NCBI RefSeq assembly: GCF_010671565.1
Contig: NZ_JAABOQ010000001.1
Coordinates: forward strand, 186,001-250,000
Source: Spongiivirga citrea
GTDB lineage: Bacteria > Bacteroidota > Bacteroidia > Flavobacteriales > Flavobacteriaceae
Reading direction: 5' to 3'
DNA length: 64,000 nucleotides
Position 1 is the stretch's first letter. Every line of letters begins with the position of its first letter. Positions 1 to 64,000 of the stretch are shown here, piece after piece. The translations under genes and the position numbers were made by a program. Below the pieces are notes generated by a model. The model was not told the origin of the DNA, did no database searches, and saw only the letters and a list, made by a program, of their open reading frames with translations.

Positions 1-40
1 CAATTAGTATTCTTGAAAATTCTAATAAAAAAATAGCAAA

Positions 41-84
41 TTGATCTAGGTCATTTTGATACCCCTCTTACTGTACTATATTTA
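41..84 (+). promoter_or_regulatory. FNR/CRP-like site plus -7 element (site A)
   Basis: TTGAT-CTAG-GTCAT at 41-54 matches the general FNR/CRP-family layout of two TTGAY half sites around four bases. A -7-like TATATTTA lies at 77-84, with its last base 36.5 bp from the dyad centre. The predicted start is near 91, placing the site near -43, a class II activator position. No gene starts within 300 bp, so the product would be the RNA ending at 258-290. The spacing matches sites B and C exactly. The regulator's identity is inferred only from the half-site sequence. Confidence 0.5.
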
Positions 85-90
85 CACCAT

Positions 91-290
91 AATTAAACGG
101 CGTTCTTTATAATATGGTAAAAGCTTTTAGATCGGCAACGGTCTAAGAGTTATAGAAAATGTGGAGGCATTGATACCTTTTTTAATTTTGAATTGTTTTA
201 GCGATATGACGGTACTTAATTAATATACTAGGGTAATAAGGAATTTAGCATTTTCTGAGAAGCAGGTATTACTAAATATCTGCTTCTTTT
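91..290 (+). ncRNA. candidate ~200-nt non-coding RNA
   Basis: This segment lies between a predicted promoter (-7-like element at 77-84) and a clear terminator hairpin (258-290), and no ORF of useful length occurs in it. The longest start-initiated frame near the 5' end (ATG at 114) has only 10 codons. A small RNA or the remnant of a short gene are both possible. The extent is inferred from the promoter and terminator only. Confidence 0.35.
258..290 (+). terminator. intrinsic terminator
   Basis: Stem AGAAGCAG (258-265) pairs with CTGCTTCT (280-287); the loop side extends by further A-T pairs, and a T run follows. It would end a transcript from the promoter at 41-84. Confidence 0.65.
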
Positions 291-404
291 TAACTTTTTG
301 TCATAAATATAATAGTATCGGTTTAGGACGGTATTATTTATGTTAAGCAATTATTCTTATTTAAAAGTCCTAGAAGCTTTTAGATAAATTAGTCGTTTAG
401 CGAG

Positions 405-440
405 AAGCGAGTATAGTAACATATACTCGCTTTTTTTTGC
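405..440 (+). terminator. intrinsic terminator, perfect 11-bp stem
   Basis: AAGCGAGTATA (405-415) and TATACTCGCTT (422-432) form a perfect stem with a 6-nt loop, followed by eight T residues in total. No ORF precedes it, so it ends an unknown small transcript or acts as a second terminator for upstream transcription. The sequence leading into it (TTTAGC then GAGAAGC) resembles that before the 258-290 hairpin, suggesting related units. Confidence 0.7.
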
Positions 441-461
441 GCTCTATTTAAAGTCTTACTA

Positions 462-505
462 TTGACCCAGATCATTGTTGGAGCATGAGATTTCTATTTC
501 ATTTG
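462..505 (+). promoter_or_regulatory. FNR/CRP-like site plus -7 element (site B)
   Basis: TTGAC-CCAG-ATCAT at 462-475 is followed by TTCATTTG (498-505), a one-mismatch TAnnTTTG element. The dyad centre is 36.5 bp from the end of the -7 element, as at sites A and C. The predicted start near 512 gives a 9-nt leader for the gene at 521. This is the likely promoter of the DUF2953-like/YtfJ pair. Confidence 0.5.
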
Positions 506-520
506 TATTAAAATCAAATC

Positions 521-1012
521 ATGTCGCTGGTTATAATTTTAGTTCTGCTTCTGTTATTGATAATAGTCTTGCTACTAGTACCTGTAATAGTATATATCAA
601 TACAGATACTAACCAGTATTATATAAAGCTTCAAGGTTTAGCTAAAGCTAGTATCCAAGAAGACTCTAAGGAGTTGATACTTGTAAAAGTGCAATTGCCT
701 TTTTATCATTTTTATTTCTATCCGCTTACAAAGAAAAACGGGCGAAAAAAGAAGAAAGCTCAAAAAAAGAAAAGTAGTTGGAATAAAAACTTGAAAAAAG
801 TTATACGCTTGATTACCTCTTTTAGAGTTACAAAACTAAGCCTAGATTTAGATACGGGAGACAGTATCACGAATGCTAAATTATATCCAGCATTCGCGCT
901 ATTTAATTTTTATAGAAGCGGTGTACGTATCAATTTTGAAGGAAGAAATAAACTGATTCTAGAATTAAAAAACAGACCAATATACATGGTTAAATCATTA
1001 ATTAACATTTAA
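521..1012 (+). CDS. DUF2953-like membrane-anchored protein (YtfI-like)
   Basis: A 163-residue protein with one strongly hydrophobic N-terminal segment (about residues 2-26), then a cytosolic part with a lysine-rich stretch (about 71-92) and a short conserved-looking tail. It sits 11 bp upstream of a YtfJ/GerW-type gene. In Bacillus the DUF2953 protein YtfI is encoded next to YtfJ, and the size, N-terminal anchor and context fit that family; the assignment therefore rests largely on neighbourhood. The role outside spore formers is unknown. The FNR/CRP-like site B lies just upstream, so the pair may respond to oxygen or redox state. The start follows an A/T-rich leader with no Shine-Dalgarno, usual for this phylum. 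Confidence 0.6.
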   Translation: MSLVIILVLLLLLIIVLLLVPVIVYINTDTNQYYIKLQGLAKASIQEDSKELILVKVQLPFYHFYFYPLTKKNGRKKKKAQKKKSSWNKNLKKVIRLITSFRVTKLSLDLDTGDSITNAKLYPAFALFNFYRSGVRINFEGRNKLILELKNRPIYMVKSLINI

Positions 1013-1023
1013 AAATTTACGTT

Positions 1024-1395
1024 ATGGACTTACAATTTGAACAAGCATTGAAACAGATTACGGACTTCATGAAATCAGAAGCGAAAACTGAAACTGTTGT
1101 TGGGGATCAATTTCAATTAGGAGAATTCACTTGTGTACCTGTTATCAAAGTAGGTATGGGGTTCGGATCTGGTGGCGGAGAAGATATTGGCTCTAAAGCT
1201 GGTAAATCTAAAAAAGAAGGTATGGGTGCTGGAGCCGGAATGGGTATTGAACCTATGGGGTTTTTGGTAACACGAGAAGACAATATCTCATTTATTGAAA
1301 CTGGCAAGGCCCACGGATTAGCCGCAGCAATTGAAAAAGCACCCGAGCTAATTGAAAAATATGCAGAGCATAGAAAAGAACGTGAAATGGCTTAA
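1024..1395 (+). CDS. ytfJ: YtfJ/GerW family protein
   Basis: A 123-residue protein matching the GerW/YtfJ family. The N-terminal part (1-40) has the family's GDQF/G..TCVPVIKV pattern, the middle (about 44-78) is a glycine-rich region alternating G, A and M, and EPMGFLV follows. In Bacillus the family is linked to spore germination, but homologues occur in non-sporulating bacteria where their function is not known. It is the second gene of a two-gene unit with the DUF2953-like gene 11 bp upstream, and a terminator follows at 1452-1486. No membrane segment is obvious. The family call is firm; the role here is not. Confidence 0.82.
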   Translation: MDLQFEQALKQITDFMKSEAKTETVVGDQFQLGEFTCVPVIKVGMGFGSGGGEDIGSKAGKSKKEGMGAGAGMGIEPMGFLVTREDNISFIETGKAHGLAAAIEKAPELIEKYAEHRKEREMA

Positions 1396-1451
1396 GCATC
1401 TAGTTAATGTTTTAACAAGCAATCTTTCTTAGCTTAAGTATTCACTAACAG

Positions 1452-1486
1452 AAAGTTCACTGTAGTAATTTATGGTGAACTTTTTT
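1452..1486 (+). terminator. intrinsic terminator after the ytfJ-like gene
   Basis: AAAGTTCAC (1452-1460) pairs with GTGAACTTT (1475-1483), with a 14-nt loop and a T run of six. Confidence 0.7.
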
Positions 1487-1636
1487 AATGCTTGTATGCA
1501 AAAACAATTACAAACACAGTGGTATGCCCCAAAGCAAAATACTCTAATCTAACGACCCTATGAAAAAATAACATTTTGATTCTTTACTGCACTGCCCTAC
1601 CTTGCTGCAGCTAACCAATCGAAAACACCCTAATCA

Positions 1637-2968
1637 ATGGATATCTTATCAGCTTATAATCTGATCATAGAACTTTCTGTGATTATTATTATCTCATTTT
1701 TATTTGATCGAATTTCTAAAAAAACCAACGTGCCGTCGGTATTGATGTTGATTGCACTAGGTATTATTATTCAATACCTCCTCAAGATTTTCGATTTTGG
1801 AACTTTTGATTTTTTTCCAATTTTAGAATTTCTGGGAATTGTTGGACTTATTATGATTGTTCTAGAGGCTGCATTAGATCTCAAACTCGAAAAAAGCAAG
1901 ATAAAACCCATTGTAAAATCCTTGATTATTGCACTCATTAGCCTTGTAGGGTCCGCTTATATTGCAGCATTAATCCTCTTTTCATTAATAGATGGTATGA
2001 CAATGATGCAAGCTTGGCTGTACGCTACACCACTCTCCATACTATCGAGTGCCGTTATCATTCCGAGTGTAGCTAATTTAAAACCTGCTAAACGAGAGTT
2101 TCATATTTACGAGGGTACCTTTTCTGATATATTAGGCATCATGATGTTTTATTTACTCATTGAAATTATGAATCCCGGTGAAGGAGATGCGATAACGGGC
2201 TTCTCAATTAGCTTTCTAGTAACAGTGGTATTCTCAATTATTATCTCATATATCATCATATTGGTATTTCAGCGTATTGAGCGTCAAGCAAAACTTTTTC
2301 TTTTAATTGCGGTATTGCTTTTATTATATGCATTAGGGAAAAAATTACATTTATCATCACTCATTATCATCCTGATTTTTGGACTTATTCTTTCTAATAC
2401 CGGTCTGTTTTTTAAAGGAAAACTAGCTAAGTTTTTGAAAGACGAAATCGTAAAAGACATGTACCATGAATTACATATGATTACCGCAGAAACAGCTTTT
2501 GTGGTGCGCACCCTATTCTTTGTAGTATTCGGATTATCGATAGTAGTAACGTCCTTATTAAATTTAAAAGTTGCATTGATTAGTATTTTGGTCCTAGCAT
2601 CTATATTTCTAATAAGGTGGGTAGTTTTGCGGGTTTTTATAGGTAAAGATATTCGACCACAATTGTTTATAGCCCCTAGAGGATTAATTACAGTGTTATT
2701 ATTTTATGCAATTCCGGCCAACCTCAAGATAGAAAATTTTGAACCTGGAATACTACTATTTGTTATCATAGGAACAAGTTTAATAATGACCTATGCCTTA
2801 ATTGACAATAAAAAGAGAGAAGCGCGTAAGGTCGAAACTATTGATCAGATTTCAGTAGCCGATCGTGATGAAGAAAATGAATCATTTTTAGAAACTGAGA
2901 TCAAGGAGCAAACGGAATCTTTTGATGGTGAAGAAGAAGGAAAAGACCTAGACGAGCCGCTTGAGTAA
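1637..2968 (+). CDS. Cation/proton antiporter (CPA superfamily)
   Basis: A 443-residue inner-membrane protein with about 11-12 hydrophobic segments over residues 1-385, typical of CPA1/CPA2 Na+/H+ exchangers. Charged intramembrane motifs include EAALDL (near residue 77) and APRGLITVLLFYAIP (about 345-359), the latter like the NhaP-type APRG motif. The last ~60 residues are highly acidic (EENESFLETEIKEQ, then DGEEEGKDLDEPLE), a soluble tail that may be regulatory. The predicted role is export of Na+ or K+ in exchange for H+ in pH or salt homeostasis. It appears monocistronic: the gap before it is 241 bp with a terminator, and the next region holds a broken ORF. Ion specificity cannot be read from the sequence. 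Confidence 0.85.
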   Translation: MDILSAYNLIIELSVIIIISFLFDRISKKTNVPSVLMLIALGIIIQYLLKIFDFGTFDFFPILEFLGIVGLIMIVLEAALDLKLEKSKIKPIVKSLIIALISLVGSAYIAALILFSLIDGMTMMQAWLYATPLSILSSAVIIPSVANLKPAKREFHIYEGTFSDILGIMMFYLLIEIMNPGEGDAITGFSISFLVTVVFSIIISYIIILVFQRIERQAKLFLLIAVLLLLYALGKKLHLSSLIIILIFGLILSNTGLFFKGKLAKFLKDEIVKDMYHELHMITAETAFVVRTLFFVVFGLSIVVTSLLNLKVALISILVLASIFLIRWVVLRVFIGKDIRPQLFIAPRGLITVLLFYAIPANLKIENFEPGILLFVIIGTSLIMTYALIDNKKREARKVETIDQISVADRDEENESFLETEIKEQTESFDGEEEGKDLDEPLE

Positions 2969-2982
2969 TTTTGTTTTACAGT

Positions 2983-3026
2983 GTAACTTAGGTCACTTAT
3001 CAACAATCATAAATACAGTAACTTTA
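2983..3026 (+). promoter_or_regulatory. FNR/CRP-like site plus -7 element (site C)
   Basis: GTAAC-TTAG-GTCAC at 2983-2996 is followed by TAACTTTA (3019-3026). The dyad centre is 36.5 bp from the end of the -7-like element, identical to sites A and B. The predicted start near 3033 lies 26 nt before the ATG of the interrupted ORF at 3059. Confidence 0.45.
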
Positions 3027-3058
3027 TTCTATTAAAAGTTAATAGCATATTAGTCGAA

Positions 3059-3220
3059 ATGAAGAAATTTTCTTAAAAAAATGGTATTAGTTTAAGTACT
3101 TCGGACTATATTTTTAAAACCAACTACATACCTGAAGATAGTGGTGCCATTCAACTAGAAAATAAAGGAGATAAACAAATACGAAAGAGTTTTTTAAGGC
3201 AATTGATCTATGGGTTTTAG
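3059..3220 (+). pseudogene. short ORF interrupted by one in-frame stop
   Basis: ATG at 3059 opens a frame that meets TAA at codon 6 (3074-3076), then runs on open to TAG at 3218-3220. Read through, it would encode about 52 residues including YIPEDSGAIQLENKGDKQIR and SFLRQLIYGF. A promoter with FNR-like site C lies at the expected distance, suggesting a once functional small gene. I do not recognise the family. It could also be chance; comparison with relatives decides. The rest of the 2969-3273 gap holds nothing I recognise. Confidence 0.3.
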
Positions 3221-3273
3221 GAAAGGATAATCAGTAAGAAATCTAAAGTCTTCAGTAGGTAGTCTGATATTGA

Positions 3274-3945
3274 TTATTTAATTAATCGCAACCCCTCTCT
3301 CCTACTCAAATTATGCAGATTTGGCGTCGCTTCTACAAAATTGATTACCCAATCAGGATTCGTGCGGCCGTATTCACGTAAAACCCAACCAATAGCTTTA
3401 TTAATAAAGAACTCTTTTGAACCCAAAAGCTGATTGATCACGCGACTAAGCAAATCGGTATCTAGATCGTCTTTATACTTTAGTTGAAATAACAATGCGC
3501 AACGTTGCAACCAAATATTATCAGACGCTAACCATTGTTTCACTTTTGGTTCTATTTCATCTGGATATTTTTTAAAATAAGGTCCTAGTAACTTAGTAGC
3601 AATCATATCAACCGTATCCCACCATGACTTATGGGTAACCATGTATTCAATGAGATCGATATCTCGTTTATCTAGGCGTTTAGCATATTTAAAAGTCAAT
3701 TCTTGTGCGAAATAATGATACTCCCGCTGTGGTCTTTCCCAAAGGGTTTTAACTAAATGTTCTAATTCACTTTTCTCTGGTAAATAAGTTTTTATTAAAA
3801 ACGGTTTTTGAATTTCTCTTCTTTGGGTAGTGGTCAATCCATAAAATTCAAATTGATCTCGCAAATAAGCTTTCTGCTTAGCGGCTGTATCGGCATCAGC
3901 ATTTTTTTGGAATTCTGATTGTAATATTTCCAAATAATCATCCAT
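3274..3945 (-). CDS. DNA alkylation repair protein (AlkD-like HEAT-repeat)
   Basis: A 223-residue all-helical protein of the AlkC/AlkD family. Recognisable features are the N-terminal FYGLTTTQRREIQKPFL (about 34-50), YHYFAQELTFKYAKRL, SWWDTVDMIATKLLGPYF (about 107-124) and the C-terminal NKAIGWVLREYGRTNP (about 182-197). AlkD-type glycosylases wrap DNA with HEAT-like repeats and excise bulky or cationic alkylated purines; the W-D-x-x-D motif around WWDTVD matches the residues used for this. It overlaps the stop of the upstream MFS gene as TAATG, so the two are co-transcribed and probably translationally coupled. Length is normal for the family. Confidence 0.85.
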   Translation of the reverse strand: MDDYLEILQSEFQKNADADTAAKQKAYLRDQFEFYGLTTTQRREIQKPFLIKTYLPEKSELEHLVKTLWERPQREYHYFAQELTFKYAKRLDKRDIDLIEYMVTHKSWWDTVDMIATKLLGPYFKKYPDEIEPKVKQWLASDNIWLQRCALLFQLKYKDDLDTDLLSRVINQLLGSKEFFINKAIGWVLREYGRTNPDWVINFVEATPNLHNLSRREGLRLIK

Positions 3946-5210
3946 TATTCAGAGCCTATAATTTTATACAATTTGTGATAATACCAAGCGGCTAGTCCCC
4001 CAATAAATGAGAATATAGCTAACATCCAAAACACGTGCTGATGTCCTATTTGGCCTTTAGAATTTTCTAATAAATATCCCATTGCAGGGCCAGCAAAAAT
4101 ATCTGGCGTGTAACCTATTAATGAAATAAGTCCGACAGCAGTTCCCGTAAGCACTAAAGGAATCTGTCCGCGCTCCATGACGGCGAAATATAAAGCTCGG
4201 GCTGCATAAACACCAGTTGCAACAATTAATGTAGAAAGAAAAAATAGCAAAGTAGTCGAATCTGTAACAAATCCGAATGCGAATAATAAAGCACCAAACA
4301 CTGATATGATAAAACTTACCATTAACCAGAAAGTAGTCTGTGTTCTATCGGCTACAAAGCCAATTAATACCCCGACAACCGGTCGTATGAATAATAAAAA
4401 TGTTCCTACTTGAGCAGATTCTACCTGGTCATAATTCATCACCTCTTTTGCGTACAATGAAAATACATCCGTTAGTTTATAGCCAACATAAGCACACAAA
4501 ATGATGATCATTAATAGCCAAACGGATGGTAATTTCAATACTGCCTTGATTTGAGAAACGGTTATTTTATCTAAAATAATTTCCTTCTCTGTATCGTCGT
4601 CTAACATCATAAAAAACCAAACCAAAAAACCTACCAATGCAACTATTGCAGTAGAAGTTAAAATCACCTGCCTAAATGCGGCTTGACTTTGCGTAGTTGT
4701 CATTTCGGCGACCTCCGTAGTTGCAAATAAGGCAAAAATAAATACTCCCATTGCGCCAAATAATGCACCAACTAGACCTCTTCCACCATCTAAAAATCCG
4801 AATGCCTTACCTTGAGAACTGCTACCTCCCCATACTCGGGTAGCTTTAATCATCGGAGCCCAAAACAGGAAAATAGTAGTAAACCCCCAATAGCCATAAA
4901 GCACTTTAAGTACTGTATAACTGGGGAAAGTAGCATAAACCAATCCTCCTAGAGCAGTCATCCATAATGCAATGGCAATTAATTTCCTGGGTGGATATTT
5001 ATCCGCTAGAGGCCCACCAAATAAGTAGGAGAACACTGCTACAATTCCATAGATTGAAAAACAATAACCAAGCTGAATATTGTCTAGGGAAAAGGCCTCT
5101 AACACTGTTGGCCTAAAAACTCTAGCAAGTACAAATGGAAGTATAAACACCGATTCGCCCGCAAGAATAAGCAGCAAAAGAAACTGCCACGGAGCCTTTT
5201 TTTGGTTCAT
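3945..5210 (-). CDS. MFS transporter
   Basis: A 421-residue major facilitator protein with about 12 membrane segments. GGPLADKYPPRKLIA (about 65-79) corresponds to the conserved loop 2-3 motif, and a duplicated version GFVADRTQ lies near residue 285. A polar loop (about 206-221, DDDTEKEIILDK) separates the halves. Substrate is not evident; the overall look is of the nitrate/organophosphate/sugar-phosphate side of MFS, but this is a weak impression. The 3' end overlaps the AlkD-like gene start. The uncharacterised secreted-protein gene starts 32 bp upstream on the same strand and could join the transcript. Confidence 0.8.
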   Translation of the reverse strand: MNQKKAPWQFLLLLILAGESVFILPFVLARVFRPTVLEAFSLDNIQLGYCFSIYGIVAVFSYLFGGPLADKYPPRKLIAIALWMTALGGLVYATFPSYTVLKVLYGYWGFTTIFLFWAPMIKATRVWGGSSSQGKAFGFLDGGRGLVGALFGAMGVFIFALFATTEVAEMTTTQSQAAFRQVILTSTAIVALVGFLVWFFMMLDDDTEKEIILDKITVSQIKAVLKLPSVWLLMIIILCAYVGYKLTDVFSLYAKEVMNYDQVESAQVGTFLLFIRPVVGVLIGFVADRTQTTFWLMVSFIISVFGALLFAFGFVTDSTTLLFFLSTLIVATGVYAARALYFAVMERGQIPLVLTGTAVGLISLIGYTPDIFAGPAMGYLLENSKGQIGHQHVFWMLAIFSFIGGLAAWYYHKLYKIIGSE

Positions 5211-5242
5211 AGAGGTTGATTATATTTTACCTCTAATATAAT

Positions 5243-5836
5243 CTATTCACATTTGTTGTTGTAATAGTCGGCGACCTCAAATGCATATTTCAAACTTCGT
5301 TGATTTATTTCAGAAACCAATTTAGGGCAGTCCTGAAAATAGCTTGCCAACTTCTTCTTTTTTAACCCGAAAACACCCTGGGTAGCCCGTTGAAAGTACT
5401 TATCTCCTTCCTTTAGAAACAGTGGAAACTCATCAATAGTACTACAATCCCCATCAGTAAACTCTTTTGTATAAACCGATACTTTACCCTTTGTATCAAG
5501 TCGCAAAAAGGTCTTTTCACCAGTTCCAATTTTGTGCGTATAATAAAATCTGAATATATTGGCATGTTCATCAAACCATTTCGATTCGAATATTTTGTTA
5601 TTAACTGAATAACTAATCAAGTCCGAAGCGCTAAGTTTCATCCGTTTGCCACTTGCAGAACGAAACCTGATCTTCTCATATAAGCGTACTTTATTGATAT
5701 TTCTGTCTTGTATTTCGCCATATAAAGTATCGCGATTATTCAATACAATATATCCAGGAAAATAGTCTTTTTGTGACCATGCTGTTTGTAGGGTCGACAG
5801 CATTATCACTGTAATCAAGTACACTTTCTTTTCCAT
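5243..5836 (-). CDS. secreted/periplasmic protein of unknown function
   Basis: A 197-residue protein with a signal peptide (residues 1-21, ending TAWS before QKDYFPGY). The mature start, GYIVLNNRDTLYGEIQDRN, is a pattern I have seen in many Bacteroidota exported proteins of unknown function in which a short beta-rich motif GxIVxxxGDTLxGxI is followed by basic residues. There is no catalytic motif, membrane segment or repeat. It precedes the MFS/AlkD pair by 32 bp on the same strand. The function cannot be inferred. Confidence 0.65.
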   Translation of the reverse strand: MEKKVYLITVIMLSTLQTAWSQKDYFPGYIVLNNRDTLYGEIQDRNINKVRLYEKIRFRSASGKRMKLSASDLISYSVNNKIFESKWFDEHANIFRFYYTHKIGTGEKTFLRLDTKGKVSVYTKEFTDGDCSTIDEFPLFLKEGDKYFQRATQGVFGLKKKKLASYFQDCPKLVSEINQRSLKYAFEVADYYNNKCE

Positions 5837-5915
5837 AACGTTTAATTAGATAGTTTGTATGAGTAGTATCAAAAGTTGTACCGAAGAGGTTTAAAATCAG
5901 TTCACCTAGGGTAAC

Positions 5916-6596
5916 TCAATTTTTTATCCATTCATTCAAAGAATTTAATCTTAATATTTTATCCAAATATTTTCCTCTGCTACTAGTGGCCCGTTGATAA
6001 GGCGCGAATAAATTTGAAACTTCATTAAATTCATTATTCAAGACACGCAATGTCTCTTTATCATTATCCGACAATTTATTCTCACCGTGTTTCTTATTAA
6101 ACTCAATCAATCTTTTAACTGCTATTTCCTTTTTTGCTATTTCCGCTCCCGTTGCATTTAACGTGCAAATACCATAAATTCCTTGGAGATAGTATTGCCA
6201 TTCTTGTTCAAATGCTAAATTCAATTTCTCCATATTCACATTTCCATCTTCATCTATTATATTATCATAAGCGAAGTGATTGTTGTCACTATCAACAAAA
6301 GCATTTATAAACTCCGTTTTCAATACTTGCTTGAACTCTAAAGAATTATCTAGGTTACTATTCTTTTGAATTAAGCCTATAACAGTCTTAGGAAAATATT
6401 TTTCAGTTTCAGAAATTACCTTTTCATCACCTAGTGGAGAACTAATTTTATATATTATGTTAATTTCATAAGAACTATTGGGAAGTAATTCATTTGCAAT
6501 CAATTCCTCTAATTCTTGTTTCGAAATTCTCGAAACTCGACATAATTCATTTGATTCGATAAAATTTTCCTTAATGTATTTAATATCAACATTCAT
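5916..6596 (-). CDS. uncharacterised protein, possibly DUF6058-like
   Basis: A 226-residue soluble protein without signal peptide or membrane segments. The pattern of an N-terminal helical stretch (ISKQELEELIANELLPNSSYEI, about 24-45 when read with gaps), a central GIYGICTLNATGAEIAKKE (about 139-157) and a C-terminal LFAPYQRATSSRGKYLD (about 196-212) recalls the DUF6058 family as I remember it; this is from memory and unverified. Base composition is more AT-rich than the neighbours (many AAT/AAA/ATT codons), so recent acquisition is possible. It stands alone: 79 bp to the downstream gene and 221 bp to the upstream one. No function is proposed. Confidence 0.55.
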   Translation of the reverse strand: MNVDIKYIKENFIESNELCRVSRISKQELEELIANELLPNSSYEINIIYKISSPLGDEKVISETEKYFPKTVIGLIQKNSNLDNSLEFKQVLKTEFINAFVDSDNNHFAYDNIIDEDGNVNMEKLNLAFEQEWQYYLQGIYGICTLNATGAEIAKKEIAVKRLIEFNKKHGENKLSDNDKETLRVLNNEFNEVSNLFAPYQRATSSRGKYLDKILRLNSLNEWIKN

Positions 6597-6817
6597 TCTT
6601 ATATTTATTGTGCTTTCGCTATTTAATACCTAATTATTCAATAATATTTTCATCTTCTTCAATGTAGATTTCGATTCTGTTCTCCAGGTATTTATTAACA
6701 GATAATTGAAGCGAAATGAAAATAACGGTAGTGCTTATCTAAGAGCTAAGATTTTAAATTATTACCTACTTGCAATATCCATAACAATTATTCGCTATCA
6801 GATTTTATCAATTCAAC

Positions 6818-8866
6818 TTACTCCGGATACTCAACCCGTAAATGATAGATATTATTCAGTTTACGCTTTAATACTTTTTTAATAATTTGAATTTCTTTAA
6901 AGGTAATATCGGCATTTAGAAATTGTCCTTCTTCCATTTGCTTATCAATAATACGCTCAACAAAATTGTCGATCTTAGAAGCTGTTGGCTCTTTTAAACT
7001 TTTAGAAGCGGCTTCCACAGAATCCGACATCATTAGGATTGCAGTCTCTCTAGAAAATGGCATCGGGCCGGGATAACGGAAATCGTCTATATTGGTTTCA
7101 GGATTGATCTCCTGTTGTTTCATAAAGAAATAATAAACGGGAAGTGTACCGTGATGCGTTCGTATAAAATCAATAATACGGTCAGGTAAGTTGTTCTTTT
7201 TTGCAATTTTAATTCCCTCTAAAACATGATCAAAAATAATACGAGCACTTTCATCCGGTGCTAACTCATCATGCGGATTGATAGATGTGGCTTGATTCTC
7301 TGAAAAATAAACTGGGTCATGCATCTTCCCAATATCATGATAGAGTGCTCCTACCCTAACCAACATGGCATTGGCTCCAATTTCATTCGCCGCAGCCTCG
7401 GCTAAATTGGCGACCTGTAACGAATGATGAAATGTTCCAGGCGCCACATTAGCCAATTCCTTTAATAGTTTAGAATTGGTATCTGATAATTCCAATAATG
7501 ATACGTCTGAAACGAGTCCGAATGCCTTTTCATAAATAAGGATTAAGAACAGTACTAAGAAACATAGCAGTCCATTCAAAGCAAAAAATCCAATGTTGGT
7601 CCAATTAAGTGCTGTTATTGTTCCTTCTTGAATAATTACAAATGCAAAATAGGCCAGTGCATACACAAACACAATTTGCCCAAGTGATATAAATAGGTTT
7701 GCACGGCGCGACAGCTCGCTTACTGTCAAAATTGTTACAATACCCGCGATGATTTGTAAAAACAAATACTCGAAACTATCCGGTACAATAAAACCAAGAA
7801 TTAAAACGGTAATTACGTGGGTAAATAATCCTAAACGTGCATCGAAAAACGCTTTAATCGTAATTGGCAAAATACAAAGTGGCACAATATATACATAGTC
7901 GGCTTTTACTTTCACCACGAAGGTGGTTAGTAACACCATCAAGATCATATTAAAAAATAGGAAGGTAACCTTGGTGTTATCTTCATAAATATCAAATCGA
8001 TATTTTTTAAGGAATAGAAACAGCATTAATAATGCTAATGCAACGAGCAGAGTGTAACCAACAACAATCCAGTAATAATTAGATTCGCTCCAGACCTGCG
8101 ATTCGTACTCGCTTTTCAAAGAATCTAAAATTCGGAAGGTTTGCCCTTCTACAACTTCTCCTTTTGATATGATACGAATGCCTTTTTCTACATTTCCCTT
8201 GGTATATGAAATGTTTTTTAGCGCATTTTCAGTAACAAGATCAGTACGTTCTTTATCAAATAAAACGTTCGGTTTGACTACTTCAAAAAGAAGATTATAG
8301 ACTTTGTCTGACAGATTTCTATATCGGGTTCCTTTTGTTTTGTCACGAACTCTCTGTCGGAGTTGGCTTATTTTAATCAGTTTGTCGATAGTGATTTCTT
8401 CTAGCTGATTTCCATTTTTTACCAGGTAACCGGTTTTCTTTTCTTGAGTTTCATCATTACTAATAATCCCTATCTGATAAAAACCCTTTAGCATATTATC
8501 GGCAAATCGTTTGACTTCAATTCGGGGGACTCCATCAATAATAGAATCTATCAGTACGGAGCGATAGCTGTCGTCGAGCTTTTTACTCACCTGATTTACT
8601 ACTTCACCATCAAAGCGATAGTAGGGTGTGATATTCTGTTTAATTCGCTCTTGATCTATCTCAATTTCGGCCTCGGTTTTCTGGATAGCGAAATCATACT
8701 CGGCATAAAGGTTTTCATACTGCCAAGGTTTTCCTTTTTGGAACTCATATTTAAACTTACCACCCTTCGGGAAAAAATAAACGATAAGTACTGTGGTCAA
8801 TACATATAAAAAGATCTTATAGATCAATGATTGATTTTGATAAATCCTACCGCTAAATTTATTCAT
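6818..8866 (-). CDS. 7TM receptor HD-domain phosphodiesterase (PgpH-like)
   Basis: A 682-residue membrane protein with the PgpH/7TMR-HDED layout: an N-terminal membrane segment (about 14-33), an extracytoplasmic domain (about 40-260) that includes ITPYYRFDGEVV, seven hydrophobic segments (about 264-446), then a cytoplasmic HD phosphohydrolase domain with GTFHHSL (477-483), YHDIGK (509-514; HDIG at 510-513) and RTHHGT further on. In Listeria, PgpH of this layout degrades c-di-AMP, so turnover of that nucleotide is the likely role. Length is normal. It is transcribed away from the thiolase gene and separated from it by about 200 bp. Confidence 0.88.
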   Translation of the reverse strand: MNKFSGRIYQNQSLIYKIFLYVLTTVLIVYFFPKGGKFKYEFQKGKPWQYENLYAEYDFAIQKTEAEIEIDQERIKQNITPYYRFDGEVVNQVSKKLDDSYRSVLIDSIIDGVPRIEVKRFADNMLKGFYQIGIISNDETQEKKTGYLVKNGNQLEEITIDKLIKISQLRQRVRDKTKGTRYRNLSDKVYNLLFEVVKPNVLFDKERTDLVTENALKNISYTKGNVEKGIRIISKGEVVEGQTFRILDSLKSEYESQVWSESNYYWIVVGYTLLVALALLMLFLFLKKYRFDIYEDNTKVTFLFFNMILMVLLTTFVVKVKADYVYIVPLCILPITIKAFFDARLGLFTHVITVLILGFIVPDSFEYLFLQIIAGIVTILTVSELSRRANLFISLGQIVFVYALAYFAFVIIQEGTITALNWTNIGFFALNGLLCFLVLFLILIYEKAFGLVSDVSLLELSDTNSKLLKELANVAPGTFHHSLQVANLAEAAANEIGANAMLVRVGALYHDIGKMHDPVYFSENQATSINPHDELAPDESARIIFDHVLEGIKIAKKNNLPDRIIDFIRTHHGTLPVYYFFMKQQEINPETNIDDFRYPGPMPFSRETAILMMSDSVEAASKSLKEPTASKIDNFVERIIDKQMEEGQFLNADITFKEIQIIKKVLKRKLNNIYHLRVEYPE

Positions 8867-9062
8867 ATATCCTATTCAACTGTACGAAACGAAGCTTTGT
8901 CTTGGGCTGTATTTCTATTTGTATTGGCGATTTGGTTGTTCCTAATTCGCTTACTTCCAAAAATAGTAAAAATAATGCGGGTTACATGTGTATTCTATTC
9001 AATGAGGCTTGTCAAAATCTTACCTTTTTTACTTAAATTCGCAGCACTTAAACACACACATC

Positions 9063-10238
9063 ATGAGTAAGAAAGTTGTTATTGTTAGCGCTGTAAGAAC
9101 TCCTATCGGGAGCTTTCTTGGAAGCCTATCTACTATACCAGCACCAAAGCTAGGTGCTACTGCAATTAAAGCTGCTTTATCGCGTATTAATCTAGACCCA
9201 ACAAAAGTTGACGAGGTTTTAATGGGAAATGTGGTTCAAGCGGGAACAGGACAGGCTCCTGCAAAACAAGCGGCAATTTATGCTGGTATTCCTGATACAG
9301 TTCCGTGTACAGCGATTAATAAAGTATGTGCTTCGGGTATGAAAGCGGTGATGCAAGGTGCACAGGCAATTGCATTGGGTGATGCTGAGATTGTTGTAGC
9401 TGGTGGTATGGAAAATATGAGTTTGATTCCACATTACATTCATTCGCGTGTTGGTAATAAGTTTGGTCCGATAACAATGATCGATGGAATGCAGAAAGAT
9501 GGGTTGGTAGATGCCTATGATCAAAATGCAATGGGAGTTTGTGGAGATCTTTGTGCTGCAGAGCACGATTTTAGTAGAGAAGATCAGGATGCATATGCAA
9601 TTCAGTCTTACACCAGATCGGCAGCTGCTTGGGACGCCGGAAAGTTTGATGATGAAGTAGTTCCCGTAGAAGTACCTCAGCGAAGAGGTGAGCCAAAAAT
9701 TGTCAATAGAGATGAAGAATATACTAATGTGAAAATGGATAAAATTCCTGCTTTGCGTCCAGCATTTTCTAAAGATGGAACGGTAACGGCTGCAAATGCA
9801 TCGACTATTAATGATGGTGCTGGTGCAGTAGTACTAATGAGTGAAGACAAAGCGAAAGAGCTTGGTTTAACTCCGCTTGCAACAATTAAAAGTTATGCTG
9901 ATGCTGCTCAGGAGCCAAAATGGTTTACCACAGCGCCAGCAAAAGCCTTACCAAAAGCATTGTCAAAAGCCAATGTTAGTATTGATGATGTCGACTATTT
10001 CGAGTTCAACGAGGCTTTTTCCGTGGTAGGTTTAGCCAATATGAAGTTATTAGGACTAACAGATGAAAATGTAAACGTCAACGGTGGTGCTGTTTCTTTA
10101 GGACATCCACTTGGCTGTTCTGGCGTTCGAATATTAATCACCTTAATTAATGTATTAAAACAAAATGATGCCAAACTTGGTGCTGCAGCCATCTGTAATG
10201 GTGGTGGTGGTGCATCGGCAATTGTTATTGAACGCTAA
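9063..10238 (+). CDS. acetyl-CoA C-acetyltransferase (thiolase)
   Basis: A 391-residue thiolase. The start is set at ATG 9063 (MSKKVVIVSAVRTPIGSF), because thiolases begin this way; an in-frame ATG 54 bp upstream would add an unlikely leader. Active-site features are the nucleophilic Cys89 (NKVCASGMKAV), NEAF near residue 320, the catalytic His in GGAVSLGHPLGCSG, and the C-terminal Cys in CNGGGGASA. It condenses or cleaves acetoacetyl-CoA/3-ketoacyl-CoA in fatty-acid or branched-chain catabolism or polyester-type synthesis. The short-chain biosynthetic class is favoured by overall length. The NlpC/P60 gene follows after 17 bp, so the two are probably co-transcribed, although no functional link is evident. 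Confidence 0.92.
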   Translation: MSKKVVIVSAVRTPIGSFLGSLSTIPAPKLGATAIKAALSRINLDPTKVDEVLMGNVVQAGTGQAPAKQAAIYAGIPDTVPCTAINKVCASGMKAVMQGAQAIALGDAEIVVAGGMENMSLIPHYIHSRVGNKFGPITMIDGMQKDGLVDAYDQNAMGVCGDLCAAEHDFSREDQDAYAIQSYTRSAAAWDAGKFDDEVVPVEVPQRRGEPKIVNRDEEYTNVKMDKIPALRPAFSKDGTVTAANASTINDGAGAVVLMSEDKAKELGLTPLATIKSYADAAQEPKWFTTAPAKALPKALSKANVSIDDVDYFEFNEAFSVVGLANMKLLGLTDENVNVNGGAVSLGHPLGCSGVRILITLINVLKQNDAKLGAAAICNGGGGASAIVIER

Positions 10239-10255
10239 TTAAGAGCGTATCCTTT

Positions 10256-11005
10256 ATGCAATACGGTATTTGTAATCTTGGTGTTGTCCCTTTACGATCG
10301 GAACCTCGTGATGCTAGCGAGCAGGTTTCGCAAGTGCTGTATGGTGAATTATTTAAGGTTTTGGAGCAGCGAAAAAAGTGGAGTCGTATTCGACTTGCTT
10401 TTGATAAATATGAAGGCTGGATTGATAACAAGCAGTATGTTGAGATTGAAGAAGACCAGTACAACAAATTAGTAGCTGACCAGCAAGAATTATCATCAGA
10501 CCTTATCGATTTTGTATCAGACCACAATAAGCAGTTATTGCCAATTCCCTTAGGAAGTTGTATTAGTAATCACGACACCTTCGACCACGAATTTGAAGGG
10601 AATAGTATCTCCGGTAAAAACGAAAAAGAAGCTCTTATAAAAACGGCGTTTCTATATTTAAACACTCCATATTTGTGGGGTGGAAAAACTCCTTTTGGTA
10701 TTGATTGTAGTGGTTTTACACAGATGGTTTACAAGCTAAATGGCTATGAGTTACTTCGAGATGCTTCACAACAGGCAACACAAGGCGAAGCTTTAAGTTT
10801 TATAGAGGAAAGTGAGCCGGGAGATCTAGCATTTTTTGATAACGAAGAAGGTGTAATCACACATGTTGGCATTATTATGAAGGATAATTATATTATTCAT
10901 GCCCATGGTAAGGTTCGTATTGACAGAATTGATCATACGGGAATTTTCAATTTAGATTCGAAAAAACACTCGCATAAATTGCGTGTTATTAAGAAGATCA
11001 TTTAA
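10256..11005 (+). CDS. NlpC/P60 family cell-wall hydrolase with SH3-like N-terminus
   Basis: A 249-residue C40 cysteine peptidase. Residues 1-65 look like a bacterial SH3 domain (GVVPLRSEPRDASEQVSQVLYGE, GWID), and residues about 122-249 are the catalytic domain: Cys151 in GIDCSGF, His203 in THVGI and the third polar position His215 or His217 in IIHAHGKVR. Such enzymes cut the gamma-D-Glu-diaminopimelate bond in muropeptides. There is no signal peptide, so it may act on imported cytoplasmic peptides in wall recycling, as for other leaderless C40 enzymes in this phylum. It lies 17 bp after the thiolase gene and is followed by a bidirectional terminator. Confidence 0.88.
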   Translation: MQYGICNLGVVPLRSEPRDASEQVSQVLYGELFKVLEQRKKWSRIRLAFDKYEGWIDNKQYVEIEEDQYNKLVADQQELSSDLIDFVSDHNKQLLPIPLGSCISNHDTFDHEFEGNSISGKNEKEALIKTAFLYLNTPYLWGGKTPFGIDCSGFTQMVYKLNGYELLRDASQQATQGEALSFIEESEPGDLAFFDNEEGVITHVGIIMKDNYIIHAHGKVRIDRIDHTGIFNLDSKKHSHKLRVIKKII

Positions 11006-11050
11006 GGTCGTAATTATTGTAAAAAATATAATTTAATTATGAGCACAAAA

Positions 11051-11082
11051 AAATCCGGATGCTTTAACATCCGGATTTTTTT
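11051..11082. terminator. bidirectional intrinsic terminator
   Basis: ATCCGGATG (11053-11061) and CATCCGGAT (11068-11076) form a perfect stem with a 6-nt loop, flanked by an A run on the left and a T run on the right. It lies between convergent genes ending at 11005 (+) and 11106 (-), and can serve both. Confidence 0.85.
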
Positions 11083-11105
11083 TATTTTATCGCGATAATC
11101 CGAAA

Positions 11106-12386
11106 TTATTCGCCTCCTTCTAATGTTGCTAATTTCGCTTTCATTTCACGGAATTTCTCGATGTTGTCTAATGTACCATAAATGTTCATTAGTGTTTTTG
11201 TAGCATCAATATCCTTTGGCTTTAATTCCAATACCTTCTCTAAGTAAGGAACTGCATCACGATAAAGACCTTCACGTTGCTTACGCAAATTTTCGTATTT
11301 AGCATTGTCTGCTCTAGAAGTTCCAAGACTATTCATTTCGTCAACAATCTTACCTTCTCCACCTAATAGCAAGGCAGCTAAATTTAAGTAAGCAGCCGAA
11401 TAGTCAGGATCTAACTCAACTGTTTTTTCATACAGTTCTTTCGCTTTTGCTGTATCACCTTGATCAGCAGTAATAACTCCAAGATTAAAGTAAAGAACAG
11501 GGTTGTTAGGGTCTTTCTGGATAGCTTCTTCCATTAACTCTTTAAACTTGTCCTTTTTATCTACCTTAATATAAAAGTTAGCTTCAGTTAACAATAAATC
11601 CATATCATCAGGATTTGCAGCGCGCGCTTCTTTTACAGCTTCGATCGCCTTGTCTATATTTCCTTGATCAGAATAAATTAATGCGATATTTTTTACGATC
11701 TCTGGAAGTCTAGAATCACTTTTAGCAGTTCTAAAATCTTTATAATCTTTTGATTTCTTGTAGAACTTCCAAGTAGTCTCATCCAATTCCTGCTCATTTC
11801 CACTGGCAACCTCAGTAGCAAAGTACTTGGTAGTAACACCTGTGTAACCAAGTTCTTTTAATTCTAAATAATACTTTAATGCAGAATCATAATCTTTACC
11901 ATTCACTGCGCTATTTGCAGCGAAATAAAGATAATCTTGTTGTGTATTATCTAACTGATAAGCCATGTATAGCTTTTTAGCTGCATCGTCAAATTTCTTG
12001 GCTCCATTTGCTGCCACTGCGGCATTCACTAAATCTGCACTAATATTGGTAAGCATTGGCCCAGCTTCCGAAGAGTATTTTGACTTACCAGTCTCTTTTT
12101 CAAAAGCGATCAATTCTTGAAAAGACTTTACTGCTGTTTCATACGCAGCATCATCTTTAGAAGCTTTCGCTTTTTGCTGATATATTTTTCCTTTCAAAAA
12201 ATATAATTTCGCCTTCGTCTTGGCATCCGCACTACCTATTAAACCATATGCAGCATCAATTGCTGTTGTTGCCTCATCAAGCTTGCTAGCTTTAAGCGCT
12301 TTTTCAGCAGCTTTAACTTCGTTTTTTTGTGCTAAGGCTACAGATCCGACTAACACGGCCGCAGCTACTAAAAACGTTTTTTTCAT
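11106..12386 (-). CDS. TPR-repeat exported protein
   Basis: A 426-residue protein with a signal peptide (residues 1-19, MKKTFLVAAAVLVGSVALAQ) followed by repeated helical pairs. Clear tetratricopeptide units include YSDQGNIDKAIEAVKEARAANP (read over about 240-263), NPVLYFNLGVITADQGDTAKAKELYEKTVELDPD (about 292-325) and the C-terminal AVPYLEKVLELKPKDIDATKTL. It is probably a periplasmic scaffold. It lies 22 bp downstream of gyrA on the same strand and could be co-transcribed. This linkage is, as far as I recall, common in Flavobacteriia. The function is not known. Confidence 0.8.
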   Translation of the reverse strand: MKKTFLVAAAVLVGSVALAQKNEVKAAEKALKASKLDEATTAIDAAYGLIGSADAKTKAKLYFLKGKIYQQKAKASKDDAAYETAVKSFQELIAFEKETGKSKYSSEAGPMLTNISADLVNAAVAANGAKKFDDAAKKLYMAYQLDNTQQDYLYFAANSAVNGKDYDSALKYYLELKELGYTGVTTKYFATEVASGNEQELDETTWKFYKKSKDYKDFRTAKSDSRLPEIVKNIALIYSDQGNIDKAIEAVKEARAANPDDMDLLLTEANFYIKVDKKDKFKELMEEAIQKDPNNPVLYFNLGVITADQGDTAKAKELYEKTVELDPDYSAAYLNLAALLLGGEGKIVDEMNSLGTSRADNAKYENLRKQREGLYRDAVPYLEKVLELKPKDIDATKTLMNIYGTLDNIEKFREMKAKLATLEGGE

Positions 12387-12408
12387 TTTAAAATAATTTA
12401 ATTCTTAC

Positions 12409-14964
12409 TTATTGTTGTTGTTCGTCAGTGTCATTATCAAGAGTTGTGCCATCTTCATTTTGACCCTCGTTTGATGTAGTATCCGCTTCGCTATTTTCAT
12501 CTAGTTCAGTTTCTTCTACATCGTCTTCGTCATGCATTACTTTTGCTACTGCGGCAATGGTATCATTACCTTTAAGATTAATAAGTCGTACCCCTTGCGT
12601 TGCACGTCCCATAACTCTTAAGCTTTCAATAGCCAAACGTATTGCTATACCTGATCTGTTGATAATCATAAGATCATCAGAATCAGTTACATTTTTAATG
12701 GCGACTAAGTTACCAGTTTTTTCGGTAACTGAAATGGTTTTTACTCCTTTTCCACCTCTGTTAGTTATGCGATAATCCTCTAAACTCGAACGTTTTCCAT
12801 AACCATTTTCGGATACAACAAGAATATTGCTCTCCATATCATCAACAGCAATCATACCGATAACCTCGTCCTTATCAGAAGCTAAGGTTATACCACGCAC
12901 ACCAGCGGCACCCCTACCCATCGGTCTGGTTTTAGCTTCTTCAAAACGAATTGCCTTACCAGATTTAAGAGCTAGCATTACCTGACTTTCACCTGTTGTT
13001 AATTTAGCTTCTAGTAACTCATCACCATCTTTAATAGTAATAGCGTTAATACCGTTTGATCTAGGTCTAGAGTATTGCTCTAATGAAGTTTTCTTAACCT
13101 GACCTTTCTTGGTCGCCATTATTACATAGTGATTGTTGATGTATTCCTCATCTTTTAGATCCTGAGTACAGATGAATGCTTTCACCTTGTCATCTTGCTC
13201 AATGTTAATCAGATTCTGAATCGCGCGACCTTTTGATGTTCTGCTTCCTTCAGGAATTTCATAAACACGCATCCAGAAGCATTTCCCTTTTTGAGTGAAG
13301 AATAACATATATTGATGATTGGTACCAACAAATAAATGTTCCAAGAAATCCTCATTCCTAGTAGTTGATGCTTTTTGACCAACTCCTCCTCTATTTTGCT
13401 TTTTATATTCAGTTAACGAGGTGCGTTTGATATAACCAGCATGCGAAATAGTAATTACTACTTTTTCATCTGGAATCATATCTTCGATACTCAAATCACC
13501 ACCAGCATATTCTATTCGTGAACGACGCTCATCACCATACTTATCTTTTACAACAAGTAATTCATCTTTGATGATCTCCATTCTACGCTCTTTTCTTGCA
13601 AGAATATCTTTTAAGTCTTCGATGGTTTTCATCAAATCATCATACTCCGCACGAAGTTTATCTTGTTCAAGACCTGTAAGCTGTCTCAATCGCATTTCTA
13701 CAATTGCCTTAGCCTGAATTTCGCTTAGCTCAAACGCTTTTATTAATGCTGCACGTGCTTCATCTGCATTTGCCGATGCACGAATTAATCTAATTACCTC
13801 GTCAATATTATCAGAAGCAATAATTAAACCTTCAACTATATGAGCACGCTCCTCAGCTTTTCGCAGTTCGTATTTAGTTCTTCTAGTTACAACCTCATGT
13901 CTATGCTCCACGAAATGGTGAATCATGTCTTTTACATTCAGCATTTCTGGGCGCCCATTTACTAAGGCGATATTATTTACGCTAAATGATGATTGAAGCG
14001 CTGTATACTTATATAATGTATTTAATACAATGTTGGGTATTGCATCTCTTTTCAGTGTATAAACGATGCGCATCCCATTACGATCAGACTCATCGCGGAT
14101 GGAAGAAATTCCATCAATCTTTTTATCATTAATCAAGTCGGCAGTTTTCTTGATCATGTCCGCCTTATTTACCTGATATGGTATTTCGTCAACAATGATA
14201 TGCTCTCGCCCTTTAATCTCTTCAAAAGAAGCTTTTGCTCTCATTACAACGCGACCTCGGCCTGTTTTAAGAGCTTCACGAACGCCATCATAACCATAAA
14301 TAATCCCACCAGTTGGAAAATCGGGTGCTTTAATATGTTCGATTAATTCGTCAATCTCAATATCGTTATTTTCAATATAAGCGATAGTACCATCTACAAC
14401 CTCTGAAAGATTGTGTGGAGGCATATTTGTCGCCATACCAACAGCAATACCTGAAGCACCGTTTACTAATAATCCAGGAATACGGGTTGGTAAAACAGTA
14501 GGTTCTTTTAAGGTATCATCAAAGTTTAGAGCATGGTCGACTGTCTCTTTGTCAATATCTGCCAACATGTCTTCTGATATCTTCCGCATTCGTGCTTCAG
14601 TATATCGCATTGCAGCAGGGCTATCGCCATCGACAGATCCGAAGTTTCCTTGCCCATCAACGAGCATATAACGTAAACTCCATTCCTGTGCCATACGCAC
14701 CATGGTATCATAAACAGAAGTATCGCCGTGTGGGTGATATTTACCTAATACCTCACCAACAATTCTTGCCGATTTTTTATAAGCACTATTAGCACGCACA
14801 CCAAGCTCGTACATTCCAAACAAAACCCTTCTGTGAACAGGTTTTAAACCATCACGAACATCTGGTAGGGCACGTGATACTATAACCGACATCGAGTAGT
14901 CGATGTAGGCCGATTTCATCTCATCTTCTATGTTGATAGGAATTAACTTTTCTCCTTCAGCCAT
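12409..14964 (-). CDS. gyrA: DNA gyrase subunit A
   Basis: An 851-residue type IIA topoisomerase breakage-reunion subunit. The catalytic tyrosine is Tyr121 ([10 protein letters not shown]). The quinolone-resistance region reads [17 protein letters not shown] (77-93), with Thr82 at the position of E. coli Ser83 and Asp86 at that of Asp87. The C-terminal half carries the beta-pinwheel repeats and a GyrA-box-like QNRGGVG, supporting GyrA over ParC. The last ~45 residues are a low-complexity acidic/Q tail ([14 protein letters not shown], ending DEQQQ). With GyrB it introduces negative supercoils. It is transcribed divergently from clpC. Confidence 0.95.
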
Positions 14965-15207
14965 GCACTCAAATTTTTAAAATTTATAGTATATACAATA
15001 AGGGCAATATACGTATTTAGACTGCTTACCTAAAAGAATCGTAACCTAAAATTTACAACGACTTATTAACAAAAATTAAGGCAATTAAAGTTTATAAGAA
15101 GGGTGTTAAATGTTTTGATTTTAAAGGTATTTTTTGTCTATTTACTTGACCTAACCTAAGAAGGGTATGGTTTTTGACTATACGACTTTATATTTTGTAT
15201 TTTTAAA

Positions 15208-15229
15208 GAACAAGGAGGAGGATCTTATG
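15208..15229 (+). promoter_or_regulatory. strong Shine-Dalgarno deciding the clpC start
   Basis: AAGGAGGAGG ends seven bases before the ATG at 15227. Most genes in this window have A-rich leaders with no Shine-Dalgarno, as usual in Bacteroidota, so this site stands out. It supports MDDNFSP as the true N-terminus rather than the in-frame ATG at 15167. Confidence 0.6.
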
Positions 15230-17767
15230 GATGATAATTTTTCACCGAGAGTAAAAGATGTAATTGCTTATAGTAAGGAAGAAGCCCTGCGGTTAGGCCA
15301 CGATTTTATAGGAACAGAGCATTTAATGTTAGGTTTATTACGCGATGGTAGTGGTAAAGCTATTAATATTTTAAATGCCTTAGATATTGATTTAAATCAC
15401 CTGCGACGTAAAGTAGAAATTTTGAGTCCTGCGAACCCGAATGTGACTGTTGGCAATGACAAAAAAAACCTGCATTTAACACGACAAGCAGAACGTGCTT
15501 TAAAAACTACCTTTTTAGAGGCCAAGTTGTTTCAAAGTACGTCTATTAATACTGCGCATTTACTTCTTTGCATTTTGCGCAATGAAAACGACCCAACCAC
15601 CAAACTCTTGAATAAACTAAAAGTAGATTATGATGGGGTTAAAGAACAATTTAAACTTATGATCACTAGTGACGATGACTATATAGATATACCGAAGGCT
15701 GAATCCTTCTCTGAAGAAGGTTCGTCTGAAGAATCAAAGGACAACCCTTTTAATAGTCCTGGAGGTAAAACGAACAAAAAATCAAAGACTCCAGTATTGG
15801 ATAATTTTGGGCGAGATTTAACTTCCTTTGCTGAAGAAGGTAAACTCGATCCTGTTGTCGGGCGTGAAAAAGAAATTCAACGTGTATCTCAAATTCTGAG
15901 CCGTCGTAAAAAGAATAATCCGTTATTGATAGGTGAACCAGGTGTCGGTAAATCTGCAATCGCTGAAGGATTAGCATTACGTATTATTCAAAAAAAGGTA
16001 TCAAGAATTCTATACAACAAGCGTGTTGTGACACTTGATCTTGCCAGTTTAGTGGCAGGAACGAAATATCGAGGTCAGTTTGAGGAACGGATGAAAGCCG
16101 TGATGAACGAGCTCGAAAAAAATGATGATATCATCTTATTTATTGATGAAATACATACGATTGTTGGTGCAGGAGGAGCAACAGGAAGTCTAGATGCTTC
16201 AAATATGTTTAAACCGGCACTTGCCCGAGGAGAAATTCAATGTATTGGTGCTACAACTTTAGATGAATATAGACAGTATATCGAAAAAGATGGTGCATTA
16301 GAACGTCGTTTTCAAAAAGTAATGGTCGAGCCTACTACTGTTGAGGAAACGGTTGAAATTCTAAATAATATAAAAGAAAAATATCAAGAACACCATAACG
16401 TAGAATATACCGATGCTGCTATTGAGGCATGTGTGAAGTTGACAAATCGTTATATGACCGATCGTTTTCTACCAGACAAGGCTATTGATGCCTTAGACGA
16501 AGCTGGATCTCGCGTACATATTACCAATATTGATGTACCCAAGCAGATTCTAGATTTAGAAAAACGCCTAGAAGAAGTTCGTGAGAATAAGAATTCTGTA
16601 GTTAAAAAACAGAAATATGAAGAGGCCGCCAAGCTACGTGATGATGAAAAGCGTATCGAAAAAGATTTAGCAGTAGCGCAAGAAAAATGGGAGGAAGAAT
16701 CAAAACTACATCGCGAATTAGTTACTGAAGATAATGTAGCTGATGTGGTGTCGATGATGACTGGAGTTCCAGTAAATAGAATTGCACAGACGGAAAGTAA
16801 TAAGTTGGCTGAATTGCCTCAACTTATAAAAGGCAAGGTAATAGGTCAAGATGATGCTGTTGCGAAAGTTGTAAAAGCTATTCAGCGTAACCGAGCAGGA
16901 TTGAAAGATCCTAACAAACCTATTGGTTCATTTATTTTCCTAGGCCAAACTGGTGTTGGAAAAACCCAACTTGCAAAGGTACTAGCTAAAGAACTTTTCG
17001 ATAGTGAAGAGTCTTTAATACGTATTGATATGAGTGAATATATGGAAAAATTTTCCATCTCTCGCCTTGTCGGTGCACCTCCAGGATATGTTGGTTATGA
17101 AGAAGGTGGACAGTTGACCGAAAAGGTTCGTAGAAAGCCATATTCAGTAGTGCTTTTAGATGAAATTGAAAAAGCTCATCCTGACGTATTCAATATGATG
17201 TTGCAAGTATTAGATGATGGATATTTGACGGATAGTCTAGGTCGAAAGATCGATTTTAGAAATACGATTATTATCATGACATCTAATATAGGTGCCAGAA
17301 AATTAAAAGACTTCGGACAGGGTGTTGGTTTTGGTACTTCTGCTAGAAAACAACAAGCAGATACAAATGCAAAGGCAATTATTGAAAATGCGCTTAAAAA
17401 AGCATTCGCACCTGAGTTTTTAAATAGAATTGATGATGTTGTAGTCTTCAATGCCCTAGAGCGCGAAGATATCCACTTGATCATTGATATTGAATTAGAA
17501 AAACTGTTTAAACGCATTCAAGATATTGGCTACAACCTGAGTCTAAGTAAAGAGGCTAAGGATTACATAGCCGAAAAAGGGTTTGACAAGCAATACGGTG
17601 CTAGACCTCTTAAGCGTGCAATTCAAAAATATATAGAAGATGCGTTAGCTGAGGAGATTATCACCTCTAAAATTGCTGAAGGTGATCAGATTCACATGGA
17701 ACTTGATAAAGACAGTGAAGAATTGACAATAAAAATAAAGAAGGCTGAGAAATCAGCAGAATCGTAA
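15227..17767 (+). CDS. clpC: ATP-dependent Clp protease ATPase subunit ClpC
   Basis: An 846-residue Hsp100 unfoldase. Order: double Clp-N repeat (about 1-145), linker, AAA+ domain 1 with Walker [10 protein letters not shown] and Walker [10 protein letters not shown], a short middle domain with an UVR-like [19 protein letters not shown], and AAA+ domain 2 with GQTGVGKTQ and [15 protein letters not shown], then the D2-small domain. The UVR-like middle segment and length separate ClpC from ClpB. It feeds substrates to ClpP, which is not in this window. The start is placed at the ATG preceded by the strong Shine-Dalgarno. Upstream lies gyrA in the opposite direction. A terminator follows at 17791. 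Confidence 0.94.
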
Positions 17768-17790
17768 ATAAATTTTAGACAACCTTGTAA

Positions 17791-17826
17791 AACTTCATCC
17801 TTTTAACAATGGATGAAGTTTTTTTG
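17791..17826 (+). terminator. intrinsic terminator of clpC
   Basis: AACTTCATCC (17791-17800) and GGATGAAGTT (17811-17820) form a perfect 10-bp stem with a 10-nt loop, followed by a T run. Confidence 0.85.
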
Positions 17827-17858
17827 TATCTTTAAAATACTACTAGCAACAATCAAAA

Positions 17859-18659
17859 ATGAGTAAAAGCGAATTTTTGGAGTTCGACTTCGGCCAAGTC
17901 AGCATCTTCAACGACCATATTATTGTGGTTATGGATGAAGACAGCACTGTGCAAAATGAACTTGTTCCTATTTTACAAGATATCGCAGACACATACTTTA
18001 AAAATAAACCATTCGTATACATAGCAAATCGTATTAATAATTATGCGGTAGATCCTTTAATTTATAAAGCAGTATCCAAAATCAATAACTTGGTTGGGTT
18101 TGCTGTAGTATCTAAAAGTCCTAATGCACAGAATCAAATTAGTATTGAGTCCCGGTTTTATGACAAGGAGTTCAAGCAATTTAAGGAACTTCAACAGGCG
18201 GTAGCCTGGGCGTCTGATTACACAAGAAGCATCAAGTCTAATTCTAAATATCCAACATTAAGTGATTTTGAACCTACTCTTATCGAAATTGATATTTGTA
18301 GCATACAAGTTTACAAATCGTATTCAATAGTAAACATTAAAGAAGGTGCTACAGTAAAACCAGGTGACGAAGCAATTTTTAAAAGGCTAATTGCGGAATA
18401 CTACGGTGATAAACCTTTTGTCTATATCTCTCATCGCGTACACTCCTATGCAATCGATCCTATCATTTATAAAGAGATTTCCAAGATTGAGACTTTATTA
18501 GGTTATGCCGTTGTGGACGAAAAATCTAAAATGTACAGCAGCGCTCAGGTAGAAAAACTCTTTTACGATAAAGCATTTGAAATTTTCAACGACTTGGATG
18601 AGGCCAAAGAATGGGCAAAAAAAATGCTCAATGACGACTTTACGCCTAATCTTTGCTAG
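17859..18659 (+). CDS. tandem-duplicated domain protein, possibly STAS/SpoIIAA-like
   Basis: A 266-residue cytosolic protein made of two copies of one ~125-residue domain. Copy 1 (about 5-128) has KPFVYIANRINNYAVDPLIY then KAVSKINNLVGFAVV; copy 2 (about 140-262) has KPFVYISHRVHSYAIDPIIY then KEISKIETLLGYAVV. Each ends with a FYDKxF...ELxxAxxWA motif. The alternating beta/alpha pattern and the terminal A-W-A helix are reminiscent of SpoIIAA-like/STAS folds seen in Bacteroidota, but I am not sure. No enzymatic residues are evident. It sits between clpC and oxyR, both stress genes, on the same strand but behind a terminator. Confidence 0.7.
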   Translation: MSKSEFLEFDFGQVSIFNDHIIVVMDEDSTVQNELVPILQDIADTYFKNKPFVYIANRINNYAVDPLIYKAVSKINNLVGFAVVSKSPNAQNQISIESRFYDKEFKQFKELQQAVAWASDYTRSIKSNSKYPTLSDFEPTLIEIDICSIQVYKSYSIVNIKEGATVKPGDEAIFKRLIAEYYGDKPFVYISHRVHSYAIDPIIYKEISKIETLLGYAVVDEKSKMYSSAQVEKLFYDKAFEIFNDLDEAKEWAKKMLNDDFTPNLC

Positions 18660-18774
18660 GTCGGTAGTAAAAGTATAGCTTAGGATAAAACTACTTCCAA
18701 AGCATTTTCAAAAAGTTAAAAAGCTAGTGTTAGAAGCTATAATTAATTAACTTTACATCAATAAAATCTATTGA

Positions 18775-19716
18775 ATGACTATCACGCAACTTAAATATGT
18801 GCTGGCGGTAGCTGAGCACCAAAACTTCACTAAAGCTGCCGAAAAATCTTTTGTAACACAGCCTACATTAAGTATGCAAATTCAAAAGCTAGAAGATGAG
18901 TTGGACATCTTGATTTTCGACCGCAGCAAAAAGCCCATCCAACTAACCGATATCGGGCTTAAAATTGTCAACCAAGCAAGAAATATTGTTAATGAGGCAG
19001 ATAGAATTCAGGATATAGTAGACCAACAAAAAGGATTTATTGGTGGTGAGTTTAAATTGGGGATTATCCCAACGGTAACGCCTACTCTACTACCAATGTT
19101 TTTAAATAATTTCATTAAAAAATATACGAAGGTTAACCTTAAAATAGAAGAGTTAACGACGGAAACAATCATTGAAAAATTAGTCGATGGCCATTTAGAT
19201 GCCGCTATTGCAGCCACTCCATTAGAGAATGAGCTTATTAAAAAAAGAGTCCTATACTATGAACCTTTTGTGGGATATATCAACGAAAATGATAAATTAT
19301 TCAATAACAAATCGCTCACCATTGAAGATATCGATATTGATGATATGTTATTGTTAGATGACGGTCATTGTTTTAAAAATAGTGTTATTAATTTGTGTCG
19401 TGTAGCCAACCCAGCAGAGCGAAATAGTTTTCAGTTAGAGAGCGGGAGTTTTGAAACCTTAATCAAATTAGCTAACGAGGGCCTAGGCATGACGCTTCTA
19501 CCCTATTTACATACACTCGACCTCAAAAATGCCGAAGAAAAATACCTTCGCGAATTTGAAGACCCCAAACCAGCACGAGAAATCAGTTTGATCTTCCATA
19601 AATCGGAGCTTAAAATGCAAATTATAGAAGCCTTACAACAAACAATTTCTGGAGTTATCAAAGGAGCTATTGCCTTTCAGAATGTAGAAATTATAAGCCC
19701 TATAGCAAACAAATAA
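18775..19716 (+). CDS. oxyR: LysR-family transcriptional regulator, OxyR-like
   Basis: A 313-residue LysR-type regulator. The N-terminal winged helix-turn-helix is MTITQLKYVLAVAEHQNFTK followed by AAEKSFVTQPTLSMQIQKLE (about 1-40), and the periplasmic-binding-like sensor domain covers about 90-300. Two cysteines in the sensor domain occur in DDGHCFKNSVINLC (about 200-207), seven residues apart, matching the peroxide-sensing pair of OxyR (Cys199 and Cys208 in E. coli). It should respond to H2O2 by disulfide formation and control catalase-type genes, none of which are adjacent. A -7-like TAACTTTA lies at 18748-18755. Terminator-like hairpin at 19729. Confidence 0.85.
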   Translation: MTITQLKYVLAVAEHQNFTKAAEKSFVTQPTLSMQIQKLEDELDILIFDRSKKPIQLTDIGLKIVNQARNIVNEADRIQDIVDQQKGFIGGEFKLGIIPTVTPTLLPMFLNNFIKKYTKVNLKIEELTTETIIEKLVDGHLDAAIAATPLENELIKKRVLYYEPFVGYINENDKLFNNKSLTIEDIDIDDMLLLDDGHCFKNSVINLCRVANPAERNSFQLESGSFETLIKLANEGLGMTLLPYLHTLDLKNAEEKYLREFEDPKPAREISLIFHKSELKMQIIEALQQTISGVIKGAIAFQNVEIISPIANK

Positions 19717-19720
19717 TGTC

Positions 19721-19750
19721 AAAAAAAAAGTCCACTTATAAAAGTGGACT
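19721..19750. terminator. terminator hairpin between convergent genes
   Basis: AGTCCACTT (19729-19737) pairs perfectly with AAGTGGACT (19742-19750). The adjoining A run at 19721-19729 is a T run on the minus strand, so it best terminates the small minus-strand gene, and may also stop oxyR transcripts. Confidence 0.75.
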
Positions 19751-19758
19751 GGTTAATA

Positions 19759-19956
19759 TTAATTTTTTAAGTAGACTAAACAAGGTTCTAATTCTGGTTG
19801 TATTAGCACCAGTTGCCGAACCCAAATTTTTAGTTCATCTACTTCATGAGGCAACAATCGTTTCATAGCTTTTTTCAATTCGCGTGCAAATAAAGTAATA
19901 TCAAAACTTACACGTTGCAGTACATTTTTAGAGTACTCAAACATTGCTCTCGCCAT
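19759..19956 (-). CDS. small conserved protein of unknown function
   Basis: A 65-residue, helical, mildly basic protein starting MARAMFEYSKNVLQRVSFD and containing LFARELKKAMKRLLPHEVDELKIWV. I recall similar ~65-residue proteins being widespread in Flavobacteriia without an assigned function. It has a terminator directly downstream on its strand, which supports its being a real transcription unit. No signal peptide, metal motif or known DNA-binding motif is visible. Confidence 0.7.
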   Translation of the reverse strand: MARAMFEYSKNVLQRVSFDITLFARELKKAMKRLLPHEVDELKIWVRQLVLIQPELEPCLVYLKN

Positions 19957-20257
19957 AATTTTAGTTTAATTTTTATTGATTTGGTCTTCTATAAAGATAA
20001 CGATAATTCGGTATTTTTATTAAACAGATAGCTGTTAAACTTGTTTAAATATTCATTAAAACGGATAAACTACTCAAAACCAAATAACTAGTTATGTGTT
20101 TTATTTTTTTGTCCCGTAAATTGAGTAATACCTTACTTTATATACTCTAGATTTAAGAAAAATTATGATTTTCTCACCCAGACATCCCGTCTAATTGCAG
20201 CCCACCCGTTCAAGTTTTTTCATTTTTGTTTAACTTCATCTCAAATTAGATTGGTAT
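19957..20257. other. 301-bp intergenic region between divergent genes
   Basis: This holds the promoters of the small minus-strand gene and the PBP4 gene. It is very AT-rich. I see no ORF of substance, no strong hairpin and no convincing TAnnTTTG/TTTG pair. Confidence 0.5.
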
Positions 20258-21538
20258 ATGAATCGTTTATTTTGGATTGCTTTAAGTGTATTTCTTTTAT
20301 TCAATTCATGCGCATCTACCAATCGTATTGCTAAGCCTCGGCAAATAGAAAAATTCTTCTCACAGCCTTTTTATAAAAATCAATTTACAGGGTTTAAACT
20401 TTTCGACCCTCAGACTAAGAAAACAATAAAGGGAATACATGCGAACAAGTATTTTATACCTGCTTCTAACGCAAAAATTGTCACACTGCTTAGCGCATTA
20501 AAAACTTTGAATGATTCTGTTGTCGGACTAAAGTATTTAAAGCAAAATGACACCTTATACATAAAAGGAACAGGAGACCCTAGCTTATTACATCCCTATT
20601 TTAAAGACAGTACCGTTATTCACTTTCTTAAAAATGTGAGTATGCCCATTGTTTTGCAAACCGGGCATTATGATGATCAGCCTTACGGACCAGGTTGGGC
20701 ATGGGAAGATTTTGACACTTATTTTTCTCCGGAAAAAAGCGCTTTACCTATCTATGGCAATGTATTGAGTATTCATAATGAAAATGATAGTCTAAAAATT
20801 GCTCCTAAAAGTTTTAAAGATGCTATTAGTTTTGAAAAAACAAGATTTAAACGAGAAAGACTTAAAAACAGTTTCAGTTTTGTAAAACCAACTCAAGATA
20901 CATTACAGATCCCATTTATTACTAGTGATAGTCTAACTAGCAGATTACTTTCCAATGCAATTGAAAAAGAAATTATACTACAAGATTCTATTAAAACAGG
21001 AATATATCGAAAGTTATTTACTGTGAAAACAGATAGCCTGCTCGCTAGAATGATGATCGAAAGTGACAATTTTATTGCAGAACAACTCTTACTACTTTCT
21101 TCTGATGCACTAACAGATAGCCTAAATAGCGGTAAAGCCAGAAAACATATACTCGAAACTCATTCTCAGCTGTTCGGCAAAGTCCCTCGTTGGGTTGACG
21201 GATCGGGTTTATCTAGATACAACCTAATGAGTCCCGACCAGTTAGTAAATGTATTAAATGAGTTGTATAATGTAGTAGATCGCAATCGCCTTTTTGCTTT
21301 GTTCCCTAAGGCTGGAATTAATGGTACTTTAAAAACATACGGTCAAGCTGAAGGAGATCCGTTTATTATTGCCAAATCGGGTTCATTTGGTAATACCTAT
21401 AATCTAAGTGGATATTTAAAAACAAAATCAGGAAAAGTGCTCATTTTTAGTTTTATGAACAATCACTATCAACAACCATCTTCCTCAATAAAAAATAAAA
21501 TATACGAGTTGTTAAAAGCAATTAGAAATGAATACTAA
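20258..21538 (+). CDS. D-alanyl-D-alanine carboxypeptidase/endopeptidase lipoprotein (PBP4 type, S13)
   Basis: A 426-residue S13-family penicillin-binding protein. The N-terminus MNRLFWIALSVFLLFNSC is a lipoprotein signal with Cys18 as the likely lipidated residue, so it is anchored in a membrane facing the periplasm. All three active-site motifs are present: S70-N-A-K73, S269-D-N271 and K373-S-G375. It trims or opens DD-crosslinks. The family's usual insert between the first and second motifs is present (about 75-265). Its 3' end is only 4 bp from the convergent gene at 21543, with no terminator between. Confidence 0.88.
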   Translation: MNRLFWIALSVFLLFNSCASTNRIAKPRQIEKFFSQPFYKNQFTGFKLFDPQTKKTIKGIHANKYFIPASNAKIVTLLSALKTLNDSVVGLKYLKQNDTLYIKGTGDPSLLHPYFKDSTVIHFLKNVSMPIVLQTGHYDDQPYGPGWAWEDFDTYFSPEKSALPIYGNVLSIHNENDSLKIAPKSFKDAISFEKTRFKRERLKNSFSFVKPTQDTLQIPFITSDSLTSRLLSNAIEKEIILQDSIKTGIYRKLFTVKTDSLLARMMIESDNFIAEQLLLLSSDALTDSLNSGKARKHILETHSQLFGKVPRWVDGSGLSRYNLMSPDQLVNVLNELYNVVDRNRLFALFPKAGINGTLKTYGQAEGDPFIIAKSGSFGNTYNLSGYLKTKSGKVLIFSFMNNHYQQPSSSIKNKIYELLKAIRNEY

Positions 21539-21542
21539 TATA

Positions 21543-22064
21543 CTATTCATTAATTGGTGTATATGTTCCTTTGAATAAAGTAGAAAGTACTTTATCATTA
21601 TGAATTACCTCCCAAAGCTGTAAAACGGTTCCATCGTTTTTCTTTGTCCAAGTGATTCGATTCTTGACCAGTTTTCCCTCTTTATTTTTTTGTTCTTCCG
21701 ATTCTAGAATCATTTTATTATTGGCATAATTACCCACTAGTTTTAGAACTCCACCCTGATTGTCTAACCATAATTGATTCCATTTCTTGGTGTTAGCATC
21801 ATAATAATTATAGCTCGTACCTGTATAACCAGCAGTCGCACTTGTCCACTCTTCACGAAGAATACAATTATCCTGAATTTTTGAAATAGTATTTACTCCA
21901 GCTTCACTTCCATCAGCATTCGTTACTTGCCATTTACCTAACCAGAAATCAAAAGCTGAATGATTTTCGGTACAGCAATTACAAGGTGTTTTGGCTTGAC
22001 CAGTAATTATACCCGATGATAAAATAGATACAGTTAGTGATAGAAATAGTACAATTTTCTTCAT
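21543..22064 (-). CDS. secreted DUF1579-like protein
   Basis: A 173-residue protein with a signal peptide (about 1-24, ending TGQA). The mature part carries FDFWLGKWQVTNADGSEAG, TISKIQDNCILREEWTSA, then YYDANTKKWNQLWLDNQGG and a lipocalin-like beta series. This FDFWxGxW...W...DGxxxG pattern recalls DUF1579-type proteins; function is unknown. A CNCC cluster at about residues 29-32 just after cleavage could form disulfides. It is convergent with the PBP4 gene, 4 bp apart. Confidence 0.68.
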   Translation of the reverse strand: MKKIVLFLSLTVSILSSGIITGQAKTPCNCCTENHSAFDFWLGKWQVTNADGSEAGVNTISKIQDNCILREEWTSATAGYTGTSYNYYDANTKKWNQLWLDNQGGVLKLVGNYANNKMILESEEQKNKEGKLVKNRITWTKKNDGTVLQLWEVIHNDKVLSTLFKGTYTPINE

Positions 22065-22251
22065 AAAATTTGCTTAATCCTCAATATTAAAACATTCATT
22101 TTTAGGTTTATTGATTGCTAATCTTAAAACTATCATAAAAAAGGGGTAAACTTTTATCGGTGTTTACTTATAGTAAGGTGACTCGCAAAAAAAATCGTAA
22201 TTTAATGAAGCTTTAGGAAATCAAATCACTAAGCAGGCTAATTCGATCCTA

Positions 22252-23667
22252 ATGTTCATCAACCAAAAAATAGCATTCACCACGCTATATCTATGTTGTT
22301 TATGCATATGTAATGCATCAGTTTCGCCGCTAAAAGGTATTAAGGTACCCGATCGTAGCGAACAGTCTGTTGCGCTTCAAAAAAAGAAAGCCTTAGATTA
22401 TGCAAAGCAAGGAGAAGCAGAAAGAGCAGTAGAATACACAAAGTTGTACGTAAAGGCAACAACAGATTTATCTATTATTAACGATCATCTTTTCGATTCA
22501 ATTAAAACATCAGCTAGCTACATTAGCTTCAAGGAAAAGTACACTCCGAAAATAGACTTCTGGAATTTGATCTATTTTTTTGTTGGTATACTGGGCATTT
22601 TTGCTGGTATTTTCATTCATTTTAAAAAGAAAACGGATCCAATTAGTGTATTGCTAATAAGTTTGTTTGTTATTTTTCATTCCATTTTTCTATTGCACAT
22701 CAATATACATTTAAGTCAACTTCAATATACTCTTCCGCATACCTTATTTATTTCAACGACACTTTCGTTTCTATACGGACCATTAATTTATTTCTATGTT
22801 AAAAGAACTAGTTTTAGATATAAGTTTAAATGGATTGATTTACTGCATTTAGTACCATCCTTTATTTTACTTAGCTATATCATGCCATACTATGCCATGA
22901 GTGGAATTGAAAAATTTAATGTCTTATTCGCTGGTGATGCATTTTTATTACCAGGAGCATACACTATCATAACGGCAAAAATCGTTTCTCTTGCTACCTA
23001 CGGATACTTCACATTGAAAGTATATCTAAAAGAGAAAAAGGAAAATCCTGAAACTCCTAAAAACGTTCTTGTTTGGCAACGAAACATCATTTTTATATTT
23101 AGTTTTTATGTCGTTTCCTATGTAGTGTATGCTGGTGCTTTAACCAAAATTATAAGCTTTGCACCTATTGGTCATATACAATTGATCATTATGATGACAC
23201 TTATTTTTTATGTGGTCTATATCGCCTATGTACAGCCGGACGCTTTTAGCGGTAAAATTCAATTAAATGACCCTAAGAATTTATTTAAGTATAAAAAATC
23301 GGGGCTTACACCATCCTATTCAATAGAACTTAAAGAACGACTTTTGTTTTTATTAAACGATGAAAAAGTTTACAGGAGAAATGATATTTGTCTTGATTGG
23401 ATTGCCCATAAACTAGGGACTAATCGACATAGTGCATCTCAGGTGATCAACGAACATTTTAATATGAACTTCTTTGAATTGATCAACAATTTTAGAATCC
23501 AGGAAGCCATAGAGTTGTTGAAAAACAATGTTCACAACAACTTAAATATTATTGATATCGCTTACGAAGTCGGCTTTAATAACAAAGTCACTTTCAATAA
23601 GTCGTTTAAAAAAGTGACCTCTTGCACTCCTTCAAAATATCTAGAGTCACAAATGGTTCCGCTATAG
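22252..23667 (+). CDS. AraC-family regulator with 7TM N-terminus
   Basis: A 471-residue membrane-bound regulator. Residues 1-23 are hydrophobic, possibly a signal peptide. A short helical soluble part follows (about 40-95), then seven or so membrane segments (about 105-335), and a C-terminal AraC DNA-binding domain: DWIAHKLGTNRHSASQVINE (about 375-394) is the first helix-turn-helix and NIIDIAYEVGFNNKVTFNKSF (read as 21 with helix ends; about 440-460) the second, ending TPSKY. Such 7TM-AraC proteins are common in Bacteroidota. It lies 259 bp upstream of susC on the same strand and is the obvious candidate regulator of that pair. Ligand unknown. Confidence 0.8.
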   Translation: MFINQKIAFTTLYLCCLCICNASVSPLKGIKVPDRSEQSVALQKKKALDYAKQGEAERAVEYTKLYVKATTDLSIINDHLFDSIKTSASYISFKEKYTPKIDFWNLIYFFVGILGIFAGIFIHFKKKTDPISVLLISLFVIFHSIFLLHINIHLSQLQYTLPHTLFISTTLSFLYGPLIYFYVKRTSFRYKFKWIDLLHLVPSFILLSYIMPYYAMSGIEKFNVLFAGDAFLLPGAYTIITAKIVSLATYGYFTLKVYLKEKKENPETPKNVLVWQRNIIFIFSFYVVSYVVYAGALTKIISFAPIGHIQLIIMMTLIFYVVYIAYVQPDAFSGKIQLNDPKNLFKYKKSGLTPSYSIELKERLLFLLNDEKVYRRNDICLDWIAHKLGTNRHSASQVINEHFNMNFFELINNFRIQEAIELLKNNVHNNLNIIDIAYEVGFNNKVTFNKSFKKVTSCTPSKYLESQMVPL

Positions 23668-23926
23668 CGTAAATCACAAGTAACTATTTATCGGGATTGG
23701 TAAACTATTACAGGTCTTACCCAAAAAATTCATAGTCTAGTCTTTCTTTAATCTGCAATTGCTTCAGGGCAGAGCAGTTTAGAATATTTATTTACTATCT
23801 GAAAATCCCACTAAACCTTGTTTAAATTTTTTAGAAGTAATTATTCGAATTAGCCATCGCATTCTTACTGCCTGCCTTTTTTCCAATTGCACTGACTCAA
23901 ATAATTATAAACAAATTCTAATTTTT

Positions 23927-26900
23927 ATGAAAGTGAAAAATTATTTTGTACTGTTGGTGTTTTTGGTGTTTGGTACATCATCATTAATAGCGCAACAACA
24001 AACAGTAACAGGAAAAGTGATAACTTCCGATGACGGAGTTCCATTACCTGGTGTAAGTATTGTGATCCAAGGCACATCCCGGGGAACACAGACTGATTTT
24101 GATGGAAATTATTCAATTTCCGCCTCTCCAACTGAATCTTTAGTATTCTCATATGTTGGATTTAAAACACAAGTAATTTTAGTAGGCAGCAGAACTGAAA
24201 TTAACGTGACCTTAGAAACAGATACCGAGCAGCTAGACGAAGTCGTAGTTGTTGCTTACGGTACAACTACCAAAGAGGCCTTTACTGGTTCAGCTAGTGT
24301 AATTGGCTCAAAAGATTTAGAAATAAGAAATGTTACATCACCTATTGCTGCTATTGAAGGTAGAGCTACTGGAGTTCAGTTTACATCTCCTGCCGGACCA
24401 GGTGCATCACCAGGTATTGTAATACGCGGGGTAGGAACACTTAACGGGAGTACAGATCCATTATTTATTGTTGACGGTATTCAATATGAAGGTGCCTTAA
24501 ATACTATTAACCAAGAGGACATTGAATCGTTTACTATCCTTAAAGACGCTGCCTCTACATCTTTATATGGATCGAGAGCTGCGAACGGGGTAGTAATCAT
24601 TACAACAAAGAGTGGTACTAAAGGAGACATCCGGGTTAATGCATCTATGCAATATGGCTTGGTATCAACCGGAATACCTTTTTATGATGAAGTGAGCCCA
24701 GGTGAATATTACGAGGTAATGTGGGAAGCCTTAAAAAATTCTAGCGCTGGTGCAGGTGATCCTGCTTTCGCCTCAGCCAACATTTACAATAGTTTAGGAT
24801 ATAATCCATTTAATGTACCTAATGATCAAATTGTTGGTACAGATGGTCGGCTAAATCCCAATGCTCAGGTAATCTACCAAAGCTTAGACTGGTATAATGT
24901 ATTCGAACGAACTGGCGTGAGACAAAACTATAATGTGAATGTTGCTGGTGGTGGAGAAAATCACAAGGTATTCTTCTCAGCCTCATACCTAGACGAGGAA
25001 AGTTTTATAGTTACTTCGGGGTTCGACCGTTTAACAACAAGGCTCAATGCAGAATTTGATGTAAATGACAATGTTACAATTGGTGGTAGTGCTAATGTTA
25101 CTATAACAGAAACTACAGCGCCTAGTTCCGCAGGAGCAGGAAGTATTGTAAACCCTTTTAGGTTTTCTAAAAATATAGGTCCTATCTATCCTGTTTATGT
25201 CAATGATCTTCAAGGAAATCTTGTTCGAGATGTTTTTGGAAATCTTGTTTTTGATAATGGTGAAGGTTTTTCTGAGTTCAATATTGGTTCAAGACCAGTT
25301 AACCAGGGTAGACATGCATTGCAGGAGTTATTTTTAAACGATGAGCGAAATAGAGATAACACCTACGGATTCAGGTTCTTTGGCGATGTGAAACTTCTAG
25401 ACGGACTTAGACTTCGATTAAATTACGGTAGAGACATTAACGAGCGTATACAAAAGCAGTATGAAAATGCAATTATTGGCGATGCCCAACCTGATGGTAG
25501 ATATGGAGAGGTTAGGTTTAGAAGACAGATAGAAAACTTCAATCAAATTTTGACGTACAATAAAAGTTTCGGCAATCATAATCTAGACTTTACAGCTGGT
25601 CATGAAAGTTTTAATTGGCAATTTTCTAGTAATAATGGGCTAGCGACGGTGCAAGCTGCAAATGGTATCTTTGAATTTGATAATTTCTCGAACATTGTAA
25701 GCCTTGGCGGATCATCCTTAAGAAAGGCCATCGAAGGGTATTTCTTAAGAACCAACTATAATTTTGACAGCAAGTATTATTTAAGTGCATCTGTTAGAAG
25801 AGATGGTTCATCAGTTTTCAACCGTGATACAAGATGGGGTACGTTTTATTCAGTCGGTGGTTCATGGAGAATTGATCAGGAGAAGTTTATGGAAAGTGCC
25901 GACTTTATTAATTCTTTAAAACTTAGATCCTCTTGGGGTGAGGTAGGAAATGATAATTTAAATGATTTCTTCCTTTCGCAAGCTAGATTTTCTATTACTT
26001 CTAATGCAGCAAGTCCCGCAATTATATTTACTGACATCGGTAATTCCACCTTACAATGGGAAACCATTGAGAATTTTGATGTAGCACTAGAATTTGCTTT
26101 GTTCGATAATTTCTTAGAAGGATCAGTTGAGTATTACAAAAGAAATTCTTCTGACCTGCTTTATAATTTACCTATCGCACCTAGCAATGGTTTAAATGAA
26201 GTTCCAACAAATGTAGGAGACATGTTCAATTCTGGATGGGAAGTAGCATTAACAGCAAATCTTATTCGTCGAGATGATTTCAATTGGAATGTAACCTTAC
26301 AAGCTTCTACATTTAAGAATGAAATTACAAGCTTGCCAGATCCTTTTATTTTCAACCAACAACGTTGGGCAGAAGGTCGTTCGCGATTTGATTTCTTTCT
26401 CCTTAGAACTGCTGGGGTAGATCCAGCTAATGGCGACCAGCTATTCTTGCAATATGAATTAAATGAAGATGGCGAAAGCGTTCCAGTATTGGACGCTAAT
26501 GGCGAAATTGCTACCACTAACGATTGGCAAGCTACCGAGCGTGCTTATACAGGGGATAGTTCTATTCCTGATCTTTTAGGATCAGTTGCCACAGGTCTTA
26601 GTTATAAAGGATTCACTTTAGATATTCTTGTTAACTATGGTATTGGTGGTAAATTCTTAGATTTTGGGTATGCAGAAATCATGCATGCTGGAACTTTCGG
26701 ACAGTCATTACACCCAGATATTCTAAATGCGTGGAGACAGCCTGGAGATATTACCAATGTCCCTCGTTTAGAAGCCGGAAATCCCAACTTAGTAAGACAA
26801 GCTTCTGAAAGATTTTTGACAGACGCCTCATTTTGGACGCTTAGAAACGTGAATCTAGGTTATAATTTTGACAAGGGAATTGCCGAACAACTTGGCCTAG

Positions 26901-27052
26901 ATAACTTAAGACTTTCAATATCAGGTGAAAACTTATATCTAAAAAGTAAAAGAACAGGTGCTAATCCTCAATTTAATTTAGCGGGGACACCTGAAGGTGA
27001 CACTTTTAATCCGTCAAGAATTATTTCAATGGGTTTAAATATAGGATTTTAG
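23927..27052 (+). CDS. SusC/RagA-family TonB-dependent outer-membrane transporter
   Basis: A 1041-residue protein with a signal peptide (about 1-22, ending LIAQ). A carboxypeptidase-regulatory-like domain follows (VTGKVITSDDGVPLPGVSIV, about 27-95), then the TonB plug (DEVVVVAYGTTTKEAFTGSA and GSRAANGVVIITTKSG) and a large beta-barrel ending LNIGF. It imports glycans or other large nutrients across the outer membrane using TonB energy. The SusD partner follows 24 bp downstream. A local direct repeat encodes two GNLV motifs near residues 426-438. There are no glycoside hydrolases, peptidases or sulfatases adjacent, so the substrate cannot be inferred. Confidence 0.92.
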   Translation: MKVKNYFVLLVFLVFGTSSLIAQQQTVTGKVITSDDGVPLPGVSIVIQGTSRGTQTDFDGNYSISASPTESLVFSYVGFKTQVILVGSRTEINVTLETDTEQLDEVVVVAYGTTTKEAFTGSASVIGSKDLEIRNVTSPIAAIEGRATGVQFTSPAGPGASPGIVIRGVGTLNGSTDPLFIVDGIQYEGALNTINQEDIESFTILKDAASTSLYGSRAANGVVIITTKSGTKGDIRVNASMQYGLVSTGIPFYDEVSPGEYYEVMWEALKNSSAGAGDPAFASANIYNSLGYNPFNVPNDQIVGTDGRLNPNAQVIYQSLDWYNVFERTGVRQNYNVNVAGGGENHKVFFSASYLDEESFIVTSGFDRLTTRLNAEFDVNDNVTIGGSANVTITETTAPSSAGAGSIVNPFRFSKNIGPIYPVYVNDLQGNLVRDVFGNLVFDNGEGFSEFNIGSRPVNQGRHALQELFLNDERNRDNTYGFRFFGDVKLLDGLRLRLNYGRDINERIQKQYENAIIGDAQPDGRYGEVRFRRQIENFNQILTYNKSFGNHNLDFTAGHESFNWQFSSNNGLATVQAANGIFEFDNFSNIVSLGGSSLRKAIEGYFLRTNYNFDSKYYLSASVRRDGSSVFNRDTRWGTFYSVGGSWRIDQEKFMESADFINSLKLRSSWGEVGNDNLNDFFLSQARFSITSNAASPAIIFTDIGNSTLQWETIENFDVALEFALFDNFLEGSVEYYKRNSSDLLYNLPIAPSNGLNEVPTNVGDMFNSGWEVALTANLIRRDDFNWNVTLQASTFKNEITSLPDPFIFNQQRWAEGRSRFDFFLLRTAGVDPANGDQLFLQYELNEDGESVPVLDANGEIATTNDWQATERAYTGDSSIPDLLGSVATGLSYKGFTLDILVNYGIGGKFLDFGYAEIMHAGTFGQSLHPDILNAWRQPGDITNVPRLEAGNPNLVRQASERFLTDASFWTLRNVNLGYNFDKGIAEQLGLDNLRLSISGENLYLKSKRTGANPQFNLAGTPEGDTFNPSRIISMGLNIGF

Positions 27053-27076
27053 TAAAATAGCAAAGGAAAAAATATT

Positions 27077-28720
27077 ATGATAAAAAATATAAAACTTATG
27101 TTGTTCGTAGTCCTAGGGATTGCAATAACATCATGTGAAGAAGATTTCTTGGAAACAACACCCACAGATGCTATTTCTGCTTCTGACGCTTTGGCAAACG
27201 AAGAGAATATGCAGCTGGTTTTAAATGGTTTACACAGAGGCTTGTATTCTCAATCTCAAACGATTTTCCCAGGCGGAAATACAGCAAGAGCAGGCAACCA
27301 TTATTGGGTGCCACTAGGGGATAATTTAAGTGGTGAACTAATACATTCAGCCAATGCCAACAACTTAGGATGGCGAGATGAGATGCAGTGGAATTCACAC
27401 ACCCTGCCTACATCATTAACGAATAGAATTTTATGGTACCACCGTTATAATATTATTGCGGGAGCCAATCTACTAATTAATAGAGTTAATGATGGTACTT
27501 TAACACAATCGGAGAAATTAAATGAAATACTTGGACAAGCCCATACGTATAGAGCTTATGCATATCTTTCATTGGTACAACATTACGGAAGAGGTTACCT
27601 AATTGGTAACCCGGCATCAGATCCTGGTGTACCAATATTATTTTCTTCAGAAGCTCCTTTTACAAGTGAGCCAAGGTCAACAGTGCAACAGATTTATGAT
27701 CAAATTGAAGCTGATCTTAATGCAGCAATAGCCGCTTTTGAAAACGCAACCTCTAGACCAGGAGGTGGCGCAGCTGCCAAATCGCAACTAAATATCGATG
27801 TAGCATATGGGCTTATGGCGAGAATGGCATTGTCTAAAGGTGATTGGCAAACTGCAGCTGATGCTGCCATACGAGCGCGTCAAGATTATCCGATAATGAA
27901 TGAGGCCGATTGGAAATCTGGATTCAATACCAATGAACTTCCCGAAGTTATTTGGGGTAGCAACGTCATCGCTGCCGAAACCACTTTCTTCCGTTCTTAC
28001 TTTTATTTAATGAGTAACACATTCAACGGAAGTCAAATTAGAAATAATCCTAAGATTGCGGATAGAAGATTGGTTGATGCAATTCCGGATACTGATTACA
28101 GAAAAGATGTCTTCATAATAGGTGCACCAAACACCAATACCTCAGCAGCGAATGGACAAGGAGGTTTTGGTAACGATCCTAACTTCACAGATGAAGCTGT
28201 TTTCGATGCTGCTGTAGATTCGTTAAATGCTGTATACGGTATTACTACAAGGTTTAACTTACACCCATACATGCACTTCAAGATGAAGAATGCAAATCCG
28301 GGTTCTATTGATCCTGATGATGTGATCTATATGCGTTCATCAGAGATGTATTTAATTGAAGCGGAAGCTAAAGCCATGATGGGTGATATCGCTGGCGCAC
28401 AAGCAGCTCTCGATCCGCTAGGTTCTGAACGGGATAGTGCTTACGATTCATCCGTATTTAACACGCAAGAATTGTTAATGGAGCACATCAAGTTTCAAAG
28501 ACGTTTAGAGTTATGGGGAGAAGGATTTGGCTATACTGATAAAATTCGTTGGGATGAAGGCATTGATCATGCTGCCGACGGAGGTTCAGGTGCATCAGCA
28601 GTACTTTACCAAGAAGCTTATCAACAAGATAGACCATCAATTAATGATGATTGGATTTTCAAAATTCCACAAGCAGAAATTGATGCAAATCCTAATATCG
28701 GACCTGGAGATCAAAATTAA
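27077..28720 (+). CDS. SusD/RagB-family nutrient-binding lipoprotein
   Basis: A 547-residue surface lipoprotein with a lipobox ending ITSC (Cys20), followed by EEDFLETTPTDAISASDAL, the standard SusD beginning. It continues with TPR-like helices (LGQAHTYRAYAYLSLVQHYG, about 154-173) and ends with the SusD C-terminal pattern WIFKIPQAEIDANP. It caps the SusC channel and captures the substrate. It is the second gene of the SusC/SusD operon and is followed by a terminator at 28797. Confidence 0.92.
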   Translation: MIKNIKLMLFVVLGIAITSCEEDFLETTPTDAISASDALANEENMQLVLNGLHRGLYSQSQTIFPGGNTARAGNHYWVPLGDNLSGELIHSANANNLGWRDEMQWNSHTLPTSLTNRILWYHRYNIIAGANLLINRVNDGTLTQSEKLNEILGQAHTYRAYAYLSLVQHYGRGYLIGNPASDPGVPILFSSEAPFTSEPRSTVQQIYDQIEADLNAAIAAFENATSRPGGGAAAKSQLNIDVAYGLMARMALSKGDWQTAADAAIRARQDYPIMNEADWKSGFNTNELPEVIWGSNVIAAETTFFRSYFYLMSNTFNGSQIRNNPKIADRRLVDAIPDTDYRKDVFIIGAPNTNTSAANGQGGFGNDPNFTDEAVFDAAVDSLNAVYGITTRFNLHPYMHFKMKNANPGSIDPDDVIYMRSSEMYLIEAEAKAMMGDIAGAQAALDPLGSERDSAYDSSVFNTQELLMEHIKFQRRLELWGEGFGYTDKIRWDEGIDHAADGGSGASAVLYQEAYQQDRPSINDDWIFKIPQAEIDANPNIGPGDQN

Positions 28721-28796
28721 ATTGGGTTTGGTTTGATTACGCAATCATAACAATCCAATAAAGGAAAACTAATTTTGGTTATTTAGTTTTTAAGGT

Positions 28797-28833
28797 GAGG
28801 TGTCATTTACAATGTAAATGGCGCCTCTTTTTA
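28797..28833 (+). terminator. intrinsic terminator of the SusC/SusD operon
   Basis: GAGGTGTCATTTAC pairs with GTAAATGGCGCCTC around the three-base loop AAT, with a G-T wobble and one mismatch; a T run follows. Confidence 0.75.
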
Positions 28834-28955
28834 TTGAATAGCACCCGTTATTCATTTTAAAAAAGAACATGAAAATTCATCAACCTTCTGTTTTTAGCTT
28901 ATAACTAAGATTAAAGGGAATACTCAAAATGTGTGATAGAGGTGACGCAAAAAAA

Positions 28956-29735
28956 TTAAACTCCTGATAAGAATTTAATCGTCTCCTTATTGAAAAAATC
29001 AGGCTGCTCGACATTAACAACATGTCCACAGTTCGGGACAACGCATAAAGACGAAAACGCATGTGCATCAACTACCTTTCTAACCGATGGTAAAAACATA
29101 TAGTCTTCCTCTCCCATTACATAGTAAGTAGGGATTTTTAATTCAACCTGCCTAAAGAACCGAAGTAGAGGATTGATTTCTGCTGTCAACTTAAACCAAC
29201 GAATAAACTCTTTTTGGTATAATTTTTTAGCCTCACGTATAAAAAGCGAGCGCGATTCTTTGTGATTCTTGTTCGGCATGATTATAAAAGCAAAAAACTT
29301 GTACAACCATAAATAAGGAATCAATGACTTAAATACAATACCTACCCGCATTAAAATCTGCGAACGTATATTGAGCTTCATAATCGCTCCACCCATAATC
29401 ATGCTCTTTACACGATGTGGATGTACCTCAGCAAGTTGACGAATAATGATAGTACCTAGAGAGATGCCAATAAAATGAGAATTTTTAATCTTTAGGTGGT
29501 CAATAACTTCTAAAATATCATCAGCTATAGATTGAAAAGTGTAACGTTTATCAAAAGCATCTTTTAGCGCTGCTTTCGAATTTCCGTGCCCCCTTAGGTC
29601 AAGTAATAAGATATTATAATGTGCCTTAAAAGCCCTTAATTGCTTATACCAAATGGTACTGCTCCCTCCTGCTCCATGAACAAAAGTAACCCAATCAGTC
29701 GATTGAGGGTTTTCGTATATCGTATAATTTAACAA
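28956..29735 (-). CDS. alpha/beta hydrolase
   Basis: A 259-residue single-domain alpha/beta hydrolase. The oxyanion segment is VHGAGGSSTIWYKQL (19-33), then LDLRGHGNSK (45-54), nucleophile Ser92 in GISLGT, an acid in GEEDYMFLP near 215, and the catalytic His in CGHVVNVEQPDFF near 240. There is no signal peptide. The closest types are esterases and C-C hydrolases; substrate cannot be told. It is separated from the SusC/SusD operon, convergent with it and behind its terminator, so joint function is not implied. Confidence 0.85.
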   Translation of the reverse strand: MLNYTIYENPQSTDWVTFVHGAGGSSTIWYKQLRAFKAHYNILLLDLRGHGNSKAALKDAFDKRYTFQSIADDILEVIDHLKIKNSHFIGISLGTIIIRQLAEVHPHRVKSMIMGGAIMKLNIRSQILMRVGIVFKSLIPYLWLYKFFAFIIMPNKNHKESRSLFIREAKKLYQKEFIRWFKLTAEINPLLRFFRQVELKIPTYYVMGEEDYMFLPSVRKVVDAHAFSSLCVVPNCGHVVNVEQPDFFNKETIKFLSGV

Positions 29736-29918
29736 GCAATTATTTTAATGGTCAAAGGTAGTTACAATAAAAGTCATTACCAACTGCTTCAATTTACAGG
29801 TTGTTAATTGAGAAGTTTAGAACAGTAAAACTTATTCTAACAAAAAAATTAACAACAAAATAAAGTGTTAATTATCAATTAATTAACTATATTTAAGTTC
29901 TACTAACCAGCTAAAATT

Positions 29919-30098
29919 ATGAAACGTGTTGCCACCAAAATCCGACGTAAACTAAATCGAATTTCTATTGAAAAACGCTATCAAGAAATGATAGAAAAGG
30001 CTTATAATTTTCGACAGACAGATGCAGGCCTAAGTGACTTTTTTGAATATGAGGCGAATAAGCTTCTCGCAAAAATGCATCACCTAAAAGCGGAATAG
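29919..30098 (+). CDS. small protein, paralogue of the one at 32008
   Basis: A 59-residue basic helical protein. After an arginine/lysine-rich N-terminus comes YQEMIEKAYNFRQTDAG and LSDFFEYEANKLLAKM. The segment QTDAGLSDFF-x-x-EANK(I/L)L is shared with the small protein at 32008-32223, so the two are paralogues flanking the T9SS-sorted protein. The layout (charged helix, then a D-x-x-x-x-EA-N-x-I-L motif) is distantly like the Lacal_2735 family of Flavobacteriia as I remember it; unverified. The start follows an A-rich leader. No function is known. Confidence 0.7.
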   Translation: MKRVATKIRRKLNRISIEKRYQEMIEKAYNFRQTDAGLSDFFEYEANKLLAKMHHLKAE

Positions 30099-30171
30099 AA
30101 AGTAAAAAACAAGTTAAAACTGAGTCTCTACTGTACACAGTGAACGGAAAACTATTATCTTGTTCGCAAGT

Positions 30172-31917
30172 ATGAAACTTGGGCTAAAAAAGTACATTCC
30201 TTTTATTCTATTCTTTTGCTCGGCTGTTTTTCTTTCGGCCCAAGACTGTCCTACACCTATTTTTCCTTCAAATGGTGCGACCAATGTTCCAATCGACGCC
30301 ACCATTAGTTGGACCCAGGAAGTTGGTGTAACGGGTTACATTATCTCATTAGGCACAACTCCTGGCGGAACCGATATTGTTGACAGACAACCTACTGGAA
30401 GCCAAACTATGTTTAGTCCGCAACTAGGTCTACCTCAAAACACTCAGGTATATGCCACAATTAGCCTGTTCTTTTTAAATAGACCCCAAATTGTTTGCGC
30501 TACTTATTCCTTTACCACAGAAGCAGTAACAAATGTTCCAGAATGTGCAACTTTAAGTAGCCCTCCAAATGGGGCAATGGGAATTAATATAGCTACCAAT
30601 GTTTCCTGGAATTATGTTCTTGGAGCAACAGGATACTTTCTTACGCTTGAGACAATTCCTGGTACTGGTAACATAGCCAATAATATCGATGTAGGTAATG
30701 TATTATCATATAATCCTCCAGTAGATTTCCCAAATAACACGGAGATATTCGTTCGTATTACACCCTATAACGCCATAGGAAGTGCTATTAATTGTCAATC
30801 TGAATCATTTACGACCAGTATATTGGCAACACCTCCTACCTGCGCTGCCCTTATTAGTCCTGCCAATGGAGAAACTGATGTTCCCCTTACACCACTCATA
30901 CAATGGGAGGATATAGCAGATGCTACTGGTTATCGCGTTTCAATAGGAAGTTCTCCCTTTGATAATGACATCTTAGATGAGGGAGTATTTACTGCCAATC
31001 AAACGTTGGTAATCGATTTTGAGCCTAATCGAACTTTTTATATCACTATCATACCTTTCAATGATGCAGGCGATGCAATAGGGTGCCAGCAACAGTCATT
31101 TTCTACCATACTCGGATGTGGACCATTTTTTGATCCTGTCACGAATGAATTAATTGATTTTAGACCTGAAATTGAGCCTTTTGATGCAATAGGAATTTGT
31201 AACGGCAATACGACAACAATAACGACAAATGATGTGGCTGACGGCTTTAGGTGGTTTAGCATAGATAACATTGGAAGAGAAACACTACTCTCAGAAGAAA
31301 ACACAATAGAACTAACCGAAGAAGGAAACTACCGCTATGAAGCTTATAATGTTGTCGATGTTCCTTCTAATGGCACCACTACGGAGTGTATACGATCAAA
31401 TAGCTTTACTGCTACATTCGGTTCAGAACCTGCTAATATTACCAATATTGAAACTGTCTTAGAACAAGGTTTATTCGATCTTACAATTCAAATATCGGGA
31501 ACTGGTGACTATGAATTTTCTTTGGACAATATAGATGGTCCTTATCAGGATTCTAATGCTTTCTCAGGGGTAACTGCAGGACTTATAACTGTTTATGTTA
31601 GAGATAAAGGAGGTTGTGGTATAGTTGATAGAAGTATTCGCCTAGAACTGCCTAATGTTTTTCCAAAGTTTTTTACACCGAATGGAGATGGATTTAATGA
31701 TACTTGGCAATATATACTTCCAGATACTGGAGATATTCCTATTAGAGTAATTCGCATTTATGACAGATTTGGTAGACTATTAAAGGAAATATCTCCGACT
31801 TCAGTGGGCTGGGATGGTTTCTTTTTAGGAAAACCACTTCCTTCCTCAGATTATTGGTATCAAGCTATTACTACTGACAATGATGTACTAAAAGGTCATT
31901 TTAGTCTCAAAAGGTAA
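30172..31917 (+). CDS. T9SS-sorted multi-domain surface protein (type B C-terminus)
   Basis: A 581-residue protein. The start is set at ATG 30172 so that the signal peptide MKLGLKKYIPFILFFCSAVF follows and ends at LSAQ; an in-frame ATG 12 bp upstream is less likely. The mature protein has three similar ~95-residue Ig/fibronectin-like repeats beginning CPTPIFPSNGATNVP, CATLSSPPNGAMGIN and CAALISPANGETDVP. A beta-rich region follows. The end (about 495-581) is the gliding-associated type B sorting domain: FPKFFTPNGDGFNDTWQ, IYDRFGRLLKEIS, GWDGFFLGKPLPSSDYWY. It should be secreted by the type IX system and held at the surface. Likely role: adhesion or structural. Confidence 0.88.
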   Translation: MKLGLKKYIPFILFFCSAVFLSAQDCPTPIFPSNGATNVPIDATISWTQEVGVTGYIISLGTTPGGTDIVDRQPTGSQTMFSPQLGLPQNTQVYATISLFFLNRPQIVCATYSFTTEAVTNVPECATLSSPPNGAMGINIATNVSWNYVLGATGYFLTLETIPGTGNIANNIDVGNVLSYNPPVDFPNNTEIFVRITPYNAIGSAINCQSESFTTSILATPPTCAALISPANGETDVPLTPLIQWEDIADATGYRVSIGSSPFDNDILDEGVFTANQTLVIDFEPNRTFYITIIPFNDAGDAIGCQQQSFSTILGCGPFFDPVTNELIDFRPEIEPFDAIGICNGNTTTITTNDVADGFRWFSIDNIGRETLLSEENTIELTEEGNYRYEAYNVVDVPSNGTTTECIRSNSFTATFGSEPANITNIETVLEQGLFDLTIQISGTGDYEFSLDNIDGPYQDSNAFSGVTAGLITVYVRDKGGCGIVDRSIRLELPNVFPKFFTPNGDGFNDTWQYILPDTGDIPIRVIRIYDRFGRLLKEISPTSVGWDGFFLGKPLPSSDYWYQAITTDNDVLKGHFSLKR

Positions 31918-32007
31918 TTAACTACATTATTTACAATTATTTAACGTATTTACTACAACTATTGGCCTGCTTTTTGACGTACATATATTGATTTAAAACT
32001 TCAATCA

Positions 32008-32223
32008 ATGAAAAAGTCACAATTATGCAGGGTGGGAGCTACAAAAGTAGCCAGCGACTTGGGTTGGCCATTGGCTGAGTTAAAGCGCAAATATCAATTA
32101 TTTTGGGAGAAGTCATACAGCATGGAACAAACTGATGCTGGATTAAGTGATTTCTTTGCACACGAGGCAAATAAAATACTAAGGTCTTTAAAGAAATACG
32201 AATCGGCGACCTTTAGTATCTAA
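32008..32223 (+). CDS. small protein, paralogue of the one at 29919
   Basis: A 71-residue protein sharing EQTDAGLSDFFAHEANKIL with the 59-residue protein at 29919 (there QTDAGLSDFFEYEANKLL). Its N-terminal half differs (SQLCRVGATKVASDLGWPLA). It follows the T9SS gene on the same strand after 90 bp. Its last 11 bases overlap the 3' end of the convergent BtuF-like gene. No function is known. Confidence 0.72.
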   Translation: MKKSQLCRVGATKVASDLGWPLAELKRKYQLFWEKSYSMEQTDAGLSDFFAHEANKILRSLKKYESATFSI

Positions 32224-32992
32224 GGTTTTCAAAGTAATCAAAAGCTTTCAACAATCTCGAGCCATACCAAGAGAAATACTCCCCATCTACCAGTTCTACA
32301 GGTATATCTGTTTTTTCAGATAGTTCCCTAATATGTTTTTTTGAAAATGGAAAGGGTTCTGAAGACAAGAGAATTAATTCTGGTTTAGCTGTCCTCAAAA
32401 ATTCATTTAAAACTACTTCAGGATAACGATCTTCAGTAGCGACATTTTCAAATTTATTGATCGATAACAAATGATTAATAAATGTGGTCTTACCTGCAAG
32501 CATCCAAGGATCTTTCCAAATAAAATAAGCCACCTTTTTTACTGGCCTTGTTCTTATTTGATCTTTTAATCTTCTAACGGCATCAGATATATTCTCTAAA
32601 AGTGAACTTGCATTTTCGACTGTGTCAAAAATTTCTCCATACTGTTGAATTAGATTCATTGTATCATCTAAATTTTGAACATCTGATACATGAACAGGAG
32701 CAATCTTCTCTAGCTCTTTGACCATAAATCTGTCATTCTCCTCTTTATTACAAAGAATGATATCTGGTCTTAAAGCCTTTATTTTATCAAAATGAACTTG
32801 TTTTGTCCCGCCAACAACAGCTTTTTCTTTTCGTAGTGAAACTGGATGAACACAAAATTTGGTAATACCTACTAGCTCTTTCTTTAGGCCTAAATCCCAA
32901 ATCAATTCTGTCTGACTAGGAACTAACGAAACAATACGTTTTGGAGTAGAAGAAAGTTTAATACTGCGTTCAAGTTGGTCTACAATAGTCAT
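32213..32992 (-). CDS. periplasmic-binding-protein-like (BtuF/helical-backbone) protein without signal peptide
   Basis: A 259-residue protein of the helical-backbone metal-receptor type used for cobalamin or siderophore ABC import: RIVSLVPSQTELIWDLGL (about 19-36), VGGTKQVHFDKIKALRPDII and the C-terminal PVELVDGEYFSWYGSRLLKA. No signal peptide or lipobox is present at the annotated ATG, and the gene starts 1 bp after the pyrF stop, so an upstream extension is excluded. It may thus be a cytoplasmic protein or have a different role from a classical binding protein. No ABC permease is adjacent. It shares an operon with pyrF. Confidence 0.75.
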   Translation of the reverse strand: MTIVDQLERSIKLSSTPKRIVSLVPSQTELIWDLGLKKELVGITKFCVHPVSLRKEKAVVGGTKQVHFDKIKALRPDIILCNKEENDRFMVKELEKIAPVHVSDVQNLDDTMNLIQQYGEIFDTVENASSLLENISDAVRRLKDQIRTRPVKKVAYFIWKDPWMLAGKTTFINHLLSINKFENVATEDRYPEVVLNEFLRTAKPELILLSSEPFPFSKKHIRELSEKTDIPVELVDGEYFSWYGSRLLKAFDYFENLRY

Positions 32993-32993
32993 C

Positions 32994-33812
32994 TTAGCGA
33001 GCTTCTAAAATCACCTGCATATCTTGTTGAAGTGCCAGCGCCTTTTCTCGAGCCTTCGAAGCAAAATCGGTTCCATTTCCTGCGTAAATAATACCGCGCG
33101 AAGAGTTAATGAGTAATCCGACTTGGTCATTCATTCCATTTTTACAAACTGCATGTAAGTCCCCTCCTTGCGCCCCTACACCTGGAACTAATAAAAAACT
33201 TTCTGGGATGATCTTTCTTATCTCGGTAAAATATTCAGCTTTAGTAGCACCAACCACATACATTAATCGATCATTATTTTGATAAGTAGAAGATGTTTTA
33301 AGTACCTTTTTATACAAGGCCTCTCCATCGATTTCATTGGTTTGAAAATCGAATGCTCCCTTGTTAGAAGTCAATGCCAATAGTATAGCATGCTTATCTT
33401 CAAATTCTAAAAAAGGTTCAACAGAATCGCTACCCATATAGGGCGCTACAGTGATTGAATCGAACGCTAGGTCTTCAAAAAATGCTTTTGCATAGCGAGT
33501 TGCAGTATTTCCAATATCGCCTCTCTTAGCATCGGCTATTGTAAAAATATCAGGGTAATTATCGTTTAGGTAATCAATTGTTTTCTTGAGTGATTCCCAC
33601 CCTTTTACACCATAGGTCTCGAAGAAAGCGATATTTGGTTTGTAAGCGACCGCAAGGTCATGGGTTGCATCTATAATGGCCTTATTGAACTCAAAAATTG
33701 GATCTTCGGCTTCTAATAAATGAGCTGGGATCTTTTCAAGATCGACATCCAAACCTACACATAAAAACGATTTCTTTTTTTCTATTTGATCAACAAGTTC
33801 TTGGGTGGTCAT
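32994..33812 (-). CDS. pyrF: orotidine-5'-phosphate decarboxylase
   Basis: A 272-residue type 2 (long) OMP decarboxylase. Key motifs are [15 protein letters not shown] (15-29), YKPNIAFFE (about 57-65) and the catalytic [19 protein letters not shown] (about 91-109) with the D-x-K-R-x-D signature, and [11 protein letters not shown] near 204. It makes UMP in pyrimidine synthesis. The BtuF-like gene follows 1 bp after the stop. It reads away from a terminator hairpin upstream that belongs to the OmpA gene. Confidence 0.93.
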
Positions 33813-33824
33813 ATTCTTTTATTT

Positions 33825-33857
33825 AAAACAAAAAGCCCAGACATTATGCCTGGGCTT
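33825..33857 (-). terminator. intrinsic terminator of the OmpA-family gene
   Basis: AAGCCCAG (33833-33840) pairs with CTGGGCTT (33850-33857); the A-rich run to the left is a T run on the minus strand. Confidence 0.75.
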
Positions 33858-33880
33858 CAAAAATACGTATTCGTTTTGGT

Positions 33881-35929
33881 TTAATTAATCAATTTAATCT
33901 CGACACGTCGGTTTTGTTTTCGTCCCGCCATATACATATTGGTAGCAACAGGAAATTTCTCTCCTAATCCTACTGCTTCTAGACGAGAAGCATCAATACC
34001 ATTTTTTATTAAATAATCACGTACTGCATTCACACGAAGTTCTGAAAGTCGTTGATTCATGGCCTCTTCTCCTCTGCTATCTGTATGTCCTTCTAATCTA
34101 AATCTTGCACTTGGATATTGTTTCATCACAGCAGTCATTTCTTGTAAAACAGTGAACGATTCATTTTTAAAAGATGATTTATCTGGATCAAAGAGAATAG
34201 TTTTACCATATTCATTTAGCTGTTCTACAACTTCTTCAGTTACTTCGGGACATCCTTTTCCAGCGACAGTACCAGCGGTATTAGGGCAATCATCATCATT
34301 ATCATAAACACCATCACCATCAGTATCTGGCCAAGGACAGCCATTATTTTCAGGATCACCAGCAACATCTGGGCAAATGTCTACATCGTCATTGACACCA
34401 TCACCATCCTTATCTAAAATAGGACAGCCTTCATTGTCTTTTCTACCTGGTTCATCGGGACATTTATCATCTTTGTCATAAACACCATCTTCATCGCGAT
34501 CTGGCCAGGGGCAACCTCCATTTTCAATTGGCCCTGGAGTTTCAGGGCAGGCATCTTCTTTATCCACAATGCCATCTCCATCTTTATCTCTCGGTTTACC
34601 TCGATACAATGGTACTTTAAGTCCTGCATATACATCAACACCTTGAGATTCATCATTAATAACATTCGATAAAATAGATCCAGAACCTACAAACAACGGT
34701 CCAAAACGAAAGCCGCTTCCCCATGAAAACCCGCTATACTCTTTATATCCCACAGGCATATAAAAACTAAACCATTTGCTCTCATATCGGGGGGTAATAA
34801 ATGCATTAGTCACAACGCTACTACTATTTCTCGTAGCTGATTTTACCAAGGAATAATCAACATTCGCATTAATATATATTTTTGGAACAATTTTATAATC
34901 AACAAATAAATGAGCAGCTGTTGGTAAGCGTGGGTCCAAATCCTCGTCGGCTTCTTGAAAGGTATATACATTTCGAATTGCATCTTCAAAACTCACACTA
35001 TCGAAATCTGCTTCACTAATATTAACAGCATTAAGATTATACAACGCTTGAGTACTGTTTTTATAGCTTAATGAACCAATATCAGTTACTGATAAACCTA
35101 CTTTTAATTTATATCTTGTAGGATCCCCATGTGTATCTCCTGTGCCATCTGGTCTATATTCATAGGAGAAACCAACATCTGCTCCAAAGCCATTAGCACC
35201 ATCTACCAATTCAATATTTTCAAGATCACCTGCTAGATTACTGCTACGACCGTAGGTAAAAGCACCACTAGAATCGTAGGATGCAATATTAGGTGCTGTT
35301 CCATCGGCATCATAATTCAAGTTAACATCACCCTCAGCATATGCATTACCAAGACCTTGTAAATACTTAAAAGAAACTCCACCAGTTAAGAAGTGATTTC
35401 CTTTATCCATAAGTACGGTTGCATACGAAACTCCTACTTCACCCCAACCGTGTGTGGTTCCAAAAAAGTTATTTGCGTTTACAACAAAATCCTGATCGGA
35501 GTCAAAATCGTTAGTCACTGTTTCGAATAACTCACCATTAATATCATTAACATTTGCGAACAGGCGCGCTCTTGTAAAAACCGCAACTGAATGTTTTGGT
35601 TTTATATTGAACATAAATGAAGGTCCTAAAACATCAGCGGTAATAATATAGCTATTGGCATCTGAAGGAGAAGCTATCGCATCGCGCTCAAAATCGAAAT
35701 CGCTTTTGAGAAGATCAGAAAAGGAAACACCATAATAATCATTATCCCCCAAGCCGCTTAAGGAAGCTAGGTTGATATCAGCCTTATATGGGGTATCTAC
35801 AATTGTAGCTGGATTTACTACAACACCGTGGACACCTTTATAATTGTCTGATAGAAATCCGATATAGGATTGTGAAAAAATGCTAGCCGAAAAAAGACTT
35901 AGGACACTAATGAAAAATAGCTTTTTCAT
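33881..35929 (-). CDS. OmpA-family outer-membrane protein with TSP3 repeats
   Basis: A 682-residue protein with a signal peptide (about 1-19). The N-terminal ~430 residues look like a beta-barrel region of the DUF5723 type found in Bacteroidota porin-like proteins. About 447-555 is a run of calcium-binding thrombospondin type 3 repeats (DKDGDGIVDKEDACPETPG, DKDGDGVNDDVDICPDVAG and others). About 570-680 is an OmpA-like peptidoglycan-binding domain with ILFDPDKSSFKNES, RLEGHTDSRGEEAMNQRLSE and GLGEKFPVATN. It ties the outer membrane to the wall. It has its own terminator and is monocistronic. Confidence 0.88.
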   Translation of the reverse strand: MKKLFFISVLSLFSASIFSQSYIGFLSDNYKGVHGVVVNPATIVDTPYKADINLASLSGLGDNDYYGVSFSDLLKSDFDFERDAIASPSDANSYIITADVLGPSFMFNIKPKHSVAVFTRARLFANVNDINGELFETVTNDFDSDQDFVVNANNFFGTTHGWGEVGVSYATVLMDKGNHFLTGGVSFKYLQGLGNAYAEGDVNLNYDADGTAPNIASYDSSGAFTYGRSSNLAGDLENIELVDGANGFGADVGFSYEYRPDGTGDTHGDPTRYKLKVGLSVTDIGSLSYKNSTQALYNLNAVNISEADFDSVSFEDAIRNVYTFQEADEDLDPRLPTAAHLFVDYKIVPKIYINANVDYSLVKSATRNSSSVVTNAFITPRYESKWFSFYMPVGYKEYSGFSWGSGFRFGPLFVGSGSILSNVINDESQGVDVYAGLKVPLYRGKPRDKDGDGIVDKEDACPETPGPIENGGCPWPDRDEDGVYDKDDKCPDEPGRKDNEGCPILDKDGDGVNDDVDICPDVAGDPENNGCPWPDTDGDGVYDNDDDCPNTAGTVAGKGCPEVTEEVVEQLNEYGKTILFDPDKSSFKNESFTVLQEMTAVMKQYPSARFRLEGHTDSRGEEAMNQRLSELRVNAVRDYLIKNGIDASRLEAVGLGEKFPVATNMYMAGRKQNRRVEIKLIN

Positions 35930-36025
35930 GGTTTGTGGTTGAATTTATTGTTTTACTCTATTGGTTTAAACACTGCTGGCACAACGTCAATATTGGCCAA
36001 TTATTTTTATTTAAACACAAAATAC

Positions 36026-36063
36026 AAAAAGAGTCGATTAACAGAAGCTAATCGACTCTTTTT
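36026..36063 (-). terminator. intrinsic terminator of prfA
   Basis: A perfect 15-bp stem: AAAAAGAGTCGATTA (36026-36040) with TAATCGACTCTTTTT (36049-36063), loop of 8 nt, symmetrical so that it could work on both strands. It is just beyond the prfA stop on the minus strand. Confidence 0.88.
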
Positions 36064-36083
36064 AAATAGTTTATATCTTAGTT

Positions 36084-37160
36084 TTAAATCACCTCACCAG
36101 CCTCTTTTAGCTTTTCTGTATTCTGTACCAATTGCAATTCATCAATAATTCGCTGAATATCACCATTGATTATATTTTGCAAATCATACAGTGTAAGATT
36201 AATTCTATGATCGGTAACCCGGCCTTGTGGGTAATTATAGGTTCTAATTTTAGCGGAGCGGTCTCCACTACTTACCTGACTGCTTCGTTTAGCAGCGTCC
36301 TCTTCCTGTTTTTTGGCAAGTTCTAGATCGTATAAACGAGAACGCAGTACTTTAAAGGCTTTTTCCTTGTTTTTATGTTGTGATTTTTGATCCTGACACT
36401 GGGCTACCAATCCCGTAGGAACGTGGGTTAGTCTAACCGCAGAATAGGTTGTGTTAACCGATTGCCCACCGGGCCCAGAAGAACAAAAATAATCGATCCG
36501 CACATCTTTAGGATCTATTTGTACATCAAACTCTTCAGCCTCTGGAAGCACCATAACAGTTGCAGCACTTGTATGCACACGACCTTGTGTTTCCGTTTGC
36601 GGTACACGTTGCACGCGATGCACGCCTGCTTCAAACTTTAAAGTTCCGTATACTTCCTCTCCAGTTACTTCAAATTGAATTTCTTTAAAACCTCCGGCAG
36701 TACCTTCACTAAAATCAATAACGCTCACTTTCCAGCCCTTACCTTCACAATATTTAGTATACATTCGGTGAAGATCTCCGGCGAAAATACTAGCCTCATC
36801 GCCTCCTGTTCCCGCTCGAACCTCAACAACTACATTCTTACCATCTTCAGGATCTTTTGGGATAAGCATAAACTTAATCTCATCCTCAAGCTTAGGTAGC
36901 TCGCTTTTGGCTTCGTCTAACTGCATTTTGGCCATTTCGACCATTTCTGTATCACTTCCATCAGCAATAATCTCTTCAGCTTCTTCAATATTATTAGTAA
37001 GCTCTATATAAATCTCTCGTTTATCAACTAATGCTTTTAAGTCCTTATACTCCTTGTTTAGTTGAACGTATTTTTTTTGATTAGAAATAATATCAGGTTG
37101 AATGATTAAATCACTCACCTCATCAAATCGCTGTTTTACTATCTGTAGTTTCTCTAGCAT
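36084..37160 (-). CDS. prfA: peptide chain release factor 1
   Basis: A 358-residue class I release factor. The GGQ motif that enters the peptidyl-transferase centre is in [20 protein letters not shown] (about 225-244), and the stop-codon-recognition PxT motif appears as PQTETQ (about 186-191), the RF1-type PxT rather than the SPF of RF2. [20 protein letters not shown] is the usual domain 2 start. It recognises UAA and UAG. Likely monocistronic, with its terminator directly downstream. Confidence 0.95.
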
Positions 37161-37275
37161 AAATCATTACCAATTGTAGGAGCGTAAAGGTACACTTTTT
37201 GATTATTTTTTGAGTGTTTCCCTAATGCAGTGTTAATCTTTTTGTTCACTCATATTCTTATTCTAATTTTCGAGA

Positions 37276-37560
37276 ATGCAACTAACCGCAATTTTCCATT
37301 TTTATAGGCAATTTCTTATTCCAACTGGGCTTATTTCATTGCTACTACTTTTTTTAACTGGTGATAATGTTGCTTTTACGGCAACCAAAATACTTTGCTC
37401 AATACTTGTATTATGGGGTTATGCTAGCTCAAAACGAAACAATGTCCTTCATTTTTATCACAATATGGGAATTTCTAAACGTGCATTATTCTTATTTTTT
37501 ATTGGTTTAGATATCCTCTTAAGCATTTTAGTAATTCAACTAAAGACAGCCTTTTTATGA
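37276..37560 (+). CDS. small membrane protein of a two-gene ABC system
   Basis: A 94-residue protein with about three hydrophobic segments (roughly 13-28, 34-47, 68-90) and a cytosolic motif SSKRNNVLHFYHNMGISKR (about 52-70). It overlaps the downstream ATPase gene by 4 bp (ATGA), so they form a unit. It is far too short for a typical ABC permease, but the HNMGISK motif between hydrophobic segments could serve as the coupling helix for the ATPase. No homologue is recognised with confidence. Confidence 0.65.
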   Translation: MQLTAIFHFYRQFLIPTGLISLLLLFLTGDNVAFTATKILCSILVLWGYASSKRNNVLHFYHNMGISKRALFLFFIGLDILLSILVIQLKTAFL

Positions 37561-38222
37561 TATTAGAAGTTGATAATATTGAGCTTAATTATAGCGACAA
37601 AAATATATTGAAAGGTGTTTATCTAAAAGCCGAAATTGGAAAAGTAACTGGTTTATTAGGTCATAACGGATCAGGCAAAAGCAGCTTACTTCATATTATT
37701 TTTGGAAGTATCGCTCCTAAATACAAGCTGATTCGAATAGATAAAAAACCTATCCTTAGAAAGCTGTACACCTCTAGATTGGTGTATTTATGTTCACAAA
37801 AACAATCCATTCCCAGTTTTATGAAATTGAAGAAGGTTTTTCGATTTCTGAAGTTAGATTGGAATACTTTTATTGAAAAATTCCCTCAATTTGAAAAATA
37901 TAGAAATTCCTATCCCTCCAAATTATCTGGCGGCGAACTTCAAGTGGTTGAAATTTACCTGGCATTACTCTCTAATAGACCAATTGTTTTATTAGACGAG
38001 CCTTTTATGCATATTGCTCCGTTATATGTTGAACAGATGAAGGAGATAATTAACGAACAGAAACATTCAAAGGCTATTATTTTAACTGATCATCATTATG
38101 AATCTGTAATTGACGTCACTGATGATCTTTATTTACTAAAAAATGGAAGTACCAAAAAGATTAATCAACTAACCGATCTTGAGGATTACGGATATTTACC
38201 TAATGGAATTATTAGTGAATGA
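37557..38222 (+). CDS. ABC transporter ATP-binding protein
   Basis: A 221-residue ATPase with Walker A GHNGSGKS (35-42), Q-loop region YLCSQKQSIPSF, signature LSGGELQ, Walker B PIVLLDEPF and H-loop ILTDHHYESV. It is short for the family but complete. The gene overlaps the stop of a 94-residue membrane protein gene by 4 bp, implying translational coupling. Possible roles include export or self-protection; the sequence does not say which. Confidence 0.85.
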   Translation: MILEVDNIELNYSDKNILKGVYLKAEIGKVTGLLGHNGSGKSSLLHIIFGSIAPKYKLIRIDKKPILRKLYTSRLVYLCSQKQSIPSFMKLKKVFRFLKLDWNTFIEKFPQFEKYRNSYPSKLSGGELQVVEIYLALLSNRPIVLLDEPFMHIAPLYVEQMKEIINEQKHSKAIILTDHHYESVIDVTDDLYLLKNGSTKKINQLTDLEDYGYLPNGIISE

Positions 38223-38280
38223 TAAAAAAGATGGGGACGACTAGGATGGTCTCTACTCCTCCCAACTGGACATTGCATAA

Positions 38281-39459
38281 CTAGTAAACAAATTCCCCTA
38301 ATTGGCTCTTTATTGTTAGTTTCTTGGTATTAGACTCAACTACTCGACCAACAATTTGTGCATCGACATTATAAGACTTAGTAATTGAGATTAGATCGTC
38401 AGCAATCGCTGGATCTACATACAATTCCATGCGATGTCCCATATTAAATACCTGATACATTTCTTTCCAATCAGTTCCTGACTGTTTTTGTATCAACTTA
38501 AATAAGGGTGGAACATCAAACATATTATCCTTAATAATATGAAGATCATCAACAAAATGTAATATTTTGGTTTGCGCACCACCGCTGCAGTGCACCATTC
38601 CGTGCAGTGTATCTGCTTTATATTTTGAAAGTATTTCTTTGATAATTGGTGCGTAAGTACGGGTTGGAGATAAGACCAATTTCCCTGCGTCTATGGGTGA
38701 ATCTTCTACGGCATCTTGAAGTTTCGTATTCCCCGAGTAAACAAGTTCCGAAGGAACAGCATGGTCATAACTTTCTGGGAATTTTTCGGCTAAATACTTA
38801 CCAAATACATCGTGTCGTGCAGAGGTAAGACCATTACTACCCATACCCCCATTATATTCCTTTTCATAGGATGCTTGCCCATAGGAAGAAAGTCCAACAA
38901 TAACATCCCCTGCCCTAATATTGGCATTGTCTATAACATTAGATCGTTTTACTCTAGCAGTTACAGTACTATCGACAATAATTGTTCGAACAAGATCGCC
39001 AACATCGGCTGTTTCTCCACCAGTAGAATAAATTGTAACTCCGAAGCTTTTTAGTTCCCCAATCAATTCTTCAGTTCCATTAATAATTGCGGAAATCACT
39101 TCACCAGGAATAAGATTCTTGTTTCGCCCAATGGTAGATGACAACATAATATTGTCTGTCGCTCCAACACACAATAGATCATCAATATTCATGATAAGTG
39201 CATCTTGAGCAATGCCCTTCCATACAGAAATATCACCAGTTTCTTTCCAATACATATAGGCTAAAGATGACTTTGTACCTGCACCATCTGCATGCATCAC
39301 TAGGCAATAATCATCATCATTCGTAAGATAATCTGGAACTATTTTGCAAAATGCCTTTGGAAAAAGCCCTTTGTCGATATTTTTTATCGCATTATGAACA
39401 TCTTCTTTAGAGGCTGAAACACCTCTACCTGAATAGCGTTTGGAAACTTCTGAACTCAT
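38281..39459 (-). CDS. purM: phosphoribosylformylglycinamidine cyclo-ligase (AIR synthase)
   Basis: A 392-residue protein of the PurM/ThiL/SelD ATP-binding superfamily. The start is set at ATG 39459 (MSSEVSKRYSGRGVSASKED), because a longer frame runs into the repeat-rich intergenic region. Features: GAGTKSSLAYMYWKETGD (about 55-72), GIAQDALIMNIDDLLCVGA (about 78-96) and TGGETADVGDLVRTI (about 144-158). It is longer than the ~345-residue proteobacterial enzyme, as usual in Bacteroidota. It makes AIR in purine synthesis. The -7-like TATTTTTG at 39465-39472 (minus) predicts a start at the ATG itself, so the mRNA could be leaderless. Confidence 0.9.
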   Translation of the reverse strand: MSSEVSKRYSGRGVSASKEDVHNAIKNIDKGLFPKAFCKIVPDYLTNDDDYCLVMHADGAGTKSSLAYMYWKETGDISVWKGIAQDALIMNIDDLLCVGATDNIMLSSTIGRNKNLIPGEVISAIINGTEELIGELKSFGVTIYSTGGETADVGDLVRTIIVDSTVTARVKRSNVIDNANIRAGDVIVGLSSYGQASYEKEYNGGMGSNGLTSARHDVFGKYLAEKFPESYDHAVPSELVYSGNTKLQDAVEDSPIDAGKLVLSPTRTYAPIIKEILSKYKADTLHGMVHCSGGAQTKILHFVDDLHIIKDNMFDVPPLFKLIQKQSGTDWKEMYQVFNMGHRMELYVDPAIADDLISITKSYNVDAQIVGRVVESNTKKLTIKSQLGEFVY

Positions 39460-39464
39460 GATGG

Positions 39465-39497
39465 CAAAAATACATTTTACAAATTCCAAATCACAAA
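39465..39497 (-). promoter_or_regulatory. predicted purM promoter embedded in an extragenic repeat
   Basis: On the minus strand TTTG (39494-39497) precedes TATTTTTG (39465-39472) by 21 bp, matching the TTTG/TAnnTTTG pair. The -33 part falls in the repeat CAAATTCCAAAT. The predicted start, near 39458-39459, coincides with the ATG. Confidence 0.35.
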
Positions 39498-39560
39498 TTC
39501 CAAATCATAAAATCAGAATGATAAGCGTTGGAATTTGGAATTTCAAATATTGGAATTTCA
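39480..39560. repeat. short interspersed inverted repeat (CAAATTCC / GGAATTTG)
   Basis: The left arm holds CAAATTCCAAATCACAAATT with a second CCAAAT; the right arm holds TTGGAATTTGGAATTT (39528-39543) and a further TTGGAATTTC (39550-39559). The arms are complementary around a ~22-nt spacer. It fills the whole gap between purM and the GSIII gene. Such AAATTCC/GGAATTT arrays are, from memory, frequent between genes in Flavobacteriia. Confidence 0.7.
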
Positions 39561-39561
39561 A

Positions 39562-41748
39562 TTATCGGGTAAACAACAATTCTCGATACTTTGCCAAAGG
39601 CCATAACTCATCGTCAACTAGTAGCTCCAACTTATCGCAATGATATCGAATCTCTTCAAAGAAAGGTTTTACTGAATTACAATATGAATCAGCCTTTTTA
39701 GTTGCATCGTCTAAAGCATTGGCTTTTTTTCTTTCCTCAGTCATCTGGGTTACGCTAGCATTGATCTTTTCAATATGTGTGGATATTTGCTCGATCAATT
39801 CCATTTGTTCTGATGCCATTTTTTTAAACGAAGTACCATAAATATCCTTTAATCCTTTTACATTGTCTATCAATAAGTTTTGATATTTAATCGCGGTTGG
39901 AATGATGTGATTTCTAGCGACATCACCTAAAACCCTGCCTTCGATCTGAATACGCTTTGAGTACTCCTCTACTTCAATCTCATAACGCGCTTCTAGTTCA
40001 ACCTTGTTCATTACCTGCATTTTTTCAAATACATCGATGGTCGATTTATCTAATTGAATTTTAAGCGCTTCGGGGGTAGTTTTATTATTACTTAGCTTTC
40101 GTTTTTTGGCTTCCTTTTCCCAGACTTCGTCATAACCATTACCATCAAACAAAATGCGTTTTGAACCTTTAATATATTCCCTTAAGACATTGAAAATCGC
40201 TTCATCTTTTTTCAAGCTTTTCTTATCAACGAGCTTGTCAACCTCTACTTTAAAATCTTTTAATTGCTTAGCCACAATGGTGTTTAAAATAATCATGGGT
40301 TTGGCACAATTTGACTTAGATCCTACTGCTCTAAACTCAAATTTATTTCCTGTAAAGGCAAAAGGAGACGTTCGGTTTCTATCGGTGTTATCCAATAAAA
40401 TTTCTGGAATTTTCCCAACAACGTTCAGCTTTAAATCCGTTTTTTCTTCTGGAGATAATTTTCCAGCTGTCACTCCTTCTAACTCCTTTAATACCTTTGA
40501 TAACTGAGCGCCTATAAAAACGGACATGATTGCCGGGGGTGCTTCATTGGCCCCAAGGCGATGATCATTACTGGCAGATGCTATTCCTGATCGCATCAAC
40601 TCTTCATATTCTTGAATCGCCTTAATCGTATTCACAAAAAAGGTAAGAAACTGTAAGTTACTCATAGGAGTTTTACCGGGGCTTAATAAATTGACCCCCG
40701 TATCCGTAGTTAAGGACCAATTGTTGTGTTTACCGGAACCATTTACCCCTTTAAAAGGTTTTTCATGAAGTAGCACTTTGAAATGATGGCGCTGAGCTAC
40801 CTTTCCCATTAAATCCATCACCAATGAATTATGGTCGACTGCTAAATTAGCTTCTTCATATATAGGTGCTAACTCAAATTGATTTGGTGCCACTTCATTA
40901 TGTCTTGTTTTAACCGGAATACCCAGCAGCATGCATTCTTTTTCGAGATCGCGCATAAATTCTAAAGCTCTCGTCGGGATGCTTCCAAAATAATGGTCGT
41001 CTAACTGTTGTCCTTTTGCAGATGTATGACCTAGCAATGTTCTTCCAGTCATCATTAAATCTGGTCTTGCAGCGACCAACGCCTCATCCACTAAAAAATA
41101 TTCTTGCTCCCATCCTAAAGATGCATTGACCTTGCGAACATTTTTATCAAAATACTTGGCGACATCTGAAGCTGCCTCATCTACCGCATTTAAAGCCCTT
41201 AAAAGTGGAGTTTTATAATCTAATGCCTCTCCAGTATAGGATACAAAAACTGTTGGTATACATAAAGTAGTGCCATATATAAATGAAGGAGACGAAGGAT
41301 CCCAAGCGGTATATCCTCTTGCCTCAAAAGTATTTCTTATTCCTCCATGCGGAAAACTAGATGCGTCAGGTTCTTGCTGTACTAGCTGCCCACCGTCAAA
41401 TCGTTCAATCCCCTGATTTGAATTTAATAATTCGAAGAAGGCATCATGCTTTTCCGCTGTAGCTCCTGTTAAAGGTTGAAACCAATGTGTATAGTGCGTT
41501 ACACCTTTCGACATAGCCCAGTCTTTCATAGCAGCAGCAATCTGATCTGCCACTCCTCTTTTGATTTTGGCCCCATTAACTATTGCATCCTGAACGCTTG
41601 TAAAAGCATCACCAGTAAGATATTGGCGCATTGCTTGTTCATTAAAAACATTGACCCCAAAAAGTGCCGATCGTTTCTCGTTATCAACAATGGTAATAGG
41701 GGTGCGTTCCATTGTTTTCTTCAGTGCATCAAATCTTAAAGTTGACAT
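39562..41748 (-). CDS. glnN: type III glutamine synthetase
   Basis: A 728-residue GSIII, starting at ATG 41748 (MSTLRFDALKKTMERTPI). The N-terminal GSIII domain includes VNDEK-like NVFNEQAMRQYL and FQPLTGATAEKHDAF, then the catalytic core with WEQEYFLVDE, RHNEVAPNQFELAPIYEEAN and GSGKHNNWSLTTDTG. The long C-terminal helical part (about 560-728) is typical of GSIII. It makes glutamine from glutamate, ammonia and ATP as a large oligomer. A perfect TATATTTG -7 element lies at 41764-41771 (minus), giving a ~9-nt leader. It is divergent from a second, type II, synthetase. Confidence 0.92.
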   Translation of the reverse strand: MSTLRFDALKKTMERTPITIVDNEKRSALFGVNVFNEQAMRQYLTGDAFTSVQDAIVNGAKIKRGVADQIAAAMKDWAMSKGVTHYTHWFQPLTGATAEKHDAFFELLNSNQGIERFDGGQLVQQEPDASSFPHGGIRNTFEARGYTAWDPSSPSFIYGTTLCIPTVFVSYTGEALDYKTPLLRALNAVDEAASDVAKYFDKNVRKVNASLGWEQEYFLVDEALVAARPDLMMTGRTLLGHTSAKGQQLDDHYFGSIPTRALEFMRDLEKECMLLGIPVKTRHNEVAPNQFELAPIYEEANLAVDHNSLVMDLMGKVAQRHHFKVLLHEKPFKGVNGSGKHNNWSLTTDTGVNLLSPGKTPMSNLQFLTFFVNTIKAIQEYEELMRSGIASASNDHRLGANEAPPAIMSVFIGAQLSKVLKELEGVTAGKLSPEEKTDLKLNVVGKIPEILLDNTDRNRTSPFAFTGNKFEFRAVGSKSNCAKPMIILNTIVAKQLKDFKVEVDKLVDKKSLKKDEAIFNVLREYIKGSKRILFDGNGYDEVWEKEAKKRKLSNNKTTPEALKIQLDKSTIDVFEKMQVMNKVELEARYEIEVEEYSKRIQIEGRVLGDVARNHIIPTAIKYQNLLIDNVKGLKDIYGTSFKKMASEQMELIEQISTHIEKINASVTQMTEERKKANALDDATKKADSYCNSVKPFFEEIRYHCDKLELLVDDELWPLAKYRELLFTR

Positions 41749-41763
41749 ATCCTTAATTTTAAG

Positions 41764-41771
41764 CAAATATA
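41764..41771 (-). promoter_or_regulatory. -7 element for the GSIII gene
   Basis: CAAATATA on the plus strand reads TATATTTG on the minus strand, a perfect TAnnTTTG. No good TTTG lies at the -33 distance, which suggests that an activator is needed. Confidence 0.55.
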
Positions 41772-41799
41772 TTGCTAATTATCAATTTTTGATATTTGA

Positions 41800-41872
41800 A
41801 CCCCCTACTTTTTTAGGGTGTTGATAAATATATATTACATTTCAATATTTTACCCCTTAAATTTTAAAGGTC
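41800..41872. promoter_or_regulatory. twin operator-like dyads between the divergent glutamine synthetase genes
   Basis: Two 21-bp GC-edged elements: 41800-41820 begins ACCCCCTA and ends TTAGGGTG; 41852-41872 begins ACCCCTTA and ends AAAGGTC. They match at 15 of 21 positions and are each partly palindromic (ACCC or ACC at one end, GGGT or GGT at the other). The centres are 52 bp apart, close to five helical turns. Element 2 is centred about -40 from the predicted GSII start, and element 1 about -53 from that of GSIII. Confidence 0.5.
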
Positions 41873-41887
41873 CTTATTAAAAAAATA

Positions 41888-41895
41888 TATATTTG
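41888..41895 (+). promoter_or_regulatory. -7 element for the GSII gene
   Basis: TATATTTG at 41888-41895 is a perfect TAnnTTTG; the predicted start is near 41902, giving a 33-nt leader. The -33 region lacks TTTG and is instead occupied by the second dyad. Confidence 0.55.
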
Positions 41896-41934
41896 CAACG
41901 AAATTTTGTTAGTTCAAAAAAAGAATCACCTATT

Positions 41935-42945
41935 ATGAGTAAATCTAAATTAGAGTACATCTGGCTTGATGGTTATAAACCAACAGCTAATCTTCGAAGT
42001 AAAACAAAAGTTGAAGACGATTTTAGTGGTAAACTTGAAGACTGTCCAGTATGGTCTTTTGATGGAAGTTCTACCCAGCAAGCAGAGGGCGGATCTTCTG
42101 ACTGTTTATTGAAACCAGTTGCAATTTATCCTGATCCTGTAAGAAAGGATGGTTATTTAGTAATGACTGAGGTTTTAAATGCTGATGGTACTCCGCACGA
42201 ATCAAACTCAAGAGCAACTATTGATGATGATGATAATGACTTCTGGTTCGGTTTCGAGCAGGAATACTTTATTATGGATGTAAATACACAACTACCTCTA
42301 GGTTTCCCAATTGGTGGATATCCTGGCCCACAGGGAATGTATTATTGTTCTGTAGGTGGAAAAAACACATGGGGTCGTGAATTTGTTGAAGAACATGCTG
42401 ATCTTTGTATTGCTGCAGGATTAAATTTTGAAGGGATTAACCAAGAAGTTGCCGCTGGACAGTGGGAATTCCAATTATTTTCAAAAGGTGCTAAAAAGGC
42501 AGGTGACGAAATTTGGATCGCTCGCTATTTATTAGACCGCTTAACGGAATCATATGGATACTATATTGAATATCACCCAAAACCTGTAAAAGGTGATTGG
42601 AATGGCTCTGGTATGCATGCTAACTTCTCTAACACTACTTTAAGAACATGTGGATCTCAAGAAGTTTATGAGAAAATTTGTGAAGCATTCAGACCAGTTA
42701 CTGCAGAGCATATTGCTGTGTATGGTGAGTTTAACGATCAACGTTTAACAGGATTACACGAAACAGCTTCAATACGTGACTTTAGCTATGGTATTTCTGA
42801 TCGTGGAGCTTCTATCCGTATTCCTATTATCACTGTAGAAAAAGGATGGAAAGGATGGCTAGAAGATCGTCGTCCAGCTTCTAATGGTGACCCATATAAA
42901 ATTGCGGGAAGAATTATTCAAACTGTAAAATCTGCTGATGTTTAA
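41935..42945 (+). CDS. type II (eukaryote-like) glutamine synthetase
   Basis: A 336-residue GSII with the plant/animal-like start KLEYIWLDGYKPTANLRSKT and the DFSGKLEDCPVWSFDGSSTQ substrate loop. Later motifs are DFWFGFEQEYFIMD, GPQGMYYCSVG and GLNFEGINQEVAAGQWEFQ with the glutamate ligands, NGSGMHANFSN and the arginine motif RGASIRIP. The start is ATG 41935; an in-frame ATG 42 bp upstream lies before the predicted transcription start. GSII is rare in bacteria but known in Bacteroidota and some Streptomyces and Rhizobia. It is divergent from the type III gene and shares its regulatory region. A terminator follows at 42970. Confidence 0.9.
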   Translation: MSKSKLEYIWLDGYKPTANLRSKTKVEDDFSGKLEDCPVWSFDGSSTQQAEGGSSDCLLKPVAIYPDPVRKDGYLVMTEVLNADGTPHESNSRATIDDDDNDFWFGFEQEYFIMDVNTQLPLGFPIGGYPGPQGMYYCSVGGKNTWGREFVEEHADLCIAAGLNFEGINQEVAAGQWEFQLFSKGAKKAGDEIWIARYLLDRLTESYGYYIEYHPKPVKGDWNGSGMHANFSNTTLRTCGSQEVYEKICEAFRPVTAEHIAVYGEFNDQRLTGLHETASIRDFSYGISDRGASIRIPIITVEKGWKGWLEDRRPASNGDPYKIAGRIIQTVKSADV

Positions 42946-42969
42946 TTAGCTAGATCTAATAATAATTCT

Positions 42970-43003
42970 AAAAGGTCATCTTGTTATAGGTGACCTTTTT
43001 TTA
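42970..43003 (+). terminator. intrinsic terminator of the GSII gene
   Basis: AAAAGGTCA (42970-42978) and TGACCTTTT (42991-42999) form a stem with T residues following. Confidence 0.8.
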
Positions 43004-43162
43004 TTTAGAAATTTTCAAAAAACTCCATAGAGAGAAGCATTACCTAGTACTAAAACGTTATCGATTATAATGCTATGTTAAAATTAACCGGTGAAAAAAT
43101 CCAAACAAAAATAACCAGCGTATAACCAACAGCATATCAATTCTAAAGCATTAAGTGTACGC

Positions 43163-44584
43163 ATGAAATCATATCTTCAAATCGAGAAGTTATCATCTAA
43201 ACTGAGAACTGATCAATACCTATTTAACTTATATAAAAACATCAATACAGCTGGACAGACCAATCCTAAGCGACTTGGAATGTTAGTTATCACCGGCACA
43301 ATTCTATTGTTGTTATTGGGAGTTTATCTTATAGCTCATTTTCAAAGTGATTTTGAATTATTTCATTTAGAAAGAAAAGAGTCAGTATTGGGTAATGTAT
43401 TTACCATGATAGCGCTCGGATTGCTGATTTTCAAAGCCGGTTTCTTTAGTATACTACTTTACCGTTATTTTTCATACAGATCAATAAAATCGGTTACAGA
43501 CGAAGAATTACCAAGCTGTACTGTAATTGTTCCTGCCTATAACGAAGGAAAGCAAGTTTATGCTACCTTAAAAAGTCTAGCTGAAAGCAATTTCCCAGAA
43601 GAAAAACTTCAACTATTATCAATCGACGATGGTAGTCAGGATGATACCTGGTATTGGATGCAAAAAGCAAAAGAAGAATTAGGTGATAGAGTTCTTATTA
43701 GCCAACAACCCAAAAATATGGGCAAACGTCACGCGCTATATCGTGGTTTCAATCAAGGTAATGGCGATGTTTTTATTACCGTAGACAGTGATTCTATTGT
43801 AACAGAAGAAACCTTAAGAAATTTAGTAAGCCCATTTGCTAAAGATGAGAATTGTGGAGCCGTTGCTGGAAATATTAGAGTTTTGAATAATCAAAAAGCG
43901 CTAATTCCTAAAATGCTCGATGTTAGTTTTGTGTTGAGTTTCGAATTTGTACGCTCGGCAGAAAGCACATTCAAATCAGTTTTATGCACCCCTGGGGCTC
44001 TTGCTGCTTACAGAAGAGATGCAGTATTAAAATGCTTGCCAGAATGGATAAATCAAACTTTTATGGGTAAAGCTTCGGATATTGGAGAAGATCGCGCCAT
44101 GACTAACATGATCTTAAAACAAGGTAAGCATGTACTATTCCAGCGAAACGCTGTTGCCTATACTAACGTTCCTGAGCGATACAAATCGTTGTACAAGATG
44201 TTTATACGTTGGGGACGAAGCAACGTAAGGGAGAATATTGCAATGGCAAAATACGTATTTACCAATTTTCGAAATAGCTCTAAAACTGGAACCAGATTGC
44301 TTTTTATAAGTCAATTTCTTAAGATAGTGATGACCTATCCCTTTCTTATTTTTATGCTTCTATTTATTGTAACACATCCATTGTTATTCTTGAGTTCAGC
44401 ATTGGTGAGTATTTTAATCCTGTCCACTTTCCCGATTCTATTTTATGCAAAGCGCCATGATTCTTTACAATCTTTTTATGCATACAGCTATAGCCTATTA
44501 TTTACATTCGGCTTGTTTTGGATTGCACCTTATGCAATTGCAACAGCAGGGAAGAGTGGATGGTTGACAAGAAAATTATCCTGA
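43163..44584 (+). CDS. family 2 glycosyltransferase (processive, membrane)
   Basis: A 473-residue membrane glycosyltransferase of the hyaluronan-synthase/NodC/IcaA type. Two N-terminal hydrophobic segments (about 38-60 and 75-100) precede the GT-A domain with IVPAYNEGKQV (about 122-132), SIDDGSQDDT (about 152-161), TVDSDS (about 210-215), the acceptor acid GEDRAMTN and the RWGRSN segment corresponding to the QxxRW product motif. Several membrane helices follow (about 385-465). It is likely to polymerise a beta-linked amino sugar or other polysaccharide. No biosynthetic partners are adjacent, so the product is unknown. Confidence 0.85.
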   Translation: MKSYLQIEKLSSKLRTDQYLFNLYKNINTAGQTNPKRLGMLVITGTILLLLLGVYLIAHFQSDFELFHLERKESVLGNVFTMIALGLLIFKAGFFSILLYRYFSYRSIKSVTDEELPSCTVIVPAYNEGKQVYATLKSLAESNFPEEKLQLLSIDDGSQDDTWYWMQKAKEELGDRVLISQQPKNMGKRHALYRGFNQGNGDVFITVDSDSIVTEETLRNLVSPFAKDENCGAVAGNIRVLNNQKALIPKMLDVSFVLSFEFVRSAESTFKSVLCTPGALAAYRRDAVLKCLPEWINQTFMGKASDIGEDRAMTNMILKQGKHVLFQRNAVAYTNVPERYKSLYKMFIRWGRSNVRENIAMAKYVFTNFRNSSKTGTRLLFISQFLKIVMTYPFLIFMLLFIVTHPLLFLSSALVSILILSTFPILFYAKRHDSLQSFYAYSYSLLFTFGLFWIAPYAIATAGKSGWLTRKLS

Positions 44585-44769
44585 TAAAAACTGAAGTGCA
44601 CAGTCCGTTTTCTGATATACTAAGAATGATATAAAATACCATTAGGTTTTCAGATTATTTCCTGAGGTATGAAGCACTAACTTAAAAAAGCTAATTGTTT
44701 TATTCTTAGTCAAAAATCAATATGAACAGCAACAATTTAGAATTTGTTCATATATTTTTCGAGGGAAGA

Positions 44770-45705
44770 TTAAGTCAAGGTTATATATAAAAACCCAGCG
44801 TACAAGCCCAATAGAACTATACCATCTCGCCAACCTAATCGCAAGCCCTTTGGTAAAAACACTAGTGGAAATACCAAGAAGGATATTCCCAACATCCAGA
44901 AAATATCACTAGTAAGCAATCCTTTATCAACAACTGTAATTGGGGTAATGATTGAGGTAATTCCAAGAACAGCAGCGATATTAAAAATGTTTGATCCTAT
45001 TAAATTTCCAAGGGAAATAGCTTTCTCCTTTTTAATAATTGCTATTATCGATGCTGCTAATTCCGGAATACTAGTACCGACCGATACAATAGTAACACCG
45101 ATAATACGTTCACTCACTCCGAAAGCAGTGGCCAAATTTTTAGCCCCTTCTACCAATAGTTCGGATCCACCCCAAAGACCTAAACCACCTAGAAACAGAA
45201 ACGCGACAATTTGATAAAGCGGAATCAGTTCATCATCTTCAGGAGCTTCATCTACAACAGCGGGCTTTTGAAAACGCAATAGGTAGATTAAGAAAACAAC
45301 AAGTAAAACGACTAGAATAATTCCTTCGTAATGTGCTAGTACCCCATCATCATAGATAAAGAAATACAAAAGAACAGATGTGAACATCATCATTGGCCAA
45401 TCAGTCTTATAAAAAGCTTTTTGGACTAAAATGGGTGATAAACAAATGGTAACCCCTAATACTAAAGCCAAATTCGCAATATTAGAGCCAATTACATTCC
45501 CCATTGCTAAATCAGGAGAGCCGTCTAAGGCCGCTTTTATACTTACAATAAGTTCGGGCGCTGATGTGGCAAACGATACTACCGTCATACCGATCACGAT
45601 TTTTGGGATATCAAGTTGTAGTGATAAACCTACTGCAGCTTTTAGCAGAAGATTGCCGCCTACAATCAAAAAAATCAGCCCTCCTATTATAAACAAAAAA
45701 TCCAT
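44770..45705 (-). CDS. calcium/sodium antiporter (CaCA family)
   Basis: A 311-residue membrane protein with about 10 helices and the duplicated alpha-repeats of the CaCA superfamily. Repeat 1 is GMTVVSFATSAPELIVSI and GNVIGSNIANLALVLG (about 41-100); repeat 2 is GVTIVSVGTSIPELAASI and GNLIGSNIFNIAAVLG (about 201-255). A polar loop DEAPEDDELIP lies between them. It is likely to exchange Ca2+ for Na+ or H+ (YrbG-like). It is divergent from the blaI gene across a 160-bp region. Confidence 0.9.
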   Translation of the reverse strand: MDFLFIIGGLIFLIVGGNLLLKAAVGLSLQLDIPKIVIGMTVVSFATSAPELIVSIKAALDGSPDLAMGNVIGSNIANLALVLGVTICLSPILVQKAFYKTDWPMMMFTSVLLYFFIYDDGVLAHYEGIILVVLLVVFLIYLLRFQKPAVVDEAPEDDELIPLYQIVAFLFLGGLGLWGGSELLVEGAKNLATAFGVSERIIGVTIVSVGTSIPELAASIIAIIKKEKAISLGNLIGSNIFNIAAVLGITSIITPITVVDKGLLTSDIFWMLGISFLVFPLVFLPKGLRLGWRDGIVLLGLYAGFLYITLT

Positions 45706-45781
45706 TTAAAAAATTTGCTGCGAAGATAGTTGATTCAATTATGATTGAAGAGTTATGAATTCAGAATTATTTGGTCTCGAA

Positions 45782-45846
45782 AACTAAATATTTCGTTAAA
45801 TAACTATATATTTAGTTGTATAACTATTTTTATAGTTATACATTTG
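45782..45846 (+). promoter_or_regulatory. triple BlaI/MecI-type operator over the blaI promoter
   Basis: Three AACTA-N6-TAGTT dyads start at 45782 (second half degenerate, TCGTT), 45802 and 45822, an exact 20-bp period. The third extends to a perfect 10-bp inverted repeat GTATAACTAT/ATAGTTATAC (45818-45841). Its ACTA-N6-TAGT core is like that of the staphylococcal mec operator. The -7 element TACATTTG (45839-45846) overlaps the third dyad and a -33-like GTTG (45815-45818) overlaps the second, so binding should block transcription. Confidence 0.75.
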
Positions 45847-45865
45847 AAACATCAATTGGATAATC

Positions 45866-46225
45866 ATGCACAAACTCACAAACAAAGAAGAAGAAGTAAT
45901 GCACATTTTATGGAAGCTGGAAAAAGCTTTTGTAAAAGAAGTTCTGGCCGAAATAAAAAGCGATCCGCCTCATTACAATACGTTATCTACCATTATTAGA
46001 AATCTTGAAGAGAAAGGATATGTCGCATACGAAGCTTTTGGTAAAACACATCGCTACTACCCTATTATTGCCAAAGAAGATTATCGCAAGCGATTTATGA
46101 ATAAGGCTATTGAAAACTACTTTAATAATTCCTACAAAAACGTTGTTTCCTTTTTTGCGAAAGAAGAAAAAATAAGCGTAGAGGAGTTAAAAGAGATCAT
46201 CAAACTAATAGAAAAGAAGCAATAA
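45866..46225 (+). CDS. BlaI/MecI/CopY-family transcriptional repressor
   Basis: A 119-residue winged-helix repressor. LTNKEEEVMHILWKLEKAFV (3-22) begins the domain and NTLSTIIRNLEEKGYVAYEA follows (about 43-62) as the recognition segment; the C-terminal helices dimerise. It is cut by its M56 partner in the classical system, and the cleavage site would lie between about 95 and 105. The gene overlaps the downstream M56 gene as TAATG. Upstream are three operator dyads, so it is likely to repress itself and the partner. The signal may not be a beta-lactam, because no beta-lactamase is present. Confidence 0.9.
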   Translation: MHKLTNKEEEVMHILWKLEKAFVKEVLAEIKSDPPHYNTLSTIIRNLEEKGYVAYEAFGKTHRYYPIIAKEDYRKRFMNKAIENYFNNSYKNVVSFFAKEEKISVEELKEIIKLIEKKQ

Positions 46226-49092
46226 TGAAGGAGCTATTTATATACCTAATTAAAGTAGCAGCTATTACAAGTCTTTTTTATGCATGCTATCAGTTATTTT
46301 TAAAAAGAGACACTTTTTTCAAAGCGAATCGGCATTTTTTATTAGCAGGACTAGTAAGTGCAATTGCGCTTCCTTTTCTTGTTTTTACTAAGGTGACTTA
46401 CATTGAAAGACCAGTTGTTGAAGCTAGTACTGTATTAATGACCAATGCAAATTTTCAAACGGCTACAATACCTGTTCAAACTGAATCCGAAATTAACTGG
46501 CTTGCAGTTTTGGCTGTAGTTTATGTCATTGGAGTTCTAGTAATGATGAGTAGATTCCTTCTTCAACTACTCGCGCTACGCAGGTTGACCAAAAATAAAA
46601 AAACTGTGAAAAATGGTCGATTCAAGCTAGTGATGGTAGATGATGAAATTGCTCCTTTCTCATTTTTTAAAACAATTGTATACAATCCAGATTTATATTC
46701 AAAAGATGAGCTTGATGCCATTATAGAACACGAGCAAGTGCACTGTAGACAATTACACAGTTTAGATATGGTACTATCAGAAGTCTTTCTGGCATTCCAG
46801 TGGTTTAATCCATTTGTATGGCTTTACAAACGCAGTATTCAACAAAATTTAGAATTTATTGCGGACAAAGAAGCCTTAGAAACCTTAAATGCATCAAAAA
46901 TATATCAGCAGATACTATTAAAAGTTTCCTTAGGAAATTACTGCACAGCTGTTGTAAACAACTTTTTCAATTCATTAATCAAAAAACGAATTATTATGAT
47001 CAATCAACAAAGTTCGCACAAGCGAAATTTATTCAAAATGGCATTTATCTTGCCATTGCTAGCGCTCTTTTTATATAGTTTTAATGTAAAGGAGGAAACG
47101 AAGTTTAAACCTTCAGTTAATGAAACTAGCGCCGTTTCATTTATAAGTCCTATTGCGAAATCGGACCTACAAAATATTTCATCTGGTTTTGGAATGCATA
47201 AAAGCCCATTTACCAAAAAGCAAGAATTTCATAACGGAATTGACTTAGTTGCAATCAGAGGAACTAAAGTTTTTGCGGCCGAAAGTGGTACTATATCTTT
47301 AGCAAAAAAGGATGGAAAGCATGGGAATAGAATAATCATTAATCATAAAGGCTCTTATCAAACAAGATACTCTCATTTGCTTAAGTTTAATGTCATTTCT
47401 GGCGATCAAGTAAATAAAGGAGACGTAATAGCCTATGTTGGTAGCACAGGACTTTCTACCGGACCACATTTGCATTTTGAGGTTTTAAAAGATGATGAAT
47501 TGCTTGATCCTATTTTGGTAGTACCTACATTCAATAAAGTTGTTAAAGCCGACCACTATTTCATTACTAGGGCTTCAACAGCTCAAGAAATAAGCGCGAT
47601 CGAAGCAGCTTTTAATAAGTCTAATAAACAGGTAACTATCACGTTAAATCCTCAGTTTGATGCAACTAGTAGACTACTCAAGAAAGTAACTCTTGTGCCA
47701 CTTTTTAGCAGTGAATCTAAATCGGATACCAAGGTTATTGTTGACTTTAATAAATCCAAAAAATTCTCATTTTTTTATGACAAAGAGCAAAACGGTATTG
47801 TTACTAAAAATGGTGATGAAAGTGGCTTCCTAATTTTGCCAGATCGTTTTATGATTCCCGATTTATATAAAAATCAGTCTCAAGAGAAAGAAGAGAAAAT
47901 GGGAAAAAACCCATTGATCATTCTAAATGGAAAAGTGACTGATCTAAAAGACACTAAAAATGAAGAGTTGCATATTCTTGGTGAACTTAAAATGATTAAA
48001 CCTAGTAGCGCCATTAAGAAATATGGCAAAGACGCCAAGGATGGTGCATATGAGGTAAAAGGTGAAATAAAAGTTGTTCCCAAAAGTGGCTTTCAGGTTA
48101 AGATTACTAAAAATATGAGTGATGTTCAACTTGAAGAATTAAAAAAAGAGCTGAAAGACAAACATGGATATAAACTAACATTTGATAATGTTAAGCGCAA
48201 TGATAAGGGGCATATCACATCAATTTCTATTAAAATGAAGGGGGAAAAAGGTGTTGTTTCTTCAAGCGAATCAAATCCATTAGGTATAAAAGATATTCAT
48301 CTAGGAATTAATGAAGAGGGTAGTATTTATATGAAGTCCGAAAAAGAAGATGAAGTTGAAATAAAAATACAAGGAAGCGTCATTCAAGAAAAAGAAGTTG
48401 AAATTGAAGAGGAGAACGAAGAAAAAGAAGAAGAAATAGAGGTAAATGAGGAGAGTGAATGGAAAGTATCTTCAGGCATGGTTATTAAAGAAGTTGAATA
48501 CGACGACGAAAAAGAAGTTGCACAACCTTATCAGATTAAAACTGCTGCTATTTCAAAACTGAAATATGAAGATGGTGTCGATACTGAAAAATATGAATTT
48601 GTTTTTGTTGTAGGAAAGAATAGTAGTGATACCTATTTAAATGATATGGTCAAAGAATTGAAAACAACTTTCAATATCGGCATGAAAATTTCGAAGCTAA
48701 AACGCAATAGCAATAATGAAATAACAAGTATCAGAATCACATTGAATGACAATAAAGGCAATAAGAGCAGTGCCACATTTAAAAAGGGCAATAACCCAAT
48801 ACCCAATATTGCTGTTGGCAAAGAAAATGGCAACTTAATAGTACGATCTATATCAGATACACATAAACCAGATACCGACTATTTGTACCCAAGCGGCCAA
48901 TCATTCAAAGTAGAACCTGGACTAACCCCACTTCATGTTTTGAATGGCGAAATAATAAGTGAAGAAGATTTTGCGAAACTAGATTATAATAATATTGAAT
49001 CAGTTAATGTTTTAAAAGGAAAAGCTGCAAAAAAACTATATGGTGAAAAAGGAAAGAACGGCGTTGTCGTTGTCATAACCAAAAAGAAGTAG
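46225..49092 (+). CDS. M56 (BlaR1-like) sensor protease fused to an M23 peptidase domain
   Basis: A 955-residue protein. Hydrophobic segments at about 5-22, 35-55, 91-118 and 270-287. The M56 protease carries HEQVH (169-173). After the last helix comes a complete M23 domain (about 318-430) with H336/D340 (HNGID), H384 and H415-L-H417. Then three copies of a repeat of about 80 residues (roughly 446-520, 624-705 and 793-875), interspersed with charged low-complexity sequence (724-745). Two TonB-plug-like motifs are at 562-614 (LIILNGK, IKKYGKDAKDGAYEVK) and 903-955 (LHVLNGEI, KLYGEKGKNGVVVV). The plug-like tail is common in Bacteroidota M56 proteins; the M23 insert is less so. It is coupled to blaI by TAATG. 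Confidence 0.82.
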   Translation: MKELFIYLIKVAAITSLFYACYQLFLKRDTFFKANRHFLLAGLVSAIALPFLVFTKVTYIERPVVEASTVLMTNANFQTATIPVQTESEINWLAVLAVVYVIGVLVMMSRFLLQLLALRRLTKNKKTVKNGRFKLVMVDDEIAPFSFFKTIVYNPDLYSKDELDAIIEHEQVHCRQLHSLDMVLSEVFLAFQWFNPFVWLYKRSIQQNLEFIADKEALETLNASKIYQQILLKVSLGNYCTAVVNNFFNSLIKKRIIMINQQSSHKRNLFKMAFILPLLALFLYSFNVKEETKFKPSVNETSAVSFISPIAKSDLQNISSGFGMHKSPFTKKQEFHNGIDLVAIRGTKVFAAESGTISLAKKDGKHGNRIIINHKGSYQTRYSHLLKFNVISGDQVNKGDVIAYVGSTGLSTGPHLHFEVLKDDELLDPILVVPTFNKVVKADHYFITRASTAQEISAIEAAFNKSNKQVTITLNPQFDATSRLLKKVTLVPLFSSESKSDTKVIVDFNKSKKFSFFYDKEQNGIVTKNGDESGFLILPDRFMIPDLYKNQSQEKEEKMGKNPLIILNGKVTDLKDTKNEELHILGELKMIKPSSAIKKYGKDAKDGAYEVKGEIKVVPKSGFQVKITKNMSDVQLEELKKELKDKHGYKLTFDNVKRNDKGHITSISIKMKGEKGVVSSSESNPLGIKDIHLGINEEGSIYMKSEKEDEVEIKIQGSVIQEKEVEIEEENEEKEEEIEVNEESEWKVSSGMVIKEVEYDDEKEVAQPYQIKTAAISKLKYEDGVDTEKYEFVFVVGKNSSDTYLNDMVKELKTTFNIGMKISKLKRNSNNEITSIRITLNDNKGNKSSATFKKGNNPIPNIAVGKENGNLIVRSISDTHKPDTDYLYPSGQSFKVEPGLTPLHVLNGEIISEEDFAKLDYNNIESVNVLKGKAAKKLYGEKGKNGVVVVITKKK

Positions 49093-49116
49093 TATACATT
49101 CATATTTTCTTTGTTA

Positions 49117-49146
49117 AAAGGCACCTCAAAGTAGGTGCTTTTTTTA
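49117..49146 (+). terminator. intrinsic terminator of the blaI/M56 operon
   Basis: GCACCT (49121-49126) pairs with AGGTGC (49133-49138), extended by flanking A-T pairs and followed by a T run. Confidence 0.75.
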
Positions 49147-49469
49147 TGTCAGGATTTGTAGGAAAAAGATGAAACATGCTAAAAGCGATCTTTTTTTAAC
49201 GAAAACCCCCTTGGTTTTAAAAACCAACCTCAAAAAGTCCCTACAATTATTATGATTCATAACAATTAATACCTTTTATACTTTCAAATAAAAACTTTAT
49301 TGAAGACTTTATTTTAAATATCGAAACACAATCTATATTTTCACTTATATATGTGTATTCACTTATATAGATTTTGATAAAAACGTTTGGTGGTGAGATT
49401 TCAATTCATCTATATTGGCTGAACAATCAACAAACACAAACAATTATTAATCTCTAAAACCAACACAAA
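49147..49469. other. intergenic region with direct repeats and a predicted promoter
   Basis: Between the terminator at 49117 and the 18-codon ORF are a small palindrome TTGGTTTT/AAAACCAA near 49211-49227, two direct copies of TTCACTTATATA (49340-49351 and 49358-49369, period 18 bp) and a -33/-7 pair: TTTG (49387-49390), then 21 bp, then TATATTGG (49412-49419), one mismatch from TAnnTTTG. The predicted start is near 49426. Confidence 0.4.
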
Positions 49470-49526
49470 ATGATCGCTTTACTTGTTTACGTCGTTACTA
49501 CTGCATTAGAAGTTCTTATTGGATAA
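49470..49526 (+). CDS. 18-residue hydrophobic peptide ORF in a self-contained transcript
   Basis: ATG at 49470 to TAA at 49524-49526 encodes MIALLVYVVTTALEVLIG, enough for one membrane segment. It has an A-rich leader, a promoter ~50 bp upstream and a terminator-like hairpin at 49553-49580, and no other ORF sits in the transcript. It could be a small membrane peptide, a leader peptide, or a chance ORF in a small RNA. Confidence 0.35.
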   Translation: MIALLVYVVTTALEVLIG

Positions 49527-49552
49527 GCACATCTAAACAACCACTAAAAGGC

Positions 49553-49582
49553 TACCCAAAATCCTAGGCTGGGTAATTTTTA
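49553..49582 (+). terminator. possible terminator of the small transcript
   Basis: TACCC (49553-49557) pairs with GGGTA (49571-49575) across a 13-nt loop containing the palindrome CCTAGG; T residues follow. It is a weaker hairpin than the others listed. Confidence 0.5.
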
Positions 49583-49608
49583 GTACATTTCGGCACAAAT
49601 CATACTAT

Positions 49609-49761
49609 ATGAAGCGAAGCTGGTTTAAATTTTTAGCTACGATTAATAAAGCCGTACTACCTAGTTTTACTAAAAGACGTTTGGATCTTGCCAAAGCCAA
49701 AAAATGGCAAATGGCTATATTCGGATGGAAATTGTACGTAACTAAACGTGCGTTAGACTAG
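49609..49761 (+). CDS. small conserved protein (often named SsrA-binding in relatives)
   Basis: A 50-residue basic protein: MKRSWFKFLATINKAVLPSF, then TKRRLDLAKAKKWQ, and a C-terminal GWKLYVTKRALD. I recall closely similar ~50-residue proteins in many Flavobacteriaceae, annotated as SsrA-binding protein although they lack the SmpB fold's length; the name should not be trusted. It overlaps the convergent apt gene by 4 bp (CTAG shared by both stops). Confidence 0.65.
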   Translation: MKRSWFKFLATINKAVLPSFTKRRLDLAKAKKWQMAIFGWKLYVTKRALD

Positions 49762-50267
49762 TATTTTAATACTGATTTTACTGGAAACTCCAGTTTATCA
49801 CTTCCTTTTAAAAATTCCAACTCCATTACAAAGTTGCATTGCACGATGATTCCTCCTGCTTTTGTCACTAAATCACATACTGCTTTTGCCGTACCTCCTG
49901 TAGCAAGCACATCATCATGAATAACCACACGATCACCCTTTTTTATAGCATCGGTATGCATTTGTAGTCTATCTGTACCATACTCCAACGCGTAACTCTC
50001 TTCAAACGTATCAAACGGAAGCTTACCTGGTTTACGAACGGGTACAAATCCGGCATTTAATGTACCTGCTAGCATAGGGGCAAATAAAAACCCTCTAGAT
50101 TCAACACCTATCACTTTATCTACTTCAAGATCTTTTACCTCAGCGTACAGTTTACCAAAACAAGCTTTTAAGGCCTTAGGATCGGCTAAAAGTGGTGTAA
50201 TATCTTTAAAAACTATTCCTGGTTTAGGAAAATCGCGAATATCTCGAACGTATGATTTTAAATCCAT
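49758..50267 (-). CDS. apt: adenine phosphoribosyltransferase
   Basis: A 169-residue type I phosphoribosyltransferase. IRDFPKPGIVFKDITPLLAD (10-29) is the usual Apt start, GVESRGFLFAPMLAG (about 54-68) the flexible region and VVIHDDVLATGGTAKAVCDL (about 114-133) the PRPP motif. It converts adenine and PRPP to AMP. The coding end overlaps the small plus-strand gene by 4 bp. It precedes (on the minus strand, downstream of) the efflux operon with a 72-bp gap, so is probably separate. Confidence 0.94.
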   Translation of the reverse strand: MDLKSYVRDIRDFPKPGIVFKDITPLLADPKALKACFGKLYAEVKDLEVDKVIGVESRGFLFAPMLAGTLNAGFVPVRKPGKLPFDTFEESYALEYGTDRLQMHTDAIKKGDRVVIHDDVLATGGTAKAVCDLVTKAGGIIVQCNFVMELEFLKGSDKLEFPVKSVLKY

Positions 50268-50339
50268 TTTTGGTTTAGTGCTTTTGTGGGAATAAAGGTA
50301 ATGAGTTATCCATCTTTTGGTTCAACCAAGAAATCTTAT

Positions 50340-51803
50340 TTAGTCAAAAACTAAATCCTCTGCTCTGATCTTATCTTTTTCAATAAAATCATACAGCGTA
50401 AGACGACGAAGTGTGTAATAGTCAACCCAAAACTTCTCTAAAGATTCTAGATAGTCTACAATCGCAATATCCTTTTCTTGCTGGGCTAAATTAAGGTCGG
50501 TGATGGTAATCTTACCTAGAATAAAACGAGCTTTAGAAATATCATAACGCTTTGCTGCAACTTCTTGAGCTTTCTCTGCTGTAGCTAAAAATTGACGTTG
50601 GTTAGACCAATTAAGTGTATGCAGGTATATTTCCTGCTCAAATGCCTCTTGATCCTGCTCAATATTGGTATTGGTAAGCTCTAGGTCGGCCTCTGCTACT
50701 TTGCGCTCTGCTTTTGAAACACCCCAATCAAAAATTGGAACACCTAAACGCAAACTAACACTTTGTTGCCTTAGGTAGTTACCAAACAACTGGTCAAAAT
50801 CATTCCCATTTTGAGAAATACCAAAATTGGCATTTAAATTTATTTGCAGTCTATTCGTTCCTTTTACGCGGGCAACTTCTTTTTCCGCTTGCAAACGTCG
50901 TCTCCTGAATTCGATTACCGCTTTTCGATTATTCTGTGCCTCCTCTAAGGCTTTTTGAGTGCTTACATCAAACAATGCCAGCTCTTCTGGTACGGACAAC
51001 TCAACATCCTCACTTTCTAAACGCAGAAAACGGGCTAAGTTTTGTGAAGTCTGCTTCAAATTAATCTCACTATTCGTTTTATTATTTCTAGCATTGAGCA
51101 AGCTTAATTCTAATTGCAATAATTCGTTCTCAGCAATCTTCCCAATCTTAAATCTGTTTTGAGCAATTTTATACAAGGTATCTTGATTCGCCAAATTGGT
51201 TTCTGCAATCTTTAGTTGAATTTGCGAACGCAGCAACCCGAAATAGCGTCGGCAAGTGCGCAATGAAATATCCTCCATCTTCTCAACAAAATCACGTTTG
51301 GACTCCTCGTAAAGTAGCGGTTCAATCTTTTTATCCCATTTAAATGGATTGTAAAAAAGTGAATTTTGAAAATAGTTTAATGAAAATGGGATTATATTAT
51401 AACGTGTAGTTTCATTTTCACCAAAAATATCTACACGGTCTAAACGCGATTGAACAGAAAAAACACCTCCAGTAAAAGGCACATTCTGTCTAAGTGATAA
51501 ATTCAAATCGGTAATAGCCTGATTTTGATTCACAAAAATATCCTGTCCCAAATCGTTTTGAATTCTAGTTACCGACTCTGAATAATTTGGTAAGGTTGCA
51601 TCCAACCTAAGTCCAGGTAAAAATCCAGCCTGATACCGACGATATCCCCAGTAACCCGATTGAAATCTATTAACGGCGGCGACGTAATCCGGAGATTCTT
51701 TTTGAGCGACCTTAATCGCATCTTCTAAGGTTATTTTTTTTGTTTGTGCTTGCACACTCACAATGCACAAGACGGTAATTAGAAATAAAAGAAAGTTTCT
51801 CAT
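50340..51803 (-). CDS. TolC-family outer-membrane efflux protein
   Basis: A 487-residue protein. The start is set at ATG 51803, giving a signal peptide MRNFLLFLITVLCIVSVQAQ; an upstream in-frame extension overlaps the permease gene and lacks a leader sequence. Two long helical hairpin regions (about 180-260 and 385-470) and beta-like segments match the outer-membrane factor family. It should form the exit duct for the adaptor and permease encoded just upstream; the spacing to the permease stop is 4 bp. Last gene of the three-gene operon. Confidence 0.85.
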   Translation of the reverse strand: MRNFLLFLITVLCIVSVQAQTKKITLEDAIKVAQKESPDYVAAVNRFQSGYWGYRRYQAGFLPGLRLDATLPNYSESVTRIQNDLGQDIFVNQNQAITDLNLSLRQNVPFTGGVFSVQSRLDRVDIFGENETTRYNIIPFSLNYFQNSLFYNPFKWDKKIEPLLYEESKRDFVEKMEDISLRTCRRYFGLLRSQIQLKIAETNLANQDTLYKIAQNRFKIGKIAENELLQLELSLLNARNNKTNSEINLKQTSQNLARFLRLESEDVELSVPEELALFDVSTQKALEEAQNNRKAVIEFRRRRLQAEKEVARVKGTNRLQINLNANFGISQNGNDFDQLFGNYLRQQSVSLRLGVPIFDWGVSKAERKVAEADLELTNTNIEQDQEAFEQEIYLHTLNWSNQRQFLATAEKAQEVAAKRYDISKARFILGKITITDLNLAQQEKDIAIVDYLESLEKFWVDYYTLRRLTLYDFIEKDKIRAEDLVFD

Positions 51804-51807
51804 AGAT

Positions 51808-53175
51808 TTATTCAGTTCTAATGGCTTCAATTGGCTTTTTGTTGGCAGCGGCTCGAGCAGGGAAAATTCCAAAAACAAGACCTACTGTGGTCGCAACAAA
51901 AAATGATAGAATAATTGAGTTAATAGTTAAGACAGTTTCAATTCCGGAAATCTTCTCTAATAAGATCGAAGCAATTATCCCGAGAATAACACCCACAACA
52001 CCGCCACCTAAACTAATTAATATGGACTCCGACAAAAACTGCATTACAACATCTTGTTTGGTTGCGCCTATCGCTCGCATAATGCCTATTTCCTTTGTCC
52101 GTTCTAATACCGATGCTAGCATAATATTCATAATTCCAATTCCACCAATCAATAATGATATTCCTGCTATGATGCTTAGTACGATATTAAAAATTTGCTT
52201 TGTTTTCTGTTGTTGTTTTAGAAGTTGAATGGGGATTGTGATCTCAAAATCAGCTACATCATTATGCTTACGTTTTAACATACGTCCAATAATCTCTGCT
52301 GTTGGTTGTAGGAAGGCAGATTCCTCAACCTGAACAGTAAGTTTATCAATTTGATGATAATTACCACGTGGAATTCTTTTTTTAGGTCCATCTTGTTGGC
52401 CACCAAAAATCATAATATTCCCTTCGGGTTGAGGAGCATCTGAGATGATTTTTCGATCTTTAAATCGAACTAAGAAGGTTTTCACTGGAATATATACATC
52501 TCGATTAAGGTCTCTTATACCTAGGTTATCCTGGGCTTCAGTAGAAATCAGCTTTTCTTCGATTACACCAATAATTTTAAGCCAAACGTTACCCACTTTA
52601 ATACTCTTTCCTAGCGGGTTCTGGCCCGTGAAAAGTTTGTTTTCTACGTTTTTACCGATAATGCAAACTGGCAATGCATTTTGTTGTTGAATGCGGGAAA
52701 AATTCTTTCCCTGCTCAATATAGATATCCGATATTTTGAAGAAATTGTCATCGACCCCTATCAATTTCATGCTTTGCTGTCGACCGTTTTGAATCATATA
52801 GTTATCCATCACAATCTCTGGACTCACGGTTTTTACTGATGGTATATTAGCAAGAATGCTTTGGGCATCTAGTAGATCTAACCCTTTAGAAAAGCGAGTT
52901 GTAGTTTCCTTATCATCTCCATCCTCCTCGCTATTTTCATCTTCTTCCTTATCTTCTATTGGAGTAATAACAATATTATTAACACCAATCAACTCTAGTT
53001 GAGCGAGAATTTCTTTTTCAGCTCCTTTGCCAATTGCCAGCATGGTAATAACCGCCCCTACACCAAAAATGATTCCTAATGCAGTAAGAAATGTTCGAAG
53101 TTTATTTGCCGCAATAACGCGTATTGCTTCCTGAATGCTAGCACTCAGTTTTTCAATTAATACCTTATCGATCAT
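51808..53175 (-). CDS. MacB-like ABC transporter permease
   Basis: A 455-residue permease with an N-terminal membrane helix (NKLRTFLTALGIIFGVGAVI, about 24-43), a large periplasmic domain (about 50-325) and three C-terminal helices with the FtsX/MacB core GISLLIGGIGIMNIMLAS (about 340-357) and EIGIMRAIGATKQDVVMQFL. The N-terminal periplasmic part carries an acidic insert (EDKEEDENSEEDGDDKE, about 73-89). Unlike MacB itself it contains no ATPase domain, and no ATPase is encoded in the operon. The adaptor gene overlaps it as TAATG. Confidence 0.88.
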   Translation of the reverse strand: MIDKVLIEKLSASIQEAIRVIAANKLRTFLTALGIIFGVGAVITMLAIGKGAEKEILAQLELIGVNNIVITPIEDKEEDENSEEDGDDKETTTRFSKGLDLLDAQSILANIPSVKTVSPEIVMDNYMIQNGRQQSMKLIGVDDNFFKISDIYIEQGKNFSRIQQQNALPVCIIGKNVENKLFTGQNPLGKSIKVGNVWLKIIGVIEEKLISTEAQDNLGIRDLNRDVYIPVKTFLVRFKDRKIISDAPQPEGNIMIFGGQQDGPKKRIPRGNYHQIDKLTVQVEESAFLQPTAEIIGRMLKRKHNDVADFEITIPIQLLKQQQKTKQIFNIVLSIIAGISLLIGGIGIMNIMLASVLERTKEIGIMRAIGATKQDVVMQFLSESILISLGGGVVGVILGIIASILLEKISGIETVLTINSIILSFFVATTVGLVFGIFPARAAANKKPIEAIRTE

Positions 53176-54419
53176 TACTCTATCGCCTTAATCGATGCAT
53201 CTTCATAACCGTCTGGTTTATTTAAGTAGACAACATCTCCACTTTTTAAGCCTTTCGCTATAATAATATGATCATTGTTGGCTTCACCTAATTCAACTTC
53301 TTGTTTTACAATAGAAAAACCAGATTTTTTAAACACATAATTTGTAGAATCTTTTGTAAATACAGATTCTAAGGGCGCACTTAGCACATCTTTCTTAGTA
53401 TTGGTTATAATACGATTACTAGTGGTCATACCTGGACGCAAAGCATCATTGGTATTATTGAGTTTAACAAGTATTTGAAATAGTTTGACGTCCGACCCTC
53501 TCTTTTTCTCACCTACATTCGCAACTTCAGTAACTACGCCTTCAATTTCCATTTCCGGAAAAGCATCAAAACCAATTTTTACGGGAAGTCCTTTTTTTAT
53601 TTTTCTAATATCTACCTCATTTGCATAGGTCTTCGATTCCATTTTAGTAAGGTCGGGTAGACTGGCTATTGCAGGGTCCCAAGGACTAATATTACCACCT
53701 ACTTTTCGCTTACCACCATCCCAGTTTTTTACATAGGTTATCATACCGGGGCTGTCAGTATAAATGGTAAATGTTTCCTGCAAACTAACAAGGTCAGCCA
53801 ATTTCTTTTTATTCTTAGAAACTTCTGTTCCTACTTCGATCATTTTAGCATCAGCTTGGCGTTTCTTAATTGAATAATTCTCCTCCTTTTCACGAAGGTC
53901 TCGTTCCTTTTTTTCTAGATTGATTTCTAGCTTTCTAATTGTTGCCGGCGGCTCATAAATGGACTGTTTAAGTTCTAACTGCGTTTCTTCAATTTGAAAT
54001 TTGAGATCTTTTACCGCGTTACGCTCCTGCTTAAGCGTTAATGTAGTATCTAATTGTTGTTGAGTATATTTTGATTGTGCCGTTTCTAAATTGAGCTGAG
54101 CATCTAAGATTAGCTCGTTTACGCCACTGGGGTCTAATTTCCCAACATAATCTCCTTTTTTAACAATAGTCCCCTCAGGAACCAAATCTTGTATTTTAAT
54201 CTGATTCAGTCTAAATCTCCTGAGGTTTGCAGGACCTTTAATCTTTTGAAGACTAGTTGATTGTAGCTCCCCCGAGATAAAAACCTCATCAATAAATTCA
54301 CCTGAAGTTACTTCAGCTGTAATCATGACGTTTTCATCATCTTTACTACTAATTAGGAAATAGGAAGAAATAATAAGAAGCACAATAAGTGCTGGAATCC
54401 AAACTTTTCTGTTCTTCAT
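53175..54419 (-). CDS. MacA/HlyD-family periplasmic adaptor
   Basis: A 414-residue membrane-fusion protein: one N-terminal membrane segment (about 7-23), a lipoyl-like half motif, a long coiled-coil hairpin (about 112-215, KQERNAVKDLKFQIEETQLE and NLEKKERDLREKEENYSIKK), the second lipoyl half and beta-barrel domains (PVKIGFDAFPEMEIEGVVTE, about 278-297), then a C-terminal membrane-proximal part. It bridges the permease and the TolC-like duct. First gene of the operon; overlaps the permease start by one base. Confidence 0.85.
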   Translation of the reverse strand: MKNRKVWIPALIVLLIISSYFLISSKDDENVMITAEVTSGEFIDEVFISGELQSTSLQKIKGPANLRRFRLNQIKIQDLVPEGTIVKKGDYVGKLDPSGVNELILDAQLNLETAQSKYTQQQLDTTLTLKQERNAVKDLKFQIEETQLELKQSIYEPPATIRKLEINLEKKERDLREKEENYSIKKRQADAKMIEVGTEVSKNKKKLADLVSLQETFTIYTDSPGMITYVKNWDGGKRKVGGNISPWDPAIASLPDLTKMESKTYANEVDIRKIKKGLPVKIGFDAFPEMEIEGVVTEVANVGEKKRGSDVKLFQILVKLNNTNDALRPGMTTSNRIITNTKKDVLSAPLESVFTKDSTNYVFKKSGFSIVKQEVELGEANNDHIIIAKGLKSGDVVYLNKPDGYEDASIKAIE

Positions 54420-54567
54420 CAGTTGTAGTTATTAAGGTTAGCATTTAGTAGAAATAAAACTACAATAATCTTTCCAAGCTCCACCTCTTTTAAGATAAGA
54501 TTAAGTTAGGGTTTTCTTAAAGTTTATCAGATCGTTTGCAGATTGCGATAATTGATTTTTAAATAAA

Positions 54568-56103
54568 CTATTTCGTAACTAACTCTGCTTCTATTTGTTC
54601 TAACGATTTTCCCTTTGTTTCCGGTAATATTTTGAGCATGATAAAGAATCCTAGAAGCGCTATTATTCCAAATATGAAAAATGTTACCGCATTACCTAAA
54701 TTTGATAATTCCCAAGGGAACACCAATTGCACTAAAGAACTTATTAGCGAATTGATAAATGCAATAGTCCCAATTGCCAATCCTCTGTATTTATTAGGGT
54801 ATAATTCTGATAACAACACCCACATTACTGGACCTAGTGAAAATGCAAAGCATGCTATAAAGCCAAGAATACCAATTAATATAAGGTTTGCATTTATGGT
54901 AGTTGCGGCTTCTAAAATGGCACCATCGTTTTTGCCATAAACTTGATTACCCAAAGCTAATTTCATATCATTTTTAAAACTCACATCGTTGTCATACAAT
55001 TGATTTGCGTAAACTTCTAGTTTATTCGATCCATCAAATTCAAATGTTGTAATGTCCTCCGCTGTCAATTTATAAGTTGCGCTATTAAACCCATAAGCGC
55101 ATAGTAAAAGACTTAATGCGATTCCCGCTGTACCAATTAGCAACAATGGTCTTCTTCCCATTTTATCAATAAGATACATTGCAACAAATGTGAATATTAC
55201 AGAAATGGTACTTAACAATACCCCTGATGAAAATGCTGCATCTGTACCAATTCCCGTCTGCTTAAAAATGGAAGTTGCATAAAAATAAACAGCATTTATT
55301 CCTGTTATTTGCTGAAGCACTCCTACAACAAGTCCAACAATTAAAATAAACCGCAGTGCAGGTTTAAAAAGGTCTTTAATAGCTACTTTGGCCTTCGTTT
55401 TATCCGCTTCTATATTCTCTTCTATCGAGTTTATTTCAACTAACCCTCGCTCCTCTCCATGCACTTTACTTAGGACCAATTTTGCTTCTTCAAACTTATT
55501 TCTAAGGTATAGCCAACGAGGGCTCCTAGGAACAAAAAATAAGGCGGCTAAATAAAGTAATGCAGGAATTAGCTCTACTCCTAACATCCATCGCCAAACG
55601 TTTTCTTCATTTAACCAAGAGCTATCTCCGGTATACTTATTGAATAAGAAATTGCTAAAAAAGGCTGCAAAAAACCCTAATACAATATTTAATTGTTGAA
55701 TAGAAACCAGCTTACCTCTATTCTCTGATGTAGATATCTCGGCAATATACATTGGTGCTAAAACCAGGGCAGCTCCAAAAGCCAATCCACCAATCATTCT
55801 AGCGATATAAAGCATTTCATAAGAAATAGCAAATGCGGACATTAAAGCTGATAGCGCATACAAAAACGCAACAATTAGGAGTAATCTTTTTCGACCATAA
55901 AAATCACTTAATCTTCCTGAAAAAATCATTGCGATCATGGCTGCGAATGACGGAGAACTCACTACCCATCCAGATTGTAATTCAGTTAAATTAAATTCAG
56001 GCCCCGCAAAATTCATAACCCCAGAAATAATTCCGGCATCGAATCCGAATAAAAATCCCCCAAGGGAAACCACAAATGAGATAAATAATAGTTTTCTAGA
56101 CAT
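54568..56103 (-). CDS. sugar porter family MFS transporter
   Basis: A 511-residue sugar/H+ symporter of the XylE/GLUT family. Motifs: GRLSDFYGRKRLLL (about 62-75, loop 2-3), VPRSPRWLYLRNKFEEAKLV (about 191-210, the PESPR-type motif), QQITGINAVYFYA (about 263-275), IDKMGRRPLLLIG and the C-terminal PETKGKSLEQIE. A ~55-residue extracytoplasmic insertion (about 345-395) sits between helices 9 and 10. Likely substrates are hexose or pentose sugars. Monocistronic. Confidence 0.9.
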   Translation of the reverse strand: MSRKLLFISFVVSLGGFLFGFDAGIISGVMNFAGPEFNLTELQSGWVVSSPSFAAMIAMIFSGRLSDFYGRKRLLLIVAFLYALSALMSAFAISYEMLYIARMIGGLAFGAALVLAPMYIAEISTSENRGKLVSIQQLNIVLGFFAAFFSNFLFNKYTGDSSWLNEENVWRWMLGVELIPALLYLAALFFVPRSPRWLYLRNKFEEAKLVLSKVHGEERGLVEINSIEENIEADKTKAKVAIKDLFKPALRFILIVGLVVGVLQQITGINAVYFYATSIFKQTGIGTDAAFSSGVLLSTISVIFTFVAMYLIDKMGRRPLLLIGTAGIALSLLLCAYGFNSATYKLTAEDITTFEFDGSNKLEVYANQLYDNDVSFKNDMKLALGNQVYGKNDGAILEAATTINANLILIGILGFIACFAFSLGPVMWVLLSELYPNKYRGLAIGTIAFINSLISSLVQLVFPWELSNLGNAVTFFIFGIIALLGFFIMLKILPETKGKSLEQIEAELVTK

Positions 56104-56230
56104 ACTAAATGTTTATTGAAATTAATGCGCATTATACGGAGCCGAGTAAAACTAAGGATAAAGTCTCACTTATTATGAATTGAGTTTATGGAAAGTAAAT
56201 GATTTGTTACTACAGTGATGCAGTAAAACA

Positions 56231-56266
56231 AAAAAAGCCAGGAATCATAATGATTTCTGGCTTTTT
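56231..56266. terminator. terminator of the tRNA-Pro/tRNA-Ser unit
   Basis: AAGCCAGGAATCA (56235-56247) pairs with TGATTTCTGGCTT (56251-56263), one mismatch, with a loop of three. The A run on the left is the T run for the minus-strand tRNAs. Confidence 0.8.
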
Positions 56267-56268
56267 AG

Positions 56269-56343
56269 TCGGGGTGGCAGGATTCGAACCTGCGACCTCC
56301 TCGTCCCAAACGAGGCGCGATAACCGGGCTACGCTACACCCCG
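56269..56343 (-). tRNA. tRNA-Pro (TGG)
   Basis: Read on the minus strand, the acceptor stem is CGGGGTG/CACCCCG with discriminator A, the T arm contains GGTTCGAATCC, and the anticodon stem CTCGT/ACGAG encloses TTTGGGA, giving anticodon TGG. 75 nt without an encoded CCA. It follows tRNA-Ser. Confidence 0.92.
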
Positions 56344-56373
56344 AAAATATTTTATAGCATTGAAAGATGTTTG

Positions 56374-56457
56374 CGGAGAGACTGGGATTCGAACCCAGGC
56401 AACGGTTACCCGTTGACAGATTAGCAATCTGCTCCATTACCACTCTGGCACCTCTCC
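56374..56457 (-). tRNA. tRNA-Ser (GCT)
   Basis: Minus strand. The acceptor stem is GGAGAGG/TCTCTCC with discriminator G, the T arm GGTTCGAATCC, and the anticodon loop TTGCTAA, giving GCT. The long variable arm (CAACGGGTAACCGTTG) is typical of class II serine tRNAs. 84 nt, no CCA encoded. Confidence 0.92.
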
Positions 56458-56515
56458 AATGTTTAAAGAACATTACCAAATTTAAAAGATTCTATTCTTT
56501 CGTATTCAGCGGGTG

Positions 56516-56523
56516 CAAATGTA
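56516..56523 (-). promoter_or_regulatory. -7 element for the tRNA unit
   Basis: CAAATGTA on the plus strand is TACATTTG on the minus strand, a perfect TAnnTTTG, giving a predicted start near 56509, about 52 nt before the tRNA-Ser 5' end. Confidence 0.5.
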
Positions 56524-57361
56524 CTTTTTCATTTCAAATAACACAACAATTTATTTAAAATAATTAGTACTTTTTTTCAATATTCCTTGAAGCCAAAATA
56601 AGGTGTTCAATTCCACACAAATAAATACAATAGTCACTAAAAATTTGACAAAGTACTCTTTAGGATATGCCCATCAATTTTCATTTGATTTTTTAGCTTT
56701 GAAATAAATCCCACTAAAAATGGAAAATTATCAGTTGGATTACGGTATTCTTGCGATTGAGGATGTTATCATACAAATATAAACCGAGTGCTTCTCTTCA
56801 ATGGACTCCAATTGCGTCGGGGCCTCTCTCCCATGCTCACAAAAATGTATGGTAACTTTTTCACACAAAAAAATGATCATGCGAGTTGCTAAAAAAACGA
56901 GATTATCTAAATCTCCCATAGCGGGCTATATTACATTACTCACCAGTATTTGGTGTTATTTGGTTTTTAGTTCGACAAAAATTTTGGGGCTTTTCTTTTT
57001 TAGGTTTTGACTTTTCTAGGGCGAAAAGCACATCCACAGAGCGACCATCGAGTACAAATTCAAATTCCATAGCTATAACTTTAAAGTGATACTTAATTAC
57101 AGGTATGCCAGATAAATTGACAATACCACTCAAAAATTTATAGCCCTAATTATGCTAAAGTTATAAAAAAAAACTTTTTTACGATAACATTTCATGAATA
57201 AGATATTGTTAATCAATATGTTTTGAATCATTTTTCAGTTTTGATTTTTGAAATAAGTGATCAAACGCAGCATTCTCACTACTTATTACCGGTGAACTGT
57301 AATCTATAAACTAAATAGAAAACTAATTGCAGATCAAGCTAGATTTGAAATGGTCAAAACC
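56524..57361. other. gene-poor region with small hairpins
   Basis: No convincing gene lies in these ~840 bp. Two short ORFs exist (56801-57010 plus, 56936-57133 minus), neither with a recognisable motif or a good start. Two adjacent dyads are visible: GAGATT/AATCTC (56899-56904 and 56910-56915) and TAGC/GCTA (56919-56922 and 56925-56928). The stretch may be a decayed gene or insertion. I cannot classify it. Confidence 0.4.
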
Positions 57362-57391
57362 AAAAAAGGCGATAACTTGCGTTATCGCCTT
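57362..57391 (-). terminator. intrinsic terminator of the lysozyme-like gene
   Basis: AAGGCGATAAC (57366-57376) pairs perfectly with GTTATCGCCTT (57381-57391), loop of 4; the A run at 57362 gives T residues on the minus strand. Confidence 0.85.
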
Positions 57392-57412
57392 CTAAATTCA
57401 ATTTTATTAAAT

Positions 57413-58060
57413 CTAAGCTTTTGCCTTTTTATTCGCTGGGATAGCTGAAAGATCATACCCAGAAAATTTCTTCATATAGTCCTTAATTGTAGTACCGTAT
57501 GCATCGGCAAACTTAAATGTACCACCACTGCGTAAATAGCGTTTTACATGTCCTGGACCAGCTAAATGAGCAGCCGCTAAAATACCAGATTCTGTAACTG
57601 TGATTCCGTTAAAACGTTTTCCTACAAATCGACTTATGTCTTTTCGCAATACCCATTTATTTCTAGAGGTATAGGCGATAAAGGCTTTTTCCTGCAATGC
57701 AGGGTTCTTCAAAAAACTATTTGGGTTGTAAACTCCAATTAAATGAAGTGTTCCGGTACCAAATTGGTACTTTCCCATATACCCATAGGTGTTAATACTA
57801 AAATAATTGCCTTGCGACTCTTTAAACGCAAGTGCTTCTTTAAATCCAATAAACTCCTTCCTTAAATACGGAATTGGTCTTTCGGACATAAAAATAACCT
57901 CGCTAGCCATTGGGACTTTTGCCTCCAAATTACCTTCAACTAAATTGTCAGGGTGCATGATATCACGCAACGCAACAGTTTCGTTTACATAGGTAAACCC
58001 AAAACTAACAATGATCATTAAACAAAGAACGATAGTTTTCCTACCAATCAATTTACTCAT
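57413..58060 (-). CDS. lysozyme/transglycosylase-like exported protein
   Basis: A 215-residue protein with an N-terminal hydrophobic segment (about 8-24). The core EALAFKESQGNYFSINTYGY then MGKYQFGTGTL (about 74-105) resembles the lysozyme-like superfamily, with Glu81 the likely catalytic acid and GYMGKYQF the substrate-cleft motif, as in transglycosylase-type muramidases. A second conserved part is ILAAAHLAGPGHVKRYLRSGG (about 165-185, read as two adjoining motifs). It probably cleaves peptidoglycan. It lies near mltG and dapF, both wall genes, separated from them by 324 bp. Family placement is by motif only. Confidence 0.7.
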   Translation of the reverse strand: MSKLIGRKTIVLCLMIIVSFGFTYVNETVALRDIMHPDNLVEGNLEAKVPMASEVIFMSERPIPYLRKEFIGFKEALAFKESQGNYFSINTYGYMGKYQFGTGTLHLIGVYNPNSFLKNPALQEKAFIAYTSRNKWVLRKDISRFVGKRFNGITVTESGILAAAHLAGPGHVKRYLRSGGTFKFADAYGTTIKDYMKKFSGYDLSAIPANKKAKA

Positions 58061-58384
58061 AAATATATATTTCTTTAGGTGTACCGTTAATCCATATACG
58101 ATCGGTTTCTTTATTTCGATCTTACATGGCGGCGTGATGTGGGGCGCATCTACCTAAAATTACAGCCTACAAACATACTGCTATCAATAGATAGCATGGT
58201 TAAAGCTTTCCTAAAGAAATTGGGGCACTCATCACCCTAAAAGGGCGTACATTATATATTTGGTTGGGAATAAAGCTTAGCAAAACTAGTGGTAACTATA
58301 ACACAAATTTGGCATTGATTATAAAATTGTTAACACTTCATTATGAATTACTTAGCTTAATCAGGTTTTTTTGGTGTGATGCAA
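58061..58384. other. intergenic region with a perfect palindrome
   Basis: Between mltG and the lysozyme-like gene. TGCTATC (58179-58185) and GATAGCA (58190-58196) form a perfect 7-bp inverted repeat with AATA between. A plus-strand TATATTTG lies at 58255-58262, facing mltG; it may be a chance match in AT-rich DNA. No ORF of substance. Confidence 0.4.
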
Positions 58385-59425
58385 CTACCTTAAAATATTG
58401 TTTTGAGTAGCCCATCGTCGATACTTATTGGCGTTGGCTATATGTTGTGAATGCGTTTCCGCAAACAAATGATATCCAAACCTTTCAATATCCGCAACAA
58501 AGAAAATATAATTATGTTTCTCAGCATTTAAAACCGCATCAACGGCAGAAATATCGGGCATACTGATAGGCCCAGGCGGTATACCGATGTTTTTATACGT
58601 GTTGTAGGGAGAATCTATTTCGAGATCTTTTGATAACACGCGCTTGATCACTAAATCAAAATTATTTTGTGCTTTTTGCATGGCATATATAACGGTAGGA
58701 TCGGCTTGTAACCTAATTCCCTTTTTCAATCTATTCAAATACACTCCTGCAATTCTAGGGCGTTCTTCTATTTTAACAGACTCTTTGTCCACAATAGCCG
58801 CCAGAGAAACAATCTCTATTGGCGTATACCCAATTGTCTTGGCCTTTTGAATACGTGAAGTATTCCAGAAGCTCTTATACTCTTTGTACATGCGATCTCT
58901 GAAACCTTCAGGACTCAAATTCCAATATACTTCGTAGCTATTGGGCACGTACATGGTAAGTGCATCATCAAGACTAAACCCTTTTTCTTTTAAGAAAGTT
59001 TCATCCCTAAAAGCATTTAAAAAATCGACACTATCCTTCTCTAGCTGCGCTGCAATACGTCCGGCTAGCAGTTCTAATCGATCTTGATTATTAAATGAAA
59101 TTTTAATAGGGATATTATTGCTGCGAAGTGAATTAACAATCTCATTATTGTTCATTCCTTTCTTGATGGCATATTTACCGCCTTTTATTTTATATCCTTT
59201 TTTGTTTGCCGTAGTTTCGAAATCATCTACGTTTTTTAATAGAGGTGTCAATTGTTCCCTAACGTCATCAAAAGAGGCATTACTGGATATAAAAACGAAA
59301 GCTTTATCGTTATTAAATGCCGTATTTGGGTTAAAAAATACATTGTAGAAATTGTAAACAAACAACCCTCCTGCTACAATACCTAGCAATAAGATTAATA
59401 AAACAATTTTTTTTAGGTTACTCAT
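58385..59425 (-). CDS. mltG: endolytic transglycosylase MltG
   Basis: A 346-residue YceG-like protein with one N-terminal membrane helix (about 5-27), a LysM-like region (about 45-110) and the catalytic domain, where Glu215 (LAAIVDKESVK) corresponds to E. coli Glu218. Then come ERPRIAGVYLNRLKKGIRLQ and NTYKNIGIPPGPIS. It cuts nascent glycan strands, setting their length. The GNAT gene stop lies 10 bp upstream, so dapF, the GNAT gene and mltG form an operon. Confidence 0.93.
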   Translation of the reverse strand: MSNLKKIVLLILLLGIVAGGLFVYNFYNVFFNPNTAFNNDKAFVFISSNASFDDVREQLTPLLKNVDDFETTANKKGYKIKGGKYAIKKGMNNNEIVNSLRSNNIPIKISFNNQDRLELLAGRIAAQLEKDSVDFLNAFRDETFLKEKGFSLDDALTMYVPNSYEVYWNLSPEGFRDRMYKEYKSFWNTSRIQKAKTIGYTPIEIVSLAAIVDKESVKIEERPRIAGVYLNRLKKGIRLQADPTVIYAMQKAQNNFDLVIKRVLSKDLEIDSPYNTYKNIGIPPGPISMPDISAVDAVLNAEKHNYIFFVADIERFGYHLFAETHSQHIANANKYRRWATQNNILR

Positions 59426-59435
59426 GATATTTGGG

Positions 59436-59957
59436 TTAGGGTCGTATTAACTGATATAAAAATTCACTTTTATAATCACCATTGATAAAATTCCAATCCT
59501 TTTTCAATCCTACTTGCTTGAATCCGCAAGATTCAAAAAGCTGGATGCTGGGCCTATTATCTTCAGATATATTGCAATATAATTGATGTACTCCTAAATA
59601 GGTGAATGCGTACTTAATTAATAACTGCACAGCTTCGCTTCCATACCCTTTATTCCGGTTGGCCCCAGCTGCGATGATAACACCTACACCCGCGCGCTTA
59701 TTTTTAGGGTCGAAATCAAAAAGATCGATCAAACCAATTGCCTCTTCCAGATGATCAATCACCAAGCGCAATTGCTTTATTTCGTATATATCTTTGTGAC
59801 TATTTTTTAAATACTCCTTTAAGATATACGACGAATATGGCGTTTGGGTATGACTTACCTCCCAAATGGCCTGATCGTTTTCAATCATCTTCAAAAACGA
59901 AAGATCTTCAGGCTCTAAAGCCCTTAGGCTAATATGGTCTCCGTTTAATGTTTCCAA
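59436..59957 (-). CDS. GNAT family N-acetyltransferase
   Basis: A 173-residue protein of the RimJ/RimL-type GNAT group: LRALEPEDLSFLKMIEND (11-28), then AGVGVIIAAGANRNKGYGSEAV (about 89-110, read as adjoining motifs; acetyl-CoA binding loop) and the NxxSIxLFESCGFKQVG tail. It overlaps the 3' end of dapF by 13 bp, so is translationally linked. The substrate is unknown; candidates include a protein N-terminus, an amino acid or an amino sugar. Confidence 0.85.
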   Translation of the reverse strand: METLNGDHISLRALEPEDLSFLKMIENDQAIWEVSHTQTPYSSYILKEYLKNSHKDIYEIKQLRLVIDHLEEAIGLIDLFDFDPKNKRAGVGVIIAAGANRNKGYGSEAVQLLIKYAFTYLGVHQLYCNISEDNRPSIQLFESCGFKQVGLKKDWNFINGDYKSEFLYQLIRP

Positions 59958-60730
59958 TCAATGACTCCTTTAAATACCTGAATGGCAGGCCCCTTTAAAA
60001 ACACATTTGTATATGAATCTTGTTCTCTAGTAAATGAGACTTCAAGTGGCCCTCCTTCTGATTGTAATTTGATTAACTCTTCATCAGTTTCGCCTTGAAA
60101 ATTCATTGCAATTGCTACGGCCGTTACTCCTGTACCGCAAGATAAAGTCTCATCTTCTACACCGCGCTCATAAGTGCGTACGCGAAAACTGTTATCATTT
60201 ATTTTAGATACAAAATTAACATTGCTTCCTACAGCTCCATAAGGTTCTCCATATCTAATTTGAGCCCCTTTGTCTTTTATTTGCAATGTATCCAAATCCG
60301 TTTCTATTTGCACGTGATGTGGCGAACCAGTATCCAAAAACAAATGCCCGGTATGCTGCTCCACCTTAGTTACATCCTGCATTTGCAATTTTACAATACC
60401 GTTAGTTATAGTCGCATGATGCAAACCATCTATTGCCGTAAACCTACATTCATCTTCAATAACATTTAAATAATTTGCAAAGGCTACAATACATCTACCT
60501 CCGTTTCCGCACATCGTACTCTGATTTCCATCGGCATTGTAGTATACCATTTTAAAATCTGCCGATTCATCATTTTCTAAAAAGATCAATCCGTCCGCAC
60601 CTATGCCAAATCTTCTATCGCACAATCTTGCGACTGTTTTGGTATCATTTTTGGGCAAATTATATTGGCGGTTATCGATCATTACAAAATCGTTGCCAGT
60701 ACCTTGGTATTTGTAAAAAGTAATATTCAT
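59945..60730 (-). CDS. dapF: diaminopimelate epimerase
   Basis: A 261-residue DapF. The two catalytic cysteines are Cys74 (STMCGNGGRC) and Cys198 (TLSCGTGVTAVA); the N-terminus ITFYKYQGTGNDFVMIDNRQ (3-22) is standard. It converts LL- to meso-diaminopimelate for lysine and peptidoglycan synthesis. First gene of the dapF-GNAT-mltG operon, with a perfect -7 element TACATTTG at 60747-60754 on the minus strand and a predicted leader of about 10 nt. Confidence 0.95.
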   Translation of the reverse strand: MNITFYKYQGTGNDFVMIDNRQYNLPKNDTKTVARLCDRRFGIGADGLIFLENDESADFKMVYYNADGNQSTMCGNGGRCIVAFANYLNVIEDECRFTAIDGLHHATITNGIVKLQMQDVTKVEQHTGHLFLDTGSPHHVQIETDLDTLQIKDKGAQIRYGEPYGAVGSNVNFVSKINDNSFRVRTYERGVEDETLSCGTGVTAVAIAMNFQGETDEELIKLQSEGGPLEVSFTREQDSYTNVFLKGPAIQVFKGVIDWKH

Positions 60731-60746
60731 TATTTAATTAGCAATG

Positions 60747-60754
60747 CAAATGTA
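60747..60754 (-). promoter_or_regulatory. -7 element of the dapF operon
   Basis: CAAATGTA on the plus strand reads TACATTTG on the minus strand, matching TAnnTTTG; the predicted start is near 60740. Confidence 0.5.
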
Positions 60755-60880
60755 CAAATAAATGCAAGTGCCCTAAGCTTGTTAAAGTGTGGTTAAAGTT
60801 GAGAAGTAAATACAATATTCAAGTAATTTTAAATGTTAAATTCGACTACATACTAGATTGTAAAACCTAATAAAAAGAGA

Positions 60881-62302
60881 ATGAAGAAATTATCGACATT
60901 GATTTTAGCATCAGTTATCGGAGGAGCTTTTACCTTAGGCTTTTATAAAATTGCTTTAGAGACTCCGCAAGAAACAACATCAAAAGAGGCTACTATGCCT
61001 ACTTATATCCCGGCAACATATACGGCCAATAAACCAATAGCAACTGCTGCTATTGAAGGTATTGATTTTACCAATGCCGCTGAAAAAACCGTAAATAGCG
61101 TGGTTCACGTTAAAAATCGAGCAACTTCAGAAGGTGGAAGTTCTATTTATGATTTTTTCTATGGGAGAAGTTCAAAACCACGTGTACGAGAAGGATCTGG
61201 TTCTGGTGTTATCATTTCTCCTGACGGATATGTCATTACTAATAATCACGTAATTGAAGGTGCTGATGAATTAGAAGTCACCCTAAACAATAATAAATCA
61301 TATCCAGCTACATTAATTGGCTCTGATCCCAAAACTGATATTGCGGTCTTGAAAATTGAAGCAGATACTGATTTGCAATTCATTGCATTTGGCGATTCAG
61401 ATAATGTTCGAGTTGGTGAATGGGTACTAGCAGTAGGAAATCCTTTCAATTTAACTTCTACGGTTACGGCGGGTATTATTAGCGCTAAAGCACGTGATTT
61501 AAATGAGTTTGATCAACAAAATCAATCGTTTTTGCAAACTGACGCCGCAGTAAATCCTGGAAATAGCGGGGGAGCGTTAGTAAATACTAATGGTGATTTA
61601 ATAGGAATAAACACCGCCATCACCTCACAAACTGGATCATTTGTTGGGTATTCATTTGCGGTACCATCAAACATTGCTAAAAAAGTAGTAGATGATTTAT
61701 TGGAATATGGCGACGTACAGAAAGGTGTTTTAGGCATCACAACCCTCAACAGAAATTCGAAAGAAGCTATTGAAAAAGGTCTTGATCAAGTAGATGGCGT
61801 TTATGTTTCAGGAGTTGAAAAAGATTCAGGAGCTGATAAAGGAGGTCTTCAATCTGGTGATGTCATCAAAAAAATTGATCGAGTTCGTATTCGCAAATTC
61901 GCCGACCTTACAGGCTATTTAAACTCAAAAAGACCAAATGAAACACTGAATGTGTTAGTTGACAGAAATGGAAGTAGAAAAGAATTAAAAGTAACCCTAT
62001 CGAAGTTCGATATTTTTGAGGTCGATTTTCTTGGTATGAAACTTCGTAACATTTCCGCTGAGAATAAAGAGAAATATGAAATTTCAAATGGTGTAGGAGT
62101 ATATGAACTCAAAGCAGGCTCTATTATCAATAATTCGACGGATGTTCGACCAGGTTATATTCTTACCGAAATAAATGGAATTAAGATTAAATCCATTAGT
62201 GATATTGCCAAACTAAAAAAGAAAAACATTCAGGACGATCTTGAAAAAATCACTTTTTTAAATGGAAAATTAGAAGCCGAACGCTATATTTTTAGAGACT
62301 AA
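60881..62302 (+). CDS. HtrA/Deg-type periplasmic serine protease
   Basis: A 473-residue S1C protease with an N-terminal hydrophobic segment (about 6-22). The catalytic triad is His123 (NNHVIEG), Asp153 (PKTDIAVLK) and Ser229 (NPGNSGGALV). Two PDZ domains follow: PDZ1 (about 270-365, GVLGITTLNRNSKEA, with DKGGLQSGDVIKKID) and PDZ2 (about 385-473, with INGIKIKSISDIAKL). It degrades or refolds misfolded envelope proteins. DegQ/DegP class; which one cannot be told. Divergent from dapF; terminator at 62325. Confidence 0.92.
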   Translation: MKKLSTLILASVIGGAFTLGFYKIALETPQETTSKEATMPTYIPATYTANKPIATAAIEGIDFTNAAEKTVNSVVHVKNRATSEGGSSIYDFFYGRSSKPRVREGSGSGVIISPDGYVITNNHVIEGADELEVTLNNNKSYPATLIGSDPKTDIAVLKIEADTDLQFIAFGDSDNVRVGEWVLAVGNPFNLTSTVTAGIISAKARDLNEFDQQNQSFLQTDAAVNPGNSGGALVNTNGDLIGINTAITSQTGSFVGYSFAVPSNIAKKVVDDLLEYGDVQKGVLGITTLNRNSKEAIEKGLDQVDGVYVSGVEKDSGADKGGLQSGDVIKKIDRVRIRKFADLTGYLNSKRPNETLNVLVDRNGSRKELKVTLSKFDIFEVDFLGMKLRNISAENKEKYEISNGVGVYELKAGSIINNSTDVRPGYILTEINGIKIKSISDIAKLKKKNIQDDLEKITFLNGKLEAERYIFRD

Positions 62303-62324
62303 CACTAGCATATAGTATAAAAGA

Positions 62325-62361
62325 AAAACCCTCGATAAACAGTCGTTCATCGAGGGTTTTT
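62325..62361 (+). terminator. intrinsic terminator after the HtrA gene
   Basis: AAAACCCTCGAT (62325-62336) pairs perfectly with ATCGAGGGTTTT (62349-62360), with a 12-nt loop and T residues after. Confidence 0.85.
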
Positions 62362-62401
62362 AATTTTAATCATTTTTCTCTCCGAAAACGTTTGAAATTT
62401 A

Positions 62402-62409
62402 TACTTTTG
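62402..62409 (+). promoter_or_regulatory. -7 element of the GAPDH gene
   Basis: TACTTTTG matches TAnnTTTG; the predicted start is near 62416, 21 nt before the ATG. No clear TTTG lies at the -33 distance. Confidence 0.45.
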
Positions 62410-62436
62410 CGCCAAATTTAAACATAACGTTTTACA

Positions 62437-63888
62437 ATGAGTAGTGCAAACGACACTTACGAAAAAGAACTTGCTTTTCAAGCCGACCGTCGCCGAGCGA
62501 CTGTAGAGTTTATTAAAATAGTAAGCGACCTTTGGTATGACAAATCCATCGAACTCGTGCTATTTAGAAATCAACTTATCGACAAAAATGTAAGTGATAT
62601 TATAAACTTACATGAATATGCAGGTGAGTTTGTTCAAAAACCCATTTCAATTTTCGATTCCGTAGAAATCGCACAAGCAATTCACCAAATCAAATTGCCA
62701 CCTGCAAAACTTGACATTGGTAAGTTGACATATGAGTATCATCTGGAAGATGACAAACATGACAATGTAAAGTCTTTTGTATTAAACAAACTTCGTGGCG
62801 CTAATAAAAATGAAGAAATACAACCAAAGGATGTAGTTCTTTATGGATTTGGTCGTATTGGCCGACTTGTAGCTCGTGAATTGATGTCTAAAACAGGGAA
62901 GGGAAGTCAAATGAGACTTCGTGCTATTGTAACGAGAGGAAAAATAACTGAGGATGTACTTGAAAAAAGAGCTTCTTTACTTCGCGGAGATTCAATTCAC
63001 GGTGAATTTTCTGGGACAGTAATTACCGATTTAAAGAAAAAAGCATTGATAATTAATGGAACTACCGTTAATATTATATCAGCAAACAATCCCGAAGATA
63101 TTGATTACACTAAACTAGGTATCGAAGATGCCTTAGTAATTGATAATACGGGAGCATTTAGAGATAAGGAAGCGCTAAGTCGCCACCTAAAGTCTAAAGG
63201 GGCAAGCAAAGTATTGTTAACTGCACCAGGAAAAGGTGTTCCAAATATTGTACACGGTGTAAATCACACAAATTATAATCCTGATCAGGTTGATATATTC
63301 TCAGCAGCATCTTGTACAACCAATGCCATTACTCCTGTTTTAAAAGCAGTAGAAGATTCACTTGGAGTTGTAAGTGGTCATTTAGAAACAATTCATGCCT
63401 ATACAAACGACCAAAACTTGGTCGATAATATGCACAGCAAATATCGTCGTGGTCGTGCTGCAGCTCTAAACATGGTAATTACAGAAACCGGTGCCGGGAA
63501 GGCAGTATCTAAGGCATTACCATCTTTAGAAGGCAAACTTACCTCTAATGCAATTCGTGTTCCTGTACCTAATGGATCACTAGCTATTTTAAAATTGGAA
63601 CTTGGTAATAGTACCTCAAAAGAAGGACTTAATACTTTAATGAAAAAGTATGCCCTAGAAGGTGATCTTGTGGAGCAGATTAAATACTCACTTAATAACG
63701 AGTTGGTATCATCTGATATCGTAGGTTCAGCACAACCTTCTATTTATGATAGCAATGCGACAATAGTAACTGAAAATGGAAAGAATGCAGTACTATATAT
63801 CTGGTATGATAACGAATATGGTTACAGTCATCAGGTTATTAGATTAGCAAAATACATTAGTAAAGTAAGACGTTATACGTATTACTAG
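62437..63888 (+). CDS. glyceraldehyde-3-phosphate dehydrogenase, long form with N-terminal extension
   Basis: A 483-residue GAPDH. The first ~130 residues are an extension not found in the ~335-residue glycolytic enzyme (helical, RRRATVEFIKIVSDLWYDKS). The core then has the NAD(P) site GFGRIGR (137-143), catalytic Cys293 (SAASCTTNAITPV), the HAYTNDQNLVDN segment and the C-terminal WYDNEYGYSHQVI. This long form is, as I recall, common in Bacteroidota next to a standard GAPDH and may favour NADP or the gluconeogenic direction; this is inference. Terminator at 63908. Confidence 0.9.
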   Translation: MSSANDTYEKELAFQADRRRATVEFIKIVSDLWYDKSIELVLFRNQLIDKNVSDIINLHEYAGEFVQKPISIFDSVEIAQAIHQIKLPPAKLDIGKLTYEYHLEDDKHDNVKSFVLNKLRGANKNEEIQPKDVVLYGFGRIGRLVARELMSKTGKGSQMRLRAIVTRGKITEDVLEKRASLLRGDSIHGEFSGTVITDLKKKALIINGTTVNIISANNPEDIDYTKLGIEDALVIDNTGAFRDKEALSRHLKSKGASKVLLTAPGKGVPNIVHGVNHTNYNPDQVDIFSAASCTTNAITPVLKAVEDSLGVVSGHLETIHAYTNDQNLVDNMHSKYRRGRAAALNMVITETGAGKAVSKALPSLEGKLTSNAIRVPVPNGSLAILKLELGNSTSKEGLNTLMKKYALEGDLVEQIKYSLNNELVSSDIVGSAQPSIYDSNATIVTENGKNAVLYIWYDNEYGYSHQVIRLAKYISKVRRYTYY

Positions 63889-63907
63889 ATCCTATATAAC
63901 TTAAAGT

Positions 63908-63942
63908 AAATCCGCAGCTTTTTATAAAACTGCGGATTTTTT
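63908..63942 (+). terminator. intrinsic terminator of the GAPDH gene
   Basis: AAATCCGCAG (63908-63917) pairs perfectly with CTGCGGATTT (63930-63939), followed by T residues. Confidence 0.88.
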
Positions 63943-64000
63943 GTTTTTGAAAATCAACTATTTACAACTAACAACTAATAAGAAAGCTGTATCAAACATC

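Follow-up and report, generated by a model that had tools for sequence, protein, structure and literature searches.

In the window, a 64,000-nucleotide stretch of the Spongiivirga citrea genome, a repressor gene of the BlaI type is followed by a gene for an M56 sensor protease that carries a complete M23 peptidase (M56::M23). We see an even chance that the two proteins form a BlaI/M56 switch in which an active M23 wall hydrolase serves as periplasmic input, and probably also as output. The fusion, the intact residues of both proteases, the adjacency of blaI, the operator array, the recurrence of the fusion and the hydrolase genes next to a compact class of relatives were read directly from the sequence. 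The locus bears on how diderm bacteria gauge wall cutting and set their hydrolase levels. BlaR1 systems are familiar as drug sensors; here the same switch appears repeatedly joined to a wall-cutting enzyme. The M56::M23 protein offers a direct, testable one-protein link from peptidoglycan to repressor, and the repeated origin of the join in related bacteria suggests a direct coupling of wall cutting to gene control in these cells. The phylum is rich in BlaI-M56 systems, and no signals assigned to them were found in the literature searched.

The fused protein

The features of the locus are collected in Table 1. The first part of the fused ORF matches Peptidase_M56 (PF05569, 4.7e-18, 65.8 bits versus a curated cut-off of 31, Pfam). 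The sensor-type protease proposed in the first-pass annotation is thus present as a complete domain, with the zinc site HExxH...E in the form of HEQVH (169-173) and E210. These residues (H169, E170, H173 and E210) are invariant in 53 of 53 aligned M56 sequences, and the Glu follows the second His at a distance of 37 residues, as E242 follows H205 in the zinc site of BlaR1 (H201/H205/E242; PMC9834060). Transmembrane helices were predicted by hydropathy at residues 4-22, 39-57, 90-108 and 270-288 (TM1 to TM4), and the structure model agrees. A BlaR1-like layout would place M56 in the cytoplasm and all that follows residue 288 in the periplasm. The segment NNFFNSLIKKRI, around F247, is a candidate autocleavage loop by its likeness to the autocleavage position S283-F284 of BlaR1 (PMC9834060). 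The full-length model (pLDDT 71.6, pTM 0.44) is good at the domain level only; a fold search with it returned M23 enzymes and BlaR1. Sequence comparison with solved structures gave M23 endopeptidases as the closest and, matching the first part of the protein, BlaR1.

The M23 domain lies just after TM4. Its Peptidase_M23 match (PF01551, residues 335-429, 1.5e-29, 102.5 bits versus a cut-off of 28.7, Pfam) spans profile positions 2-96 of 96, i.e. the full domain. The zinc ligands are H336, D340 and H417, the catalytic histidines H384 and H415, and the tyrosine Y382. We compared 18 distinct fused M23 domains, whose mean pairwise identity is 47%: no more than 18 columns are fully conserved, among them those of all zinc ligands, of both catalytic histidines and of the Tyr. 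The five residues listed at the outset for this domain (H336, D340, H384, H415 and H417) are therefore not only all present, they are invariant across the fused domains. This argues for a retained enzyme that looks catalytically complete, in a domain predicted to be periplasmic. A dead M23 domain is not supported, judging from the active-site residues kept in 18/18 fused domains.

To score the rest of the ectodomain we used a profile made from further M56 proteins of the collection. Both TonB-plug-like motifs of the first-pass annotation were recovered, one of them degenerate and the other C-terminal. Three related repeats had also been claimed; two are solid, whereas the third (residues 447-472) gave a weak partial match (0.009). 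A full TonB-dependent receptor, with plug and beta-barrel, was not found: the likeness concerns a fragment of about 50 aa, which scores 15.6 bits with Plug versus a cut-off of 23.9 (Pfam). The absence of a penicillin-binding domain, seen from the start, was borne out by Pfam and NCBIfam (blaR1_generic reaches 34 bits versus a cut-off of 400). This absence is however not unusual, as ectodomains without such an end are usual for M56 proteins of the phylum; the unusual part is the M23 insertion. A plug-like motif is found in 163 of the 280 collected M56 ORFs, so the plug-like and repeat parts are ordinary for the group and the missing penicillin-binding domain is not notable.

Table 1. Features of the blaI-M56::M23 locus, with positions in the window
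Feature	Position	Strand	Evidence
Three tandem AACTA-N6-TAGTT dyads, putative BlaI operators	45782..45837	+	Same array before blaI in M23-bearing and M23-less orthologs
TACATTTG, presumed -7 element of the blaI promoter, immediately following the third dyad	45839..45846	+	Sequence
BlaI/MecI-type repressor, 119 aa	45866..46225	+	Penicillinase_R PF03965, 2e-31, 109.1 bits versus cut-off 22.6
Whole M56::M23 protein, 955 aa	46225..49092	+	ORF, Pfam; start overlaps last base of blaI
Residues 1-288, four predicted TM helices and M56 gluzincin domain between TM3 and TM4	46225..47088	+	Pfam, hydropathy, model; fold matches include the cryo-EM structure of BlaR1
Residues 245-256, NNFFNSLIKKRI, candidate autocleavage loop	46957..46992	+	All 53 aligned M56 proteins have F247 and R255
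Residues 306-432, complete M23 peptidase domain	47140..47520	+	Pfam 1.5e-29, invariance, fold matches
Residues 563-611, degenerate plug-like motif	47911..48057	+	i-E 8.8e-11
Residues 626-685, ectodomain repeat	48100..48279	+	i-E 2.5e-23
Residues 797-859, ectodomain repeat	48613..48801	+	i-E 3.9e-18
Residues 902-953, C-terminal plug-like motif, SusC/RagA signature-like	48928..49083	+	i-E 5.4e-24; NCBIfam TIGR04057 2.5e-07, below cut-off

Operators and genomic context

Near residue 95 the repressor has the motif SFFAKE, whose Phe is a candidate for the BlaI cleavage position: it stands where cleavage would be expected, and 226 of 233 homologs have Phe at that column. Upstream of blaI the three dyads follow each other at an exact spacing of 20 bp (45782-45797, with one mismatch, 45802-45817 and 45822-45837). 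Such an array would imply autoregulation. The element TACATTTG is one that we take to be of the Bacteroidota -7 type, for which the consensus is TAnnTTTG. No Rfam elements were found near the locus.

Pattern searches in the S. citrea genome located a perfect tandem dyad pair only here and before another BlaI-M56 locus, and no perfect tandem operator indicative of a wider regulon outside these two loci. Neither single dyads at other sites nor looser tandem matches exceed a reversed control in frequency. From the restriction of perfect pairs to BlaI-M56 loci, the direct target of BlaI is most likely its own operon and not a wider wall-stress set. The second pair (ACTA-N6-TAGT) is located at G000:C10:287838-287871 (L338), just upstream of the other BlaI-M56 locus; the two systems of this genome may share an operator type.

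The neighbours of the operon are a CaCA exchanger gene upstream and apt downstream, both on the other strand (named from sequence); no wall gene adjoins it. The order CaCA/blaI/M56, mostly with apt, is also present in Aquimarina (L001), Maribacter (L002, L003) and several other genomes, and the M56 protein of Aquimarina L001 has 531 aa and is without M23. This conserved synteny with M23-less orthologs indicates that the window gene is an ordinary locus whose M56 protein gained M23. The ortholog ectodomains vary much in length and content, whole proteins ranging from about 430 to 955 aa. Among 148 collected close ortholog ORFs, M23 is found only in members of a long class, i.e. in four genomes (S. 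citrea, G365, G405 and G120). Between the M56 gene and apt lies a 50-aa ORF, MKRSWFKFLATINKAVLPSFTKRRLDLAKAKKWQMAIFGWKLYVTKRALD (window 49609-49758), which is kept near the M56 gene in many orthologous loci with 58-76% identity. Upstream of it is an 18-aa ORF, MIALLVYVVTTALEVLIG (49470-49526), present only in this genome among the loci compared. Some relatives (L178, L235 and L110) have M56 genes duplicated in tandem.

Recurrence of the fusion and the compact class

How often M56 and M23 are fused was a question raised with the first-pass annotation. The fusion proved neither ubiquitous nor unique: a search combined with reading of the loci identified it in no fewer than 15 of 400 same-family genomes: the four of the long class and eleven more that a compact query brought in. 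Sampling the phylum yielded G716, G595 and G660; G660 has its own BlaI and two M23 domains. Loci with a fusion from elsewhere in the phylum include L334 and L335, the latter with two M23 domains. In L335 (3632-5979, from a distant family of the phylum) these are in tandem and a divergent BlaI gene lies upstream. A contig scan of 84,980 species gave, among the best 80 loci, one other M56::M23, in an uncultured Prevotella (L004), with the arrangement BlaI-M56-M23-TonB_C. A ubiquitous fusion is ruled out by the window-locus orthologs, nearly all of which are without M23, and an oddity of a single genome or an assembly error by independent genomes that show the fusion with different spacing and partners.

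On the M56 tree the fused label requires at least six changes, four of them forced by supported branches. A tree of 47 rows rejects the four long-class fusions as one clade (AU p = 1.4e-5) and does not reject a clade of the window protein with G120 (AU p = 0.45). In G120 the M23 domain occupies a different chain position (frame residues 500-627). Members of the compact class group together as one clade in the M56 tree. Resolution of the M23 tree is poor, which leaves room for one shared source of the long-class M23 domains. The pattern can be explained by repeated gain, by ectodomains exchanged from one M56 gene to another, or by many losses; on these trees the M56::M23 join appears to have arisen several times in related bacteria.

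The compact class (12 genomes of the family, spanning nine genera) consists of proteins of about 440 aa with M56 and M23 only: apart from the short TM2-TM3 loop, the ectodomain contains nothing but M23. One or two dyads similar to those of the window precede blaI. The member of G377 is a normal compact ORF of 440 aa; its apparent stop comes from an alignment running beyond the ORF's own stop codon. A secreted M23-LysM gene is found downstream in 8 of the 12 compact loci, on the same strand and after short gaps, in one case as next-but-one gene (Pfam-checked in L149 and L328). A ninth locus has an Amidase_3 gene directly downstream. For comparison, we took 156 unfused M56 loci that extend at least 1.3 kb downstream of the gene: in none of them does an M23 gene lie within 2.5 kb. 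We infer that the hydrolase neighbours are co-transcribed with M56::M23. The M23-LysM genes have no consistent operator before them (one single match, in L325), so control of these neighbours by BlaI requires co-transcription. The compact loci are L311-L333; in L149:6060-8809, for example, BlaI, M56::M23 (about 440 aa) and a secreted M23-LysM protein form a set. Several compact loci also contain a polysaccharide deacetylase-like gene (L329 by Pfam; L324, L326 and L327 by eye).

A possible wall-reading switch and its alternatives

In BlaR1, sensor movement activates M56, which cleaves BlaI directly (PMC9834060). In Bacillus, a peptidoglycan dipeptide releases BlaI, and BlaI/MecI responds to it (PMC3305447). 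Either route would suit a protein in which M23 replaces the penicillin sensor, the signal being wall engagement or cleavage products. We prefer wall engagement, because M23 is essentially the whole ectodomain of the compact members. From the features above we infer topology, peptidoglycan cutting, signal transfer, BlaI cleavage and induction as follows. In the periplasm, directly after TM4, the M23 domain would engage and probably cut nearby peptidoglycan. A change in this engagement would be relayed through the membrane by the helices and so activate the cytoplasmic M56 protease to cut BlaI. Loss of BlaI would open the operator array, raise the operon and lead to more of the hydrolase-sensor; in the compact relatives, the switch would also raise the secreted M23-LysM hydrolase or the amidase. 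A link between wall and regulation is likely, given that the fusion recurs and that M23-LysM and amidase genes adjoin the compact class. A more specific version, which we put forward tentatively and regard as rather doubtful, is that the M23 active site detects whether cuttable cross-links are present, the TM2-TM3 loop perhaps competing with them as in BlaR1, and directly drives an M56/BlaI switch setting both its own amount of hydrolase and that of the secreted M23-LysM partner of the compact class. If true, a wall hydrolase acting as its own sensor would be a new signalling logic.

M23 cannot be the sole possible input of the switch, since nearly all orthologs with the same operators are without it. 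In another reading, possible if rather unlikely, M23 is an effector only: a membrane-tethered hydrolase made in amounts that the autoregulated operon determines, the sensor being the repeat and plug-like ectodomain as in the unfused orthologs. Those orthologs keep locus, BlaI and operators, which implies that the system works without M23, and the operators mark only BlaI-M56 promoters. The compact class, however, has M23 as its sole ectodomain, so that there, short TM2-TM3 loop apart, M23 must carry any periplasmic input.

The invariance of the M23 active sites bears on two further readings. It is improbable that M23 is a non-cutting sensor that binds or tethers peptidoglycan, wall binding keeping M56 off: a site beside TM4 would suit a sensor of tension or occupancy, and degenerate M23/LytM domains do act non-catalytically in EnvC and NlpD (PMC9662197), but some of the five active-site residues and the Tyr should have been lost from a pure binder, and the 18 fused domains retain them all. 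The same conservation weighs against a neutral acquisition in a fast-changing ectodomain with no signalling role, which we consider very improbable. The great variation of ortholog ectodomains and the two different chain positions of M23 agree with neutrality, whereas repeated acquisition and the upkeep of M23 across the nine genera of the compact class do not.

The combination of M56 and M23 is named in a review of M23 proteins, within a group under 1% of them; the review adds that M56 had not been demonstrated to take part in peptidoglycan cleavage (PMC9662197). The domain pair had thus been listed, whereas its function had not: that listing gives no organism, locus, active-site, operator or function analysis. 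In open-licence papers we found nothing else on M56 proteins with plug or M23 ectodomains, nor a description of the recurrence, the compact class with its hydrolase neighbours or the operator array.

Among known systems, the window locus resembles BlaR1/MecR1-BlaI/MecI (MEROPS M56) in its BlaI-type repressor beside an HExxH...E gluzincin, its dyad operators at the promoter, its four TM helices (here predicted) and, beyond TM4, a C-terminal part that is likewise predicted to be periplasmic. It differs in having M23 and plug-like and repeat modules instead of a penicillin-binding sensor, and in lacking a nearby beta-lactamase or mecA target gene. The M23/LytM endopeptidases ShyA, MepM, NMB0315, Pgp3 and LytM share the full M23 domain (H...D, YxH, HxH) and are the best sequence and fold matches; unlike theirs, the window M23 is joined to a cytoplasmic regulatory protease and not to LysM, OapA or SH3b parts. 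The unfused BlaI-M56-plug proteins of Flavobacteriaceae, such as that of Aquimarina, have the same synteny (CaCA/blaI/M56/apt), operators, M56, repeats and C-terminal plug-like motif, but no M23. In Aquimarina, the M56 gene is followed by a gene for a separate, exported-looking protein of 272 aa (L001:5925-6740). It has no Pfam match and combines an ectodomain-like repeat with a plug-like end, as if this part of the ectodomain stood alone.
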